Shown here: piece by piece, positions 1-64,000 of the stretch
Numbering within the stretch: the first letter of the stretch is position 1
Layout of the letters: every line of letters begins with the position of its first letter
NCBI RefSeq assembly: GCF_002078355.1
Contig: NZ_CP015363.1
Location: forward strand, 1,674,001-1,738,000
From: Ferroplasma acidiphilum
Lineage (GTDB): Archaea; Thermoplasmatota; Thermoplasmata; Thermoplasmatales; Thermoplasmataceae
Length of the DNA stretch: 64,000 nucleotides
Direction: 5' to 3'
Notes under the pieces: generated by a model
The model's database searches: none
What the model saw: only the letters and a program-made list of their open reading frames with translations
Told to the model about the DNA's origin: nothing
Made by a program: the position numbers and the translations under genes

Positions 1-287
1 CTTGTTTTTGATGGCATTTTTGACCTGAGTATTGATATGCCCAGGTAAAGCATGAAAATACCACCTATTATGTATATAACCTTCAGAATTGTAGGGCTTA
101 TGATTCCATTGGTAAGGAATACTATGGCAAAAAATGTTAAATCCGCGGTCATTGCACCTAATCCTACAAGTGTGCCATGAAGCGGAGATTTAAGCGCTTC
201 GTTTGCAATAATTGAATTTACGGAACCGGGCGGGCCTGCAAGTGATAGCCCCAGCAGGATGCCTAAGCCATAGTCGTAAAGAAACAT
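1..287 (-). CDS. LysE/RhtB family amino-acid exporter (partial, N-terminal part)
   Basis: The reading frame starts with ATG at 287 and runs off the left edge of the window, so only about 95 N-terminal residues are visible. They form hydrophobic helices with the family's early segment: a glycine/leucine-rich first helix followed by AGPPGSVN, then a second helix ending in LTNG and a third with YIIGGIFMLYLGI. LysE/RhtB proteins are six-helix inner-membrane exporters of amino acids and similar small metabolites; the AGPPG-type motif near residue 18 is typical. The substrate cannot be told from sequence. It lies 30 bp downstream of the ornithine cyclodeaminase-like gene on the same strand, so the two may be cotranscribed and linked to amino-acid handling; that link is inference. 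Confidence 0.8.
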   Translation of the reverse strand, partial: MFLYDYGLGILLGLSLAGPPGSVNSIIANEALKSPLHGTLVGLGAMTADLTFFAIVFLTNGIISPTILKVIYIIGGIFMLYLGISILRSKMPSKT

Positions 288-317
288 CTATGGAAATATT
301 ATAGGAGTATTTTAAAA

Positions 318-1208
318 TTATAGCAATGACATATTTTTAAGGACAATATATCCTGCAGCCAGGTCTTCCAGCCCTATTCCAAGGCATTTGAAAACAGATT
401 TGCTGTTTCTGTATTTATCAGGGTTTAACATAAATTCTCCCAATGTGGTTATTTTGCTCCTATCCTTTATATCGCTTATTTCTGATGATTCCATTGCTGA
501 TTGCTTAGAATTTTCCTCTATTACCAGCCCTGAGTTTTCAAATACATCCTTATCTGCTTCCCTTGAACCTAAGACATTTGAGCCGATCAGGTTAATATGG
601 TAATTTTCAGGTAGCATGGAATAATTAAATATTGGCTCCTCTGTATCCGTTGCAGATGCAATGATGTCTGATTCCTTAAGGCATGATAGGTCTTTAACGG
701 GTTCAACTTTAATTCTGGATTTTTCTGCAAATTTCTTTGCATGTTCAAAGTTTCTTGAATATACATGGGCATTTTCCAGTTCGTAGTACTCTGAAATTGA
801 ATTCAACTGTGATTCAGATTGAAATCCTGACCCTATAATTGTATAATTGATTCTCTTCTTCTTTACCAGCATTGTTGTAACCATTGCTGAAATAGCACCT
901 GTCCTTATCTGCCCGAGAACGTTTGCGTCCATTGCAAATAGTTTGCCGGGGTTTTCTGTACTGAACAGTATAACAAAAAACCGGTATCCGCTTTTTCCAT
1001 ACATATATGTTTTCAATCCTGCTATGCCACGTTTTTCATAAAGTGCTGGCATGGTGCTGAAAACAAAATCTTTTCCGTATATCCTGTCCCTGGGGCTAGA
1101 GTCAGATTCCCCTTTTCCATATGAAATAAAAGCTTCCTTTAACTCATCAACACATTCTTTTACAGGAAGGTTGTTTTTAACATCATTATCATCTATGTAG
1201 GTAATCAT
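318..1208 (-). CDS. Ornithine cyclodeaminase / mu-crystallin family protein
   Basis: This 296-residue protein matches the ornithine cyclodeaminase/mu-crystallin family in length and layout. Visible are the substrate-side segment GLKTYMY (Lys66), the IRTGAISA motif at about residues 101-108, and the Rossmann nucleotide-binding motif IIGSGFQSESQL at about 124-135. Family members are NAD(P)-dependent enzymes that act on amino or imino acids: ornithine cyclodeaminase, alanine dehydrogenase of archaeal type, ketimine reductase and pyrroline-carboxylate reductases. Sequence alone does not decide between them. It is divergent from the racemase-like gene at 1292 and upstream of the LysE-type exporter on its own strand, which fits amino-acid metabolism. 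Confidence 0.85.
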   Translation of the reverse strand: MITYIDDNDVKNNLPVKECVDELKEAFISYGKGESDSSPRDRIYGKDFVFSTMPALYEKRGIAGLKTYMYGKSGYRFFVILFSTENPGKLFAMDANVLGQIRTGAISAMVTTMLVKKKRINYTIIGSGFQSESQLNSISEYYELENAHVYSRNFEHAKKFAEKSRIKVEPVKDLSCLKESDIIASATDTEEPIFNYSMLPENYHINLIGSNVLGSREADKDVFENSGLVIEENSKQSAMESSEISDIKDRSKITTLGEFMLNPDKYRNSKSVFKCLGIGLEDLAAGYIVLKNMSLL

Positions 1209-1291
1209 AGTTTAACATATGATTATTATATTTCAATTTTCCCGGAATAAAATTCATAATAAATTAATAAACAGTGAAGAAATTATGAATT

Positions 1292-1963
1292 ATGATCAGG
1301 GTTGGCATGATAGTACCGGCCAACAACGTGGCACTGGAATACGATATGTATAGAATGGCTCCTGAAAATATGAGCTTCCATTCAACCAGGATGAGGCCTT
1401 CCAGGAACTGCGAGCCTGATGACCCGGTAAAATTCAGGAATGATTTGAAACAGGCCTATAGCTTATTGAGAAGATCATCAAACGTAATTGTATATGGCAG
1501 GACATTTGGAACACATAAAAATGCAGATATTATAAGGGAAGTATTCGGAAGAAATGTCATCATACCTGAGGAAGCTGTTATTGAATACCTCCAGGAATCA
1601 GGGAGCAAATACATGTGGCTTGGAACGCCATATATAAAGGAAAGGACAGATGAAGAAAAAGAATATTTTTCAAAGAAAGGTTTTCACATTGCCGGGTCCT
1701 ATGGATTAAATAAAATATATGCGCTGGACATTGCCAGAACCAGCCTGGAGGAAATAAGATGCATGCTGGATAAAAATATTGGTACTGTAGAAAAAAGTGA
1801 TTTAATTTACATCTCATGCACCGCAATGCCCACATCAAAAATCCTTGATAAGTTAAGCAGCATATATGGAAAACCGGTATTATCGGAAAACTCGGCTATA
1901 CTGTGGAAAATATCCAGGATTACCGGAAATCCCATAAGAATACCAGGTTTGCAGGATATTTGA
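1292..1963 (+). CDS. Asp/Glu racemase superfamily protein (maleate isomerase / arylmalonate decarboxylase-like) with one catalytic Cys missing
   Basis: The 223-residue protein opens with GMIVPANNVALEYD, the N-terminal signature of the maleate cis-trans isomerase/arylmalonate decarboxylase branch of the Asp/Glu racemase superfamily. It has RMAP at about residue 21. These enzymes normally use two opposing cysteines. The second is present (Cys176 in YISCTAMP), but the position of the first, usually in a YGCTSG-like motif, is arginine here (YGRTFGTH, Arg70). Arylmalonate decarboxylase also keeps only the second cysteine, so a decarboxylase or non-racemising lyase is as likely as an isomerase. The substrate is unknown. 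The start ATG at 1292 is preferred because it begins the conserved strand directly. A second ATG at 1285 is out of frame. Confidence 0.75.
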   Translation: MIRVGMIVPANNVALEYDMYRMAPENMSFHSTRMRPSRNCEPDDPVKFRNDLKQAYSLLRRSSNVIVYGRTFGTHKNADIIREVFGRNVIIPEEAVIEYLQESGSKYMWLGTPYIKERTDEEKEYFSKKGFHIAGSYGLNKIYALDIARTSLEEIRCMLDKNIGTVEKSDLIYISCTAMPTSKILDKLSSIYGKPVLSENSAILWKISRITGNPIRIPGLQDI

Positions 1964-2022
1964 TTTATTCCCATATTATTTAAATATGAATAATTATTTA
2001 TTTTTAGTTACAATATGAATAT

Positions 2023-3129
2023 ATGTCAATAGCTTATAATAAGGATTACTGGTTCGATTTTTTGAAGGATAATGAAATTAAGGAGAAAGATGCACATGAA
2101 CTGCTGAACATGGATATTTATTCGTTGATGTCACTTGGTGACTCCCTGGCATCACGGGAAGTGGGGGATAAGGTTTCATATGCCGTTTCCTACAATATCA
2201 ATTATTCAAATTTTTGCACGGCTTCATGTCCCATATGTGCGTATTATGTTCCATATAAAATTAAAAAATATAACCCTGAAAAGGGATTCGAGCTTTCGGT
2301 AGAGGATGTGCATAAGGAAGCCATGAAGGCAAAGGAACTTAACGTTACGGAAATACATATAGTTGGCGGATTCAATCCTGATTTAAATTTGGAATACTAT
2401 GAAAACATTTTCCGCGAAGTAAAAAAAGTATTGCCGGATATTACACTGAAAACATTCACTATACCTGAAATAGACTTTATAGCGAGAACCACTGGAAATT
2501 CTATTCCTGAAGTTATAGACAGGTTCAGGAAAGCAGGAATGGATGCACATACAGGTGGAGGGGCAGAAATATTCAATGAAGAGGTCAGGAAACAGATAAC
2601 AACTCCTGAAAAAATTTCCGGTGAAAAATGGCTGGAGGATGCGAAACTAATACACAGCCTTGGAGTAAAAGGCAATTCGACAATGACCTATGGAACAGTA
2701 GAAAATTATGATGATATTATAAACCATATGGTTAGATTGAGGGATAACCAGCTGGAGCAGCCCGGATTTTTATCATTTATTCCATTAAAATTCAGCATAG
2801 AAAATACACCTTTATATAAAATGGGAAAGGTAAGGATGCCTGCCTCTGGAGACAAGGATATCAGGGTTTACGCACTGGCAAGGGCAATTCTTGGAAAAGC
2901 CATAAGGAATGTGAGTGTCTACTGGGTTGCACTTGGCAAAGAGCTTGCACAGGTTGCACTGATGTCCGGTGGAAGCGACCTTGTTGGAACTGCATTCAGT
3001 GAGAAAGTCTTCGGTGCAACAAACAGGCATACCTCTGGTAGCGTGGAAGAGCTTAACCATTTAATTGAGGAAATAGGAAAGGTGCCGGCACTCAGGGATA
3101 CATTTTACAACATAAAGGAGTACTATTAA
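2023..3129 (+). CDS. mqnE: Aminofutalosine synthase MqnE (radical SAM)
   Basis: This 368-residue radical SAM protein carries the cluster motif CTASCPIC (Cys65, Cys69, Cys72), followed by the VGGFNPD and GGGAEIF motifs and EKISGEKWLEDAKLIHSLG typical of MqnE. MqnE joins the MqnA product 3-[(1-carboxyvinyl)oxy]benzoate to SAM to give 6-amino-6-deoxyfutalosine in the futalosine route to menaquinone. It resembles CofH and MqnC, but the KTFT/IPEID segment and GGGAEIF rather than IPGAGGEIL favour MqnE. mqnA begins 1 bp after its stop codon, and mqnC follows at 3933, so the three form a pathway cluster. The family's usual YGHIE motif reads YGTVE here. Confidence 0.85.
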   Translation: MSIAYNKDYWFDFLKDNEIKEKDAHELLNMDIYSLMSLGDSLASREVGDKVSYAVSYNINYSNFCTASCPICAYYVPYKIKKYNPEKGFELSVEDVHKEAMKAKELNVTEIHIVGGFNPDLNLEYYENIFREVKKVLPDITLKTFTIPEIDFIARTTGNSIPEVIDRFRKAGMDAHTGGGAEIFNEEVRKQITTPEKISGEKWLEDAKLIHSLGVKGNSTMTYGTVENYDDIINHMVRLRDNQLEQPGFLSFIPLKFSIENTPLYKMGKVRMPASGDKDIRVYALARAILGKAIRNVSVYWVALGKELAQVALMSGGSDLVGTAFSEKVFGATNRHTSGSVEELNHLIEEIGKVPALRDTFYNIKEYY

Positions 3130-3130
3130 C

Positions 3131-3853
3131 ATGATAGGACTCATCAATCTTTCACATTCTGACCCGCTCAGCATGACATTCTCCCCTGATGAAATTGTAA
3201 GGAAAAGTGCGGCGGACAATTACAGGGATCTGGAGGAGGGGAGAACTGAAATAGGCATGGTATCCCTTGTTACATACCTGGAGCACAGTGATAAATTAAA
3301 CCTTGTAAAAAGCATTAACATACATACAAAGGCAAACAGCATATCAACAATACTCCTTTCCAGATCTGGATATCTCAAAAATAATATAAAAATAAATGTA
3401 ACATCACTTACAAAAACTACTGAATTTTATTTGAAACTGGTTCTTGAGAAAATGGGAATATCCTTTGAATTAAAGGAATCGGGATATTCTGATTATGAAA
3501 ACCTCCTTAAGGATGCGGATTATGCACTGGTTATTGGAGATGAAGCAATAAAAGCTTATTCAGGTTCTGCAAATATACTTCTTGATGTTGGGCTTGAGTT
3601 CTCAAAGCTATACGGGCTTGAGCCGGTTTATGCCGTTGCGGCATCCCGGAATGCAGTAGATAATGCCAGAATCAGTGATCTTGATAAGCATATAGAAGAT
3701 TCAAAAAAATACATAAAGGAATCGGCAGAAAAAAACTCATTAAAATTCCATGTAAAGAGAGAATTAATGGAAGAGTATTACAGGGTAATGGATTATTCCT
3801 TCAACAATAGCGTAATGAAAACTATTGAATTTGCCCGTAAAATAATCGGATAA
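3131..3853 (+). CDS. mqnA: Chorismate dehydratase MqnA (MqnA/MqnD family)
   Basis: The product is a 240-residue member of the periplasmic-binding-protein-like MqnA/MqnD family. It starts MIGLINLSHSDPL and has the typical LEEGRTEIGMVSLVTYLEHS segment near residues 36-55, where family members bind the substrate carboxylates. MqnA dehydrates chorismate to 3-[(1-carboxyvinyl)oxy]benzoate, the first committed step of futalosine-dependent menaquinone synthesis. MqnD (a later step) shares the fold; the position between mqnE and mqnC and the early SIN-x-Ser segment favour MqnA. It is somewhat shorter than bacterial MqnA (about 270-290 residues). The ATG follows the mqnE stop by one base, implying coupled translation. 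Confidence 0.75.
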   Translation: MIGLINLSHSDPLSMTFSPDEIVRKSAADNYRDLEEGRTEIGMVSLVTYLEHSDKLNLVKSINIHTKANSISTILLSRSGYLKNNIKINVTSLTKTTEFYLKLVLEKMGISFELKESGYSDYENLLKDADYALVIGDEAIKAYSGSANILLDVGLEFSKLYGLEPVYAVAASRNAVDNARISDLDKHIEDSKKYIKESAEKNSLKFHVKRELMEEYYRVMDYSFNNSVMKTIEFARKIIG

Positions 3854-3932
3854 ATGTATATTTGCAATTAATTATTTTTTTCATAAAAGTTATTTTTAGA
3901 TACCTATTTATTTTATAATGTGATGATATATT

Positions 3933-5030
3933 ATGATTTCTTACGGTTACATAGATACAATAGAAGATAAAATAAAGAATGGGGAAACACTTGATGAGAA
4001 TGAAATAGTTTCATTATATGATTCTACAAGCCTCAGGGACCTTGGAAGGCTTGCCAGGGGCATTACTGATAAAATTTCTGGAAACAGGGTTTCATTCGTT
4101 TCCAATTTAATATTAAATTATACAAACGTTTGCAATGTAAGGTGCCATTTCTGTGCTTTTTACAGGACACAGAATGACGGCGATGCATACACCCTTTCAA
4201 TAGATGATGTTGTAAATGAGATAAAGACATATTATGAGCCATATGGCATAAGGCAACTTTTAATACAGGGTGGCGTTAATTCTTTCCTTGACCTTGATTA
4301 TTATACAGAGCTATTTGGCAGAATAAAAAAAGAATTTCCTGGATTAGGCATACACGGGCTTTCAACAGCTGAACTTCATTTTATATCGCTTAAGGCACAC
4401 ATCCCCATGAAGGATTTATTAATTAAATTAAGGGAAAGCGGGTTAGAAACAATACCCGGTGCCGGTGGCGAAATTCTGGATGGCAGTGTGAGAAAAAGGA
4501 TGGGCAGGCCTGAAGCAAGTGGAAGGCAGTGGCTGGAGATTATGGAGACCGCGCACAAGCTCGGTATACACACATCAGCAACAATGATGTTCGGGCACCT
4601 GGAAACTTCACTTGACAAAGCACACCATCTGCTTTCTATACTGGAATTGCAGAAGAAATACCATGGATTTTTATCATTCACCCCCTGGAATTTTGAACCT
4701 GGCAATACAGAGCTTGCAAAGGAAGGCTACAAGTACAGGTCTGGTGGAGTATCTGTACTTAAAAATATTGCAATAGCAAGGATAGTCTTCAATAATGAAT
4801 TGCCAATCATACAGAGTTCATGGCTTACAAACGGTATGCAGATGGCACAGATGGCCATATTATTCGGTGCAAACGACTGGGGAGGAACAATATACGATGA
4901 AAAGGTAATACCTGCAACAGGAAAGCAGGTAGGCAACCTGAGAAAGGAATACATAATAAACTCCATCAAGCAGATTAACATGGTTCCTGTGGAAAGGGAT
5001 AATATGTATAATCCGGTTAAAACCTATTGA
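3933..5030 (+). CDS. mqnC: Cyclic dehypoxanthinyl futalosine synthase MqnC (radical SAM)
   Basis: The 365-residue protein has the radical SAM motif CNVRCHFCAFYR (Cys67, Cys71, Cys74), then LIQGGVN, IPGAGGEILDGSVRKRM and TSATMMFGHLET, which together are diagnostic for MqnC. The enzyme cyclises dehypoxanthine futalosine to the dihydroxynaphthoate-type ring in the futalosine menaquinone pathway. The start is supported by a GTGATGAT Shine-Dalgarno-like site at 3922-3929. A TATA-like stretch at about 3906-3917 suggests it can also be transcribed apart from mqnE-mqnA. MqnB and MqnD are not in the window. The gene ends in a convergent, AT-rich 71-bp gap before the gene at 5102. Confidence 0.88.
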   Translation: MISYGYIDTIEDKIKNGETLDENEIVSLYDSTSLRDLGRLARGITDKISGNRVSFVSNLILNYTNVCNVRCHFCAFYRTQNDGDAYTLSIDDVVNEIKTYYEPYGIRQLLIQGGVNSFLDLDYYTELFGRIKKEFPGLGIHGLSTAELHFISLKAHIPMKDLLIKLRESGLETIPGAGGEILDGSVRKRMGRPEASGRQWLEIMETAHKLGIHTSATMMFGHLETSLDKAHHLLSILELQKKYHGFLSFTPWNFEPGNTELAKEGYKYRSGGVSVLKNIAIARIVFNNELPIIQSSWLTNGMQMAQMAILFGANDWGGTIYDEKVIPATGKQVGNLRKEYIINSIKQINMVPVERDNMYNPVKTY

Positions 5031-5101
5031 TTATTATAAATTATATTATTTTTAGAATTTCTGTGTTTTCCTTATTAATATAGAATGTATAGAAATTTTT
5101 C

Positions 5102-5404
5102 TTAATCCATGTGGAAGACTTCTTCATATGGCGAAGGAATTATATCGTCCCTACCTGTTATAATGCCTTTCATGGATTCCTGCCACTTTTCATTGATCTT
5201 GCTCTTATTGATAATTCTCATTGTGGCCTCAAAGTCATCGCATTCCCAGTATCCATATACATCATTTCCTTTTAAGAAGAGGGAATAATTCCTTATGCCT
5301 GCCTTTTTTAATTCCTCAAGCATTTCAGGCCATATATTTTGATGCCTGGAAATGTATAATTCTTTATCTGCCGGGTTAATGCTGAGCTTGAAAAAATATC
5401 TCAT
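5102..5404 (-). CDS. L-rhamnose mutarotase family protein
   Basis: This 100-residue protein matches the rhamnose mutarotase (RhaM, DUF718) family throughout. It has the N-terminal YFFKLSINPADKELYISRHQ segment, NIWPEMLEELKKAGIRNYSLFL, then YGYWECDDFEA and a C-terminal W-rich segment. Family members are small ferredoxin-like dimers that interconvert the anomers of L-rhamnose or related 6-deoxy sugars. No other rhamnose-catabolic gene is nearby, so the physiological sugar is unknown. The neighbour downstream on the same strand is mqnC in convergent orientation. The upstream enoyl-CoA hydratase gene is 62 bp away on the same strand. Confidence 0.85.
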   Translation of the reverse strand: MRYFFKLSINPADKELYISRHQNIWPEMLEELKKAGIRNYSLFLKGNDVYGYWECDDFEATMRIINKSKINEKWQESMKGIITGRDDIIPSPYEEVFHMD

Positions 5405-5466
5405 AATAATAAAAATATTTCATTTCTATTTAAAGTTTCCATTGTGGATGAAAGTGTTACTATTGC

Positions 5467-6231
5467 TTATTTTCCGATAAATTTTGGGCCGCGCTTTTCT
5501 CTGAATGCAGAGACACCTTCGCGGAAATCATGGCTTGTTCCAAGATCTGACTGCAACCTTGCTTCATCCTGCAGGAACTCATCAAGGCCGTAATAAAGAG
5601 ATTGATTAATAAGCTGCTTTGAAACAGAATATGCCCTGTATGGACCATTTGACAACTTTTCTGCAAGTTCAATTGCATCCATAAATGGATCATCTACAAC
5701 CTGTACCAGCCCCATTTCTTCAGCTTCCTTAGCTGAAAATGATCCACCGTACAGCAGGTATGGCCTGGCTTTAGCTCCTGCAAGGCGCGATAGAATGAGC
5801 ACGAGCCCTGTATCGGGGGCAAGGGCTATGCCATGGAATCCCATAATGAAGTTTGTTTCACGTGATGCAAAGGATATATCGCATGCCAGTGCAAGGCTCA
5901 TGCCTGCTCCGGCTGCCACACCGTTTATTGCAGAGATAAATATTTTCCTGCTGTTCACCATCTCTTTCAGGATAGGGTGAAATGAATTTGATAGCTCATC
6001 CTTTATATCAACCTCTTTATCTGATGTTGATGTAAGATCAGCGCCTGCTGAAAAAGCCTTGCCCTTTCCGGTTAATATTGCTATTCTCTTAGCTGGATCA
6101 GAATTGAAGTCCTTGAAAGCTGCTAATAGATCAGACCTTACATCGTCACCGAGAGCATTTAGTTTGTTAGCCCTGTTGATTTCAATAACAGAAACATATC
6201 CCCTATCCTCAATAAGCAGTGTGTTATACAT
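5467..6231 (-). CDS. Enoyl-CoA hydratase/isomerase (crotonase) family protein
   Basis: The 254-residue protein is a full-length crotonase. The two oxyanion-hole segments are GKAFSAGADL (about residues 55-64) and NGVAAGAGMSLALACD (about 103-118), followed by the family segment PDTGLVLILSRLAG. Crotonases bind acyl-CoA thioesters and stabilise the enolate; hydration, isomerisation and ring cleavage all occur in the family. The usual first catalytic glutamate of true enoyl-CoA hydratases is not obvious, and the PDTG segment resembles the isomerase/PaaG branch, so the precise reaction is open. It stands alone on the minus strand between the rhamnose mutarotase-like gene and glyA. Confidence 0.85.
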   Translation of the reverse strand: MYNTLLIEDRGYVSVIEINRANKLNALGDDVRSDLLAAFKDFNSDPAKRIAILTGKGKAFSAGADLTSTSDKEVDIKDELSNSFHPILKEMVNSRKIFISAINGVAAGAGMSLALACDISFASRETNFIMGFHGIALAPDTGLVLILSRLAGAKARPYLLYGGSFSAKEAEEMGLVQVVDDPFMDAIELAEKLSNGPYRAYSVSKQLINQSLYYGLDEFLQDEARLQSDLGTSHDFREGVSAFREKRGPKFIGK

Positions 6232-6337
6232 ATTAACTGAATATAACGCAGGGGCATTAAAAACCTTTTTGACCGGTACATTGCTGAGAATATTAAAAAA
6301 TTAAAAAAGGGCAGATACTGGAAATAAATTGGAAAAA

Positions 6338-7639
6338 TTATTTGAAAAGTTCAATATACTGGTATGGCTTGAATTTCCCGAAACAGTATTTCACTTCATT
6401 GAATGTGGATTTGAAGTCCCGGACTTTCTCTGCCATAACTTCAGGGTCTTTTTTCTTAATTATTATATCGCTGATTAATTCAGCGAGTTCCTTTATGTCC
6501 GCTTCCTTAAATCCAATTCTTGTGACTTCCTGTGTTCCAATTCTGATGCCACTTGGGTTCATTGATTTCTTATTGTCGTCGTATGGCAGCAGGTTTTTGT
6601 TCAATATTATATTGCAACTTTCCAGCTTTTCTGCAACTTCCTTACCGCCACCATTCTTGGAAACATCTATGGCCAGTGTATGTGATTTTGTAAATCCGTT
6701 CTTTTCTCCAAGGACATTAAAACCCAATTTGCTCAATTCTGAACCAAGTGTCTGGGCATTTTTTATGATCTGTTTGGCATATGCTTCTCCGTAATCCAGA
6801 TGCTCGGCTAATGTTACACCAAGTGCGGCCATTGCATTGAGGTGATGGTTACTCAGAGTACCAGGGAATACGCCACGCTGGACTTTTTTCCATTTTTCCT
6901 CTGTAGTTTCCCCTATTATTATTCCATGCTGTGGCCCGGGAAGTGTCTTATGTGTGCTTCCAGTAATTATCTGTGCACCTTCCCTCAATGGGTCCTGGAA
7001 TTGTTTTCCACCTATCAATCCAAGTACATGTGCTGCATCGTAGACAACGGTAGACCCTATTTCCTCCAGGGTATCACGCAGCTCTTTAAGCGGTGTTGGG
7101 AAAAGGAATACAGATTGTCCGAACCAGGCAAGCTTTGGTTTTGCCTGCTTAAGCAATTTTATAGTTCCATCCACATCTATGTTCATTTCGTCAACATCAA
7201 ATGGATAATTAAGTGTTTTAAGCCCCCTGAATCCAACTGCACCGAAAGGTGCTGAACTTATATGCCCTCCACCAGAGAGGGCTGGTGTTGTTATTGTGTC
7301 CCCGGGTTTTGTAAATGCATAGAGGACAGCCATATTGGAATTTGTTCCTGAAAGTGGCCTCGGGTCTACATACTTTGCGTTGAAAAGTGCCCTTCCTAAA
7401 TCTGTTACCTTATCTTCAATAATATCAACTATCTGGTTCCCCTGGTAGTACCTTTTGTGTGGCAATCCCTCGGCGTATCTGAATCCAAGGTCTGTAAGCA
7501 ACATTTCCATGGCCATGGGGCTCATTATATTTTCTGAAGCTATAAGTGGAATGCTTTCTTCAAAAAATTTGTTATGCTTCATTGCTAATTCCCTTATAAA
7601 AAGTGCATCTTCAAGAAATTCATCGCTTTTATTTAACAT
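6338..7639 (-). CDS. glyA: Serine hydroxymethyltransferase
   Basis: This 433-residue fold-type I PLP enzyme has the SHMT signature: ASENIMSP near residue 36, HKRYYQGN, the PLP-lysine segment GSTHKTLPGPQHG, and GIRIGTQEVTR near the C-terminus. It interconverts serine and glycine using a pterin one-carbon carrier (folate or a modified pterin in archaea). The length and the HKTLPGPQHG form are those of archaeal SHMT. folP (dihydropteroate synthase) at 50956 suggests a related pterin is made. The start ATG is followed by LNKSDEFLED, and a TATA-like run lies just upstream (about 7665-7690 on the opposite strand). Confidence 0.95.
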   Translation of the reverse strand: MLNKSDEFLEDALFIRELAMKHNKFFEESIPLIASENIMSPMAMEMLLTDLGFRYAEGLPHKRYYQGNQIVDIIEDKVTDLGRALFNAKYVDPRPLSGTNSNMAVLYAFTKPGDTITTPALSGGGHISSAPFGAVGFRGLKTLNYPFDVDEMNIDVDGTIKLLKQAKPKLAWFGQSVFLFPTPLKELRDTLEEIGSTVVYDAAHVLGLIGGKQFQDPLREGAQIITGSTHKTLPGPQHGIIIGETTEEKWKKVQRGVFPGTLSNHHLNAMAALGVTLAEHLDYGEAYAKQIIKNAQTLGSELSKLGFNVLGEKNGFTKSHTLAIDVSKNGGGKEVAEKLESCNIILNKNLLPYDDNKKSMNPSGIRIGTQEVTRIGFKEADIKELAELISDIIIKKKDPEVMAEKVRDFKSTFNEVKYCFGKFKPYQYIELFK

Positions 7640-7700
7640 TAAATAGATAATATAAAAAGGTATATTTATCTTTACATTTAAAATTTATAAATTTATAAAA

Positions 7701-9020
7701 TTATTTTCTTTTCTTTATTGCGTATGCTGCAACACCTATTATTGCCAGTACAGCTATTATCCCTCCTCCTATATAGTATTCTGTGTAGTCTGTGTTATGG
7801 AATGGAGTATTGGATACAACCATGGTGTGGTTTGAGAAATGTGGAACATACATAAATACATACATCCCGGAAGATGTGTTTGTGTATGAATAATAGGCAT
7901 GGGTGCTGCTGGTTTCATTTACAAGTGTAGACATTGAAACATATGTAGCAATTCTTCCATCAAATTTAACATAGGCATGGCCAGTGTTCTTTGTCACATT
8001 GTTTCCTATGAATACTGCCACTATGGTATGGTGGTTTACTGTAGAGTTTATGTCAAATGATGTTGTTGATGAGCTTTTGCCTGTATACACAAAATGTGTA
8101 GAAGAGTTGTAATTTATTGTGCTATTTGCAATTGTTCCATTGACTAAGTTCAGAGCTATTTCTGATGATATCCTTCCGTGTATAATGTTGCTTAAAACCA
8201 TGCTGTTGTTAGATATTTTCTGAAGTCCGGGTGGAGCTACCATATTGACCAGGACAGGTCCGGAGGATGTATTGCTGCTTATAGTTATTGTATTATTTGT
8301 TATTTTGAAGTTACCATTGTGGATAAACAGCATTGCTATTGTTCCATTGTTGTCTATAACAATCATCTGTCTCCCGGCATTTATGGTATTATTGAAATTC
8401 ACCATGACATGATCTGCCATATTCGCATTACCGAATACATTTGAATTTGCCTGAGCGTTCAAGCTATTGTTTGCACTTATGCTGACCTGTGTATTGTTGG
8501 ATGTGCTGTATGATATATTTGCGGTGGATGGTACGACCAGGGTTAAATTGCCATTTACCATCATGTTGCTTTCCAGAGTTGGGTTATTGTGCAAAACGTA
8601 GAACGATGTGCTATTCATCATGATAAACATATTGCCTATTCTATAGGCTGTACGGGAATTCGTGGAGAAACGCAGAATAGGTGATGAAATGCCCTTTATA
8701 GAAGTTCCGTTGGAATACATCTTGCTTATCAAAACTGTTGATGTTAGGTTATATGTCACATTGGAGAACACACCGGTAGATGAATTGAAATCCGCTGTTA
8801 GATACTTGCCCATCACCATTCCTGTCGTGCTATTATACATCAATTTGGCACCGTAGTTATTCTTAAAATGCGTATGAATGCTGTCATTAAAACCTGCAGC
8901 TGATGGTCCTGATAATGCTGGTGAATTTGCCTGGCTGCCCGAACTAAGGGGAACCATGGCAAATACAGAAAATACCATGACCACAGCTATCATTGTTGCT
9001 ATGAGTACTTTATACTTCAT
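7701..9020 (-). CDS. Cell-surface glycoprotein with signal peptide and C-terminal membrane anchor
   Basis: The 439-residue protein begins with a secretion signal (MKYK, then about 16 hydrophobic residues, ending near SSGSQA). It ends with one transmembrane helix (GGGIIAVLAIIGVAAYA) and a basic tail IKKRK that would anchor it from the outside. The ectodomain is rich in Ser, Thr and Asn and contains about two dozen N-x-S/T sequons, so heavy N-glycosylation is likely. It has no cysteine in the ectodomain and no enzyme motif that I recognise. A wall-less acidophile would plausibly use such a protein as an envelope or surface-layer component; that role is inference. It is divergent from dtdA, with a 261-bp intergenic region between. 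Confidence 0.7.
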   Translation of the reverse strand: MKYKVLIATMIAVVMVFSVFAMVPLSSGSQANSPALSGPSAAGFNDSIHTHFKNNYGAKLMYNSTTGMVMGKYLTADFNSSTGVFSNVTYNLTSTVLISKMYSNGTSIKGISSPILRFSTNSRTAYRIGNMFIMMNSTSFYVLHNNPTLESNMMVNGNLTLVVPSTANISYSTSNNTQVSISANNSLNAQANSNVFGNANMADHVMVNFNNTINAGRQMIVIDNNGTIAMLFIHNGNFKITNNTITISSNTSSGPVLVNMVAPPGLQKISNNSMVLSNIIHGRISSEIALNLVNGTIANSTINYNSSTHFVYTGKSSSTTSFDINSTVNHHTIVAVFIGNNVTKNTGHAYVKFDGRIATYVSMSTLVNETSSTHAYYSYTNTSSGMYVFMYVPHFSNHTMVVSNTPFHNTDYTEYYIGGGIIAVLAIIGVAAYAIKKRK

Positions 9021-9281
9021 AAAAACTCAACTGAAATTTAAGTATTTAATCGTTACTTTTTATGGAAATATATTAATATAAATATATGAAAACCGCTGTA
9101 TTTGCATGTTGGTTAAGCTTTAAGGCTATTTCTTCTAAGTTATCGTATTTTATTGTAGACTACTTCTATCATACTGGAAAGCAGAAGTTTTAAGGAGGGT
9201 TTTATACGTATAATTACATTCATGCTTTTAATGTTATTAATGAAATACCAAATATTATAATTGATTTTTTAATAACAATAC
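9021..9281. other. Divergent intergenic region, no gene recognised
   Basis: This 261-bp AT-rich stretch separates the surface glycoprotein gene (minus) from dtdA (plus) and must hold both promoters. A TATA-like AATATATTAATATAAATATA run lies at about 9066-9086. A 35-codon reading frame starting at 9087 shows no family resemblance and is not called. Confidence 0.5.
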
Positions 9282-10055
9282 ATGATTTTATTAATTGCCT
9301 CGAGAAAAGATGGAGCAAGCATGGAAATGGCATCCAGATTGCTTGAACTTTTCAAATTTGATAAACTGGACGCGAATAGATACACTTACAAAAATTATGA
9401 ATTAAAATTCATTGACAATTTGCATATATACCAGAACATGGAAGACCTTGAAGAGGAGGTTGAAAAGGTTGTTTTTCTATCAAAGCATTCTTCAAAGGCA
9501 GATATAAAATCCTTAACTGTACATCCCATTGGCAACTTCAGGAAAGCTGAACTTGGCGGCCTTGACAATGTAATAGTCCCATCAGATCCACTTGGAATGA
9601 GTGCTTCATTGAGGTATATCAAGAACAATTATTCAGGAGACCATTTTGAAATAACATTTGAAGCCACACACCATGGCCCGTATATGGAAAAGCCTGCATA
9701 TTTCATAGAAATAGGAACCACGGAAAATGAATGGAAACAGGAAGGCATAGCTGATCTGATGGCCAGAGCCATAATGGAAGGCGTTGAGAAGGACTATGGA
9801 AATTATGTTGGCGTTGGTGGGGGGCATTATGCCCCGAAACTAAGCAGTTATTTCTTCAGCAATGATATAAACATAGGGCATATAATACCCAAATATGTAC
9901 ATGAGATAATTTCAGAGGATGAAATTGAAAATGCTGTATTAAAAACAATGAATTGCAAAGGTTTTCTAATGGATGCGCACGGGACGAAAGGCAGAGTGAA
10001 GGATATGATTGCAGGAATTGCAGATAAACACAGCCTGGAGGTTTTGAAAATCTGA
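9282..10055 (+). CDS. dtdA: Archaeal D-aminoacyl-tRNA deacylase DtdA
   Basis: The 257-residue protein matches the archaeal/plant GEK1-type D-aminoacyl-tRNA deacylase. Key segments are FLSKHSSKADIKSLTVHPIGN, FEATHHGPYMEKPAYFIEIG with TTENEW (about residues 126-151), and the VGVGGGHYAPK motif near residue 176 that holds metal-site histidines. DtdA removes D-amino acids mischarged on tRNA. Its presence implies exposure to free D-amino acids. The genes just downstream (a PLP enzyme, a DUF1611 protein and a PP-loop protein) may belong to amino-acid chirality metabolism, but they have their own TATA-like element at about 10066-10080, so cotranscription is not assured. Confidence 0.92.
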   Translation: MILLIASRKDGASMEMASRLLELFKFDKLDANRYTYKNYELKFIDNLHIYQNMEDLEEEVEKVVFLSKHSSKADIKSLTVHPIGNFRKAELGGLDNVIVPSDPLGMSASLRYIKNNYSGDHFEITFEATHHGPYMEKPAYFIEIGTTENEWKQEGIADLMARAIMEGVEKDYGNYVGVGGGHYAPKLSSYFFSNDINIGHIIPKYVHEIISEDEIENAVLKTMNCKGFLMDAHGTKGRVKDMIAGIADKHSLEVLKI

Positions 10056-10114
10056 TATATAAATGCTCAATGTTTATATATGAAATTAGGTTATATTGAT
10101 ACTAGTGAAAAAAA

Positions 10115-11050
10115 ATGGAAATAGAAACAGAAGATAAACCCCCGGGTAGTCCATTAATAAGGGATTCTGACATAGGCAACTATCTGGAGAGAAGCAATTT
10201 TTTTATCAAATATGAAGGGGTAAACCCAACGGGAACCCAGAAAGATAGAATTTCAAGAAAACATGTTGAGAATGCAATAAAACATGGGTATAAGGAAATA
10301 TCTGTGGCAACATGTGGAAATTTTGGGGCGTCAATTGCATATTATGCAAGGGGAATGGGCATTAAGGCGATCGTTGGAATACCAGCGGAGTATTCAAATT
10401 CAAGGCATGCAGAAATAGCTGCATATGGTGCAGACATAATAGAAAAACCACTGAAATATGAAGAAATGGTTGAATATATAAGGGGAGAGGCAAAAAAGAA
10501 CAACTGGTATGATGCAAGCCCCGGATCACCAAATAAAAGCATAGATGTTTCAGGATACAGCGAAATATCATTTGAAATTTATAACCAGCTTGGCTTTGCC
10601 CCTGAATATATATCAATACCGGTAGGGAATGGAACAACATTTTATGGAATATATTATGGATTCCTGAAATTATACAGGGAAAGAAAAATAGATAAAATGC
10701 CGAAATTCATTGCAACAAGCACTGAAGGCGGAAACCCCATTGTCTATTCATTCATAAACGGGTTCAGAAACATAGTTGAGCTTGACCCTGAAAATATCGT
10801 TGAAACATATGCAAATGAACCGTTGATTGCCTACAGGTCATATGATGGGCAGAAGGCCCTGGATGCACTGTATAAAACACATGGAAAAGCATTATATGTA
10901 TCTGATATGGAAATGGAAGAGATATCCAGAGGATTTAAAAGAATTGATAATTTATCAGTTCTGCCAGCATCTGCTTCTGCGGCTGCAGGTGCATTAAAAT
11001 TTGCGGGAAATAATAGTTGCGTCATCGTATTAACTGGAAGTGATAAATAA
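10115..11050 (+). CDS. Threonine synthase-like fold-type II PLP enzyme
   Basis: The 311-residue protein has fold-type II PLP features: NPTGTQKDRISRK, whose lysine (about residue 45) would bind PLP, and the phosphate-holding ATCGNFGASIAYYARG (about residues 66-81). Near the C-terminus are LPASASAAAG and VIVLTGS. Closest family is threonine synthase, but the protein is short, and the usual SSGN motif reads TCGN. A different beta-elimination, replacement or racemisation reaction is therefore possible. Its stop codon overlaps the start of the DUF1611 gene by one base (TAATG at 11048-11052), so the two are translationally coupled. No homoserine pathway genes are nearby. Confidence 0.75.
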   Translation: MEIETEDKPPGSPLIRDSDIGNYLERSNFFIKYEGVNPTGTQKDRISRKHVENAIKHGYKEISVATCGNFGASIAYYARGMGIKAIVGIPAEYSNSRHAEIAAYGADIIEKPLKYEEMVEYIRGEAKKNNWYDASPGSPNKSIDVSGYSEISFEIYNQLGFAPEYISIPVGNGTTFYGIYYGFLKLYRERKIDKMPKFIATSTEGGNPIVYSFINGFRNIVELDPENIVETYANEPLIAYRSYDGQKALDALYKTHGKALYVSDMEMEEISRGFKRIDNLSVLPASASAAAGALKFAGNNSCVIVLTGSDK

Positions 11051-12078
11051 TGGAAAAGGCAGTGGTTCTTTCTGAGGGGTGTTTTGCCACCACATATGGC
11101 AAGACGGCCAACGGGCTTGTAAGGTACAGCAAAAGGTATGACATAGTTGCAGTCATAGACTCGAGATACTATGGCATGGATGCAGGGTATGTCCTTATGG
11201 GCAGGCAGAATGGCATAAGGATTGTCAGTACAATTCAGGAGGCAAAAGCTCTCGGGGCTACAACACTGATAATCGGTGTTGCAACTGATGGGGGTTATCT
11301 TCCGGTGGAATACAGGCAATATGTTTCCACGGCTATCGAAGAGGGAATGAACATAGTAAATGGGTTACACCAGTACATAAGCAATGATAATGAATTCAGC
11401 AAGCTCGCAAAAATATACGATGTGGAAATTACTGATGTAAGGAAAATTTTTAACAATTATGAATATTCATTTACAGGAAAAATACAGGAGGTAAAATCGA
11501 AAAAAATTGCGGTACTGGGAACGGATAGCGCTATAGGCAAAAGGACAACTGCAGTTTATCTGAATGATGCCATGAACAGGAAGAAAAAACAATCTGAATT
11601 AATAGGCACCGGGCAAACATCCTGGATGCAGGGATTTCCATATACAGTTGTAATGGATTCAATCATAAATGATTTTGTTGCCGGGTCTTTAGAATATATA
11701 ACATATAAAGCATGGCAGGAAAAACATCCTGAATATATGTTCCTTGAAGGGCAGGGGTCTATTCTGCATCCAGCATATCCAGGAGGGTTTGAAATAATAG
11801 GTGCAATGCGCCCGGATGCCATAATACTCCAGCATGCGCCAAAAAGGAAGTTTTACGACGGCTTCCCTGAATACCCTATTGAGCCGCTGGAAAAATACAT
11901 AAAGGTTCTTGAGCTTGTTTCCAACAAAAAGGTAATTGCAATATCATTGAACACCGAAAATATGGAAAAATCAGAGATAGAAGTTGAGAAAACAAAACTT
12001 GAAAAAATATACAATATACCTGTATTCGACCCTCTGGAAGAATTTGAAAACATTACCGGCGTTATATCAGATTTATGA
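11050..12078 (+). CDS. DUF1611 family P-loop protein (DgcN-like)
   Basis: This 342-residue protein matches DUF1611. It has an N-terminal Rossmann-like domain (VAVIDSRYYGMDAG, TLIIGVATDGG) and a C-terminal P-loop domain with GTDSAIGKRTTAVYL (about residues 158-172). Later come QTSWMQG, FLEGQGSILHPAY and LQHAPKR, all family hallmarks. Some bacterial homologues (DgcN) take part with the epimerase DgcA in interconverting D- and L-glutamate, and others sit beside dipeptide epimerases. By that precedent this protein may modify glutamate or a peptide, but this is inference. It is coupled to the PLP gene upstream and lies 36 bp before the PP-loop gene. Confidence 0.8.
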   Translation: MEKAVVLSEGCFATTYGKTANGLVRYSKRYDIVAVIDSRYYGMDAGYVLMGRQNGIRIVSTIQEAKALGATTLIIGVATDGGYLPVEYRQYVSTAIEEGMNIVNGLHQYISNDNEFSKLAKIYDVEITDVRKIFNNYEYSFTGKIQEVKSKKIAVLGTDSAIGKRTTAVYLNDAMNRKKKQSELIGTGQTSWMQGFPYTVVMDSIINDFVAGSLEYITYKAWQEKHPEYMFLEGQGSILHPAYPGGFEIIGAMRPDAIILQHAPKRKFYDGFPEYPIEPLEKYIKVLELVSNKKVIAISLNTENMEKSEIEVEKTKLEKIYNIPVFDPLEEFENITGVISDL

Positions 12079-12114
12079 ACCACCGAAATATATACTTTAT
12101 GTGGGTGCTAAAAA

Positions 12115-13530
12115 GTGTATATTGACAATGTAATTTCATTTGACAGTATTGAGGTGAATATAGCCAGTATTGAGAAAAAAAGGATCATAGGAAATATAAA
12201 ATTTGATGATTTTTCATACAGGTTGATTTTCACATATGCCGAAGATATTGATGTGGACAGGAATATAGCAGGGCTTATACTTACAATGCCTGCAATTAAT
12301 TTTACCTATTTTGCCCGGAAACTGGTTTTAAATTTCCCGGTATCACCTACAGATATAGAGTTGATAAAAAATTTTATGAAAATAAATGCCCATGAAGTTT
12401 TTATTAATAAAATAATAAACAGGAGATATGATTACATCAAACCGGAGTTTATACCGGCTGAAGATGATATTACCGCAGCCAATGCTGATGGAATAACTGA
12501 GCTTGTATGCCCTGAAACTTTCAGCGAAGAGAGGCCATGGAATACATCCCCTGATAAGGTGGCTATTATGTCCTCAGGCGGCAAGGAAAGCCTTTTAGCC
12601 TTTGGAATTTTCAATGAAATAAACAAACCGGAAAACAATTATTCTTTCTATTTTGAAGAATCCGGTTCACACTGGCTCACAGCAAAAACAGCCTATGACT
12701 ATTATAAAGAAAATTTTGGAAATGTAATGAAAGTATGGTCAAATACAGACAGGTTTTACCATGAAATGCTGAATCATATAAAAATAGTGAACACAGATAT
12801 GATAGATATACTATCAGATGATTATCCAATCCAGGTTTTTATTTTCCCGGTGTATATATTTTTGCTGCTGCCTTTGCTCAAAAAATATTCCATTGGAAAT
12901 ATAATCATGGGCGATGAATTCGACGACCCTCGGGAAATGGGTGATTATAAAGGATTGAAATATTACTATGGAATTTTTGACCAGACTTATGATTTCAACC
13001 ATATGCTTTCTCTATACTTCAATAAGAAAGGGGTAAACGCAGGTGTATACTCTATAGTTTATCCAGTAACCGGATATCTGGAAGAGAAAATTTTAATGGA
13101 ACGCTATAGGGATTTGTTCCTGCAGCAGAGATCATGCCACTCATGCCATAGAAAAGACGGTGTAATAGAACCATGCGGGAAATGCTCGAAATGCCTTGGA
13201 ATACTATTGTTCATTGAGGCTTCTGGAGGAAAACCGGAAGATATATTGTATTCCAGCGATGACGTAAGATTATTAAAAAGAAGGCTTTCAAAGGCAAGGC
13301 TCCGGCTTGACCCTGATGAGAGGATTTATGCAGAATCAAAAATTGGTTTGTATTCCGGCAGTATTGGAGATGCTGAACATGCCGGAGGATTGCATATTAT
13401 GCCCTATGAGAATTCTCTATTTTCCGTAATACCGGATAATTTCCGCAGCCCTATTGAAAAGATATTTTCAGCTTACGCAGAAGGGATATTTAAACTGGAC
13501 AATGGAAAATGGGTAAATATTCAGAAATAG
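12115..13530 (+). CDS. PP-loop (ATP pyrophosphatase-like) protein with C-terminal four-cysteine metal site; MurL-like candidate
   Basis: The 471-residue protein has a family-specific N-terminal domain of about 140 residues, then an ATP-pyrophosphatase PP-loop, IMSSGGKESLLAFGI (about residues 148-162). It also has a cysteine cluster, CHSCHRKDGVIEPCGKCSKC (about 342-361), like the zinc site of QueC-type enzymes. I do not recognise a proven function. The arrangement of PP-loop followed by a CGKCxKC site, with AMP-forming chemistry, recalls bacterial MurL, the glutamyl epimerase of peptidoglycan precursors. QueC-like nucleoside chemistry is an alternative. The start is GTG at 12115, preceded by GGTG at 12104-12107. 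The 3' end overlaps tsr3 (opposite strand) by 10 bp. Confidence 0.65.
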   Translation: MYIDNVISFDSIEVNIASIEKKRIIGNIKFDDFSYRLIFTYAEDIDVDRNIAGLILTMPAINFTYFARKLVLNFPVSPTDIELIKNFMKINAHEVFINKIINRRYDYIKPEFIPAEDDITAANADGITELVCPETFSEERPWNTSPDKVAIMSSGGKESLLAFGIFNEINKPENNYSFYFEESGSHWLTAKTAYDYYKENFGNVMKVWSNTDRFYHEMLNHIKIVNTDMIDILSDDYPIQVFIFPVYIFLLLPLLKKYSIGNIIMGDEFDDPREMGDYKGLKYYYGIFDQTYDFNHMLSLYFNKKGVNAGVYSIVYPVTGYLEEKILMERYRDLFLQQRSCHSCHRKDGVIEPCGKCSKCLGILLFIEASGGKPEDILYSSDDVRLLKRRLSKARLRLDPDERIYAESKIGLYSGSIGDAEHAGGLHIMPYENSLFSVIPDNFRSPIEKIFSAYAEGIFKLDNGKWVNIQK

Positions 13531-14015
13531 CTGTCCTGGACCTGAATGCACTCTTCATCACTGTTGCATTTCATATAATCATTTAGCGGGTTTATATTAG
13601 TTTTGATAAAATTCTGTGCCCATGAGTATTTGGAAATAACATCGCCGGCAAGTTCTGAATATCCCATAATATATAACGCAGCGGCTAAAGCTTCCAGTGA
13701 TGATAATTTTCCGGGCTTTCCATAATTCACAGGATTTACCGGTAGCAATAGTGGAAGCTTTTTCCCGTTTTTCCCTTTAATATTTTCTATGGTGTTTATC
13801 CTGTTCCATGAGCCGTCAATAACAACTATCCCCTTATCCTCAAACAGGATTCTATTTGAATTTAACAGAAAATTATCGGAGTACGGCGTGAGGTAAAGTT
13901 TATTGTATATTTTATTAAGAGGTATTTCAATGGCCAGCCCATAGCGTTCCAGTTTTTTCATGGTTGATTTCTTTGGATCGTCCTGGCTAAGATAAACATA
14001 AAATATTTTTTCCAT
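13521..14015 (-). CDS. tsr3: Tsr3-type rRNA aminocarboxypropyltransferase
   Basis: This 164-residue protein is an archaeal Tsr3 (formerly DUF367). It shows the basic early segment with QDDPKKSTMKKLERYG, then VIDGSWNR, LLPVNPVNYGKPGKLSSLEALAAALYIMGY split over residues about 95-124, and the closing SWAQNFIKTNINPLNDY. Tsr3 transfers an aminocarboxypropyl group from SAM to N1-methylpseudouridine (or pseudouridine) in small-subunit rRNA, close to the decoding centre. After the core it has a short tail with two cysteines (CNSDEEC) that is not needed by the fold. Its 3' end overlaps the PP-loop gene by 10 bp. Confidence 0.88.
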   Translation of the reverse strand: MEKIFYVYLSQDDPKKSTMKKLERYGLAIEIPLNKIYNKLYLTPYSDNFLLNSNRILFEDKGIVVIDGSWNRINTIENIKGKNGKKLPLLLPVNPVNYGKPGKLSSLEALAAALYIMGYSELAGDVISKYSWAQNFIKTNINPLNDYMKCNSDEECIQVQDSYF

Positions 14016-14076
14016 AACCTATATAAGACACTGTCAAAATATAAAAGTTGCCATTTTTCCACCTTTGTTATCCGGT

Positions 14077-14241
14077 TTAAATATTGTTCTTCGCATTATT
14101 AAGGCAATCAGGGCACACACAATCCGATGACAGTAATTTAATTGCTTTCAACTGGTTTCCGTTTAATTTTGTTCCCTTGCACCAGCATAGCAATCCGCCA
14201 CAGTGGAATTCAGCAGAACATATGCCGCATTTTTTTATCAC
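14077..14241 (-). CDS. Cysteine-rich CWC family small protein
   Basis: A 54-residue frame runs from GTG at 14241 to a TAA ending at 14077. It reads KKCGICSAEFHCG, then LCWCKG, and closes with CVCPDCLNN, so eight cysteines fall in the pattern C-x2-C, C, CWC, C-x-C-x2-C. That is the Cys_rich_CWC family, whose members are very small proteins presumed to bind metal; no function is established. No ATG fits the frame, and GTG lies just before the first conserved lysines. It sits 61 bp upstream of tsr3 on the same strand and may be cotranscribed with it. Confidence 0.75.
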   Translation of the reverse strand: MIKKCGICSAEFHCGGLLCWCKGTKLNGNQLKAIKLLSSDCVCPDCLNNAKNNI

Positions 14242-14475
14242 AAGGATATATATACCTGCGTTATTTTATTTTTACGCCATATTGCATTATCATATTGTTT
14301 TATGGCTATTTTCCAGATATAATGTATATCCATATAGTTTTTATGTTTTATACTATACGGTGGACAATAAATTTTGATGCATATATTTAAATATTATAAG
14401 ATATAAAAAGGTTAAGTTTTTAATTTATTAATTTGTCATTAACAAAGTATTAATATAATAGAAAAATCAACTCGA

Positions 14476-15837
14476 ATGGTAGAAAACTTCGATAAAGTTA
14501 AGGATATTATAGCCAGGACAAACAGGATTCCTGTGTGGTCTTTACCAACGGCTTTCCTTGGTATTATAGGATTGGGATATTTTTTCACATTCTATGATAT
14601 ATCTGATATAGGGCTTGCAATGCCTGCAATAGACCAGCAGTTCAACCTGCATGGATCTATAATACTGTTTATAGCCCTGTCTGTGGGGCTAATAGGTTAC
14701 GCAATTGGTTCATACATGATAGGAAGCCTTGCCGATGTATTTGGCAGGTATAGATCAATGATTCTAACTATGGCACTCACAGCAATAGGGTCCCTGGGAG
14801 ATGCATTGTCTTTTAATGTGCCTGAATTAACAATTTTCAGATTTATAACGGGAATAGGATTGGGTGCAGACCTGAACCTTGTATCCATTTATATCACAGA
14901 ATTTGCACCGGCTGCAGTAAGGGGGAAAATAACTGTATTCACATTCCTGATTGGAATATTCGGACAGGCAGTGACCCCGTTTATAGGCTATTTCCTTGTA
15001 CCTGCATTCACAACAGGATGGCGCTGGCTATTCGGAATAGGAGCAATAATAGCCTTCATTGCAGTATTTCTAAGGACAGAGTTGCCAGAATCTCCAAGAT
15101 GGCTGGCAACAAAGGGGCATAATCTGGAAAAGGCGGAAAAGGTGCTGGAGATGATGGAAGCCACTGCTAAAAAGAAAATAGGCGAATTGCCGGAGCCACA
15201 TCCAGAGAATATTGTTGTGGAAGAGCCAAAATTCCCAACACTATACCTGTTCAAGAAGCCGTACTCGAGCAGAATGGCTTTATTGATCTCTGTATGGTTT
15301 CTGTGGTATATAGGAAATTACGCATTCCTGGGAGATGCTGCATCATTGCTTGAGAGCATAGGGTTTTCGGTGGCTGCCGCCATTCTATACATTGCAATAG
15401 GTGCAATAATAGGATATCCCGTAGGTGCATTAATAATGCTTTATACTTCCGATAAATATGAGAGAAAACATGTTATATTCGCCGCAACAGTTGTATGGTT
15501 CCTTGGCATGCTATCTATGGCCACCAGAATAACAGACCTTCTGTATTTTGGCTCTTTCCTTGCAGCAATGGGGCTCGGGATGTACCTTCAGGTAGCTTAT
15601 ACATTTACCGCTGAAAATTACCCAACAAGGGCAAGAAGCTCTGGATTTGGAATAACCGATGGAATAGGGCATGGAGGGGGAGCTCTTGGAGCTATATTGC
15701 TTCCGATACTTGTAGCAACATATTCCTGGGCATTTGGCTTCACTTTCATTGGAATCACAGGCTTAGTTGCCGGGCTTCTTATATTGATCGGTGGAACAAA
15801 GGTTTCAAGGAGGAATCTTGAGGATATTTCAGAATAA
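14476..15837 (+). CDS. MFS transporter, sugar-porter/metabolite:H+ symporter type
   Basis: The 453-residue protein has the twelve-helix MFS layout. Motif A between helices 2 and 3 reads GSLADVFGRYRS (about residues 83-94), helix 4 has RFITGIGLGADLNL, and ESPRWLATKG follows helix 6, all typical of the sugar porter and related metabolite:H+ symporter families. A charged cytoplasmic loop of about 50 residues separates the two halves. The substrate cannot be assigned. It is transcribed alone from an AT-rich 234-bp upstream region. It differs from the two phosphate-type MFS genes at 33985 and 49519, being closer to SV2-like porters. Confidence 0.8.
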   Translation: MVENFDKVKDIIARTNRIPVWSLPTAFLGIIGLGYFFTFYDISDIGLAMPAIDQQFNLHGSIILFIALSVGLIGYAIGSYMIGSLADVFGRYRSMILTMALTAIGSLGDALSFNVPELTIFRFITGIGLGADLNLVSIYITEFAPAAVRGKITVFTFLIGIFGQAVTPFIGYFLVPAFTTGWRWLFGIGAIIAFIAVFLRTELPESPRWLATKGHNLEKAEKVLEMMEATAKKKIGELPEPHPENIVVEEPKFPTLYLFKKPYSSRMALLISVWFLWYIGNYAFLGDAASLLESIGFSVAAAILYIAIGAIIGYPVGALIMLYTSDKYERKHVIFAATVVWFLGMLSMATRITDLLYFGSFLAAMGLGMYLQVAYTFTAENYPTRARSSGFGITDGIGHGGGALGAILLPILVATYSWAFGFTFIGITGLVAGLLILIGGTKVSRRNLEDISE

Positions 15838-15979
15838 GATTTATTTCTCGATATAATTTTTATATCATTATATTTGAAACTAATAATTTTTATGTATTTT
15901 ATACGGAAATTATCAATAATACAATATTAATTTTCTAAATTTAAGAAGTTAATTGAATTATATGAATTTCATTCAATGA

Positions 15980-17936
<1,957 letters not shown>

Positions 17937-17937
17937 G

Positions 17938-20900
17938 ATGATAGACCACAACCTTGATAAATATAATAAAATACTTGAAAATAAGGTAAGTGAGTGCTAT
18001 CAAATTGCTGAAGAGGCACGTTCCCTTGGCAAGGATGTTTCAACGGAAGTTGAAATTCCACTTGCAAATGATATGGCGGAAAGGGTTGAAAAATTAATAC
18101 AGATTGATGGGATAGCAGACGATATCAGGGAACTTAGCAAGACCATGTCAAGGGAAGAGGTCTCACTGGCCATATCCCGGAAGGTTGCAGAGAGATTAAA
18201 GGATGATAGGAGGCTGGCACTGGAAAAGTCTGTCCGTGTTGGCCTTGCAATACTTACTGAAGGAATTCTGGTTGCCCCCCTCGAGGGAATTAAAACTGTA
18301 GATATTGTTTCCAATGATGATGGGACTGAATATGTGGATATTGTTTATTCTGGGCCGATAAGGAGCGCCGGTGGCACTGCCCAGGCATTGAGTGTACTCA
18401 TGGCAGATATTGTGCGCAGGGAGCTGAACATAGGAAGTTTTAAGGCCACTGATGAAGAGATAGAGCGTTATATTGAAGAGATACAGGCATACAACAGGTC
18501 AAAGCACCTGCAGTATCTTCCCACTCCAGAGGAAATACGCCTGGTAATAGGCAATTCACCGGTAATGATAGATGGTGAGGGCAGTGAGGAAGAAGAAATA
18601 TCCGGGCACAGGGATATGAGGAGAATACCCACAAACCGTATACGTGGAGGAATGTGCCTTGTCCTCTGTGAAGGGCTTATCCAGAAATCCCGGAAAGTGC
18701 TGAAATACACAAGCCTTATGAAAATGGAAGAATGGAATATACTTGAAAACATAGGCAAAAACAAAAAGGAAGAAAAGGGAGACAATTCACAGAAATACCT
18801 CCGTGATATTATTGCTGGCAGGCCTGTTTTTGGATATCCAAACCGGCCTGGAGGGTTCAGGCTTAGATATGGTAGATCAAGGCTTTCAGGATTAGCTGCT
18901 GCTTCAATTAACCCTGTTTCAATGTATATTGTTGACGAATTCATAGCAATTGGTTCACAGATAAAGGTGGAGCTCCCTGGCAAAGCTGCAGCCATAACTC
19001 CCTGTGATACCATTGACGGCCCGACAGTGCTGTTAAAGAGTGGCGAACATAAAAAAATTAAGACCATAGAAGAGGCAATAGCAGTAAAGGAAGAAGTAGC
19101 TGAAATAACCGATCTGGGAGAAATACTGATTGCCTATGGAGATTTTCTGGAAAATAACAAAAACCTGGTTACATCCCCTTTTACAGTGGAATGGTGGTCA
19201 TACTACCTTAAAGGCGATTTACAGAAATATATGGAAAAAAAGCCTGATCAGTTTGAAGCCATTGAAATATCGAAAAAATATGGAATACCATTGTACCCTG
19301 AATATGATTATTACTGGCATGACATAACAGAGGACGAATTAAATTCACTTATATCTGTGCTTGAAAGGTCAAGGTTGCATGATGGCAATCTCTATATTGA
19401 TACCGATGCACAGGATATACTTATTAAGCTTGGAATTGAATTTAAACAGATTTCCGGTTCGCTTGAAATCGCTGAGTACTACCCTCTACTTGTATGCACT
19501 GGATTTTCCATTGAAAATAACATACCGGTTAAAACCGGATCATACAGTTCACACAACGTTCTTGAAGCTGTGAACCAGCTATCTGGAATAACCATAAAAG
19601 CCAGGTCGCCTATCCGTGTCGGGGCAAGGCTTGGAAGGCCGGAAAAAGCAGGGGACAGAAAAATGAAGCCAAAAGTCCATTCATTATTCCCGATCCTCAA
19701 TTATGGCGACAACAGGCGTTCAATATTGAATGCTGCAAAGAACAAAAGTGAATATTCAATAGAATTAAATGAGAGGATATGCAAAAACTGCGGAAATGAA
19801 ACGCCATTGACGGTCTGTGAAAACTGTGGTTCGGTTACATATAACCAGAAACGTTTAAAGAAAATGAATATAGATTTGAGCATGGTGCTTGAAAGAGCGG
19901 AATCCAGGCTTAACATAAAGCCCGATCAGGTAAAGGACCTGAAAGGGGTCAAGAAATTAATGTCCAGAAACTGTGCTGTTGAACCTATGGAAAAGGGAAT
20001 TTTACGATCAATACATGATATAAGCATAAACAAGGATGGAACATGCAGATACGATATGTCTGATATTCCAATAACACATTTCAAAAAAAGTGAACTTAAC
20101 CTTACGTCTGAGCAATTAATAGAACTCGGGTACCCTGACCGGGAGTTAAATGAAATATATCCACAGGATATTATAATACCGGAAGATTCGGCAAAGTATT
20201 TGCTGAATGTTGCAAATTTTGTTGATGACATGCTTGTCAGGTATTACAATCTGCAGCCATATTACTCATGCCATAGCATAGATGACCTCATAGGCGAACT
20301 GGTTATAGGACTGGCACCACATACGTCCGGCGGCATTGTATCCAGAATAATAGGATTTTCAAAGGTTAGCGGTTGCTATGCCCATCCATTTTACCATGCT
20401 GCAAAGAGAAGGAACTGTGATGGCGATGAAGACAGCATTATGCTACTGCTTGAAGGGCTTCTTGACTTTTCAAGGGATTTTCTTCCCTCAACTACCGGCG
20501 GATTGATGGATGCGCCACTTGTACTCAGTGCATTCCTGGATCCGGAAGAGGTGGACAAGGAAGCAATGAACGTTGATACACTCTGGAAATATCCACTTGA
20601 ATTTTATGAAGCTACTGAACAGGGTTTGCCACCGTCAAAGATTGAGTCCATAATGCTCACAATGAAATCAAAGATTCAAACACAGGGAATATACACAGAT
20701 TCAGGGTTCTCATTTGATACAGCTAACCTTAATGCGGGAGTGCTTATGTCTGCATATAAATCCATAGATTCGATGCAGGAAAAAATTGAAAAACAGCTGG
20801 GGTTGGCAACCAAACTATTATCGGTTGATGAAAATGACGTGGCTGCAAGGGTAATATCATCCCATTTCCTGCCCGATATGTTTGGGAACATGAGGAGCTT

Positions 20901-21180
20901 CTTCACACAGGAATTCAGGTGCACCAAATGCAACACAAAATTCCGCCGTGTGCCCCTTTCAGGAAAATGCCTTAAGTGCGGTTCTGACAACATAATACTG
21001 ACAATACACCACGGAAGCATTATAAAATACCTGAAAGAGACAGAAAAGGTTATGGACGAGTATAATTTGCCCATATACCTCCAGTACCAGATCAGGAGGC
21101 TCATAGATTCCATTGATAACACATTTGATGTTGCTGAACCTGTTAAGGTTGAAGAAACTACACTGGAATCATTTAAATAA
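17938..21180 (+). CDS. polC: DNA polymerase II (family D) large subunit DP2
   Basis: The 1080-residue protein is the catalytic large subunit of the archaeal replicative polymerase PolD. Visible are SGPIRSAGGTAQALSVL (about residues 139-155), IRGGMCLVLCEGL, SRLSGLAAASINPVSMY, and zinc knuckles CKNCGNETPLTVCENC (about residues 616-631) and CTKCNTKF with CLKCGS near the C-terminus. Between them is the catalytic region with RRNCDGDEDSIMLLLEGLLD, holding the aspartates of the active site. DP2 works with the small exonuclease subunit DP1, which is not in the window. No intein is present, although intein insertion in this gene is common in other euryarchaea. It starts 2 bp after the SCP2 stop. Confidence 0.97.
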   Translation: MIDHNLDKYNKILENKVSECYQIAEEARSLGKDVSTEVEIPLANDMAERVEKLIQIDGIADDIRELSKTMSREEVSLAISRKVAERLKDDRRLALEKSVRVGLAILTEGILVAPLEGIKTVDIVSNDDGTEYVDIVYSGPIRSAGGTAQALSVLMADIVRRELNIGSFKATDEEIERYIEEIQAYNRSKHLQYLPTPEEIRLVIGNSPVMIDGEGSEEEEISGHRDMRRIPTNRIRGGMCLVLCEGLIQKSRKVLKYTSLMKMEEWNILENIGKNKKEEKGDNSQKYLRDIIAGRPVFGYPNRPGGFRLRYGRSRLSGLAAASINPVSMYIVDEFIAIGSQIKVELPGKAAAITPCDTIDGPTVLLKSGEHKKIKTIEEAIAVKEEVAEITDLGEILIAYGDFLENNKNLVTSPFTVEWWSYYLKGDLQKYMEKKPDQFEAIEISKKYGIPLYPEYDYYWHDITEDELNSLISVLERSRLHDGNLYIDTDAQDILIKLGIEFKQISGSLEIAEYYPLLVCTGFSIENNIPVKTGSYSSHNVLEAVNQLSGITIKARSPIRVGARLGRPEKAGDRKMKPKVHSLFPILNYGDNRRSILNAAKNKSEYSIELNERICKNCGNETPLTVCENCGSVTYNQKRLKKMNIDLSMVLERAESRLNIKPDQVKDLKGVKKLMSRNCAVEPMEKGILRSIHDISINKDGTCRYDMSDIPITHFKKSELNLTSEQLIELGYPDRELNEIYPQDIIIPEDSAKYLLNVANFVDDMLVRYYNLQPYYSCHSIDDLIGELVIGLAPHTSGGIVSRIIGFSKVSGCYAHPFYHAAKRRNCDGDEDSIMLLLEGLLDFSRDFLPSTTGGLMDAPLVLSAFLDPEEVDKEAMNVDTLWKYPLEFYEATEQGLPPSKIESIMLTMKSKIQTQGIYTDSGFSFDTANLNAGVLMSAYKSIDSMQEKIEKQLGLATKLLSVDENDVAARVISSHFLPDMFGNMRSFFTQEFRCTKCNTKFRRVPLSGKCLKCGSDNIILTIHHGSIIKYLKETEKVMDEYNLPIYLQYQIRRLIDSIDNTFDVAEPVKVEETTLESFK

Positions 21181-21199
21181 ATACAAGCAATAGAGAGCT

Positions 21200-21979
21200 A
21201 TGATAGGGTCATTATTTGTTACAGGCCCGGCTGGGACTGGAAAATCAACATTCTGCGGTGCATATAAGGATTGGCTGGTGCAGAATGACTACGATGCAAT
21301 AATAGTTAATCTTGATCCGGGTGCAGAATATTTGCCATATGAGCCGGATATAGACATCAGGGAATTTATATCCCTGAGTGAGGTTATGTCTGCCTATTCA
21401 CTGGGGCCAAATGGGGCGCAGGTAGTTGCTGCTGACCTTTTGCTGGACAATGTTGATAAGATAAAGTCAAAATTAGAGTTATATGACGATTATTATGTTA
21501 TTTTTGACACGCCCGGGCAGATAGAGCTTTTCACATTCAGGCCGGGAAGCCCGTTGCTTGTAAAATCACTTGCAGGGGAGAAAGCCATGATAGCCTTCAT
21601 AGCGGATTCTATGGTTTCACAGACACCGTCTGGATTCATATCTGAAAAGATGCTTTTTGGTTCCGTGTATTCACGGTTTTTTGTTCCCATGATGTTTGTG
21701 CTTAACAAAATAGATTTAATAGGCGAAGACAGGGTAAAGGAAATAACTGCCTGGGAGGAAAACCCGGATCTGCTATATGACAGTTTCAGGGATGAAAATA
21801 CAGACAGTGTAAAGGATTATTTTTTGAATGTAATAACCGCCCTGAAGGATTCAGATATAATAAACAAAATTGTTCCTGTGTCCTCAAAGGATTCATTCGG
21901 TTTTGAAGATATTTATACAGGCATGTCTGATTTCTTCCAGGGAGGCGAGGATACAGACACAATGTACAAAGACGATTAA
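21200..21979 (+). CDS. GPN-loop GTPase
   Basis: The 259-residue protein is a GPN-loop GTPase of the archaeal PAB0955/eukaryotic Gpn1 (XAB1) type. It has a P-loop GPAGTGKSTF (about residues 9-18), NLDPGAEYLPYEPDIDIRE, the diagnostic GPNGAQ motif (about residues 73-78), FDTPGQIELF for switch II and NKID for guanine specificity (about residue 169). Eukaryotic homologues help assemble RNA polymerase II; the archaeal role is unproven but conserved. It lies 19 bp downstream of polC and upstream of the UbiA gene, and the gene order suggests one operon. Confidence 0.93.
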   Translation: MIGSLFVTGPAGTGKSTFCGAYKDWLVQNDYDAIIVNLDPGAEYLPYEPDIDIREFISLSEVMSAYSLGPNGAQVVAADLLLDNVDKIKSKLELYDDYYVIFDTPGQIELFTFRPGSPLLVKSLAGEKAMIAFIADSMVSQTPSGFISEKMLFGSVYSRFFVPMMFVLNKIDLIGEDRVKEITAWEENPDLLYDSFRDENTDSVKDYFLNVITALKDSDIINKIVPVSSKDSFGFEDIYTGMSDFFQGGEDTDTMYKDD

Positions 21980-22009
21980 AAGTATTATTAATAAACCTTT
22001 TTTGTATGT

Positions 22010-22015
22010 GGTGAT
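22010..22015 (+). promoter_or_regulatory. Shine-Dalgarno site GGTGAT before ATG 22018
   Basis: GGTGAT is a perfect match to the anti-Shine-Dalgarno 3' end of archaeal 16S rRNA and lies 2 bp before the ATG of the UbiA gene. It supports that start and shows that internal operon genes here use leadered initiation. Confidence 0.7.
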
Positions 22016-22017
22016 AA

Positions 22018-22863
22018 ATGAAGTTCAGGGATATAGCCGAGTTTATAAAACTGGAACATACGCTTTTCGATCTGCCATTTATTTATGCAGGCGCCATAAT
22101 AGCTTCCGGAGGCAGCTATAATTTTGTTAAATATATAATAATATTCATCACAGCTACAAGTGCGAGGGGTGCTGGCATGTCCATTAACAGGATAATGGGG
22201 CTGAAATATGATAAAACCAACCCAAGAAAGAAAAACTGGGCACTGGTAACGGGCAAAATGAAAAAAATTGATGCCTATGCGTTGACATTGCTGTTAATAG
22301 CAATATTCGAGGTTTCAACATACTTTTTGAACAGGGTTGTCCTTGCACTTTCACCTGTTGTAATACTATTCTTCATTGCAGACCCGCTTATGAAGAGAGT
22401 AACATCATGGCGCCACCTCTTCATGGGCTTAACTATTGGCCTGGGCGTCCTCGGCGGTTTCCTTGCAATTTCACCGGTTGCACCGCCATTAATAATATAC
22501 CTTGTTGTCCTAATATCAACGTTCTGGATTGCTGGGTTTGATATAATATACACAATTCCTGATATAGATTATGACAGGGCAAATAACCTGAAAACCCTGA
22601 ATGTCAAATATGGCTTGAAGAATGGCATGATAATATCATCACTTTTCCACATATTTACAATAGCCCTTTTTATTTTCATAGCATTCATAGTCAAAAATAT
22701 TTACTATGATATTTTGCTGGTGCCTATTGTAGCATTGATAATATACCAGCACATAGTTGTAAATCCATCAAATTTAAAAACAATAAGGGTATCGTTCTTC
22801 AACGCAAATTCATTTATTGGAATTATATTCCTTGCCGGAATGATAATTTCATTTTATAGATAA
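22018..22863 (+). CDS. UbiA-family prenyltransferase (candidate MqnP)
   Basis: The 281-residue protein has eight to nine membrane helices and the two UbiA motifs. The first is NRIMGLKYDKTNPRKKNWAL (about residues 57-76) and the second is DIIYTIPDIDYDRANNLKTL (about residues 178-197). The first motif normally reads NDxxDxxxDxxN; here the first aspartate is replaced by glycine, while the later Asp and Asn remain. UbiA enzymes attach polyprenyl chains to aromatic or other acceptors. Since the organism uses the futalosine route, this could be MqnP, or an enzyme of archaeal lipid or haem A-like side-chain synthesis. A second family member at 28182 has the canonical motif. Start supported by GGTGAT. 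Confidence 0.8.
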   Translation: MKFRDIAEFIKLEHTLFDLPFIYAGAIIASGGSYNFVKYIIIFITATSARGAGMSINRIMGLKYDKTNPRKKNWALVTGKMKKIDAYALTLLLIAIFEVSTYFLNRVVLALSPVVILFFIADPLMKRVTSWRHLFMGLTIGLGVLGGFLAISPVAPPLIIYLVVLISTFWIAGFDIIYTIPDIDYDRANNLKTLNVKYGLKNGMIISSLFHIFTIALFIFIAFIVKNIYYDILLVPIVALIIYQHIVVNPSNLKTIRVSFFNANSFIGIIFLAGMIISFYR

Positions 22864-22865
22864 AT

Positions 22866-24839
22866 TTAGAGTACTATTCTCACATCGACAGCAAATGCAC
22901 CCTTTTCGTTGACAATAAGCGGGTTTATGTCCATTTCCTTTATATCAAGGTCAATAAGCATGTTGGATAGTTTAGATATGGCCCTCACGGTGCCATTTAT
23001 ATCATAATCCCTGTTTCTTGATGTTAGCATGCCCAGTACTTTGCTGTCCTTCATCATCTGGTATGCTTCATCCTCCGATACAGGGCAAATTCCATAGCTA
23101 AGGCTTTTTATTACCTCCATATAGATTCCACCTATTCCAACCACTATTGCAGGCCCGAATACAGGGTCTTTTATTCCACCAACGAATATTTCAGCTCCGG
23201 ATATCTGTGCCTGCATGATTGTCCTCGGGTAATTCAATTCGGTAAATGAGCTTTCAACTGTATCCTTTTCAACGTTCATTATAACCCCTTTTACATCTGT
23301 TTTATGTACAGGCGTATCAGGAGATATTTTCATAACAAGAGGGTATCCAACAGCTGTTGATTTTTCCACAGCTTCCTTTGCATTTTCAGCAATAGCATAT
23401 GCAGGAGTCCGTATTCCATATATTTCCATTAGCTGCATTGCTTCGAAATCCTTTATGTAATTTTTTCCCTTTACAAGTTCCCTTGCCTGGTTAATGGGTT
23501 CAGCTGTACGGATTTTTTTTACCGGATTTGGGCGTTCAACCATATACTTGATAGATCTCACCGCATCCTCAGGGAAGATGAAAGCAGGTATGGAAACAGA
23601 GTCCAGCAGTTTAGATGCTGCATTCTGGTCAAGCCCCATTGTTACCCCTATCACACCCTTTCCACGATAATTTACCATTGCTTTTGCAACATCTGAACAT
23701 GAAACCATGGGAAGTGACTGGACTATGACTATTTTTGTGCAGTCGAGGTCTTTTATTATTCCCAGTGCCTTATTGTACCTGTCATAGTTGGCATCACCTG
23801 ATAAATCTATAGGATTCCTCGGTGTGCTCTGTTCCGGCATTACACTGAGCAAATCATGTTTTACCCTTTCAGGCAATTCTATTTCATTAAGCCCCTCCTT
23901 ATCTATGGCATCTGTTGTCAAAACACCGTGCCCTCCGGAATTTGTAATAATAAGTATATCACTGGAAACAGGTTCTGATGACAGTACGATTTTCGCCAGG
24001 TTAAGCATATCTTCTATGTTATCCACAAATATTCCGCCTACTGTCCTTACAGCTGCGCGGAATATATCCATTGAACCGGCAACGCTTCCTGTGTGTGTCT
24101 TTACCGCGGCTGCACCGGTTTTGCCCATTCCTCCCTTTAGAAATATTATGGGTTTGCGCCTTATGACATCGGGCAAGGTTGTTAAGAACTTCTGGCCGGA
24201 TGAAACACCTTCCACATATGAGAAAATTGCCCTTGTTTCCACATCGGTTGATAGGAATTGAAAAGCATCGGTTTCATCCACGTCTGCCTGGTTTCCAAGG
24301 CTGATGAAATAACTTATGCCCACATTGGATTCCTGGGCCCAGTTTAACATATAAACACCGAGTCCACCGCTCTGTGCAACCAGTGCAGCTTTTCCCTTTT
24401 TAACATCGGCAAATGCAAATGTTGCATTGACATCCGGTGTTATGAGCCCTATTGTATTCGGGCCAAGAACCCTTATTCCGCTCTCCCTCGCTATTGCCAT
24501 TATCTGATCTTCAAGTTCTGCTCCATGCTGGTCAGTTTCCTTGAATCCAGCGGTTATAATTATTGCTGCCCCTGCCTTTATTGTAGCTGCATCTTTCATT
24601 ACTCCGGGTACTGCATCCCTTGGTACCACTATAACTACAAGATCAACACTTTCCTTTATATCTATAAGGCTTTTATACGCCGTTAATCCATCAATGCTGG
24701 CAGTTTTATTGTTCACCGGATAAACCTTTCCCGAAAATGATGATGTTATATTCCTTAATATGATATTTCCAACCTTCAGGCTGTCAGATGAAGCACCGAC
24801 AACAGCTATACTTTTTGGTTTAAATAATTGTTCAAGCAT
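22866..24839 (-). CDS. ADP-forming acetate/acyl-CoA synthetase, fused alpha-beta
   Basis: The 657-residue protein joins the alpha and beta parts of ADP-forming acyl-CoA synthetase. Residues 1 to about 130 form the CoA-binding domain (SIAVVGASSDSLKVGNIILRN split at 11-31), followed by two ligase-CoA domains with VAQSGGLGVYML and the phospho-histidine segment KTHTGSVAGS (about residues 254-263). Residues from about 450 are an ATP-grasp domain (GYPLVMKISPDTPVHKTDVKGV). The enzyme makes ATP from an acyl-CoA plus ADP and phosphate, releasing acetate or another acid; it is the main acetate-forming route in archaea. The acyl specificity is not deducible. It ends 3 bp from the convergent UbiA gene. 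Confidence 0.92.
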   Translation of the reverse strand: MLEQLFKPKSIAVVGASSDSLKVGNIILRNITSSFSGKVYPVNNKTASIDGLTAYKSLIDIKESVDLVVIVVPRDAVPGVMKDAATIKAGAAIIITAGFKETDQHGAELEDQIMAIARESGIRVLGPNTIGLITPDVNATFAFADVKKGKAALVAQSGGLGVYMLNWAQESNVGISYFISLGNQADVDETDAFQFLSTDVETRAIFSYVEGVSSGQKFLTTLPDVIRRKPIIFLKGGMGKTGAAAVKTHTGSVAGSMDIFRAAVRTVGGIFVDNIEDMLNLAKIVLSSEPVSSDILIITNSGGHGVLTTDAIDKEGLNEIELPERVKHDLLSVMPEQSTPRNPIDLSGDANYDRYNKALGIIKDLDCTKIVIVQSLPMVSCSDVAKAMVNYRGKGVIGVTMGLDQNAASKLLDSVSIPAFIFPEDAVRSIKYMVERPNPVKKIRTAEPINQARELVKGKNYIKDFEAMQLMEIYGIRTPAYAIAENAKEAVEKSTAVGYPLVMKISPDTPVHKTDVKGVIMNVEKDTVESSFTELNYPRTIMQAQISGAEIFVGGIKDPVFGPAIVVGIGGIYMEVIKSLSYGICPVSEDEAYQMMKDSKVLGMLTSRNRDYDINGTVRAISKLSNMLIDLDIKEMDINPLIVNEKGAFAVDVRIVL

Positions 24840-24890
24840 AAACTATTATATTCAATATACTTAAAACAGTTTCTAATTGCCGGTATATAA

Positions 24891-25466
24891 TCATACCGGA
24901 TAATACTGTTCCAGATCCCTCGTGTCGGTAACATCCACGAACTGGCTTATCATTTCCAGACTCTGGAAGTACAATCTTTCAGAATATGTGGATGTAATAT
25001 CAGATACAACTATAGTATTGTACTCCCTGATATTTGCGTTAGCTGAACTTATGAATATATCAGTATCGGTGAAGAATCCTCCGAGAAAGATTGATCTCCT
25101 TCCGGTTTTGCTTATTTCTTCTTCCAGGCTACTCCTGTAGAATATATCTTCCTTCCATGTTTTTACTGTATTATTTACCTTTATTTTTTTATTAAATTCC
25201 TCGATAAAACCTTTATCGTAATCCGATGGGGGCGCCATATTTTTCATCCTGTTTTCCTCCTTGCGGGTCCGGAGTTTAAGAAGTTCTGGATTTTCCACAG
25301 TGTAATCCAATTCCCTTTCTGTGAATATAACTGGAACTCTATATTTATCGATGAAATTGTTAATGTAATCCATTCCCATTAAAAACTCCATCTTGCTGAA
25401 GCAATTCCGGAAAAACTCTGTATTGTAGTTGACAAGTACTATAATGGAATCATCGGGTTTAATCAT
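24891..25466 (-). CDS. Isochorismatase-like cysteine hydrolase family protein lacking catalytic residues
   Basis: The 191-residue protein follows the isochorismatase-like fold: IIVLVNYNTEFF at residues 8-19, a central PVIFTERELDY strand, VKTWKEDIFYRS, and GGFFTDTDIFISSANA near residue 140. Active members need an Asp-Lys-Cys triad. Here the first-strand Asp is Asn (about residue 13), and the position of the nucleophile Cys, usually in TDVCV, holds Asp (TDTDIF). A lysine remains in VKTWK. It is therefore probably not a hydrolase of the usual type and may be a binding or regulatory pseudoenzyme. It lies 51 bp upstream of the acyl-CoA synthetase gene on the same strand and downstream of tRNA-Leu on the other. 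Confidence 0.65.
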   Translation of the reverse strand: MIKPDDSIIVLVNYNTEFFRNCFSKMEFLMGMDYINNFIDKYRVPVIFTERELDYTVENPELLKLRTRKEENRMKNMAPPSDYDKGFIEEFNKKIKVNNTVKTWKEDIFYRSSLEEEISKTGRRSIFLGGFFTDTDIFISSANANIREYNTIVVSDITSTYSERLYFQSLEMISQFVDVTDTRDLEQYYPV

Positions 25467-25539
25467 GATTCAGTATAAATGATGCATATTAGTATTTTGT
25501 TTTAAAAAGTTATATATAAAATTCCATAATACAGTTTAC

Positions 25540-25623
25540 GCGGAGATTGCCGAGCTAGGAAAAGGCGATGGATTTAGGGTCCATTTCCGCAGGGATTCGT
25601 GGGTTCAAATCCCACTCTCCGCA
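25540..25623 (+). tRNA. tRNA-Leu (anticodon UAG)
   Basis: An 84-nt class II tRNA can be folded by eye. The acceptor stem pairs GCGGAGA with TCTCCGC, with discriminator A at 25623. The D arm contains AGCTAGGAAAAGGC. The anticodon arm is ATGGA-TTTAGGG-TCCAT with anticodon TAG. A variable arm follows, and the T arm has GTGGG-TTCAAAT-CCCAC. The long variable arm and the A discriminator agree with leucine. No intron is present and CCA is not encoded. Confidence 0.96.
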
Positions 25624-25731
25624 TTATTGTTTTATTTCCATGCTGTTACTTAAAGAGCCATACCGGTTTTAACCGCCTGGTCATGAAAAGCTACATCAGA
25701 CACCTTAAATATTTATTGAGCATATTTAACC

Positions 25732-26487
25732 ATGGATAAATATAGCAATACAAAAGAATTCTTTTCCAAAAATTCTGAAAATTATGCTAAAAGCCAGTCC
25801 CATGCAAAGGACAGAGATCTGGATATCCTTATGGAAATGCTATCTCCACAGGCAGGCATGATAGGGCTTGATGCCGCTACAGGGTCAGGGTTTACAGCCA
25901 TAAGATTGGCAAAGAAAATAGGGAAGGTTTACGCCCTTGATATGGTTGACAATATGCTACTTGAAACTGCAAAACTGGCTGAAGAAAACGGGTTGCATAA
26001 TGTATTCCCTGTAAAAGGCTATGTAGACTCCATGCCCTTTGAAAATGAAAAATTTGATATTGTAACATGCAGAAGGGCTGCACACCATTTCGATGATAAG
26101 GATGAATTTGCATCTGAGGCTTTTAGAGTTTTAAAGGCAAATGGAATGATAGGCATAGACGATATGACCGTCCCTGATAGCATAATCAATGACCTGAATG
26201 AAGTTGAGAGAATAAGAGATCATTCCCACATGTATGCAGCATCCACAGACGGATGGATTCGCATTCTTTCCCGGGCTGGATTTACCGGTTTAAAATATAA
26301 GGTATACAGCAGGAGGGTATCCTTTGAACAATGGCTTTACCCTGTTGAAATTAATTCCCCTGAAGGAAAAAAATCTCTAGAGTATTTCCAAAATGCACGT
26401 GATGAATTTCTATCCAGTATACAATGGGATGGAAAATCGTTTCAAAAATCATGGGTGGTAATAACAGGAGTAAAAGAGATACAATGA
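25732..26487 (+). CDS. Class I SAM-dependent methyltransferase (UbiE/Coq5-like)
   Basis: The 251-residue protein has the class I methyltransferase motifs: GLDAATGSGFTAIRLAKK (motif I, about residues 44-61), VYALDMVDNML (motif II), GYVDSMPFENEKFDIVTCRR (about residues 92-111) and HHFDDKDEFASEAFRVLK. This order resembles UbiE/Coq5-type methyltransferases of quinone synthesis, so methylation of a menaquinone precursor is one possibility, but many small-molecule methyltransferases share it. It stands alone downstream of tRNA-Leu, with a TATA-like TTAAATATTTATT about 28 bp before the ATG. Confidence 0.82.
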   Translation: MDKYSNTKEFFSKNSENYAKSQSHAKDRDLDILMEMLSPQAGMIGLDAATGSGFTAIRLAKKIGKVYALDMVDNMLLETAKLAEENGLHNVFPVKGYVDSMPFENEKFDIVTCRRAAHHFDDKDEFASEAFRVLKANGMIGIDDMTVPDSIINDLNEVERIRDHSHMYAASTDGWIRILSRAGFTGLKYKVYSRRVSFEQWLYPVEINSPEGKKSLEYFQNARDEFLSSIQWDGKSFQKSWVVITGVKEIQ

Positions 26488-26587
26488 CATGGAACAATTG
26501 TTATTTTTAAATGATAATGTTTATAAGTGTTTAATGTAATATACATTTTATCCAGTATGCAATTTAATGTGGAAGGAGTGAAATCGT

Positions 26588-27238
26588 GTGAATGTCAAGG
26601 TTAAGATGAAAAATGAAGGTTGTTCCCTTAGCGGGTTATATTCTGAGTATAATATTAATTCAAGGGTCATCAAAAAGGAGATACATGAAGGCCTTCTTTA
26701 TGAAATTGCAGAAATCTATTATCACAATGGGAATCTTGACAAAATTTTGATATCGTTAAAATCCAGCCAGGGAGTAAAAGGTGTAGAAACCCTATTTGAC
26801 AATGGAAATATACTCATAATAAAATTAACGACAGCCGAATGCCCTGTGCTTGGAATTTTGAAAAATTATTCAGAAAGTGGAAAATCCGTTTATAAGCAGG
26901 AAGAGAAAATAGAAGAGGGAAACAATATCTGGAACATGCATATAGCCAGCATGGAACTGGTAAGGGAACTTTCAGAAAAGTTGAAAGAGAAAACAGGAAG
27001 TGATGTGTTTGTTAATATTTACAAAAAATCCAGTGTAGATAAAAAATCCCTCTTTGTTGTAAAAGAAGCATATGACCTTGGATTTTTTGATGTGCCAAAG
27101 CGCATTAACCTGCTTGAGCTCTCTGCTATATTGAATATCCCGCCAACAACTCTGGATTTAATTATACGCAAATCATTAAAATATTTTCTTGATACTGAAC
27201 TTGTTTCAAAGGATAAATCACAAATTTATAATGAATAG
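26588..27238 (+). CDS. HTH_10 (bacterio-opsin activator type) transcriptional regulator
   Basis: The 216-residue protein ends in an HTH_10 DNA-binding domain: VVKEAYDLGFFDVPKRINLL then ELSAILNIPPTTLDLIIRKS (about residues 156-196). The N-terminal 150 residues form an archaeal sensory or dimerisation domain with a single conserved-looking Cys in TTAECPVLGIL (about residue 78). It is probably an activator or repressor responding to redox or metabolite state. The GTG start at 26588 is preferred, preceded by GGAAGGAGTG. It is followed 8 bp later by the NDH-2-like flavoprotein gene, so the two are likely one unit. A paralogue is at 38052. Confidence 0.85.
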   Translation: MNVKVKMKNEGCSLSGLYSEYNINSRVIKKEIHEGLLYEIAEIYYHNGNLDKILISLKSSQGVKGVETLFDNGNILIIKLTTAECPVLGILKNYSESGKSVYKQEEKIEEGNNIWNMHIASMELVRELSEKLKEKTGSDVFVNIYKKSSVDKKSLFVVKEAYDLGFFDVPKRINLLELSAILNIPPTTLDLIIRKSLKYFLDTELVSKDKSQIYNE

Positions 27239-27246
27239 AAGTCCCT

Positions 27247-28113
27247 ATGGAAAAGTACAGTGTGCTTATACTGGGTGGAGGCTACGGGGGAATTAATGCA
27301 TATTATGGAATCAGGGACAAAAGCCACGTAGCAATAATTGATTCAAAACGTAATTCCGTGTACCATGGCAAATCCAGGGACATAGGAATGAATATTCCGG
27401 CATCCATAATGGAAAGTATAAAGAAAGTGGATATTGAGGAGCCCTATGTGCAGACGGACAGGCATGAATATTATCCTGAGAAGCTTGTGATTTCAACTGG
27501 ATGCAACAGGGAAAGTCAGATTGAATTTATGTCAAAAAGCCATCTGTACAACAATATGTACCTTGGCTCAAAAAATGAATATGATGATTATATATTAATA
27601 CAGTATATTTTAAAGTTGAATAAAGCTGGTATCCATGCAGGTTACAGTGGCAATTTTTTATCATTCCTGGGGAAAGAAGTAAAAATAAAGGTCAGGAAAT
27701 TTTTAGCTCTTTCAGGCGTTCCGTTATCTCCGGATGCAGATTTTTTGTTGCCTGAATGCAGCCCTAATATATTTGGAAATTATATAAATGTGGATAAAAA
27801 CTTAATGGTGAACGAAAATACATACGCTATAGGCGATGCACTTGACTGGAATGCAAAGTGTGGTGAGCTCTCAATGAGGCAGGGTGCTTTTGCAGGCAGG
27901 CATATGAGTGGAAAGGTCCATGATTTTAAACCAGTATTTATTACAATTCTGGATAATTTGAAAGGAACAGGCATAAGAATTAAAAGCACAGAGCCGTGGA
28001 ATTCCGGAATAGCTTCTGCACACATCGGAAGGGAATATTCACTCATGGCCGGATTTTTAATGCATTATTACGGATTCAGGAATGGCAATATGGGTTTCCT
28101 ACAGTATTTCTAG
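27247..28113 (+). CDS. NDH-2-like FAD-dependent oxidoreductase, shortened
   Basis: The 288-residue protein has the FAD-binding N-terminus VLILGGGYGGINAYYG (residues 6-21), the second FAD motif KLVISTG (about 79-85), and the C-terminal YAIGDALDWN (about 192-201) followed by RQGAFAGRHMSG. These are hallmarks of type II NADH dehydrogenase and related flavoproteins. The family usually has about 400 residues and a second GxGxxG dinucleotide fold in the middle. Here that region is short (about residues 115-155), and only a weak trace (HAGYSGNF) remains. It may therefore use an electron donor other than NAD(P)H or act as a redox sensor. It probably works with the regulator directly upstream. Confidence 0.7.
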   Translation: MEKYSVLILGGGYGGINAYYGIRDKSHVAIIDSKRNSVYHGKSRDIGMNIPASIMESIKKVDIEEPYVQTDRHEYYPEKLVISTGCNRESQIEFMSKSHLYNNMYLGSKNEYDDYILIQYILKLNKAGIHAGYSGNFLSFLGKEVKIKVRKFLALSGVPLSPDADFLLPECSPNIFGNYINVDKNLMVNENTYAIGDALDWNAKCGELSMRQGAFAGRHMSGKVHDFKPVFITILDNLKGTGIRIKSTEPWNSGIASAHIGREYSLMAGFLMHYYGFRNGNMGFLQYF

Positions 28114-28181
28114 AATACAGCCATAATTAGAATTTAAATAGCTTTTAATAATATTTATTAATATTTCTTTAATATAGCCAG

Positions 28182-29078
28182 ATGTGGGATCCTGGTGGAG
28201 CTAAGGATAAAAAGGGAAAACTTTACATAATATTGAGGTTCCTTAGGATGGAACAGACTTTCTTCAGCCTTCCCATGGCATACCTGGGAGCTTTCCTTGC
28301 TGTAAGGAAAATACCAGCAATCAGGATTCTTATATTAATTTTCTTCGCCCTGTTTTTTGTCAGGATAGCAGGAATGACAAATGATAACCTTGCGGACCGG
28401 TTCATTGATGCTAAAAATCCAAGGACCATGACAAGGCCACTGGTAACTGGCGTGATAACCGTGAAAAATGCCTATGCACTGATAGCAATTGGCCTTGCAG
28501 GTTATTTTATTTCTACTTACTTTATCAATATTTTAGCCTTTTCCATCTCGCCCCTGGGTGCACTGGTAATCATGACATACCCGTACATGAAAAGGCATAC
28601 TGCATTTGCCAACTACCAGATAGCCTCAATACAGGGTTTATCCGTAATGGCAGGGGCTATAGCAGCTGTGGGATTGCATTCACCTGTTTACATAATTTAC
28701 CATATGCCATGGTTTTTCGTATTCGCCACCATATTCTGGGCCCTCGGCTTTGATCTTTATAACCATATACCGGATATAAAATATGACAGGGAAAATAAAT
28801 TGCATAGCTTCGCCACACTGCTAGGCGACAGGGCACTGCAATTTGCAGGGTTGAACCAGATATTGTCTGTCTCACTGGCTTTTGCCGGAGATATTGTTTA
28901 CAGGCTTGGTATCCTGTCATATGCAACAACCACACTGCATGGTGCAATAATGCTTTCTGCTTTTATACTGGCATACAGGGGTAATTTTGGAAAGGCATTT
29001 TATTATAATATATATGCTTCGGTAGTTCTCGCCCTTGGAATTATAATAGATGTGGCCCTGGGTTTGCCGGCAATTTAA
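28182..29078 (+). CDS. UbiA-family prenyltransferase (canonical motifs)
   Basis: The 298-residue integral membrane protein carries full UbiA motifs: TNDNLADRFIDAKNPRTMTR with RPLVTG (about residues 66-88) and ALGFDLYNHIPDIKYDRENK (about residues 188-207), between and around about eight helices. The aspartates bind Mg-diphosphate of the prenyl donor. In an organism with futalosine genes this is the strongest candidate for MqnP/MenA-type prenylation of the naphthoate ring. Digeranylgeranylglyceryl phosphate synthase (lipid synthesis) is the main alternative. It starts 68 bp after the NDH-2-like gene, and rpiA follows 33 bp after its stop. Confidence 0.85.
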   Translation: MWDPGGAKDKKGKLYIILRFLRMEQTFFSLPMAYLGAFLAVRKIPAIRILILIFFALFFVRIAGMTNDNLADRFIDAKNPRTMTRPLVTGVITVKNAYALIAIGLAGYFISTYFINILAFSISPLGALVIMTYPYMKRHTAFANYQIASIQGLSVMAGAIAAVGLHSPVYIIYHMPWFFVFATIFWALGFDLYNHIPDIKYDRENKLHSFATLLGDRALQFAGLNQILSVSLAFAGDIVYRLGILSYATTTLHGAIMLSAFILAYRGNFGKAFYYNIYASVVLALGIIIDVALGLPAI

Positions 29079-29111
29079 AAAAATTAATTATGCCTTATAC
29101 AATATAAGTTT

Positions 29112-29780
29112 ATGTATGAAAATGAAAAAAAAGTTTCTGCCATGGAGGCATTGAAGCATGTACATAGCAATATGAAACTCGGGCTAGGAACCGGGTCAAC
29201 AACAAAATACTTTCTTGATGGGCTCGGGGAACTTGTTAAATCTGGAAAAATCACAGGTATTACCGGTGTCCCAACATCATTGAGGACTGCTGACCTGGCT
29301 AAATCCTATGGCATAAAAATAGAAAACAACCTTGAAGGGATAGAAATAGATTTTGATGGTGCAGATGAATTTGATGGAAGTGGCAACTTAATAAAGGGTG
29401 GTGGAGGTGCACTTGTAAGGGAAAAAATTGTTGCTTATAACAGTAAAGAAGTTTACATAATGGCTGACCATTCAAAGTTTTCAGAAAAACTGCATAGTTT
29501 TCCATTGCCTGTTGAGGTTTTGCCCTTTATGGAGGATGTGACAAAGAAGAATATTGAAAAAACAGGTTGCAAAGCTACTTTCAGGGATGGAAAAAATTTT
29601 AAGAGCGACAACGGCAACTATATACTGGACTGCAGGTTCGATTTTACGGATGTTGCACTGGAAAAAAAGATAAAGATGATTCCCGGAGTTGTTGAAGTAG
29701 GCATCTTCAGTGGGATTACAACAAAGGTATTCATAGGCGAAAATGAGAAATGCAGGGTTATGGACTTCCAGAAATCATAA
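29112..29780 (+). CDS. rpiA: Ribose-5-phosphate isomerase A
   Basis: The 222-residue protein contains all RpiA motifs: GLGTGSTTKYFLDGL (about residues 22-36), DFDGADEFDGSGNLIKGGGG (about residues 79-98) with ALVREKI, and the C-terminal GVVEVGIFSG. It converts ribose 5-phosphate and ribulose 5-phosphate, supplying nucleotides from the non-oxidative or ribulose monophosphate-derived pentose route. Length and motifs are standard. Its end overlaps the PhoU-like gene on the other strand by 6 bp. Confidence 0.96.
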   Translation: MYENEKKVSAMEALKHVHSNMKLGLGTGSTTKYFLDGLGELVKSGKITGITGVPTSLRTADLAKSYGIKIENNLEGIEIDFDGADEFDGSGNLIKGGGGALVREKIVAYNSKEVYIMADHSKFSEKLHSFPLPVEVLPFMEDVTKKNIEKTGCKATFRDGKNFKSDNGNYILDCRFDFTDVALEKKIKMIPGVVEVGIFSGITTKVFIGENEKCRVMDFQKS

Positions 29781-30743
29781 TGTTGTTTCATTCTGCATAG
29801 ATAGAACCATATCCATTGCAAGTTCCGCTATATCTGTTGAGTACAGAGCAATCCTTGATATTTCCTCCGAGGAAAATGATATGGTCGCTATATCTGATGA
29901 TTTCCCGAGGTCCAGCAATTCCTTCTTCTGGTCCATTATGGTTTTTTTGAATGATATGATATCATTGAGCCCGTTATATTTCTTGGAATAAAAGAGTGCC
30001 ATTGACTTCTTATACAGGTCAAGTGAAAATGATAGGTTTTCAACTACCTTCTTATACGGTATATCAGTATCATTCCTCTCCAGCCATATTTTGCATATAT
30101 TTACTGTATGGTCTGCCATTCTCTCAAGTATCCGGGATATAATCAGGTAATATATGCTATTGGGGTCTTCGCAACTTTTGCCTTTTACTTCACGGTAAAT
30201 GTACCACTGGAAACGATCAATTTCATCGTCTCTTTCAATTACATTTTTTAACAGGTCATTGTCCATGTCATTAATCCCTTTTATCGTGTCGTAAATCATT
30301 GATTCAACATTAAGTGACATACGCTTTATAGAATTATAAATCGGGTAGGAATTTGAATTTAATACATTTTGCAGAACAATTTTTTTGGAATTTTCCTCAA
30401 ATATTTCTATGCCTATAACCAGTTTTGAAAATTTCTTTATGGCTTCCCTTGTTTCATCACTGATATAGTATGAGCTTGTTATGGCCAGTGTATCGTAACC
30501 GGAAATGTAAAGAGATATCAATGCCCGTTCGATGCTTTTTGAATCCATCTTTGAATTCAGGATTAAATGTTTTTCTATCTCTGTTTTTACACCAACATCT
30601 CCGTAAAGAATAAGCCGGTTCTGTGATTCTTCAATTTTTATCTCACTGCTCCTCTGAAGATTGTTATTTTTTACCCATTTTGAAGGCAGAGAAACTATAT
30701 ATGTTGAACCTCCTGTTAACTGGATCTTTCTTATTGATTGCAT
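29775..30743 (-). CDS. PhoU-like regulator with N-terminal SpoVT/AbrB domain
   Basis: The 322-residue protein begins with a SpoVT/AbrB-type DNA-binding segment (IRKIQLTGGSTYIVSLPSKW, residues 4-23). It continues as a helical PhoU-like region with two repeats; ERDDEIDRFQWYIYREV and RILERMADHTVNICKIW are typical metal-binding PhoU helices. Archaeal proteins of this build are thought to regulate phosphate uptake or other metal/phosphate responses at the promoter. No phosphate ABC transporter is adjacent, but two phosphate-type MFS transporters are in the window (33985, 49519). It is preceded on the minus strand by an unrelated membrane protein gene. Confidence 0.85.
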   Translation of the reverse strand: MQSIRKIQLTGGSTYIVSLPSKWVKNNNLQRSSEIKIEESQNRLILYGDVGVKTEIEKHLILNSKMDSKSIERALISLYISGYDTLAITSSYYISDETREAIKKFSKLVIGIEIFEENSKKIVLQNVLNSNSYPIYNSIKRMSLNVESMIYDTIKGINDMDNDLLKNVIERDDEIDRFQWYIYREVKGKSCEDPNSIYYLIISRILERMADHTVNICKIWLERNDTDIPYKKVVENLSFSLDLYKKSMALFYSKKYNGLNDIISFKKTIMDQKKELLDLGKSSDIATISFSSEEISRIALYSTDIAELAMDMVLSMQNETTL

Positions 30744-30800
30744 GTATATATATCTGAAATAACTATATATAAATATCTATTAAATTTAAAACTATATAAT

Positions 30801-31562
30801 TTATTTTCCAGCAAGGTTTTTCTTGCTGAAGAAATATGCTGCTACTATCCCTGCTATGTACATTACACCTATAGATGCTATATATTTATCTGCCAGTGCA
30901 AAAACATAAAACTCATAGAAAGTTAATCTCGGCACATTCACAGGGCCTGCACTTGTTATTGTCAGAGTTTTGTTAATTGTATAATTAGTGTCGTAAAGCC
31001 CCGATGGCAGCTTAGTATCGTAGTACATTGTTGTAATATTGCCATTTTTCGTATGGTTTAAATTGGAATAATGTACAGTTTTATTATATATTCCACTGGA
31101 ATATATGTACAGGTATGAATTATTCAAAGATCCTGTGTAATTTGTGGTGATCGTAATATTGTAGTTATGATCTACACCTGAGAATGGCGTTATAGATGTC
31201 TTTAAGGAAGTCCCGTTTATATCACTGGTAGTTACGCCGTTTAGATCATAAACGTAGGTAGAGTATATGCCGGCAGATATCATAAGTACAACAAGTAAGA
31301 TTACTATGCCCCCGAATAGCCTTGGCTTGAATCTGTACATGCCAAAGAAATGCATCAACAGGAAAATTACAACGGGAATTGAAAAAATAAGCAGAATTAG
31401 AAAAGCGTAAAACAAGGATATTGTGAATATCATAAGGGAATAAAGTATTGATATTAATGGTATGAATATTCTATTGTGATCTGTTAGGAATTTTCTTGCC
31501 TGCATTATTTTTTTGTAGTGTGTTATAATATAAATATTTTCCATCATTTTTCCACTGTGCAT
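30801..31562 (-). CDS. Membrane protein of unknown function with extracellular glycosylation-rich loop
   Basis: I do not recognise a family. The 253-residue protein has an N-terminal cytoplasmic part (about 30 residues) and two to three helices (about residues 31-75 and 82-105). A roughly 110-residue outside domain is rich in Asn, Thr and Tyr with about eight N-x-S/T sequons, and a final helix (about residues 228-246) ends in KKNLAGK. The first residues MHSGKMMENIYI allow later starts at Met6 or Met7. It looks like an envelope protein. It is divergent from the geranylgeranyl reductase gene. Confidence 0.55.
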   Translation of the reverse strand: MHSGKMMENIYIITHYKKIMQARKFLTDHNRIFIPLISILYSLMIFTISLFYAFLILLIFSIPVVIFLLMHFFGMYRFKPRLFGGIVILLVVLMISAGIYSTYVYDLNGVTTSDINGTSLKTSITPFSGVDHNYNITITTNYTGSLNNSYLYIYSSGIYNKTVHYSNLNHTKNGNITTMYYDTKLPSGLYDTNYTINKTLTITSAGPVNVPRLTFYEFYVFALADKYIASIGVMYIAGIVAAYFFSKKNLAGK

Positions 31563-31740
31563 CTATAATGTGGATGAAGCATGCCTCTTAACTATGCAGA
31601 AGACTGATATTATCAAAAAAAATCCGGAATATGCCGGTATCGCCAGGCAGAACACAGATAAATTTATATTGCTACAGAAATTTCACCTGATCGGATTGTA
31701 ATATTGCATAATATCTGGAAAACATAACAGTGTGTAATAA

Positions 31741-31748
31741 TATAAATA
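31741..31748 (+). promoter_or_regulatory. TATA-like box deciding the reductase start
   Basis: TATAAATA begins 28 bp before GTG 31769. An in-frame ATG at 31730 lies upstream of this box, so it would not be on the transcript. This supports the GTG start for the geranylgeranyl reductase. Confidence 0.55.
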
Positions 31749-31768
31749 TCATATTAATATCATTTATT

Positions 31769-32911
31769 GTGTACGACGTAATTGTTTCAGGAGCAGGACC
31801 TTCCGGTTCATATCTTTCATACCTGCTTTCCAGAAATGGGTATAAAGTTCTGCAGCTTGAGGAACACAGGGAAGTTGGCAAACCCGTTGAATGCACGGGG
31901 CTTGTATCTGAAAGGGTATTTAAATATGTCAATTCACGGTCAATGGTAAATGAGGTCCACGGAGCAAACGTTTTTTTCCCGAATGGCAAGAGCATACACA
32001 TATCGAAGGGAGAGAAAACAATAGTTATGTACAGGGATGACTTTGACAAGGATGTTTCTGCAATGGCTATAGGTGCAGGGGCAGACACAAGGATAAATGC
32101 AAGGGTGCTTGATGCCAAGGTTAACGATTCATACGGAGAGGTAAAATACAGGGAGAATGGTGAAATTAAGTATGCCAGGGCCAATATAATAGTTGGTGCT
32201 GATGGTGCAAACAGCAGGATAAGACTTTCACTCAATTACGAAAGGCCAAAAAAAATAATTTCAACTTACCAGGTTGATTCCTCTTTCCACCTCGATGACC
32301 AGGACGATGTAAATGTTTTCATCGGTTCCGAGAATAGCAAGGGGTTTTTTGGATGGGCAGTCCCGTCAGGAGAAATTACAAGGATAGGCGTGGGAGTTGA
32401 CCATGTGACAGCCATAAAGTATTTCAGGAATATCAATGTAAAATTCAACAGATCCCAGATACTTGGAATAAATGCCGGGCCAATACCCATCAATTATCTA
32501 AGCAAAACCTATGGAAACAGGTCATTGCTTCTGGGCGATGCTGCAGGAATAGTTAAGCCATTATCTGGTGGTGGCATATATACAGGAATAATTTCGGCTA
32601 AAAACGCATATACTGCAATAGATCAGAGTTTCAATAGAAACAATTTCTCGGAAGATGCATTAAAGGCTTATCAGAAACTCTGGAAGCGTGAAATTGGCAG
32701 GGAACTTTTTATAGATGCAAAAATTCAACAATACTTTTCAAAGATAAGCACAAACGATACCCTGCTGAATAAAATATATGATACTATTAACAGGGAAGAT
32801 ATTATACGCAGGATAAATTCCCTGGGTGACATAGATTATCCAGCGAAAGTTGTGTTTTCAATACTTATGAGAAAACCACAGCTGATAAAATATTTCCTGT
32901 TCGGCGGATGA
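31769..32911 (+). CDS. Geranylgeranyl reductase family flavoprotein
   Basis: The protein (about 380 residues from GTG 31769) has an FAD-binding start YDVIVSGAGPSGSYLSYLLS, then EEHREVGKPVECTGLVSE, VGADGANSRIR, the PYxWxF-like FFGWAVPSG, GIN-x-GPIP and LLGDAAGIVKPLSGGGIYTG. This is the archaeal geranylgeranyl reductase family, which saturates the isoprenoid chains of membrane lipids or quinones in this wall-less lineage. A longer version from ATG 31730 would add 13 hydrophobic residues ahead of the FAD motif. The TATA box at 31741 and the usual family N-terminus argue against it. No operon partner is adjacent. Confidence 0.88.
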   Translation: MYDVIVSGAGPSGSYLSYLLSRNGYKVLQLEEHREVGKPVECTGLVSERVFKYVNSRSMVNEVHGANVFFPNGKSIHISKGEKTIVMYRDDFDKDVSAMAIGAGADTRINARVLDAKVNDSYGEVKYRENGEIKYARANIIVGADGANSRIRLSLNYERPKKIISTYQVDSSFHLDDQDDVNVFIGSENSKGFFGWAVPSGEITRIGVGVDHVTAIKYFRNINVKFNRSQILGINAGPIPINYLSKTYGNRSLLLGDAAGIVKPLSGGGIYTGIISAKNAYTAIDQSFNRNNFSEDALKAYQKLWKREIGRELFIDAKIQQYFSKISTNDTLLNKIYDTINREDIIRRINSLGDIDYPAKVVFSILMRKPQLIKYFLFGG

Positions 32912-33028
32912 TAGGCTTTTAGCAAATAGTATTAGAAAACATTGAATTTCCGTATAATTTATAGTTAATAGTCGCCCGCATAAAAAATATATGGCTAAAT
33001 TAATTAGGCATGAAATATTAAAGTAAAA

Positions 33029-33916
33029 ATGCAGGGCAAAGTGCTATATTTTATGCTTCTAATCTCTGTTGTGGTGATCTGGGGTGCAACATTTCCGATA
33101 ATGAAACTTTCACTTCAGTATATAAGCCCTGTGATGCTTCTGTCTTTCAGGTTTATCCTTTCAGCTGCACTCATGCTGCCCATAGTGTTTAAAAATAAAA
33201 TGTTAATTGAAAGAAAGAACGTAATACTTGGAATTGTGGGCGGCATATTGCTTTTTCTGGCATATTATACACAGACAGTTGGCCTTGAATACACAACATC
33301 ATCCCAATCAGGGCTTATCACAGGCATGTATGTCGTTTTGCTGCCAATCATATCGCTATTATACCTTAAAATCAAATTAAACAAAGTAGATGTTATCGCT
33401 GTTAGTATTGGCTTCATAGGGCTTATACTCATGTCATCGCTAAAATTCAGTTCAGCATATACCTTCGGAGACATACTTACCTTCTTCTGTGCCATTTTTT
33501 ATGGGCTGCAGACCGCATATGTATTTAAATATACAAAATACCTTGACAGCATGGTTTTCACATTTTACCAGTTATTGATGGTTGGAGTTTTATCATCAAT
33601 ATTTGTTCCGTTTAGCTGGGAACCTTCCGGGCTTTTGAAACCCATAGTCATTTTTACAATAGTATTTACTGCCCTCTTCGCCAGTTTCTTTGCCATATTA
33701 ATAAATACGAGAGTCCTGCAATACATAGAACCAACTGCAGCAGGAGTAATATATGTTGGGGAACCTGTATTTGCAGTTATATCATCCATACTGATCCTCA
33801 AAGAAATTCCAACTATGGATATAATACTTGGTGGCATTATCATAGTGGTGGCAATGCTGATTGAAACATTGCATAAATACGTAGAAACAAAGAATTCTAT
33901 AAATATTCCACAATAG
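33029..33916 (+). CDS. EamA/DMT-family transporter
   Basis: The 295-residue protein consists of ten hydrophobic helices in two EamA repeats. The first repeat carries VIWGATFPIMKLSLQYISP (about residues 16-34) and the second ends in a segment with PTAAGVIYVGEPVFAVISS (about residues 235-253), both typical of the drug/metabolite transporter superfamily. Members export amino acids, nucleotides or metabolites; the substrate here is unknown. It lies alone between the reductase and the phosphate-type MFS gene. Confidence 0.88.
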   Translation: MQGKVLYFMLLISVVVIWGATFPIMKLSLQYISPVMLLSFRFILSAALMLPIVFKNKMLIERKNVILGIVGGILLFLAYYTQTVGLEYTTSSQSGLITGMYVVLLPIISLLYLKIKLNKVDVIAVSIGFIGLILMSSLKFSSAYTFGDILTFFCAIFYGLQTAYVFKYTKYLDSMVFTFYQLLMVGVLSSIFVPFSWEPSGLLKPIVIFTIVFTALFASFFAILINTRVLQYIEPTAAGVIYVGEPVFAVISSILILKEIPTMDIILGGIIIVVAMLIETLHKYVETKNSINIPQ

Positions 33917-33984
33917 CCTATATATTACTATATAATTTATATGGAAAATATTTATTCATGTAGTGACTATATTTCTATGAGAAT

Positions 33985-35400
33985 ATGGATAATAAAAATG
34001 AAGGTAATATAAGTGCAATAAACCAGGCACTGGATAATGCCACAGGAAAGTTCCACTTCAGAACTTTTCTGACAGCAGGGATGGGATTTTTCACAGATGC
34101 CTATGATTTGTTTATTATAGGAACGGTGCTCGCAATACTTCCAATGATTGGATGGCACCTTACAAAAACAGAAATAGCCCTTATAGGGTCTGTGTCACTG
34201 ATAGCTGCTGTACTTGGTGCGCTGGCATTTGGCAGATTGCTCGATTATCTTGGCAGAAAGGCTATTTATGGCCTGGAACTGGTATTGCTTGTAATTGGTG
34301 CTTTAGGAAGTGCATTCCTATCGTTTAAAAACCCCTACGCTTTAATGGCATGGAGATTTTTGCTGGGAGTAGGCATTGGCGGTGATTATGCAACATCTTC
34401 TGTTATAATGGCAGAATATTCCAATATGAAAACAAGGGGAAAATATGTTGGAATGGTATTTTCAATGCAAAGCATAGGTTTAGTAGTTTCTTCATTGCTT
34501 GCCCTTACATTTTTACTGAGCACGAAGATTATTCCACTGGCAGACGCCTGGAAAATAATGCTTTCAGTAGGAGCCATCCCCGCTGCAATAGTAATTTACT
34601 ACAGAAGAAAAATGCCTGAACCACCGAGATATACTGTTGCAAAAGGGCGTGCTGCGGAGGCTTCAAAGAATCTTAAATCCTATACCGGAATAGATGTAGC
34701 TGTCTCTAAAAATAAAGAGGAGGTAAATGCTCCATGGTATACCCTCTTTAAGGATAGAAAATTCCTTATTACATTAATAGGGACAGCAGGAGCATGGTTC
34801 TTAATGGACTGGGCATTTTACGGAAACTCCATAATGGCAAGCAGAATTTTCGCAACCATAATAACACAGACCGGATTGTCTGGCTTAATAAGATCTACGG
34901 AATACTCCGCCATAGTGTTCATTGGATTTGCCCTGCCAGGGTACTGGCTGGCAACATTTACACTGGATAAACTTGGAAGAAAGCCGATACAGATAACGGG
35001 CTTCATAATGCTCGCGGTAACATACGGAATACTTGCATTATTTCCTATACTGGATACCCCTTCATTTGTGGTGGAGTTCATTGCAGTGTATGGTATTAGC
35101 TATTTCTTCATGATGTTCGGGCCAAATGTTACAACATTTGTCTTCCCATCAGAGGTGTTCCCTGTAACAACAAGAGGGTTTGGTACAGGCATATCTGCGG
35201 CTGGAGGAAAAACCGGAGCTTTTATAGGCACATTTGTTGATGTGTTTATAATAGCCGCTGGGCTTTCATCACTCATGACTGTACTTGCAATATTTTCAGT
35301 ATTAGGCGTTATAGTAACAATACTGTGCCTGCCAGAACCGAAGGGAAGGGCAATGGAAGAGATTTCCAGGGAAAAGGAATATACTAAAACTATAAATTAA
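33985..35400 (+). CDS. MFS transporter, phosphate:H+ symporter (PHS) type
   Basis: The 471-residue protein has the twelve MFS helices. PHS-family hallmarks are GMGFFTDAYDLFIIG (about residues 32-46), FGRLLDYLGRKAIYG (motif A), RFLLGVGIGGDYATSSVIMAEY (split near residues 121-142) and GPNVTTFVFPSEVFPVTTRG. The family includes fungal and archaeal inorganic phosphate:H+ symporters, but archaeal members may carry other acids. It is strikingly like the protein at 49519, and the two are paralogues. PhoU-like regulation from 29775 is possible but not shown. Confidence 0.85.
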   Translation: MDNKNEGNISAINQALDNATGKFHFRTFLTAGMGFFTDAYDLFIIGTVLAILPMIGWHLTKTEIALIGSVSLIAAVLGALAFGRLLDYLGRKAIYGLELVLLVIGALGSAFLSFKNPYALMAWRFLLGVGIGGDYATSSVIMAEYSNMKTRGKYVGMVFSMQSIGLVVSSLLALTFLLSTKIIPLADAWKIMLSVGAIPAAIVIYYRRKMPEPPRYTVAKGRAAEASKNLKSYTGIDVAVSKNKEEVNAPWYTLFKDRKFLITLIGTAGAWFLMDWAFYGNSIMASRIFATIITQTGLSGLIRSTEYSAIVFIGFALPGYWLATFTLDKLGRKPIQITGFIMLAVTYGILALFPILDTPSFVVEFIAVYGISYFFMMFGPNVTTFVFPSEVFPVTTRGFGTGISAAGGKTGAFIGTFVDVFIIAAGLSSLMTVLAIFSVLGVIVTILCLPEPKGRAMEEISREKEYTKTIN

Positions 35401-35580
35401 ATATATATTTTAATTTGAATATTCATGATATTTAATTTTTAACGCCTCAAAAATTTCAACACATATTTTATTTATTAATACAGCGAGTTTTGATTGCCCT
35501 AATCCGGAAGCGGGCAGGGATAATTTATAAACCTAATATTTTAGGGATGATACTTATAAGGGCATAACAACTCATCTGGT
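35401..35580 (+). promoter_or_regulatory. Promoter region with short inverted repeat before the NnrS-like gene
   Basis: This 180-bp gap contains GCCCTAATCCGGAAGCGGGC (35497-35516), whose ends GCCC/GGGC form a small inverted repeat that stands out in an AT-rich gap. TTTATAAA follows at about 35524-35531. The inverted repeat could be an operator for the adjacent group; the evidence is base composition and symmetry only. Confidence 0.3.
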
Positions 35581-36780
35581 ATGCCTGATCCTATAGCCTT
35601 GAAAAAGAAGGGGGCAGGATTGCCAGTACAGCATCCGCCACGCATAGTATACATTGGAATATTGCTTTCCGCACTTTCGCTTGCGGCCGGGTTTTTAACT
35701 GGCATTGCTGCACTGGCGGTAAATAATGGTTATCCATCGATTATACCGCTGGCAAATGGAATTACTTTCCATCCTGATTTGATGGTATTTGGAGCAGTGG
35801 GCGGGCTGCTGATTTCAGAAAAACTTGAACTTATGGAAAAGTTTCCACTCATAAGAAACATTCCAATTTCCAGGCCAATCGTAGCTTTTCTTTTCGGTGG
35901 AGTTTTTATATTGTCCTTAGGAATTTTATCCAGTTATGCAGTAGCAAGATATGCAGGGCTTCTGCTGGTGGTTGCAGCATCTCTCCTCTTTTTGCTGTTT
36001 ATGTCAAGCAATGTAAATCATGGCGATAAACGGATAAAGCTGGTGTTCGCTGCGGCTATTGCCTCCATGTCTCTGGCTGCCATAGGAAACATGAACTCCC
36101 TGCTATACAGTGATGTGAAGCTTACCTTTCTTGCCCTGCTGTTCCCTATTCTTTATATTCTCGCAGAGAGGATGGAACTTGGATTTGTACGGGGAATGGG
36201 TGCCCGTATAATGGCACTGCAGGCATACATAGCATGGTTTGCAGTCGGCATGGCATTTGTTTCAGTTGAGGTTCCGGACAAATTTATCAGCCGCTTCGCC
36301 ATGGTTCTTTCTATCATTCTTGTAGCTATACTAACCGGTATTTCTATCAAATTTGACCCTGCTTTCAGAAAAATAAAGAGAAATGGCAGATTCCAGCATT
36401 TCATGCGTGCCGGGATACAGATTTCATTTTTCTGGCTTGCACTTGGCCTCATCCTTTTCATGTTGCAGGCAATCATCGGGCATGGTTATCTTGACCCTGC
36501 CACACATTCCATAGCCATTGGCTTCATCGGAAGCTTTATTGTGGCACACAGCCCGGTAATATTTCCGCTAACATTCAAGAAAAAAGCAATTCAGGAAAAT
36601 GTTACATTCCTCCCCCTGATTATGATAACCATTGCAAATGTATCACGGGTTTTTGGCGATTTAGCTATACCCTACACTTCATTGGGTGAAACATTTTCCT
36701 ATGTCTCTGGCTACCTGCTCCTGTTTGCAATTCTTTTATTTGTTTATAATATCAAAAAAATTATGGTTAGCCCTGACTGA
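35581..36780 (+). CDS. NnrS-like multi-pass membrane protein
   Basis: The 399-residue protein has about twelve transmembrane helices. NnrS-like features are a histidine at a helix start (NGITFHPDLMVFGAVGGLL, about residues 59-77), a later THSIAIGFIGSFIVAHSPV (about residues 318-336) that matches the family's HALTVGAxGTMILxVMTR helix, and a following ANVSRVFGDLA. NnrS proteins are haem- and copper-containing membrane proteins tied to nitric-oxide metabolism and nitrosative stress. The match is by motif layout, not a full alignment. It heads a group with a DUF2249-cupin protein (36883), a 4-TM protein (37545) and a regulator (38052), which supports a nitrosative-stress role. Confidence 0.6.
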   Translation: MPDPIALKKKGAGLPVQHPPRIVYIGILLSALSLAAGFLTGIAALAVNNGYPSIIPLANGITFHPDLMVFGAVGGLLISEKLELMEKFPLIRNIPISRPIVAFLFGGVFILSLGILSSYAVARYAGLLLVVAASLLFLLFMSSNVNHGDKRIKLVFAAAIASMSLAAIGNMNSLLYSDVKLTFLALLFPILYILAERMELGFVRGMGARIMALQAYIAWFAVGMAFVSVEVPDKFISRFAMVLSIILVAILTGISIKFDPAFRKIKRNGRFQHFMRAGIQISFFWLALGLILFMLQAIIGHGYLDPATHSIAIGFIGSFIVAHSPVIFPLTFKKKAIQENVTFLPLIMITIANVSRVFGDLAIPYTSLGETFSYVSGYLLLFAILLFVYNIKKIMVSPD

Positions 36781-36882
36781 GCCGGGATGCGCGCAGTGTG
36801 CATAAACCATAATAATTTATTTCTGAATTTCACCCTAAAAATACAGGGATTTTGTTATTATGGCATCATTTAATTGGGGAAT

Positions 36883-37515
36883 ATGGGAAATATAAAAAAT
36901 AATTACATAGAAATTGATATCAGGAATATAGCTCCAGGTGAGAGGCGTAGCAAAATTTTTGAACGGTTCCTTGCACTAGGGCAGGGGCAGGAACTGCATG
37001 TTATTGCAGACCATGATCCGGTACACCTTCTGGGAAGCATGAAAAGCCATAAATTGCCTGTAGATGTGGCAGCTTACAGGACATTAACAGATAAAGATGG
37101 TACATTCACAGGAATTTTTAAAAAACTTGAACATGAAAATGTCAATGAAAACTTTCTGGCAACAGACATTGACCAGGAAAGAAACTATCTTCCAGATAGG
37201 TTTAATCCCGTTACCGTATACACAGGGGAGAATTACAGGGTTATTATAACCTATATTAAGGCAGGCCAGTTTATTCCTGTGCATTCTCCATCCACAGACC
37301 TCATATTCTCTGTATTTAAGGGAAACGGGAGCATGGTTGCTGGAGACAGGGAAATAAACATACACCCCGGCAGCATTGTAATAGTACATGCCGGAGAAAA
37401 GCGCGGGGTCTTCGCAAACACCGATATGGAAGCTTTTCATGTAGTCTCTCCAGTACCGGATGAAAAGGACCATCTCGAGGTAAAAGAAAAACTGGAATCG
37501 AAGAAATATATTTGA
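36883..37515 (+). CDS. DUF2249 plus cupin domain protein
   Basis: The protein (about 210 residues) has an N-terminal DUF2249 domain (YIEIDIRNIAPGERRSKIFE, then LHVIADHDPVHLLG at about residues 40-53) and a C-terminal cupin (FKGNGSMVAGDREINIHPGS, VIVHAGEKRGVFANTD at about residues 145-180). DUF2249 proteins are often encoded beside denitrification and nitric-oxide genes and have TusA-like folds. The cupin would bind a metal or small ligand. The TTG at 36874 is also in frame, but ATG 36883 has a nearby GGGGA Shine-Dalgarno-like site and is preferred. It follows the NnrS-like gene and precedes the 4-TM gene by 29 bp. Confidence 0.75.
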   Translation: MGNIKNNYIEIDIRNIAPGERRSKIFERFLALGQGQELHVIADHDPVHLLGSMKSHKLPVDVAAYRTLTDKDGTFTGIFKKLEHENVNENFLATDIDQERNYLPDRFNPVTVYTGENYRVIITYIKAGQFIPVHSPSTDLIFSVFKGNGSMVAGDREINIHPGSIVIVHAGEKRGVFANTDMEAFHVVSPVPDEKDHLEVKEKLESKKYI

Positions 37516-37544
37516 ACATGTTCAGGTTAATGAGGTAATTAATT

Positions 37545-38021
37545 ATGAAATCAAGTGTGGAAAAGAGAATGCAGGAGAGAATAGACGTGAAACTTGTGCT
37601 GAGATTTATTGCAACCAGTTTCGTCTATTTTCTAGCAGGATTGGTAATTTTTGCCGTGAATCTAATATTTTCGCTTAACATGCATCGTGATCCTATTTTC
37701 GTTATGTGGCTCTTTGGCGGTGTGGTGATGATAATATTTGGCCTTTCATACATGTTTTCATCCGGAATCGCAAAAAATAGTGCGATGGCCAACAATACTG
37801 TGCATATAGAGTATATACTGTTAAATATAGGTGTAGTGCTGTTTTTTCTAGGGTTCTCGCTTTTCCTTGGATTTTCAGGGGTAGGAAGCTATGGGATCGG
37901 AAAACCACTTGCCATAACAGGCCTTATGGCTATCATTGTCTCCATGCTGATCCATCTGATCAACATATTTGTAATGATTTCCAGAGACCCGTATAAAAAC
38001 AAAAAACATGGTTCTCCATGA
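37545..38021 (+). CDS. Four-helix membrane protein of unknown function
   Basis: I do not recognise a family. The 158-residue protein has an N-terminal cytoplasmic part and four transmembrane helices at about residues 20-45, 53-75, 86-108 and 121-147, with a short basic tail ending KKHGSP. Histidines lie at or near helix ends (MHRD, HIEYILLN, HLINIF), which could bind haem or metal, but this is a guess. The start has GAGGT 8 bp upstream. It is 29 bp downstream of the DUF2249-cupin gene and convergent with the HTH_10 regulator gene. Confidence 0.6.
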   Translation: MKSSVEKRMQERIDVKLVLRFIATSFVYFLAGLVIFAVNLIFSLNMHRDPIFVMWLFGGVVMIIFGLSYMFSSGIAKNSAMANNTVHIEYILLNIGVVLFFLGFSLFLGFSGVGSYGIGKPLAITGLMAIIVSMLIHLINIFVMISRDPYKNKKHGSP

Positions 38022-38051
38022 TTAATTGTTACTGTGGATACCTGTAACCTG

Positions 38052-38684
38052 TTATCTCTCTTTTCCCTTAAAATAAGATGAGATAATATTCTTTTCAGCC
38101 CGCCTTAATATTTCAGCAAGTGTGACATAAGAGACATTGAGCCGGGTGGAAAGCCCTTCCAGGTTAATTTTTTTAGGATATTCAAAGAATCCAAGTTCAA
38201 ATGCTGTTCTTACTACATACTCCTGCCTGGCTGTTATATCATTCTTTTTTGATAATGCCCTTTTTCTGAGAATTTCAAATTTAATGCCATCAGATTCCAG
38301 CCTGTCAGTAAAACCATTTATTGTTGCCTCGTCGGGGACGAGCAAATTCATTCTGATATTGCCTGAATCATTGCTATATGCGGCTGTAAGGAACAGATCC
38401 CAGTTCAATATTGTACTGCATATGCTGCATTCGTGTGCATCAACAATTGCAGTTGCATGGCTGGTATCAACTATGGCAAAGTTATTTCCAGCTGTTTTTG
38501 TCCTGCTTTCCATTTCATGTGAAAAATTTTCCATCTTCCCTTCAGGAAGAAATATTTCTAAAAGGTCCATTGCCCCATTCCTGCCCATGCGGATATCCCT
38601 GATTTTAATGCTGGCTGAATGTGTTTTAACAATATCCTTAATCCATTCCACTGGCTCCCTGAATTCTATATCCAATTCTATCAA
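38052..38684 (-). CDS. HTH_10 transcriptional regulator with CxxC sensor-like motif
   Basis: The 210-residue protein has a C-terminal HTH_10 domain (YVVRTAFELGFFEYPKKINLE then GLSTRLNVSYVTLAEILRRA at about residues 160-198). The N-terminal domain contains DAHECSICSTI (about residues 87-97), a C-x2-C pair that could hold a metal or sense redox or nitric oxide. It starts with TTG at 38684; no ATG fits, and a TATA-like stretch lies about 30-40 bp upstream (38715-38727). Being convergent to the NnrS-like group, it is the natural candidate regulator for it. A paralogue is at 26588. Confidence 0.8.
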   Translation of the reverse strand: MIELDIEFREPVEWIKDIVKTHSASIKIRDIRMGRNGAMDLLEIFLPEGKMENFSHEMESRTKTAGNNFAIVDTSHATAIVDAHECSICSTILNWDLFLTAAYSNDSGNIRMNLLVPDEATINGFTDRLESDGIKFEILRKRALSKKNDITARQEYVVRTAFELGFFEYPKKINLEGLSTRLNVSYVTLAEILRRAEKNIISSYFKGKER

Positions 38685-38734
38685 AACTGTCCCGCGATTA
38701 ATTTCAAAATAGGTAATAAATTTATACTAAACTC

Positions 38735-39634
38735 CTAATCCTTTATAAAATTTTCAAATATTGTTTTATCTCCATTTATTTTAGTATCTATATTTGTGAA
38801 TACATTTGAATTGTAAAGTGATTCTATATAATTTTTAAATTTAAGTTTGTCGGGTTCCCTTCCATAGAGTTCACCATACTCTTTCCGGAGGTCTTCACTG
38901 CTTATCTCCATCATATGCCCTGCGAGGCTGCACAGGGAATAATATGAATATGCTGTCCTGAGGTATGGCTTCAATGATGAAATGCCTGATATATATAAAA
39001 TCCTGTGTGACATGACGTATGAAAGCAGATTTTCTATGCCTTCGCTGGCTACTGCATCGAATTCCGGGCCCGGTTCTATTATGCATGCACCGTATTTGTA
39101 TTCGTAACTAAATATTGCAAGGTCTCCTACTTCATTGAAATATTTCAGGCGTTTCGCATCACTTTTTTTATCAGATACCAGTATCAGCCTTTTCTTTTCC
39201 ACCAGTTCCCGGAGTATTTCCATGACAGGCGTAAGCGACATCTGTACTTCCCCGATTCTTGAAAGATTGGACGCTATAGATTCAAGCAATTTAGCCTCTC
39301 CTGCTGCTGTCAGGGATGATTTAACATCCTCAAGTAGTTTAATCGCAGTCTTTCTGTCCGGGCCGGTAAAATTTGCCCTGCCATTAACCTGTTCTGCAGA
39401 GATATAAAATATGTGGCTGAATTTTCTAATTAATAATGTGTTTCCAAGTATTTTTTGCTGGAAAACATCAATATAAGCATGCAATTTTTCTATATTTTCA
39501 ATGGAATCCGGGTCCACAGCAACTGAACTCCCGTAGATTTCTGACACAAATGTATTCATGAGCGAAATTAAAGTTTCAATATTGTCATTTCCCTGTTCGT
39601 ATTTTTTTGTTATATAGTTTTTTATTTCAAGCAT
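38735..39634 (-). CDS. Unknown protein, first of two linked genes (about 299 residues)
   Basis: I do not recognise a family. The protein is soluble, alpha-rich and acidic. Segments include IENIEKLHAYIDVFQQKILG (near residue 45), MEILRELVEKKRLILVSDKK (near 138) and LSYVMSHRILYISGISSLKP (about 200-220). The internal LVSDKKSDAKRLKYFNEVGD region looks like a Rossmann-type strand-helix unit, but no nucleotide motif is clear. The start at ATG 39634 is preferred because AGGTG (39644-39640) lies 5 bp upstream; a GTG at 39640 would sit within that site. It follows the 39643 gene immediately and is probably translated with it. Confidence 0.6.
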   Translation of the reverse strand: MLEIKNYITKKYEQGNDNIETLISLMNTFVSEIYGSSVAVDPDSIENIEKLHAYIDVFQQKILGNTLLIRKFSHIFYISAEQVNGRANFTGPDRKTAIKLLEDVKSSLTAAGEAKLLESIASNLSRIGEVQMSLTPVMEILRELVEKKRLILVSDKKSDAKRLKYFNEVGDLAIFSYEYKYGACIIEPGPEFDAVASEGIENLLSYVMSHRILYISGISSLKPYLRTAYSYYSLCSLAGHMMEISSEDLRKEYGELYGREPDKLKFKNYIESLYNSNVFTNIDTKINGDKTIFENFIKD

Positions 39635-39642
39635 TAACACAC

Positions 39643-40287
39643 CTAATACTCGTTCAATGAACGCAATTCCTCTCCATTCCTTGCAAGCACATTCGCATAC
39701 ACTATCTTTATCCTGCTTCCCAATTTTTCACAGTATCCTGTAAATTCATCTATTTCCATAGCCTTTACTTTATCTCCAGTGCGTTTGTAAAAATCATTAA
39801 TGCCAGTTTTTAATTCCACACCCTCAAAGCCAGGAATTAATAGTATTTTATCCCGGTAAATAAAGGCAGTAAAATAATACATGATATTTTCCGGAAGGTT
39901 ATTATTGATAACCTCATATTTAACCAGTGGGCCTATAAATTTATATGGAAATCCCATAACAACCGGCCTTCCCTTCTCCATATAATTTATCGCTTTGCCA
40001 ATGTCATTGTCCTCACTAAGAGAAAAATAAAACTCTTTTATTTTCATTTTCCGCAAATTCCTATTTAATATTGCAGATATGCCTGAAAGGGTTGTATTAT
40101 CTGCCAGAAATCCAAAATATTCATTAAAAGATAATATGCTATTTATGTTGTTTATTCTCATAATGTAGTTATTCGCATGTGTATATTTGTATATTTGAGT
40201 GTGCATAGTTATCCATAGGCTGGCTGCGAATGAAGCCTGGGGGTCCTTATTGCTTTTAAACCATATTACTGGAAGTTCGTCTGGCAT
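39643..40287 (-). CDS. Unknown protein, upstream partner (214 residues)
   Basis: I do not recognise a family. The 214-residue protein has N-terminal PVIWFKSNKDPQASFAASLW, a central KGRPVVMGFPYKFIGPLVKY and a C-terminal region rich in beta-strands with ILLIPGFEGVELK. No membrane segment or signal peptide is seen. Its stop codon (39643-39645) is followed within the Shine-Dalgarno site of the next gene, so the two genes form one tight unit on the minus strand, expressed from about 40288-40357. The pair might be a lineage-specific system. Confidence 0.6.
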   Translation of the reverse strand: MPDELPVIWFKSNKDPQASFAASLWITMHTQIYKYTHANNYIMRINNINSILSFNEYFGFLADNTTLSGISAILNRNLRKMKIKEFYFSLSEDNDIGKAINYMEKGRPVVMGFPYKFIGPLVKYEVINNNLPENIMYYFTAFIYRDKILLIPGFEGVELKTGINDFYKRTGDKVKAMEIDEFTGYCEKLGSRIKIVYANVLARNGEELRSLNEY

Positions 40288-40357
40288 ATTTATATTAATA
40301 TTGTTTTTGAATATTTAAAATGTTTCATAAAATTAAGGCAAATCCCGATAGGAAAAA

Positions 40358-40864
40358 TCAGTTTTTCAATATTTTCATTTTTACTATTTCCATTGCATCG
40401 TGATATGTTTTTGTTGTTTTCCAGATATTTATAAAAACTATATCGCCTATATTCTTCCTTATTGCCTCCATATGCAGATCCCTGTCATCAACATATACAA
40501 CCCTCTGCACCGGAATTTCAACACCCTCTTTCTTCAGCAGGCTTATAAGCTTGAGCAACCGCTGGTCCTTGTCCGGGGTCTGGTCTGTGGAGTTATAGTC
40601 GAAAAGGTTGCATATGCCAAATGTTTCAAGTGCTTCCTGGGCATAATCCTTTCTGTTCCAGCTCAATGTTGTCGTTATAGCACCATTCTCACGTGCCCAT
40701 CTTATAAAATCCAGTGCTTCCGGAAACAACGTTACTGTAACATTATCCTGATTTCCTATGCTATTCGAGTCCAGGCGTGTATAAGGCGGGTTAACTCCTG
40801 AGATATTTAAATGATCCCATACTGTGCCATCCAGATCCATAGCCAGAATCCATGGTCTAATCAT
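40358..40864 (-). CDS. HAD-family phosphatase of the magnesium-dependent phosphatase-1 type
   Basis: The 168-residue protein has the HAD motif I ILAMDLDGTVWDH (residues 6-18, with the two catalytic aspartates D10 and D12) and motif II TLSWNR (about residues 65-70). Motifs III and IV are a later lysine and VVYVDDRDLHMEAIRKN (about residues 122-138). This matches the MDP-1/COG4996 class of HAD phosphatases. Members remove phosphate from proteins, sugars or glycated groups; the substrate is unknown. It stands alone on the minus strand with a 287-bp gap to the GNAT gene. Confidence 0.82.
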   Translation of the reverse strand: MIRPWILAMDLDGTVWDHLNISGVNPPYTRLDSNSIGNQDNVTVTLFPEALDFIRWARENGAITTTLSWNRKDYAQEALETFGICNLFDYNSTDQTPDKDQRLLKLISLLKKEGVEIPVQRVVYVDDRDLHMEAIRKNIGDIVFINIWKTTKTYHDAMEIVKMKILKN

Positions 40865-41151
40865 CCATTAGGTATTGCAATAATTAAATAAATATATCGT
40901 AAAAAATATTGAAAATATGCGATAAATTTTAAGGGAAAATTGAAATTATATGTGATAGATATAACCCGGGTTAGTGGATTATCGGAAAATATCTAAATTC
41001 AGGTTATGCCATGCCTTTATGATACCCCATGCATTCTGAAGTTTTATTAAATATTAAAATTGATAATCAGGGAACTAAAAACTACCGCAAAATTGAAAAT
41101 AAAAACCCATAAAAACCGCAATTTAGATATAATAAAAGCGAATGTTTTGTT
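40865..41151. other. Divergent intergenic region, nothing recognised
   Basis: This 287-bp region between the HAD phosphatase (minus) and the GNAT gene (plus) is AT-rich with no open frame of note. It must hold both promoters; a TATA-like TTTAGATATAATAAAA run lies at about 41122-41137, about 28 bp before the GNAT start. Confidence 0.5.
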
Positions 41152-41787
41152 ATGATAGAAAATATAGATGTATCAGAAGTTAAAAGTGATACTGAATTTA
41201 AAGAAGCTATAGAAATATATGAAGAAGCTTTTCCTGAGGGGGAGAAAAGGCCGGTGGAAGATATTAAGCGGAATATTGAAGAAAATAATGAAAAAATGTT
41301 TATCGCCAGGCATAATGGAGATCCTGTATTATTTTCAATGATCTGGCCTGTAGAGAATACCGATTTTTTATTTCTGGATTACATAGCTGTTGGTAAAAAT
41401 TACAGGGGGCAGGGCGTAGGTTCCATTTTTCTACAGAAAATATTCGATATAAGTGAAAACGTAAATTATAACCATATGATATTTGAAGTTGAAAATCCTG
41501 AAGAAGGCGACAATAAAAAACAGAGAAGTGAAAGGATTAAATTTTACAGGAGGGCTGGCGCAAAAACTATGACAGGATTCAAATACTTTTTGCCTCCAAG
41601 GAACGGCAGTAAATCCCAGGAAATGAAATTGATGATGATTTCAAGGAAAAATATAGGGAAGGTGAATGGAAAAAGGATTCAATCCACACTTTCACAAATT
41701 TATACACACATATACAACAGGAGCAGCAACGATAAAACCCTTAACGGGATACTGGATGATATACCTGAAAATATCACCCTTGAATAA
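41152..41787 (+). CDS. GNAT-family N-acetyltransferase
   Basis: The 211-residue protein has the GNAT core: FIARHNGDPVLFSMIWPVEN, FLFLDYIAVGKNYRGQGVGS split around residues 75-94 (motif A, RGQGVGS), then FYRRAGAKTMTGFKYFLPP. It would acetylate a small molecule or protein using acetyl-CoA. The substrate is unknown. The last 50 residues form a basic tail not needed by the fold. Its stop codon abuts the tgtA stop codon on the other strand. Confidence 0.82.
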   Translation: MIENIDVSEVKSDTEFKEAIEIYEEAFPEGEKRPVEDIKRNIEENNEKMFIARHNGDPVLFSMIWPVENTDFLFLDYIAVGKNYRGQGVGSIFLQKIFDISENVNYNHMIFEVENPEEGDNKKQRSERIKFYRRAGAKTMTGFKYFLPPRNGSKSQEMKLMMISRKNIGKVNGKRIQSTLSQIYTHIYNRSSNDKTLNGILDDIPENITLE

Positions 41788-43665
41788 TCATAGCTTATTA
41801 ATGCCTTCGTGAACTTTTACCGCTATGCCATTCCTGTAAAATCCCATCTCTTTGCCAGACACAGTTGCATGCCCTACTGCATAAAGATCGCCTGAAGCGC
41901 TGGTTACCATTACATCATTCCCGGCTATTATTTCCCTGTCGCAATCTTCTACAAATTTGAAAAATACGTTATATCCCTGTGAATTGAATTCCCCGCTGTC
42001 ATCTGTGACTATTACACGGGATGCAGGAAAATCCAGCATATCATTCAATAATTTGCCACCATAAATTGAGAGCGTTAAAAATCCATCGTTTCTCATTGTT
42101 GCTATTATTTTTTCACCGCGTTTTATATTCCTTATATGGCCTGTAGCCTTTGATTTTATTATTTTATCTGAATTTACAAAAAGATTTTTCCGGGCTTTGA
42201 ACTGTAAATGGAAAACCTCATTTATTTTTGAATGACTGTAATTTCTGATTTTTTCGCTGCCGGTTATTGAAGGGTCATAAAATGAGATATCATTGTTTAT
42301 GGATTTCAGCCATGCTATATAGTCATCACGGTAAATTTTATCCAGTACCCCTGACGGCACCATCTGGCTAACCGGATATGTGTTTTCCAGCTCCATGGGT
42401 ATAAAAATATCATTCCATTCTATGAGAAAGTTATAGTCTGTGGTTTCATATGACCTAAGTATATCATCAGAAACAGGGAATCCATGCCTCCACTGGCGGT
42501 AACTTACAAGAACTGTTTTTTTACCGTTGCTTATATAGTCCTCTGTGAATTTTACAAGGCGTTTTATGAACGTATTTTTATATGTAGAAGAGTTGAAAAA
42601 ATATAAGGGGGATTTAAGGGAAATATTCCAGAACGGCTCTAAATTGTGATCAAGCATTTCCAGATAAGCCCTGTAAAGTGCAGGGTGCGCCATAGATTTT
42701 TCTTCCACATACTGGTAAAGGGTGTTTTCATATATCCTTTCCTTTATTTCTGTTATTTCGTTGAAAATAGCTTTAAGATTATGGAGCGATAACAACTTTA
42801 GCCGGGTTTTTTCATCGGCTTTGATCAATTCGACAGGAGAATATTTATTAAAAAGCGGGCTCCATTCAGGGAAGTCACGTATTTCCTTCAGGTTCCTTGT
42901 ACCTTCTGTATAAAGCACCCTGTTGTCCTTTGCATATTTAATATAGGAAGCTGAATCGAAAATATCAACGCCCAGCAGAACAGAAAATGCAAAAAACATG
43001 GGATGCCCCCCGCCAAATAGATGCACGGGTTTTGAAAAGTCTGAATTTAGCTTTGAATTTATTATTATATTTACAAGGTCGCTATATCTGTAAGATTCAA
43101 GGAGTGGAACAACTCCGCCAATAGGTAGGTAAGAGGCTTCTGACATGAGTCTGGCTGATTCCCTCCTCAGGTCAGGGTATATTGAACCCTGTATTGGCCC
43201 GGCAATTATGGAATCCGGTGTGTTTACCTCCTGTAGCCTTCTGGATGTTTCGTATACTGCTGCCTTTGCCTGTTCATAGCTATCCTGGGGCTTGGTAAAT
43301 ATATCAAGTATGGTTATTATATCGCTTCCAATATCCTTCTGGAACTGCACAATTTCTTTGTTGCCATATTCTATATCACCGTATACATAACTCTGAAACG
43401 TGCCTGAATCTGTCATAATCGGGCCATCAAAATTTATTAGCCTGTGCACTCCGTGTTTAAGCGCATCCTGTTCAAGTGATGCTGTTCTTTTAATAATGTA
43501 ACTATTTGTAATAACTGCCTGGACTCCAATAGATTTTAATTCTTCTTTGGTCAGGAAATTTAGATTTGGATTTATTACGGGCATTACGGTTGGAGTTTCT
43601 ATATCTCCATGAGGAGTTGAAAATTTACCTATTCGCGCAAGCCCTTCCCTGAAAAACATCTGCAT
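41788..43665 (-). CDS. tgtA: Archaeosine tRNA-guanine transglycosylase TgtA, zinc-site cysteines replaced
   Basis: The 625-residue protein has an N-terminal TGT domain with the catalytic aspartates in MTDSGTFQSY (about residues 90-99) and in IFDSASYIKYA (about residues 235-245). There is also HLFGGGHPMFFAF and a C-terminal PUA domain (GEKIIATMRNDGFLTLS onward). TgtA exchanges guanine-15 for preQ0, leading to archaeosine. In characterised enzymes the segment after FDSA reads PCSCPVCRKY, with three zinc ligands. Here the same place reads PEWSPLFNKYSP (42851-42885), with the three cysteines replaced by Glu, Ser and Phe, while LHNL keeps its His. It is not ArcS, as PCxxxKPYS is absent. It may have changed metal need or specificity. 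Confidence 0.9.
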   Translation of the reverse strand: MQMFFREGLARIGKFSTPHGDIETPTVMPVINPNLNFLTKEELKSIGVQAVITNSYIIKRTASLEQDALKHGVHRLINFDGPIMTDSGTFQSYVYGDIEYGNKEIVQFQKDIGSDIITILDIFTKPQDSYEQAKAAVYETSRRLQEVNTPDSIIAGPIQGSIYPDLRRESARLMSEASYLPIGGVVPLLESYRYSDLVNIIINSKLNSDFSKPVHLFGGGHPMFFAFSVLLGVDIFDSASYIKYAKDNRVLYTEGTRNLKEIRDFPEWSPLFNKYSPVELIKADEKTRLKLLSLHNLKAIFNEITEIKERIYENTLYQYVEEKSMAHPALYRAYLEMLDHNLEPFWNISLKSPLYFFNSSTYKNTFIKRLVKFTEDYISNGKKTVLVSYRQWRHGFPVSDDILRSYETTDYNFLIEWNDIFIPMELENTYPVSQMVPSGVLDKIYRDDYIAWLKSINNDISFYDPSITGSEKIRNYSHSKINEVFHLQFKARKNLFVNSDKIIKSKATGHIRNIKRGEKIIATMRNDGFLTLSIYGGKLLNDMLDFPASRVIVTDDSGEFNSQGYNVFFKFVEDCDREIIAGNDVMVTSASGDLYAVGHATVSGKEMGFYRNGIAVKVHEGINKL

Positions 43666-43735
43666 TATGGCTAATTTTTACATGATATTTAACTATTGGT
43701 CGATATTTGCGTGGTACTATAATCACGGGAAAAAT

Positions 43736-43743
43736 TATAATAA
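43736..43743 (+). promoter_or_regulatory. TATA-like box for the alcohol dehydrogenase
   Basis: TATAATAA begins 28 bp before ATG 43764. An upstream in-frame ATG at 43707 lies before this box and is therefore unlikely to be used. The spacing predicts a leaderless message. Confidence 0.5.
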
Positions 43744-43763
43744 ATATTAAACCATTAAAAATA

Positions 43764-44765
43764 ATGAAAGCTTATGTTTTAAAAGAGCCAGGGGTGCTTG
43801 AATTAATCAATACAGAAGCCAGGAAGCCTGATACTGGCGAAGTTCAGATAAAGACCAGGGCATGTGGCATATGTGGTACAGATTTTCATGCATACAATGG
43901 AAAACACCTTGCTGTCAAATATCCGGTGATCCCGGGGCATGAGTTTAGCGGGGTTATCACATCAATAGGTGAAGGTGTAAAATCATTTATGCCCGGAGAC
44001 AGGGTAGTTGTTGATCCAAATATAACATGCGGGCAATGTGAATACTGCAAAGGAGGGAAGGAAAATTTCTGTGAAAATATAAAAACTGTTGGCATAAACT
44101 ATCCAGGAGGATATGGCGAGTATGTCACTGTTCCGGAAAAGGTAGTTTATAAAATTCCTGATACTATGAGTTTTGAAGCCGCAGCAATTGTTGAACCTGT
44201 AGCATGCATAATACACGCTTTTGATAATACACATGTCCCCCTTGGCGGGTCAGCTATAATTTCAGGCACTGGTTTTATTGGCCTTGCATTTTTACAGATA
44301 TTGAAGGGCATGGGATATTATCCTGTATACACCATGGACACGAATCCTACCAGAAACTTGCTGGCTAAAAAATATGGTTCTGATAAAATATACACGGGCA
44401 TAGATGATTTAATGGAAAGCGATATTATAGGAAAGGCAAACGTTGTTGTTGAAGCTACAGGGTCCAATAGCATACTTTCTAAAACAATTGATATGGCTTC
44501 GCCTTCCGGAAAGATCTTCGCATTTTCTGTGTATCCGCCCGGTGAAAAAATTGAAATTGAGTCAAATAAAATATATAGCAAGGAGATATCAATCTTCGGA
44601 GATTTCGTAAATCCGTATACAATGAGGAAAGCAATTAATATGATAAGCTCCGGGCTTATAGATTATTCAGGGATGGAAGACCCTGTAATAAAAATTAACG
44701 ATATTGGAAACCTCTTCCAATCCGGAAAGAGAAATTTTATAAAACCTTTGATATCCTATGAATGA
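43764..44765 (+). CDS. Zinc-dependent medium-chain alcohol dehydrogenase
   Basis: From ATG 43764 the protein has about 333 residues. It shows the catalytic zinc ligands CGICGTDFH and GHEFSGV, the structural zinc lobe CGQCEYCKGGKENFC, and a NAD(P)-binding GTGFIGLAFLQ. That pattern places it with polyol, threonine or glucose dehydrogenases of the MDR superfamily. The exact substrate is not determinable. A longer reading from 43707 adds 19 residues that do not match the family. Its end overlaps the MarR gene by 10 bp. Confidence 0.85.
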   Translation: MKAYVLKEPGVLELINTEARKPDTGEVQIKTRACGICGTDFHAYNGKHLAVKYPVIPGHEFSGVITSIGEGVKSFMPGDRVVVDPNITCGQCEYCKGGKENFCENIKTVGINYPGGYGEYVTVPEKVVYKIPDTMSFEAAAIVEPVACIIHAFDNTHVPLGGSAIISGTGFIGLAFLQILKGMGYYPVYTMDTNPTRNLLAKKYGSDKIYTGIDDLMESDIIGKANVVVEATGSNSILSKTIDMASPSGKIFAFSVYPPGEKIEIESNKIYSKEISIFGDFVNPYTMRKAINMISSGLIDYSGMEDPVIKINDIGNLFQSGKRNFIKPLISYE

Positions 44766-45181
44766 CAGTGCATATTCTGGCTTATTTTTTCCAGTATGGT
44801 AGATAATTTTTCTACATCATCCTCTGGCAGGGAGGAAATAGAATCGCCGATAATCGTTTTAATCATTTTTCCCACCTTATTATAAATTTTTAGCCCTTCA
44901 TCTGTTATCTCTATGTTTATTACACGCCTGTCCTGGCTGCTATGTACCCTCTTTACAAGGTTCCTTTCTTCCAGGCCATCCGTTATATCTGTGACCCACC
45001 CCTTTGCAAGTGATAGGGTATCGGCCAGATATTTCATATTTTTTGGTTCAGAATGGACAAGATGAAGTATTTTATAATCTACCATGCTGAGGGATAGAGA
45101 TGAAAGATGGGATTTTATTCTTACTGCGTATTCTCCCAGTATGCTGTCAAACAGAGACCATATATTCAGTGCATTATCCAT
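44756..45181 (-). CDS. MarR-family transcriptional regulator
   Basis: The 141-residue protein is a winged-helix MarR regulator: LSMVDYKILHLVHSEPKNMK then YLADTLSLAKGWVTDITDGLE and ERNLVKRVHSSQDRRVINIE, with a DRR wing motif. It lies 4 bp downstream of the 14-helix exporter gene and is probably transcribed with it. MarR proteins next to exporters usually repress them until a toxic ligand binds. Its 3' end overlaps the alcohol dehydrogenase gene by 10 bp. Confidence 0.88.
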   Translation of the reverse strand: MDNALNIWSLFDSILGEYAVRIKSHLSSLSLSMVDYKILHLVHSEPKNMKYLADTLSLAKGWVTDITDGLEERNLVKRVHSSQDRRVINIEITDEGLKIYNKVGKMIKTIIGDSISSLPEDDVEKLSTILEKISQNMHCHS

Positions 45182-45185
45182 GAAT

Positions 45186-46916
45186 TCATCTCTTCATTTT
45201 TACTGCCTTGTCTGGCAATTCAGACTGATCTTTTGCTGATTTCTTATCGGCTTTCGTTTTCTTTGATTTGCTCAAGGGTTCACGTAGTATAGATATAATG
45301 GCACCTGCAAATACTATTGCAGCTCCAACGTAGAACACAATATGGAGCGACTTGATGAATGCCGGAGCAAAGATTGTGGGGAACCATGTCCTTGCCTCTA
45401 TAATATGCTGTGCACTGGTTGGTATAGAGGACACAACATGCGCTGGCAAAAGCCCCAGAATAACTGTACCTGGATTTATTCCAAGAAGAGCAGCGAATAT
45501 TGCCTCTGTCGGTGGGAGTTTTGACATTTCTCCAGCCAGTGTACTCCCGCCACCGGCAGATATCACAGCAGATGAAAGTGTGTGTGGCAGTGAAGTTGTT
45601 AAACCAAGTATAAGAATGGTAAAGAATATTCCCATACTGGCAGTTGTGCCTACATTTCTGAGGGTTGTTAGCATTCCTGATGCCGAACCCCTGACATCAG
45701 GAGAAACAGATGACATGACTGCGGCTGTATTTGGTGCCGTGAACATGCCCATTCCAGCTCCGAAAACAAACAGGAGTATGCCCATGAATATGTATATGAA
45801 ATCGGCAGGAAGAAGAACAAGCAACAGAAGAGCTATTCCGGAAACTATTAAACCAAAAGATGCAAGCCATCTCTGGCCGTGTCTGTCAGAAAATCTTCCT
45901 GCTATGGGCCCGAAGATACCCATTGCAATGGTCATTGGAAGCATGTATATTCCTGCCCAGAATGGCACTGATGCATAGTGATAGCCGTGTATTGGAAGCC
46001 ATATGCCCTGGAAGAGAATAATTATCATAAACATAAAGCCCATCATTCCCATGCTTGATATCATTCCGGCGAAACTTCCTGTAGCAAATCCCCTAATCTT
46101 GAAAAGGCTCAGATTGAACATTGGCTGCTTTACCTTTCTCTCCACGAAGGGGAAAAGTACCAGCAATACGGCGCCTATTATCAATGCAGCAATTACCCAT
46201 GGATTTCCCCATCCCATAGGGCTTGATTTATAAGGTGCAATACCATAGGTGACACCGACCAGCAGTATAATTAGCCCTCCGGCAAATGTAATATTTCCGG
46301 GAATATCAAGCTTCTGCTTGATTTTTGGTGAGGTTTCCTTCAATTTCAGGTATGACCATACTGTTCCCAGAATGCCAACAGGGACGCTCACTAAGAATAT
46401 GTATCTCCAGTTAATTGTAGCAAGTATTCCACCTACAACTATGCCTATGCTCATCCCGGCAGTAGCCGCTATGGCGTTTATTCCCAGTGCAAAGCCACGT
46501 TCCTCTTTCTTGAAATTATCTGTTATTATAGCGTAACTGTTTGCGAATATGAAGGAACCTCCAACAGCCTGGACAATTCTAAAGAATATCAGTTCCAGTG
46601 CTCCTGTATCTCCCTTTCCAGGAGTTAAATAAAGCAGTATAGAACCTATAGTAAATATAAGAAATCCTAAATTGAATAATTTTACCCTGCCGAATATATC
46701 TGATAATCGCCCTATAGTAACAAGCAATACGGCCGTTACTATCATATAACCCATAAGTATCCATAGTAAATAGACAAATGAATTTGATTTTAAAGGATCA
46801 AGATGAATGCCGCTAAAAATTGCAGGCAATGCTATGATTAGAATGCTCATGTTAATTGTAGCCATCAGCACGCCTATTGTGGTGTTTGATAACGCTACCC
46901 ATTTTTCTTCTACCAT
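45186..46916 (-). CDS. MFS multidrug exporter, DHA2 (EmrB/QacA) type
   Basis: The 576-residue protein has about fourteen transmembrane helices. DHA2 features are [20 protein letters not shown] at the N-terminus, motif [14 protein letters not shown] (about residues 67-79), motif C-like [17 protein letters not shown], and a charged C-terminal tail of about 35 residues rich in Lys. Such proteins export drugs, organic cations or metabolites by proton antiport. It starts the unit that ends with MarR. An unusual extra loop near residue 460 ([20 protein letters not shown]) lies before the last helices. Confidence 0.9.
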
Positions 46917-47118
46917 GACAGTGAATTATTTTTAATTATTTAAATGTTATTTTACGAAATTATTTACCAATAAATGTTTGCTTATTAAATTAATAATATG
47001 TTCTGTATTTGATAGTATATACAGTGTTACTTAAATTATATAGAGAATAAACATTATGGATCTTGGTATAGCATGCATCATATACAACTTGCTTATCACA
47101 GCTTGTCATGGTTAAAAA
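46917..47118. other. Intergenic region between the exporter and ABCE1 genes
   Basis: This 202-bp AT-rich stretch contains the promoter of the exporter-MarR unit and the 3' flank of the ABCE1 gene. A 19-codon frame from 47056 shows no family likeness and is not called. Confidence 0.5.
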
Positions 47119-48891
47119 TCATTTCATATAGTAATATTCCCCGCTGGCCTTCTGTTGCCGGTCCAGTGCACTGTTTAATTTGTTTATTCTCGGGCGCCTT
47201 GTTGTTTCATCACGCCTGAATGTTATTCCCAGGTCTTTCAGGAACATGTTCATGCCATCTCTCATTTCCATGGGCCCTCTGGAGTTTCCGTATACCCCCT
47301 GTTCTCCCTTAAAAACTATAAGTGCATCAGAAATAAGGTCTATGAGGTAAATATCATGGTCAACCACTATTGCGCTTTTCTTATTGTTTTCTATTACACG
47401 CCTGATTATCCTTGCCACATTCATCCTGTATGAGGAATCCAGGTGTGCAGAGGGCTCATCAATTAGATAGAGGTCTGCATCGGTGGCAAGTGTCAATGCT
47501 ATGGATGTCCTCTGGAGTTCACCGCCGGAGAGGTCTCCTATATAGTTATCATATAACTCTGAAACGTTCATAGGCGAAAGGATTTCATTTTTTATGAATA
47601 CATCCTCCATTTTTTCCTTCAATGCGGTTGATAGCAGTTCGTATACAGTACCTTCGTAATCAGTAGATATGTACTGTGGCTTATATGCTATTTTGAGTTC
47701 GTTTTCAACTGAGCCTGAATCCGGTTTAATAACACCTGAAAGTATCTTAACAAAGGTGGTTTTTCCAAGTGCATTCTGCCCGAGGACACCTATGATTTCT
47801 TCCCTGTTAATGTAACCCTCTCCGATATTCAAATTAAAACTGCCGTAGCTTTTTTCCATTGCAGTCCAGGATGTAACCTTGGTTGTTACTGAAGTCCTTT
47901 TGCTTGATTTTACTGTAAAATCTATGGATGTCGGCCTGACCCTTACATTTTCCTCACGGAGATATCCTGATAGAAATGCGTTTATAGCCTTATTTGTGCT
48001 CTTTTCCTTTGTTATTACACCGTATGCACCCGGGCTTCCGTATACAAGGTTTACCTGGTCGGCCATCTTGTCCAGTATGGCAAGGTCATGTTCAACTACC
48101 ATGACAATTTTTGATTGTGAAAGCTTTCTTATTATATCTGAAACCCTTATTCTTTCATTAATATCAAGATATGATGAGGCTTCATCAAAGAGATATATGT
48201 CAGCATCTTTCATAAGCGTAATTCCGATAGCAAGCTTCTGTAGTTCACCGCCGGAGAGCTCTTTTACATCCCTTCCAAGGAATGTTTTCATTGAAAGGTC
48301 ATCTACTATAATATCCATATTGCCATGGTCATTGTCCTTCATTATGTCCCTTACTGTGCCGCTGGCAACGCGCGGTATGAGGTCTACATATTGATTTTTC
48401 AGGACAGCTTTTTTTGTCCCATTATAGAGGTCCCTGAAATACTGCCCCATGATGCTTTTCGAAAATCTTTCTATAACGTAATCCTTATCGTTCTTTTTGC
48501 TTATATTTCCAAAATTTGGTATAAGGACACCTGAAAGTATATTCATTGTTGTTGTCTTTCCAAGGGCGTTCTGCCCGAGTATAGCATTAACCCTGCCTGT
48601 TCCGAGTTCTGGAAGTGAGTATAGCCGGAATGAATCTATTCCATATTGATGTACTATATCCTTGTTTAATTCGTCCGGGACACTTACAATTTTAATTGCA
48701 CCAAATGGGCACCGGTTCACACAAATACCACAGCCTATGCAGAGTGATTCAGTAATTACCGGAAAATCATCGGATTGCCCTGGAAACTCTATAGTTTTAG
48801 CACCACTTCTAACAGGAGGGCAGTAATATCGGCATTCATGGTTGCACTTTTTCGGGTGGCACCTTTCCCTGTCTAAAATCGCAATATGCAT
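47119..48891 (-). CDS. ABCE1/Rli1 ribosome recycling ATPase
   Basis: The 590-residue protein starts with two iron-sulfur cluster segments: ERCHPKKCNHECRYYCP and CIGCGICVNRCPFGAI. Two ABC ATPase domains follow with Walker A GQNALGKTT at about residues 110 and 375 and signature LSGGELQ in both. ABCE1 splits ribosomes after termination or rescue, together with archaeal Pelota/aRF1. It is essential and conserved in archaea and eukaryotes. It starts 17 bp after the stop of the small gene at 48909 and is likely cotranscribed with it. Confidence 0.97.
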   Translation of the reverse strand: MHIAILDRERCHPKKCNHECRYYCPPVRSGAKTIEFPGQSDDFPVITESLCIGCGICVNRCPFGAIKIVSVPDELNKDIVHQYGIDSFRLYSLPELGTGRVNAILGQNALGKTTTMNILSGVLIPNFGNISKKNDKDYVIERFSKSIMGQYFRDLYNGTKKAVLKNQYVDLIPRVASGTVRDIMKDNDHGNMDIIVDDLSMKTFLGRDVKELSGGELQKLAIGITLMKDADIYLFDEASSYLDINERIRVSDIIRKLSQSKIVMVVEHDLAILDKMADQVNLVYGSPGAYGVITKEKSTNKAINAFLSGYLREENVRVRPTSIDFTVKSSKRTSVTTKVTSWTAMEKSYGSFNLNIGEGYINREEIIGVLGQNALGKTTFVKILSGVIKPDSGSVENELKIAYKPQYISTDYEGTVYELLSTALKEKMEDVFIKNEILSPMNVSELYDNYIGDLSGGELQRTSIALTLATDADLYLIDEPSAHLDSSYRMNVARIIRRVIENNKKSAIVVDHDIYLIDLISDALIVFKGEQGVYGNSRGPMEMRDGMNMFLKDLGITFRRDETTRRPRINKLNSALDRQQKASGEYYYMK

Positions 48892-48908
48892 TGGTAATCA
48901 TCCCGGCC

Positions 48909-49334
48909 TTATTCGCCTGGCTTCCAGTATTCGTCAGGTATCTCACTGTAGATATCAAACCTGCTGTCGTGTTCCACTTTGTTGCTTATATTCATTTCAG
49001 CAAGCTCCAGGACACGCAAGACGTTAAGGAGCCAGTAATGGATACGCCATTCCCTTCCATCGAAAAGTGTTGTTTCTTCCCTTTCCGTTTCCAGGATTCC
49101 AAGATCTTCCATTGTATAGAAAACATCCCGGTCTTCCGGTTCCAGCATATTATCAATTACCCTTGTGCTATAACCGAAGAAGTTAATAATATGCTCTGCA
49201 GATGATTGCGATTCTTCAATACCCATCTTCCGGTTTTGCAAACTTAGCCCATTGCTAATTGCTTTTGAAAGTTCGTCTATTTTCACATATGCCCTGCTTC
49301 TTAATTTTGCTATTTCCATGCTACTTGTTGCCAT
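48909..49334 (-). CDS. Unknown small protein upstream of ABCE1 (141 residues)
   Basis: I do not recognise a family with certainty. The 141-residue protein has an N-terminal helix region (SSMEIAKLRSRAYVKIDELS, residues 4-23) and a later MEDLGILETEREETTLFDGR (about residues 76-95) followed by EWRIHYWLL, which looks like a winged-helix wing. It could be a DNA- or RNA-binding partner of translation. It lies directly before the ABCE1 gene on the minus strand and is divergent from the phosphate-type MFS at 49519. Confidence 0.6.
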   Translation of the reverse strand: MATSSMEIAKLRSRAYVKIDELSKAISNGLSLQNRKMGIEESQSSAEHIINFFGYSTRVIDNMLEPEDRDVFYTMEDLGILETEREETTLFDGREWRIHYWLLNVLRVLELAEMNISNKVEHDSRFDIYSEIPDEYWKPGE

Positions 49335-49518
49335 ATCAATTCCTCTTTAAAGTAAACATACCTTATTGTACCGCAACTTATAAGGTTATTCAATTTATAA
49401 TATTGCCATTACTATATATTAATTTTATGTAAAATATAGTGCAATTTACTATATACTCTATATATTGTATATAGGTAATATTTATAATATTTAGGTGACT
49501 AATTAGACAAGTGATTCA

Positions 49519-50922
49519 ATGAGTTCAGCCATAGACAGGTCAATGGATGAGGCAAAAACATCGAAATTTCATTATAAAGTATTATTTATTTCAGGGCTTG
49601 GATTTTTTACAGATGCATATGACCTTTTTATTATAGGTGTGGTGATACTGCTTTTGCCATATGCCGGTTGGCATAATATCAGCATATTTTACAAGGGTCT
49701 CGTTACCTCTACAGCACTGCTTGCTGCTGTTATAGGTTCCGTTGTGTTTGGGAGGCTTCTGGATTATTCTGGAAGAAAAGCAATATATGGGTTCGAGCTG
49801 GTAGCACTCATAGCCGGGTCTCTTGGTAGTGCCTTCCTTACTCCTGTAAACAACATATTCATGCTGCTTTTCTGGAGGTTCCTCTTAGGGGTAGGAATTG
49901 GTGGTGATTATGCAACAAGTTCCACCATAATGACTGAATATTCCAGTACAATGAACCGGGGTAAATTTGTGGGTATGATATTTTCAATGCAGAGTTTCGG
50001 GCTTATAGCAGGACCACTTATATCCATAGCATTTCTTTCAAACTATGTTTCACCTTACATAACATGGAGGCTTCTACTGGCAATAGGGGCGATACCGGCT
50101 ATTATAGTAATATATTTCAGGAGAACCATGCCGGAGCCACCAAGATATACTGCAGATGTCAGGGGCGATTACAAACTGGCTGCTAAAAATCTAAAAACTT
50201 TCGCAGGTTTAGACTCAACAGGCAGCAAAGGCAAAACAATCAATGCACCATGGTATGTGTTATTCAGGGACAGGAAATTTCTGCTCACCCTTATAGGCAC
50301 AGCAGGTGCATGGTTCCTGATGGACTGGGCTTTTTATGGAAATTCCATAATGTCCAACAGCATATTATCGTTCCTTGTCCCGTCAACGGTATCTGGCATA
50401 CACTCCATAATTATGACAAATGAATATTCTGCAATAATATTCGGCGTTGCTGCATTTCCCGGTTACTGGATTGCTGCTTTCACAATAGACAGGATCGGGA
50501 GAAAGCCTGTGCAGATTACCGGCTTTGCAATGATGGCAATTTCCTTCGGAATTATATCGGCATTTAGCTTCCTGACCACCTACAGGTTCCTTGATTATTT
50601 ACTGCTCCTGTATGGAATAAGCTACTTCTTTATTATGTTCGGGCCCAATGTAACAACCTTTGTATATCCACCTGAGGTATTCCCGATTTCAACAAGGGGG
50701 CTCGGCACAGGAATATCAGCAGCTGGCGGCAAAACTGGCGCCTTTATAGGCACCCTGGCAGATACTATTATATTATCCATAACAGGATTGCATTTCCTCA
50801 TGGGAATGCTTGCCATAATAGCGGCAATTGGATTGATACTCACAATAGTGCTTCTTCCAGAAACAAAACGCAGGGATCTTGGGGAAACATCCGGCGAGGC
50901 AAGATATGCTGAATGGAAATAA
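49519..50922 (+). CDS. MFS transporter, phosphate:H+ symporter (PHS) type, second copy
   Basis: The 467-residue protein has twelve helices and the same PHS signatures as the protein at 33985: GLGFFTDAYDLFIIG (about residues 30-44), FGRLLDYSGRKAIYG, FLLGVGIGGDYATSSTIMTE and GPNVTTFVYPPEVFPISTRG. Large blocks including GTAGAWFLMDWAFYGNSIM are identical in both, so they arose by duplication. A phosphate or organic-acid substrate is likely but unproven. A separate TATA-like region precedes it. Confidence 0.85.
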   Translation: MSSAIDRSMDEAKTSKFHYKVLFISGLGFFTDAYDLFIIGVVILLLPYAGWHNISIFYKGLVTSTALLAAVIGSVVFGRLLDYSGRKAIYGFELVALIAGSLGSAFLTPVNNIFMLLFWRFLLGVGIGGDYATSSTIMTEYSSTMNRGKFVGMIFSMQSFGLIAGPLISIAFLSNYVSPYITWRLLLAIGAIPAIIVIYFRRTMPEPPRYTADVRGDYKLAAKNLKTFAGLDSTGSKGKTINAPWYVLFRDRKFLLTLIGTAGAWFLMDWAFYGNSIMSNSILSFLVPSTVSGIHSIIMTNEYSAIIFGVAAFPGYWIAAFTIDRIGRKPVQITGFAMMAISFGIISAFSFLTTYRFLDYLLLLYGISYFFIMFGPNVTTFVYPPEVFPISTRGLGTGISAAGGKTGAFIGTLADTIILSITGLHFLMGMLAIIAAIGLILTIVLLPETKRRDLGETSGEARYAEWK

Positions 50923-50955
50923 ATTAAAGTTATTAATAGATGCAGTGTGAGATTT

Positions 50956-51957
50956 ATGGAATTGATATTTCCCGACAGTATAAATAAGAATTATTTAAAT
51001 ATTTACGAAGAATCAGAAAATGGAAAGATTGTAATTGAGGGGAAAAAGTATACCTTTAGTTCTGTTAAATTTGAAAAAAGCATTTTAAAGGAATTTTATA
51101 TTAAAAACCATATTTTTGAAGGGTATGAGGATGAAATTTCAGCAAAGGCAGAAAACAAAATTACAAACAAAAAATCACTTATAATGGGAATACTCAATGC
51201 AACACCGGATTCGTTTTTCGAAGGCTCAAGAATAAGTAATAAGGAAATAGTGGATAGTATGCTTGACGCAAAGCCTGACATTATAGACATAGGTGGCGAG
51301 AGCACCAGGCCAGGAAGCAAAATGGTAGACCCGGAGACAGAATTCAACAGGATAAAAGATGTGCTTGAGTATATAAAATCATGTTCAAACATACCTGTTT
51401 CTGTTGATTCCAGGCATTTATACACCATATCCCGGGCTATGGAGTATGGGATAGAATATATCAATGACATTTCTGGATTTTCAGATCCCGGGATGATAGA
51501 CATCGCTGCCGGAAGCAACGTTAAATGCATTGTAATGCATATGAGGGGAAACCCGGAGAATATGGGAGAATACACAGATTACGATAATTTATATTTCCAG
51601 CTCAACAGATATTTCTATAACAGGGCAGATGAGATGGTTAAGAAAGGCATTAACCCTGAAAATATAATCCTTGATCCTGGCATTGGCTTTGCCAAGGATT
51701 TTAATGGAAATATGGATATTTTAAGTTCTCCATGGTCATTTTTTATTGGATTTGACACACTTTTTGGAACATCAAGAAAGGGATTTATAGGTAAGATAAC
51801 AGGGAGCACTGTAAAGGAAAGATTGGGAGGAACCATAGCATCATCGATTTATCTTAACAGCAATGGAGTTGACATATTAAGGGTACATGATGTAAGGGAA
51901 AACAGGGACGCTATTAATATGTATAATTATATCAAAGGTTATATAAAAGATTATTAA
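50956..51957 (+). CDS. folP: Dihydropteroate synthase
   Basis: The protein (about 333 residues) has the DHPS signatures: MGILNATPDSFF (about residues 75-86), DIIDIGGESTRPG (about 105-117), INDISG, LDPGIGFAKDF and GTSRKGFIGKI. DHPS joins p-aminobenzoate, or an archaeal equivalent, to a pterin diphosphate on the way to folate or a modified pterin. About 65 residues before the TIM barrel form an N-terminal extension absent in minimal bacterial enzymes. GTG 50947 is also in frame, but ATG 50956 has GTGA in Shine-Dalgarno position and is preferred. It is 34 bp after the MFS gene. Confidence 0.92.
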   Translation: MELIFPDSINKNYLNIYEESENGKIVIEGKKYTFSSVKFEKSILKEFYIKNHIFEGYEDEISAKAENKITNKKSLIMGILNATPDSFFEGSRISNKEIVDSMLDAKPDIIDIGGESTRPGSKMVDPETEFNRIKDVLEYIKSCSNIPVSVDSRHLYTISRAMEYGIEYINDISGFSDPGMIDIAAGSNVKCIVMHMRGNPENMGEYTDYDNLYFQLNRYFYNRADEMVKKGINPENIILDPGIGFAKDFNGNMDILSSPWSFFIGFDTLFGTSRKGFIGKITGSTVKERLGGTIASSIYLNSNGVDILRVHDVRENRDAINMYNYIKGYIKDY

Positions 51958-52014
51958 ATTACAGTATGCTACTCATCTTCTATAGAGTATATTGCTAATG
52001 TTTATTACACGAAG

Positions 52015-52023
52015 TTTATATAT
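52015..52023 (+). promoter_or_regulatory. TATA-like box for the lipA-oxoacid dehydrogenase operon
   Basis: TTTATATAT begins 29 bp before the lipA ATG at 52044. The spacing predicts a leaderless start for the first gene, while later genes in the operon use GGTGAT sites or ATGA overlaps. Confidence 0.5.
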
Positions 52024-52043
52024 TTTTTACCAATAGATGGACT

Positions 52044-52898
52044 ATGATGAGGGTCCCATATAAGGTGAATCTGCCAACCGGAGAGAGGTATTCATTTATA
52101 AAAAATACCATAAACTCAAGGCAACTGAATACAGTATGCGAGGAAGCCCATTGCCCGAATATAAGCGAATGCTGGGAAAGTGGAACAGCAACGTTTATGG
52201 TCCTGGGCTCCAATTGCTCGAGGGGTTGCAGATTCTGCGCAGTAACACATGGGAATATGCTTCCGCTCGACCCTGATGAGCCGCAGAAGGTTTATGATTC
52301 AATAAAACTTATGAACCTTGATTATGTAGTAATTACTTCAGTTGACCGTGATGACCTTCCAGATAAGGGATCATCAGCTTTTGCAAGGGTAATTGAAAAG
52401 GTAAAGGAACTTGGAATAAAAATAGAGGTTTTGATTCCGGATTTCGGCGGGGACCATGCTGACCTGGATAGAATAATAGCTGCGGAACCGGATGTAATAG
52501 CCCATAATATAGAAACTGTAAGGAGGCTTACTCCATCAGTGCGTGATCCAAGAGCAGGATATGACCAGACACTTTCAGTGCTGAAATATATAAAGGGCAG
52601 CATGAAAGGTGTAATCACCAAATCTTCTATTATGGTCGGGCTCGGCGAAACAGATGAAGAAGTAGAAGAAACAATGATGGATCTCAGGAATGCCGGTGTT
52701 GAAATATTGACAGTGGGGCAGTACCTGAGGCCAACGAAAAAACAGCTGGAGGTGGTGGAATACTCACCTATGTCCAGATTCAAGCACTTTGAAGAAGCTG
52801 GATATGAAATGGGATTTTCCTTTGTGGCTTCCGGGCCGCTTGTGAGGACGTCCTACAGGGCAGCTGAAGGATATATAAAAATGAGGGATAAAAAATGA
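52044..52898 (+). CDS. lipA: Lipoyl synthase
   Basis: The 284-residue radical SAM enzyme has both iron-sulfur sites of LipA: the auxiliary cluster CEEAHCPNISEC (about residues 33-44) and the SAM cluster CSRGCRFC (about 59-66). The conserved RTSYRAAE lies near the C-terminus. LipA inserts two sulfur atoms into octanoyl groups bound to E2. Its stop codon overlaps the E1-alpha start (ATGA, 52895-52898). Being the first gene of the oxoacid dehydrogenase operon, it points to local lipoate synthesis rather than scavenging. Confidence 0.95.
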   Translation: MMRVPYKVNLPTGERYSFIKNTINSRQLNTVCEEAHCPNISECWESGTATFMVLGSNCSRGCRFCAVTHGNMLPLDPDEPQKVYDSIKLMNLDYVVITSVDRDDLPDKGSSAFARVIEKVKELGIKIEVLIPDFGGDHADLDRIIAAEPDVIAHNIETVRRLTPSVRDPRAGYDQTLSVLKYIKGSMKGVITKSSIMVGLGETDEEVEETMMDLRNAGVEILTVGQYLRPTKKQLEVVEYSPMSRFKHFEEAGYEMGFSFVASGPLVRTSYRAAEGYIKMRDKK

Positions 52899-53929
52899 TT
52901 GAGGAAACTGATATTAGTAAGGAAGGCTTGTTGGCCGCGTATAAAAATATTGTAATGGAAAGGCTATTTGACAAAAAAATGCTGAATGCAAGCAGGCAGG
53001 GATTTTTGCCCTTTTATATTCCGCTTATGGGGCATGAAGCTATCCACATAGGAATGGGAATGGCAATCAGGGATGAGGATTTCTTTTATCCATATTACAG
53101 GGATTTTGGTGTTCTCATCCAGATGGGCATACCTATAGATACTATATTGTCACAGGTATTTGCCACTGCAACAGACAATGAAATAGGAAGGGATATGCCT
53201 GACCATTTTTCACTTAAAAAGTACAATATAGGTGCAGTAATAACACCTGTAGCAGGGCATCTTACATCTGCAACAGGAATTGCATATGCAAAGAAATACA
53301 GAAAAGAGAGCGGTTCCGTTATAACAACATTTGGAGATGGTGCAACTTCAACCCCGGATTTCCATGTTGCCATGAATTTTGCAGGAGTTTACAAACTCCC
53401 GATGGTATTTTTCTGTGAAAATAACCAGTTTGCAATTTCTGTGCCAACATATCCAACAGATGATAAGGCATTTAACCAGACCTATGAAGAAACCAGAGGT
53501 GCAATTTACAAGAAAGCAGAATCATACGGATTCTCCGGAATAAGGATAGACGGCACAAACTTCATAGAAGTATATAGGGCTACAAGGAAGGCACTGGAAA
53601 ACGCTTCTGAAGACCCTATCCTTATAGAGGCAATGACATACAGGATGGGACCACATTCCACAGCTGATGACCCGAATAAATACAGGACAGATAGGGTGCC
53701 CGAAGGAAGCGAGAAAGACCCCCTGATAGTAAGCCAGAAACTTCTAAAGGATATGAAAGTGATAACGGATCTGGATATAAAGCAGATAAATGATGAAATG
53801 GAAGAAACTACATCAAAACTTATAGATACCTATGAAAAAGCACCTAAACCGGATAAGGAAACAATGATGGGAAACCTTTACGAAGAAGAGCCATGGTACA
53901 TAAGTGAGGAAAGAGGTGATATACAATGA
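52895..53929 (+). CDS. 2-oxoacid dehydrogenase E1 component, alpha subunit
   Basis: The 344-residue protein has the E1-alpha thiamine diphosphate site GDGATSTPDFHVAMNFAGVY (about residues 147-166) followed by FCENN. Before it are LMGHEAIHIGMGMAI and the conserved EIGRDMPDHF. E1 decarboxylates 2-oxo acids (pyruvate or branched-chain) and passes the acyl group to lipoyl E2. The RMGPHSTADDP region resembles branched-chain and pyruvate E1 alike, so the substrate is unsettled. It is coupled to lipA by ATGA and to E1-beta by ATGA (53926-53929). Confidence 0.93.
   Translation: MIEETDISKEGLLAAYKNIVMERLFDKKMLNASRQGFLPFYIPLMGHEAIHIGMGMAIRDEDFFYPYYRDFGVLIQMGIPIDTILSQVFATATDNEIGRDMPDHFSLKKYNIGAVITPVAGHLTSATGIAYAKKYRKESGSVITTFGDGATSTPDFHVAMNFAGVYKLPMVFFCENNQFAISVPTYPTDDKAFNQTYEETRGAIYKKAESYGFSGIRIDGTNFIEVYRATRKALENASEDPILIEAMTYRMGPHSTADDPNKYRTDRVPEGSEKDPLIVSQKLLKDMKVITDLDIKQINDEMEETTSKLIDTYEKAPKPDKETMMGNLYEEEPWYISEERGDIQ
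53915..53920 (+). promoter_or_regulatory. Shine-Dalgarno site for E1-beta
   Basis: GGTGAT lies 5 bp before ATG 53926 within the end of E1-alpha, supporting that start and translational coupling. Confidence 0.65.
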
Positions 53930-54891
53930 CGCAGATGACAATGGTAAAGGCTTTAAATAGCGGGCTTAACAATGCAATGGAAAAAGACGATTCTATAATA
54001 CTCCTCGGTGAGGATGTGGGCACTGATGGAGGTGTTTTCAGGGTAACCGATGGATTACTGGCTAAATATGGAAAGGAAAGGGTTATGGATACCCCCTTGG
54101 CAGAACTGGGAATAGTGGGATTTGGCATAGGAATGTCAATGGCCGGGCTTAAATCCATACCGGAAATACAGTTCCAGGATTTTATTTACACGGCTATGGA
54201 CCAGATAATAAACCAGATGGCGAAGCTAAGGTACAGAACTAATGGAGATTATACACTTCCCATGGTGCTGCGTACCCCCTATGGAGGGGGTGTACATGGA
54301 GGGCCTTACCATTCTCAGAGCGGTGAAGCCTATTTCACACATACACAGGGATTAACGGTTGTAACCCCGTCAAATCCATATGACGCAAAGGGATTGCTAT
54401 TATCATCTATAGAGCTGAACGATCCTGTAATATTCCTTGAACCCAAAAGGCTCTATTATGCGGGCAAGATGGATGTTCCCGATGATTATTATAAGGTTGA
54501 CCTGAGAAAAGCCAGTGTGATAAGGGAAGGCGATGACCTTACAATAATTACATATGGGCCTGCTGTGCCGGTTGTGAAAAGCACGGTTGAAAAAAATAAC
54601 GTAAATGCCCAGATAATAGATTTACGGACCTTGAGCCCCTTCGACCTTGATACCATACTTGCTGGGGTTAAAAAAACAGGGAAAGTGCTGATAGTCCATG
54701 AATCACCCAAGATGTTTGGTGTTGGTGCAGAGCTCTCAGCAACAATTTCCGAGAAGGCAGTGGATTACCTGGCCGCCCCAATATTGAGGGTTACAGGGCT
54801 TGACATACCTATTCCATTTGCCCTTGAGGAGTACTATGTCCCGAACGAGAGAAGGATAATGGCTGCTATAGATAAATTATTAAAATATTAA
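53926..54891 (+). CDS. 2-oxoacid dehydrogenase E1 component, beta subunit
   Basis: The 321-residue protein shows the E1-beta signatures: LLGEDVGTDGGVFRVTDGL (about residues 25-43), TPLAELGIVGFGIGMSMAG, PEIQFQDFIYTAMDQIINQM, RTPYGGGVHGGPYHSQSGEA, FLEPKRLYY and the C-terminal P-x-Y-I-like ALEEYYVPNERRI. The alpha and beta subunits make the E1 heterotetramer. The preceding GGTGAT site and the ATGA overlap imply stoichiometric expression. Confidence 0.95.
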   Translation: MTQMTMVKALNSGLNNAMEKDDSIILLGEDVGTDGGVFRVTDGLLAKYGKERVMDTPLAELGIVGFGIGMSMAGLKSIPEIQFQDFIYTAMDQIINQMAKLRYRTNGDYTLPMVLRTPYGGGVHGGPYHSQSGEAYFTHTQGLTVVTPSNPYDAKGLLLSSIELNDPVIFLEPKRLYYAGKMDVPDDYYKVDLRKASVIREGDDLTIITYGPAVPVVKSTVEKNNVNAQIIDLRTLSPFDLDTILAGVKKTGKVLIVHESPKMFGVGAELSATISEKAVDYLAAPILRVTGLDIPIPFALEEYYVPNERRIMAAIDKLLKY

Positions 54892-54894
54892 TTT

Positions 54895-54900
54895 GGTGAT
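54895..54900 (+). promoter_or_regulatory. Shine-Dalgarno site for E2
   Basis: GGTGAT lies 5 bp before ATG 54906 in the short gap after E1-beta, supporting the E2 start. Confidence 0.65.
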
Positions 54901-54905
54901 AAAAG

Positions 54906-56060
54906 ATGTATACAGTTAGTTTGCCCCCAATTGGAGAAGGCATTCAGGAAGGAGAAATAGTTAAATGGACAGTAAAACCGGGAGATTCGATCAGGAAAGA
55001 TGATGAACTGGTTGAAGTAATGACAGATAAAATAACGGTAAAGATACCCTCCCCAGTTGCAGGAAAAGTATCAAAAATATTGATAAAGGAAGGAGAAACG
55101 GCTATGATAGGGGATGCTATGGTAGAGATAGATTCTCCGGATGAGTCAAATAGCCCTGAAAAACCGGCAGAGAAACCAGCAACAACAGCACACCAGGAGG
55201 TATCTGTAAGCACAGATGAAAAAATACCTTCTGTAAAGGCTACTCCGGCGGTGAGAGCATATGCAAGGTCAAAGAACGTGGATATTTTAAAGGTCAAACC
55301 GGCTGCCCAGGATGGAAGGATCACAAAGGAGGATATAGATGCCTATATGAAGCAACCTGCAGAACCGGTTGCACAAAAGGCGCCATCAGAAGAGGATGAG
55401 GTCTTCACGCCTACCGGCATAAGGAAGCTAATATTCGACAAAATGACAAAGTCCAAGCAGATAATACCGCACTTCACCATAACAGATTTCATAGATACGG
55501 AAAATATTGAAAAAGCCATAAACCAGTATTCAAAGAAAAAGTACGTCAGTTTTACTGCATTTTTCGTAAAAGCAGTTACTGTGGCCTTCAGGGATTTCCC
55601 TAAATTGAATGCAGTATACAATGAAAATGACAGAACCTATACCATAAAGAAAAAGTACAATATAGGGGTTGCTGTGGATTCCCCTGCCGGGCTAACAGTG
55701 GTTGTTGTCAAAGATGTGGCATCAAAGAACATATTCCAGATATCTGAAGAGATAAAAGATATGGCTGAAAGAGCCAGAAATGGCAAACTTGGATTGCAGG
55801 ATGTCCAGGGTTCAACATTTTCAGTAACGAATATAGGGTCTATCGGAGGAATAATGGCTACACCAATAATAAATTACCCTGAGGTGGCAATACTTGAAAT
55901 AAATACTAGAACCTCGGGATTTGTAAACGGTGAACTGAAACATGGATTGTATCTCACACTTGCATGTGACCACAGGCTTATAGACGGTGCTGAAGCGGCC
56001 AGATACCTTGAAAAATTAAAGGAAGTGCTTGAATATCCTCTTATGTACATAGGTGATTAA
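54906..56060 (+). CDS. Dihydrolipoamide acyltransferase (E2)
   Basis: The 384-residue E2 has an N-terminal lipoyl domain with the lipoylated lysine in EVMTDKITVKIPSP (about residues 38-51). A linker rich in Pro and Ala follows, then a peripheral subunit-binding domain (TPAVRAYARSKNVDILKVKP, about 113-132, then GRITKEDIDAYM). The C-terminal catalytic domain has the active-site DHRLIDGAEAARYL at about residues 357-370. It carries the acyl group from E1 to CoA. One lipoyl domain is present. Confidence 0.95.
   Translation: MYTVSLPPIGEGIQEGEIVKWTVKPGDSIRKDDELVEVMTDKITVKIPSPVAGKVSKILIKEGETAMIGDAMVEIDSPDESNSPEKPAEKPATTAHQEVSVSTDEKIPSVKATPAVRAYARSKNVDILKVKPAAQDGRITKEDIDAYMKQPAEPVAQKAPSEEDEVFTPTGIRKLIFDKMTKSKQIIPHFTITDFIDTENIEKAINQYSKKKYVSFTAFFVKAVTVAFRDFPKLNAVYNENDRTYTIKKKYNIGVAVDSPAGLTVVVVKDVASKNIFQISEEIKDMAERARNGKLGLQDVQGSTFSVTNIGSIGGIMATPIINYPEVAILEINTRTSGFVNGELKHGLYLTLACDHRLIDGAEAARYLEKLKEVLEYPLMYIGD
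56052..56057 (+). promoter_or_regulatory. Shine-Dalgarno site for E3
   Basis: GGTGAT at the end of E2, next to its TAA stop, lies 3 bp before ATG 56061 and supports the E3 start with translational coupling. Confidence 0.65.
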
Positions 56061-57350
56061 ATGGATTTCGATGCTGCAATTATTGGCTCCGGTGCAGGAG
56101 GATATTACTCCGCCCTCAGGCTGCTGAAGCACGGGAAGAAAGTCCTTATCATAGAAAAGGAAAAGTTTGGCGGAGAATGCCTTAACTACGGTTGCATACC
56201 GTCAAAAGCCCTGATAGAATTAAGTGAGAACATAGGTTACCTCCATGATATGCCAGGAGTTACCCTGAATTATAAAATAGACATGAAAGAATGGCAGAAA
56301 TGGAAAGAATCCATGGTAAAAAGAATAACAGGCGGTGCTGAAAAGCTTTGCATAAGCCTCGGGGCTAAGGTTATCTACGGAGTCGGGTCAGTAAAGGACA
56401 GAAATACAGTTACAGTAAATGGTACAGATTATACAGCAAAAAATATAATCATTAATACAGGGTCTGTTCCGGTAAAGATAAAAGGGATTGACGACGTTTA
56501 TTATAACAGGGAGATGCTTGCAGTTGAAAATATTCCATCAAAACTTGTCATAATAGGTGGCGGATATATAGGAGTTGAAATGGGAACCGCCTTCAGGAAA
56601 CTCGGTTCAGAAGTTTATATTGTGGAAATGAAAGACAGGATATTACCCGAAATTGAGGAAGATCTTGCCAGGGAAGTCGACAAAAGGCTCAGAAAGCTTG
56701 GTGTGAATATAATGACCGGAATGAAGGTGCTTTCAGTTAAAAAGGATAAGAACTATAAAGTAGCTATAGAAGGCAGTGACACGATAGAGGCTGATACCGT
56801 GCTCATGTCTGTGGGAAGGATACCAAATACAGAAGGCAGTGGAATAGAAAAACTTGGAATTGAAATGGACGGGCGCTTCATCAAAACCGATAGCCATAAG
56901 AGGACTAATGTTCCGAACATATATGCTATTGGCGATGTTTCAGGCGGCCCTATGCTGGCACACAAGGCATTTTACGATGGATATGTAGCTGCGGAGAATA
57001 TACTTGGAAATGATACTGTTGTTGATTACAGAGCCATGCCATTTGTGGTTTATACCGATCCTGAAATAGCATTTACAGGAAAAGCGGGAACCAAATCGAA
57101 CAAGGTGCCGGTGCTTGCAAATCCAAGGTCATTGACAATGAACCAGCAGGACGGATTCTTCAAATTGTACTACGATGACGACGGTACCATAACAGGTGCC
57201 GGAGTAGCTGCTCCGAGATCCTCAGAATCCATAACAGAAATCAGCCTTGCGGTTGAATCAGGGCTTTCCATAGATGATTTATTCCTGACCATCCATCCAC
57301 ACCCAACTGTATCGGAGGGTTTGAAGGATGCAGCAGAAAGGCGTGACTGA
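56061..57350 (+). CDS. Dihydrolipoamide dehydrogenase (E3)
   Basis: The 429-residue flavoprotein has the FAD motif AAIIGSGAGGYYSALRL and the redox-active disulfide GGECLNYGCIPSKAL (about residues 36-50). A second dinucleotide motif is VIIGGGYIGVEMG (about 165-177), and YAIGDVSGGPMLAHKA and the C-terminal HPHPTVSEGL with the catalytic His-Glu follow. It reoxidises dihydrolipoamide with NAD+. It starts 1 bp after the E2 stop codon and overlaps lipB by 23 bp. Confidence 0.96.
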   Translation: MDFDAAIIGSGAGGYYSALRLLKHGKKVLIIEKEKFGGECLNYGCIPSKALIELSENIGYLHDMPGVTLNYKIDMKEWQKWKESMVKRITGGAEKLCISLGAKVIYGVGSVKDRNTVTVNGTDYTAKNIIINTGSVPVKIKGIDDVYYNREMLAVENIPSKLVIIGGGYIGVEMGTAFRKLGSEVYIVEMKDRILPEIEEDLAREVDKRLRKLGVNIMTGMKVLSVKKDKNYKVAIEGSDTIEADTVLMSVGRIPNTEGSGIEKLGIEMDGRFIKTDSHKRTNVPNIYAIGDVSGGPMLAHKAFYDGYVAAENILGNDTVVDYRAMPFVVYTDPEIAFTGKAGTKSNKVPVLANPRSLTMNQQDGFFKLYYDDDGTITGAGVAAPRSSESITEISLAVESGLSIDDLFLTIHPHPTVSEGLKDAAERRD

Positions 57351-57987
57351 TTACTGGACTGACCTTGGAAAAGTTAGTTACAGCGATGCACTTGATATCC
57401 AGTATAACCTGGTAGCCAGGAGAAAGGAAAATAAAATCCCTGATACCATTTTATTTCTTGACCACTATAATGTTTACACAATAGGAAGAAAAAGTGACCC
57501 GGAGAATTATAAAAATGTAGATGTCATTAAAACAGACCGCGGTGGCGATGTAACGTACCATGGAGAAGGCCAGCTTATAACCTATTTCATATTTGATGTC
57601 AGGATAAACGGAAAAAAGGAGGTAAGGAAACTTCTTGAAAGTATTGAGGAATCATACATTGCTATGTTGAAAACTTACGGCTATAATGCCATGCTCTATG
57701 GAGAACCCGGGATATGGATAGATAAAGGAGGTATAAAGAATAAAGTGGCGTCCCTTGGAATGGCAGTGGATGATTACGTTTCATATCACGGAATGGCATT
57801 AAATATATCAGCTTCAGTACTTGATGGATTCGGATTGATAAACCCATGCGGGATGAACAGCAGCGTCATATCATATGTGGATATTCCAAGGGAGGATGCA
57901 ATTAAAGGGCTGCTAAAAGAATTTTCAGGGCACTTTGGAGAATTTTCCTATATAGATAAGGAAAATTTAATCAGGACTCCCGTTTAA
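57328..57987 (+). CDS. lipB: Octanoyl-[ACP/protein] transferase LipB
   Basis: The 219-residue protein matches LipB rather than LplA: LFLDHYNVYTIGRKSDPENY, GGDVTYHGEGQLITYFIFDV, the conserved lysine in NKVASLGMAVDDYVSYHGMA (about residues 137-156) and INPCGMNSS with the acyl-accepting cysteine (about residues 172-180). LipB moves octanoyl groups to the E2 lysine, and LipA then adds sulfur. It overlaps the end of E3 by 23 bp. Having lipA and lipB flank the whole E1-E2-E3 set makes a self-contained lipoylation and dehydrogenase operon. Its end overlaps the adenosyltransferase gene by 17 bp on the other strand. Confidence 0.92.
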   Translation: MQQKGVTDYWTDLGKVSYSDALDIQYNLVARRKENKIPDTILFLDHYNVYTIGRKSDPENYKNVDVIKTDRGGDVTYHGEGQLITYFIFDVRINGKKEVRKLLESIEESYIAMLKTYGYNAMLYGEPGIWIDKGGIKNKVASLGMAVDDYVSYHGMALNISASVLDGFGLINPCGMNSSVISYVDIPREDAIKGLLKEFSGHFGEFSYIDKENLIRTPV

Positions 57988-58504
57988 TATCCCAGATCCG
58001 CTCTGTAATTCCGAGGCGTTTATTTGAAGCAAGAGCCTGCATAAACAGTACAGATGATAGCCTGTTAAGGTATATGAGTATATATTTGTTCACGGACATC
58101 TCTTTCGATACAAAAACCGAAAGCCTTTCAGCCCTTCTTGCAACTGTCCTGGCTATATGGAGTGATACTGCTTCCTGGCTGCCATCCGGTATAACAAAAA
58201 GTTTAATTTTCCCTATTTCCTTTCTGTATTCTGTTGCCCGCTGCTCAAGCCATTTAACATCTTCTTCCTTTATAGTCCTGTGCTGGCTTTCGGCCGTGAG
58301 GTCTTCACCAAGCACAAACACATCGTTCTGAATTTTAATCAGATCGTTCCGTATATCATCCCATTTTGTATTAATAAGTGCATTCCCTATAAACGAATTG
58401 AGTTCATCAAGTGTGCCCTGAAAATCCACCATTGGAGAATCCTTTCCTATCCGTACTCTGAGCCCGTTGTCGGTTTCTCCCTGATCGCCACGCCGCGTAA
58501 ACAT
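57971..58504 (-). CDS. Cob(I)alamin adenosyltransferase, PduO type
   Basis: The 177-residue protein has the PduO-type ATR signature: an N-terminal TRRGDQGETDNG ATP-binding loop (residues 3-14) and FQGTLDELNSFIG (about residues 28-40). The helical core has HIARTVARRAERLSVF (about residues 117-132) and NRLSSVLF near the C-terminus. It adenosylates cob(I)alamin to make coenzyme B12. The gene is convergent with lipB with a 17-bp overlap. rpoK lies upstream on the same strand, 200 bp away. Confidence 0.92.
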   Translation of the reverse strand: MFTRRGDQGETDNGLRVRIGKDSPMVDFQGTLDELNSFIGNALINTKWDDIRNDLIKIQNDVFVLGEDLTAESQHRTIKEEDVKWLEQRATEYRKEIGKIKLFVIPDGSQEAVSLHIARTVARRAERLSVFVSKEMSVNKYILIYLNRLSSVLFMQALASNKRLGITERIWDIKRES

Positions 58505-58704
58505 AGAATTGTATTATAAATATAGATTTAATTCTTTGTTATGGGCAACGTTGACAAATTTAACACTTTGTATTAGAAACATGTTTTAGAATGACAGCAT
58601 ACGGTAATATCGGAGAGAACCATGAAAAAATTTTGAATTACTCAACGGCTAACAATAAGCAAAACCGTAACATATTACCTCATGGAATAAATTTAAGAAA
58701 AGTA
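58505..58704. other. Intergenic region between adenosyltransferase and rpoK
   Basis: This 200-bp AT-rich region holds the promoter of the adenosyltransferase gene, with a TATA-like TTATAAATATAGATTTAA at 58514-58531 on the plus strand. No further gene could be recognised on either strand. Confidence 0.45.
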
Positions 58705-58884
58705 TTATTTTCTTCTGATTGTTATGGGTATAACTCCATTATCGAATTCAAATATTGCGATATCTATGGGGTCTATCATGTCAGGCGAAACGTCTAGAAT
58801 AACAGGTGCGCCCATAGCAATTTGCAGTGCCCGGGCCCCAATAATTCTCGCTTTTTCAAACTTAGTTAGCATCATAGAAATCAT
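58705..58884 (-). CDS. rpoK: DNA-directed RNA polymerase subunit K
   Basis: A 59-residue frame runs from ATG 58884 to the TAA ending at 58705. It reads [21 protein letters not shown] (about residues 9-29), then [19 protein letters not shown] and ends IRRK. That is subunit K (the omega/Rpb6 homologue), a small assembly and stability subunit of archaeal RNA polymerase. The in-frame ATGs at 58875 and 58872 are also possible starts. A TATA-like TTTATTTATT stretch lies about 30 bp upstream of 58884. It lies alone beside the transposase remnant. Confidence 0.93.
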
Positions 58885-59159
58885 TTAAAGTAAGATGTGT
58901 ATTAAATTAGAATAAATAAACATTTCTATCCCATCAGACTCTCCGCATGTCTCTAATAGTTATATAGAACATCATTAATTTATGAATAAATAGCATGATT
59001 TTATTTTCCATTCAACCAGAATTATACATCAATGTTGCATTATAAAATACAAAACCTATCAATTTAACAGCATTATCAGAATATTAAAAATATTAATGTC
59101 CATAGCTTAAGCTAATACTGCTATAATCATAGCTCTATTTTCCAGCAATTATTATTTAT
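58885..59159. other. AT-rich intergenic region with tRNA-end-like sequence
   Basis: No gene was recognised. ACTCTCCGCAT at 58938-58948 is identical to 25614-25624, the 3' end of tRNA-Leu plus one base, and is preceded by ATCCC. This may be a relic of a tRNA-derived attachment site, or chance. The rest is AT-rich with no coding signal. Confidence 0.35.
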
Positions 59160-59430
59160 TTATCCATTGCTATTCATTATTGTTTTCCATTTCCTATTTC
59201 CCATAGCTATTAAAAAGTCCGTGAGTATGATATGTGATAAACCATATATTCTCCTTATAAGGTTGATAAGGATCCACAGGTTGTATACCAGTATGGAAAA
59301 GAAGTACAGAAATTGCCTTATAGCCATATGGCTTGAGTGTGTCTTTTCCCTTATGTCTATTTTCCTTTCCTGGTAGCCATTCTCTATTCGATAGTGTCAG
59401 TAATTATAAGCCAGAAAAATGTGCTATCAA
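59160..59430 (-). pseudogene. Degraded transposase C-terminal fragment (IS4/ISH3-like DDE type)
   Basis: On the minus strand an open segment from 59393 to the TAA at 59160 reads YRIENGYQERKIDIREKTHS, then MAIRQFLYFFSILVYNLWIL and IN-L-IRRIYG. This matches the C-terminal part of IS4/ISH3-like transposases, where a Y-R-x-x-I-E region precedes an R-x-F-x-F segment and a VYNLWxLxN helix. Upstream of 59393 the frame is broken by a stop, and the preceding stretch reads similar residues in another frame (WLIITD at about 59400-59420), indicating a frameshift. No N-terminal half is present, so this is a dead element. Confidence 0.6.
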
Positions 59431-59735
59431 CAAGATCTATAAATTATATTAAAAATATTAAATTAAAATTCAATATAAATGCTAAAATTATATGTTTAAA
59501 TAGTAAAAACATGATTTAAAATCAGGTAATATTTAATAAAAAATATTCAAATTGGTTGTGTATGTAATTATGTGTAAATATAAACCTCCTGGTACCAATG
59601 AATTTAATCATTAAATAACAGGAAATAATATATCTTTTGAAAAAAATATACAACATCACGGGAACTCCAAATCTCTGAACTCTTCCAGTGCCAGCATAAT
59701 AATTTTCATAATATGGTTATTAAATATTGCATAAA
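59431..59735. other. AT-rich intergenic region 3' of metG
   Basis: The 305-bp stretch between the transposase remnant and metG holds no convincing gene. A 17-codon frame on the minus strand starting at 59709 (reads EEFRDLEFP before a stop) might be a further transposon relic but is too short to call. It otherwise looks like the 3' flank of metG. Confidence 0.4.
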
Positions 59736-61841
59736 TTAAGCAATAGAAGCTTTATCCAGATTTTCGATAGATACGTTAACATCTTTCCCATTTAGCATTA
59801 CGGGGAGGCTCTCTTCCTGCAATTTTGCTATTATATGGTGATCTGAAACTGTGAATTCCATTTTCTGGAATTCTTTAAATGTAAGTGTTTCTTCACCATT
59901 GTACCGGTATTTTCCAAGGGTTGCAAAATCACCATCATTCCCTGTTGAAGAGATTACTTCTTTTGAATTTCCATTCCATATCGATAGAATAAGGCATTGG
60001 GATTCAACACCGCGTATCCTGGCCTTTTCAATGTTGGTAAGTATAAGTACCTGCTTCCCCTGAAGATCGCTTTTTGTATAGTATTTCTTCAGATCAGAAA
60101 CTGTCTGGTAAATTTTATCCCCGTGTAGTTTTATGGAATAAAGTGAATCTGCGCCAGGGTGGTCTTCTACGGAAACAATTGTGGCAAGCTGGATATCAAG
60201 TATATCAGGATTCGAGAAATCTATTTTTTCGAATGGTATTGATCCCTTTTTAATATTAAATTTATTAATTTTGAGGACATCATTAAATGTTGCATTTTCT
60301 AAATTTTCTGAAATCCCGAATGTTTGCCATATGCTTTCAGCTGCAGATGGTACATATGGATATAGCATTGCAGTGAGATATTGCCCTATTTTAAGCGATA
60401 CATATAATTTCTCATTAAGCTTTTCCATGTCTTCCTTAATAAGTTTCCATGGTGCAGATTCTGTGAAGTAATTATTTGCTGCCATAACAATTTCCAGCCA
60501 TATTGATATGCCGCGTTTGATATGGATACCGGAAACCTCCATGCTGTATTCAGAAAATTTGTCTTCAAGGAATTTCATCATTTCACGGTCTTTCGCATCC
60601 ATTGTTTCTGGCTCATGCGGTGATAAGCCATTTTTTTCTATGAAGCTTTCTACACGGTATATATAATTGCCATATTTGTCAATAAGTTCAGAGTTGACCT
60701 TAAGCTGGAATTCATTCATTGAAAAATCAGAGTCTCCTGTTTCAGGGAGTACAGATGACATATAATAACGCAGTGAGTTTTTATCCACAAATTTCAGCAT
60801 TTCATCCACAGTGAACCCTATGCCCCTGCTTTTTGAGAATTTTTCCCCCTCAAATCTCAGATATTCATTGGCTGGAACATTATATGGCAGATTAAACCCT
60901 CCATGGGCAAGCAGCATAGCAGGCCATATTATTGTGTGGAACGGTATGTTGTCCTTTCCGATAAAATAATATGATTTTATGTTTTTATCCATCCAGAATT
61001 CCTTCCAGTAATCTGGCTTTCCAGTTTCTTCAGAATACACTCTGGCTCCAGTTATATAGCCTATAAGTGCTTCGAACCACACGTATATTTTCTTATTTTC
61101 ATAGCCTTTTAAAGGTATTTTTACACCCCAATCCAGATCCCTTGTTATTGCACGGGGATGTAACCCTTCTCCTATAAAATTCTGTGTGAATTTCAGGACG
61201 TTCGGCCTCCAGTAGGTCTTTGAATCAATGAATTCTGCCAGCTTTTCCTGCAGGGAATCAAGTTTAAGGAAAAAATGGTCTGTTACCCTGAAAATAGGGC
61301 TGTTTCCTGTCATTTTACATATAGGGTTAATAAGTTCTATGGGATCGAGAGTCTGCCCACAGTTATCACACTGGTCCCCTCTGGCTTCCTTATATCCGCA
61401 ATAGGGGCACTCGCCTTCAATGTACCTGTCAGGCATGAATTTATTGATTTCAACACAGAATGGGGATATCATATATCGCTTTACAAGGTATCCTTTTTCC
61501 AGCAGGTTAATAAAAAATTCATCTACATCCTTTACATGCTCGGGGTCACTGGTTCGGGTAAACTTATCAAATATGATATCCATTGAATTGAATGAATTTA
61601 TCTGTTCAATATGATATTTATCCGCAATTTCCTGGGGTGGCACATGATTTTTTTCGGCACTGATTGTAATAGGAGTTCCATATTCATCGCTTCCAGAGAT
61701 AAATAGCACTTCATTTCCTGACATTCTATTAAATCTCACGAATATATCGGCACCTAAATATGCACCGGCTATGTGCCCCAGATGCAATGGCCCATTTGCG
61801 TAGGGAAGTGCACAGTTTACCAGAATCTTTTCCCGTTCCAT
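59736..61841 (-). CDS. metG: Methionyl-tRNA synthetase with C-terminal tRNA-binding domain
   Basis: The 701-residue enzyme has the class I HIGH-like LPYANGPLHLGHIAGAYLG (about residues 12-30) and a zinc knuckle with CPYCGYKEARGDQCDNC. The KMSKS-like KFSKSRGIGF is at about residue 333, followed by the anticodon-binding helices. The last 140 residues form an EMAP/Trbp111-type tRNA-binding domain (ILDIQLATIVSVEDHPGADS, VLILTNIEKARIRGVES). A TATA-like TTAAATTT on the minus strand about 28 bp upstream (61862-61869) predicts a leaderless message. Confidence 0.97.
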   Translation of the reverse strand: MEREKILVNCALPYANGPLHLGHIAGAYLGADIFVRFNRMSGNEVLFISGSDEYGTPITISAEKNHVPPQEIADKYHIEQINSFNSMDIIFDKFTRTSDPEHVKDVDEFFINLLEKGYLVKRYMISPFCVEINKFMPDRYIEGECPYCGYKEARGDQCDNCGQTLDPIELINPICKMTGNSPIFRVTDHFFLKLDSLQEKLAEFIDSKTYWRPNVLKFTQNFIGEGLHPRAITRDLDWGVKIPLKGYENKKIYVWFEALIGYITGARVYSEETGKPDYWKEFWMDKNIKSYYFIGKDNIPFHTIIWPAMLLAHGGFNLPYNVPANEYLRFEGEKFSKSRGIGFTVDEMLKFVDKNSLRYYMSSVLPETGDSDFSMNEFQLKVNSELIDKYGNYIYRVESFIEKNGLSPHEPETMDAKDREMMKFLEDKFSEYSMEVSGIHIKRGISIWLEIVMAANNYFTESAPWKLIKEDMEKLNEKLYVSLKIGQYLTAMLYPYVPSAAESIWQTFGISENLENATFNDVLKINKFNIKKGSIPFEKIDFSNPDILDIQLATIVSVEDHPGADSLYSIKLHGDKIYQTVSDLKKYYTKSDLQGKQVLILTNIEKARIRGVESQCLILSIWNGNSKEVISSTGNDGDFATLGKYRYNGEETLTFKEFQKMEFTVSDHHIIAKLQEESLPVMLNGKDVNVSIENLDKASIA

Positions 61842-61875
61842 TCTTGTGTAGTATACACTAAAATTTAAGTTTTTA

Positions 61876-62388
61876 TTATCTATCTATTTTCTTTACTTCA
61901 TCGTCAAATAGATATACAAATTTGTTCAGGAATTTATCGAATATAATTATAAGGACCATTCCAGAAAAAAGGAATAATAAGGCAAATACATTTGCTTTTT
62001 CAAGAATAAAAACAACGGCTATCCCCATAGCAGGTGGATGCATTGCACGGGCCTCTACAAGGAGCATTGCAATTATAGTTTCCACTATTGCAAGGGTATA
62101 ATAAATCCCTATATAGGGTTCTATAAACGCACCGGCTATACCGATGGCACCGGATATTATATAACTCACCACAAATTTTGAAAGGCGTGATGATTTCTGT
62201 TCAGGTTCCATGAAAAGCAGGAAGCAACTGGAAGCAAAGGATGAAAAAACAATAAATTTGGCTATTGGAATGATGTATATATGCAGCAGGGATAAAAATA
62301 AAATTGTAAATGTTATGGTTATACCTATGAATATAGCCGGTATTATGCTGTTTCTAAGCCGTACTATACTCTTGCCAGGTTTCTCCAT
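61876..62388 (-). CDS. HPP-family integral membrane protein
   Basis: The 170-residue protein has four to five transmembrane helices. It carries SSFASSCFLLFMEPEQKSSR (about residues 49-68) and AMHPPAMGIAVVF (about residues 114-126), the motif that names the HPP family. Some members (AtNITR2-like in plants and cyanobacterial homologues) move nitrite across membranes; others are uncharacterised. Whether this one carries nitrite is unknown, but it would fit the nitrogen-oxide theme of the NnrS-like group. It lies 34 bp upstream of metG on the same strand. Confidence 0.78.
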   Translation of the reverse strand: MEKPGKSIVRLRNSIIPAIFIGITITFTILFLSLLHIYIIPIAKFIVFSSFASSCFLLFMEPEQKSSRLSKFVVSYIISGAIGIAGAFIEPYIGIYYTLAIVETIIAMLLVEARAMHPPAMGIAVVFILEKANVFALLFLFSGMVLIIIFDKFLNKFVYLFDDEVKKIDR

Positions 62389-62425
62389 TGAAAATAGATA
62401 TGTTAATAGTTTATCAACATGTTGC

Positions 62426-63382
62426 CTACTTTATATTTTTTAGCTGGTCTATTGTTTCCTGGACAGCCACATCAACGGATTCGTCACTGGTATACCTGCT
62501 CTTCCACCCTGTGGATAGTAGCTTATCTATAGCAAGATGGGTAATTTTTATATCTCCTTTCCATCCCCTTCCATTTATTCCGCCTGTGAAACGGTATTTT
62601 ACATTTTTGAGGCCCATTCTCTTTACTACATAATCTGCAATGGTTTTTACCGATGTTGTTTCACGATTTCCCAGATTAATAATATCCGTTCTTGTTAATT
62701 TTTCATGGACGTATATCATTGAATCCACACAGTCTTTTACATGCATGTATGATTTTTTCTGTGTGCCATCGCCCAGTATTTCAAGTTCATCAGGACTTTT
62801 CAACAATTTATTTATAAAATCATATATAACTCCGTGGGTAGAGTTTTTACCCACTATGTTTGCAAATCTGAAAATAGAGCCTTTAAATCCGTAATAATGG
62901 GAGTAAGCTGTAATGAATCCTTCATTGGACATCTTCGATGCCCCGTATGATGATATGGGCATATAGGGCCCATAATTTTCTGGTGTAGGCATGATCGATG
63001 CTTCGCCATACACCGTGGATGAGGATGCAAATAGTATGTCTTTAACATCATATTTTCTCATGTATTCCAGGATGTTTTCAGTTGCAACAACGTTATTTTG
63101 AAAATCTTTTGTCGGGTCCTGTGAACCATACCTGACGTCGGAATTGGCTGCAAAGTGGATAACTGTGTCAATGCCTTTTAATGAACCGTAATCAAATGAA
63201 AGCAGGTCTGTGTTTATAAAATGAAAGTTTTTGTTTTCCATAAATTGTGTTATGAAACGATTTCCAACATGGTTGTTAAGGTTGTCCAGTACTGTTATAT
63301 TGTTGTCTGGCAATAGTTTTTCGACCATATTGGAACCTATGAATCCTGCTCCCCCAGTAATAAGTATGTTTTTCCCTTGCAT
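62426..63382 (-). CDS. NAD-dependent nucleotide-sugar epimerase/dehydratase (UDP-glucose 4-epimerase-like)
   Basis: The 318-residue extended SDR enzyme has the NAD motif ITGGAGFIGSNMVEKL (residues 7-22), VLDNLNNHVGN, HFAANSDV (about residues 73-80) and the catalytic YGASKMSNE (about 145-153, Tyr and Lys). The C-terminal substrate part has RFANIVGKNSTHGVIYDFI. It resembles UDP-glucose 4-epimerase and related epimerases used to make sugars for glycans. Given the heavily glycosylated surface protein in the window, a role in glycan precursor synthesis is plausible. It lies alone on the minus strand. Confidence 0.88.
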   Translation of the reverse strand: MQGKNILITGGAGFIGSNMVEKLLPDNNITVLDNLNNHVGNRFITQFMENKNFHFINTDLLSFDYGSLKGIDTVIHFAANSDVRYGSQDPTKDFQNNVVATENILEYMRKYDVKDILFASSSTVYGEASIMPTPENYGPYMPISSYGASKMSNEGFITAYSHYYGFKGSIFRFANIVGKNSTHGVIYDFINKLLKSPDELEILGDGTQKKSYMHVKDCVDSMIYVHEKLTRTDIINLGNRETTSVKTIADYVVKRMGLKNVKYRFTGGINGRGWKGDIKITHLAIDKLLSTGWKSRYTSDESVDVAVQETIDQLKNIK

Positions 63383-63441
63383 GGATGTAGATAGCCTGAT
63401 AAATAATAATTGTTTTTATATTAAAAATTAATAGGGTAACT

Positions 63442-63639
63442 ATGACATATTATTTCAAATGTAAAGATTTGGGATGGAATTGCTCATTCGAGAACCACGC
63501 AGAGAAAAGGGAGGACATATTTCCCAGGATAAGGATCCATTTCCATTATGCACATGCAACGAACGATATAGATGAGGAAACAATGAAAAAAATTGAATCC
63601 GTCATATATGAGGGTGAAGAATACAAAGGGGAAATATGA
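63442..63639 (+). CDS. DUF1059 small metal-binding-like protein
   Basis: The 65-residue protein matches DUF1059: [20 protein letters not shown], then a central [11 protein letters not shown]. The cysteines at residues 7 and 14 and the histidines suggest a bound metal, in line with the usual description, but no activity is known. Its TGA overlaps the hisS start in an ATGA (63636-63639), so the two are translationally coupled. Confidence 0.85.
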
Positions 63640-64000
63640 AAGTTGAGAAATTAAAGGGTTTCAGAGACCACTATCCGGAGGATATGGAAGTAAGGAATTA
63701 CTTTTTCAAGAAAATTACAAACGCTGCTGAGAATTTTGGTTATCAGCTGATTGATTTTCCAAGCCTTGAACCACTTGACCTGTACAGGCTTAAATCAGGG
63801 ACAGAGATTGTCAACCAAACTTTTTCATTTACCGATAAAGGTGGCAGGGAGGTTACAATGATACCGGAAGCCACGCCTTCCACTGTCAGGTTGCTCACAG
63901 CAAGAAAAGACCTTCCAAGGCCTGTTAGATGGTATTCATTTCCAAAGGTATGGAGATATGAAGAACCTCAGGAGGGAAGATTCAGGGAACATTACCAGTT
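63636..64000 (+). CDS. hisS: Histidyl-tRNA synthetase (partial, N-terminal part)
   Basis: The frame starts with ATG 63636 and runs off the right edge, giving about 121 residues. It reads [20 protein letters not shown], then [33 protein letters not shown] and the class II motif 2 region [20 protein letters not shown]. That is the conserved HisS N-terminus. The enzyme charges tRNA-His. It is coupled to the DUF1059 gene by ATGA. Confidence 0.93.

Follow-up and report, generated by a model that had tools for sequence, protein, structure and literature searches.

A conserved operon of a PLP enzyme, a DUF1611 protein and a PP-loop protein in Ferroplasma and distant archaeal relatives, with a possible role in the inversion of acidic amino acids

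The Ferroplasma acidiphilum genome consists of one 1.83-Mb contig, of which we analyzed a stretch of 64,000 nucleotides (the window). Within it, three consecutive genes encode a PLP enzyme, a DUF1611 protein and a PP-loop/cysteine-cluster protein, here called PPC (Table 1). The first two genes overlap by 1 base (TAATG), PPC follows after a gap of 36 bp, and the gene for the D-aminoacyl-tRNA deacylase DtdA lies directly upstream, exactly as the first-pass annotation had placed them. PPC is read from a GTG start codon; its relatives align at that residue, and some of them have ATG there. The candidate TATA box TTTATATA suggests that the operon may have a promoter of its own, separate from that of DtdA. 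A near-identical locus is present in Ferroplasma acidarmanus Fer1 (L116). On the other side of DtdA, the minus strand of the window (7701-9020) encodes a protein of 439 aa that has a hydrophobic segment at its N terminus, a membrane anchor at its C terminus and no Pfam match; its gene is kept next to DtdA in near relatives.

Table 1. Features of the operon and its immediate neighbors (positions in the window)
Feature	Position	Strand	Description
DtdA (D-aminoacyl-tRNA deacylase)	9282..10055	+	Neighbor only; PF04414, 4.7e-59
Candidate TATA box TTTATATA	10073..10080	+	Read from sequence; ~35 bases upstream of the PLP start codon
PLP enzyme gene	10115..11050	+	Fold type II, 311 aa; TAA stop at 11048-11050
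DUF1611 gene	11050..12078	+	342 aa, DgcN-like; ATG start at 11050
PPC gene	12115..13530	+	471 aa; QueC-type core (predicted), distant MurL relative
PPC N-terminal domain, residues 1 to ~144	12115..12546	+	Contains helices plus four beta strands, as predicted by the model
PPC PP-loop SSGGKES, residues 153-159	12571..12591	+	Read from sequence
PPC cysteine cluster C341-H-S-C344...P-C354-G-K-C357-S-K-C360	13135..13194	+	Aligns with the QueC zinc site
Tsr3	13521-14015		Opposed to the three-gene operon

Conservation of the gene order had been proposed for examination across the Thermoplasmatales, and we found that it reaches far wider. PPC was present in 49 of 61 relatives, and almost every locus read showed the same gene order, which argues against a chance arrangement. 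Among 80 named loci, PPC lay immediately 3' of DUF1611 in 76 and the PLP gene lay upstream in 62. Of 200 class genomes searched with a profile, 34 gave long PPC matches. Every one of the 27 genomes sampled from Ferroplasma's family was among them; four genomes sampled from family f5 lacked PPC. The identical order, PLP-DUF1611-PPC, also occurred in Bathyarchaeota and other Thermoproteota, where a profile search recovered full-length PPC from 16 of 300 genomes, and in a tree the PPC-linked DUF1611 proteins formed a single clade (support 100/98). The PLP gene was missing in family f4 and part of f3, and thus the core of the gene set consists of DUF1611 and PPC. Adjacency to DtdA was mainly confined to Ferroplasma's own family. 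As it was absent near the operon in other families, we rejected DtdA as a module member, and the earlier link between the deacylase and the module was dropped.

The DUF1611 protein matched both Pfam domains tested (PF07755/PF17396) over the gathering score, DUF1611_N with 2.3e-26 (92.4 bits) and DUF1611_C with 6.1e-61 (205.8 bits). It carries the P-loop GTDSAIGKRTT and has relatives of solved structure (2g0t, 7xrj, and 2obn). The DUF1611 family counts among its members DgcN, a D-glutamate N-acetyltransferase whose partner is the N-acetyl-D-Glu racemase DgcA (PMC11747546, PMC12363236), and both activities carry EC numbers (PMC11747546). The operon resembles this pathway in that its DUF1611 protein is homologous to DgcN and in that class relatives pair DUF1611 with a DgcA-like enolase; it differs in that the DUF1611 protein scored 173.8 bits on the DgcN model NF041892, well below the cut-off of 480, and in that PPC stands where the enolase would. 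Thus, the original description as a DgcN homologue stood in the broad sense of family and epimerase neighbors, but not at the level of the DgcN model. In PPC-less relatives, neighborhoods placed DUF1611 next to an L-Ala-D/L-Glu-epimerase/DgcA-like enolase in families f5, f12, f20, and f21, coordinates placed it beside such an enolase in f13, and in f9 it adjoined an ornithine-racemase-like (Orr-like) protein. Eight f12 loci (L104, L109, L268, L271, L281, L282, L284, and L292) combined DUF1611 with a beta-RFAP-synthase-like GHMP protein and an enolase of the L-Ala-D/L-Glu-epimerase-like type.

Other DUF1611 genes had different company. In L110, L111, L273, L275, L286, and L289, the gene adjoined that of 4-phosphopantoate-beta-alanine ligase, which suggests a different role in those lineages. 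Further neighbors were KsgA, or PLP and GNAT genes together with a DASS-like transporter; the KsgA and transporter genes are named from their sequences. DUF1611 is therefore not tied to one context, and because the protein falls short of the DgcN cut-off and some relatives lie beside CoA or KsgA genes, its reaction in the operon may differ from that of DgcN. The PPC operons of L183, L184, L195, and L359 lay close to an enolase-type epimerase, with an M14 carboxypeptidase (PF00246) nearby in L183 and L195 and a GNAT protein in L183; judged from sequence, L184 and L359 contain ORFs resembling these carboxypeptidase/GNAT neighbors. The enolase domain PF13378 was found in 190 of the 200 genomes, too many for its presence or absence to be informative when set against PPC; with enolase-superfamily genes common in genomes with PPC, no clean mutual exclusion of the two could be discerned.

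The PLP enzyme gave a PALP match in Pfam (2.4e-47) and scored 401.5 bits on PRK06381 “threonine synthase” (NF004996; cut-off, 266). The genome encodes a separate ThrC (TIGR00260, 239 bits; cut-off, 167), along with a further ThrC-like gene. In threonine synthase, the NSxNPxR segment binds the substrate phosphate. This segment is present in the genome's ThrC and absent from the PLP enzyme and the orthologues displayed, the ThrC stretch NSLNPWRIEGQKT being replaced by ASPGSPNKSIDVSGYSE. The genome's own ThrC and the missing segment make the assigned name doubtful. Although the enzyme shares PLP fold type II with threonine synthase, it differs in lacking NSxNPxR and in its linkage to DUF1611, and from its sequence it is probably not a threonine synthase.

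Direct searches with PPC returned no match over the cut-off in Pfam, NCBIfam, PADLOC, or PDB sequences, and searches with PPC consensus sequences again returned none; tblastn of PPC against plasmids yielded nothing useful. PPC is thus unrecognized by Pfam and NCBIfam at their cut-offs, yet it is near-universal in Ferroplasma's family and recurrent in Thermoproteota. Among 110 homologues, S154, G156, K157, C341, C354, C357, and C360 were conserved in at least 97%. An AlphaFold2 model built from 17 homologues reached a mean pLDDT of 92.4. Its best PDB matches were QatC of qatABCD (9y02_B, 1.3e-5) and Cap9 of type IV CBASS (9nto_B, 3.7e-4), and phage QueC models also matched. The predicted core of PPC is a QueC-type PP-loop/zinc fold with QatC-like extensions.

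We then compared PPC with QueC itself, the 7-cyano-7-deazaguanine synthase. The same genome encodes a true, separate QueC, which aligned co-linearly with PPC from the PP-loop through the zinc cysteines (hhalign E of 0.0004 for that single comparison; probability, 35%). The QueC family PF06508 gave weak matches in 4 of 17 PPC members (best, 0.013) that did not reach the gathering score, and none in the Ferroplasma PPC at an E value of 1 or below. The PPC motif SGGK(E/D)S and the cysteines C341/C344...C354xxC357xxC360 fit the QueC pattern SGGxDS/C(x)8CxxCxxC, with the first invariant cysteine spaced differently, and both proteins have a PP-loop core with an SC...CGxCxxC zinc site. QueC, however, has neither the N-terminal nor the C-terminal extension. 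Moreover, the conserved motifs of canonical QueC, YxQxHxxE, VPxRN, and YPDC (PMC13329287), were not kept in our PPC alignments, where ESGxHW, YPIQ...FPVY, and GxEFDDP stand instead. The absence of a match over the cut-off, the replaced motifs, and the separate QueC rule out that PPC is QueC. By sequence, nothing over a cut-off places PPC there or in a tRNA-sulfuration family, the placements that would have refuted the first-pass annotation; its predicted core fold is still of the QueC type. QatC shares with PPC a three-part layout of N-terminal extension, QueC core, and C-terminal helices. The QatC core spans residues 145-377, with cysteines at 334, 354, 357, and 360 and extensions at both ends (PMC13279940), compared with a PP-loop at 153-159 and cysteines at 341, 354, 357, and 360 in PPC.

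MurL, an ATP-using glutamyl epimerase to which PPC had been likened, was the only NCBIfam model (NF041275) that matched PPC proteins repeatedly. The matches (E values of 0.0004 to 0.13) always fell around the cysteine region, and the best match among the 200 class genomes was a PPC. Other matches, near model positions 119-171, were mostly SGGKDS proteins, so that a PP-loop seems to be built into the MurL model as well. A PPC profile search of Thermoproteota identified two divergent proteins of 454 residues, in genomes G414 and G438, that bridge the two families: they matched the PPC profile with 9.3e-14 and 1.9e-15 (E values per genome) and the MurL model with 1.8e-8 and 1.4e-9, respectively. 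The latter matches cover model positions 125-337 and 132-336 (205-213 positions), including the PP-loop and the cysteines, and SxGK, E182, G266, E268, Q290, S313, S340, and the four cysteines are kept in the alignment. Through these bridge proteins, the region from the PP-loop to the cysteine cluster is common to PPC and MurL, whose direct matches are weak. The best PPC scored 19 bits and the bridge proteins 33-37 bits, and the family cut-off of 700 was not reached. Together, the weak direct matches and the two bridge proteins support common ancestry of PPC and MurL, so that the proposed likeness held at the superfamily level but fell far short of membership in the MurL family. Divergent 454-aa PPC/MurL-like proteins of Thermoproteota at L343:833-2197 and L344:5704-7068 have SFGKDS in place of SGGKDS and adjoin a radical-SAM SplB-type-like protein and an ABC transporter, both named from sequence. 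No MurL over the cut-off was found in Myxococcota.

MurL reportedly requires ATP and Mg, forms AMP, and works from L to D only; it was described as having no known domains (PMC5808125, PMC8788868). The two proteins are similar in length (447 residues in MurL and 471 in PPC), and both have the PP-loop in the first third and the cysteine cluster 160-190 residues further on. They differ in that MurL acts with MurD2 in peptidoglycan synthesis, whereas PPC is linked to DUF1611 in wall-less archaea; its conserved neighbors, among the part of the neighboring ORFs that the annotation covered, are the DUF1611 and PLP genes. The reported substrate of MurL is a UDP-MurNAc dipeptide, which is not known from these archaea. 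Because MurL was reported to run one way, from L to D, and to be inactive on free Glu, likeness to it would not fix the direction or the substrate of PPC. The sequence relationship supports ancestry only and does not make PPC an epimerase.

From sequence and gene context, this little-studied gene set of wall-less, acid-loving archaea and their distant relatives probably handles mirror-image acidic amino acids. Beyond this, we tentatively favor, at slightly less than an even chance, a stereo-inversion module for an N-acylated or peptidyl acidic amino acid, in which PPC would be an ATP-using epimerase that replaces the enolase. The substrate, acylation, epimerization, ATP use, and direction that we infer are as follows. 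The substrate would most likely be glutamate or aspartate, either N-acylated or bound in a peptide, and the DUF1611 protein would carry out the N-acylation of the amino acid in the manner of DgcN. At its PP-loop, PPC would use ATP to activate a carboxylate group and would then epimerize the alpha-carbon, as proposed for MurL; it would thereby fill the role that DgcA, a racemase of the enolase type, has elsewhere. An accessory function on the same amino acid would fall to the PLP enzyme. Salvage of D-amino acids by the module would require the D-to-L direction, opposite to the single direction, L to D, reported for MurL.

The main rival explanation takes the predicted fold as its guide. PPC would then be a QueC/QatC-like ligase or amide synthetase that adenylates a carboxylate and couples ammonia or an amine to it, and together with the DUF1611 protein and the PLP enzyme it would make or modify a small molecule, such as a cofactor or solute, with no inversion of an amino acid. 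A fold of the modeled QueC type fits amide or nitrile formation just as well as epimerization, and reuse of the QueC fold for several different chemistries has been described (PMC13329287). The structural matches to QatC, Cap9, and phage QueC, the co-linear QueC core with its zinc cysteines, and the near-universal presence of the module in Ferroplasma's family, as expected of core biosynthesis, also point this way. However, the loss of the three QueC motifs, a sequence kinship that, by way of the bridge proteins, ties PPC more clearly to MurL than to QueC, and neighbors that indicate epimerases and acetyltransferases make us regard a ligase as somewhat less likely than an epimerase.

A related proposal is that PPC acts on a partner, modifying the N terminus of that protein as Cap9 does and as QatC has been proposed to do. 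The matching domain layout and the like positions of cysteines 354/357/360 are consistent with it, but the PADLOC matches of PPC were weak and confined to QueC, with none to a QatC model, and among the ORF calls for the linked genes a Met-Gly start was almost absent, Gly occupying position 2 in 1 of ~57 PLP and 1 of ~73 DUF1611 proteins; we consider this very unlikely. It is also very unlikely that the PLP protein is a genuine threonine synthase and that the three genes are loosely connected. The PRK06381 score is in its favor, but the additional ThrC and ThrC-like genes and the replaced segment are not, and the tight linkage over two phyla speaks against a loose connection.

Returning to the stereo-inversion module, we consider it possible, if on balance doubtful, that PPC is a new archaeal family of ATP-using amino acid epimerases replacing the enolase racemase beside DUF1611, and that PPC, MurL, and QatC belong to a single group that combines the QueC fold with an N-terminal extension. 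Were this grouping true, MurL would gain a fold and a mechanism, namely, carboxylate adenylation at the PP-loop followed by inversion, and one more chemistry would be added to the QueC fold, for which a place in phage defense has recently emerged. Wall-less archaea would hold an ATP-driven inversion of acidic amino acids, and the name threonine synthase, given to the PLP gene throughout these archaea, would be wrong.

A few PPC genes lay outside the common arrangement. A genome of the same genus (L065) has, besides an intact copy, a second, broken copy with several stop codons (G002:C43:10758-11221), with ~57% identity over the best part. A lone PPC occurred in a Myxococcales MAG (L181, JAAZNF010000038.1); as none of 145 other genomes of the phylum had one, we attribute it to transfer or contamination. 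In L352 and L353, PPC occurred without DUF1611 and adjoined a GNAT-like protein and an isoaspartyl peptidase/asparaginase-like gene, both named from sequence.
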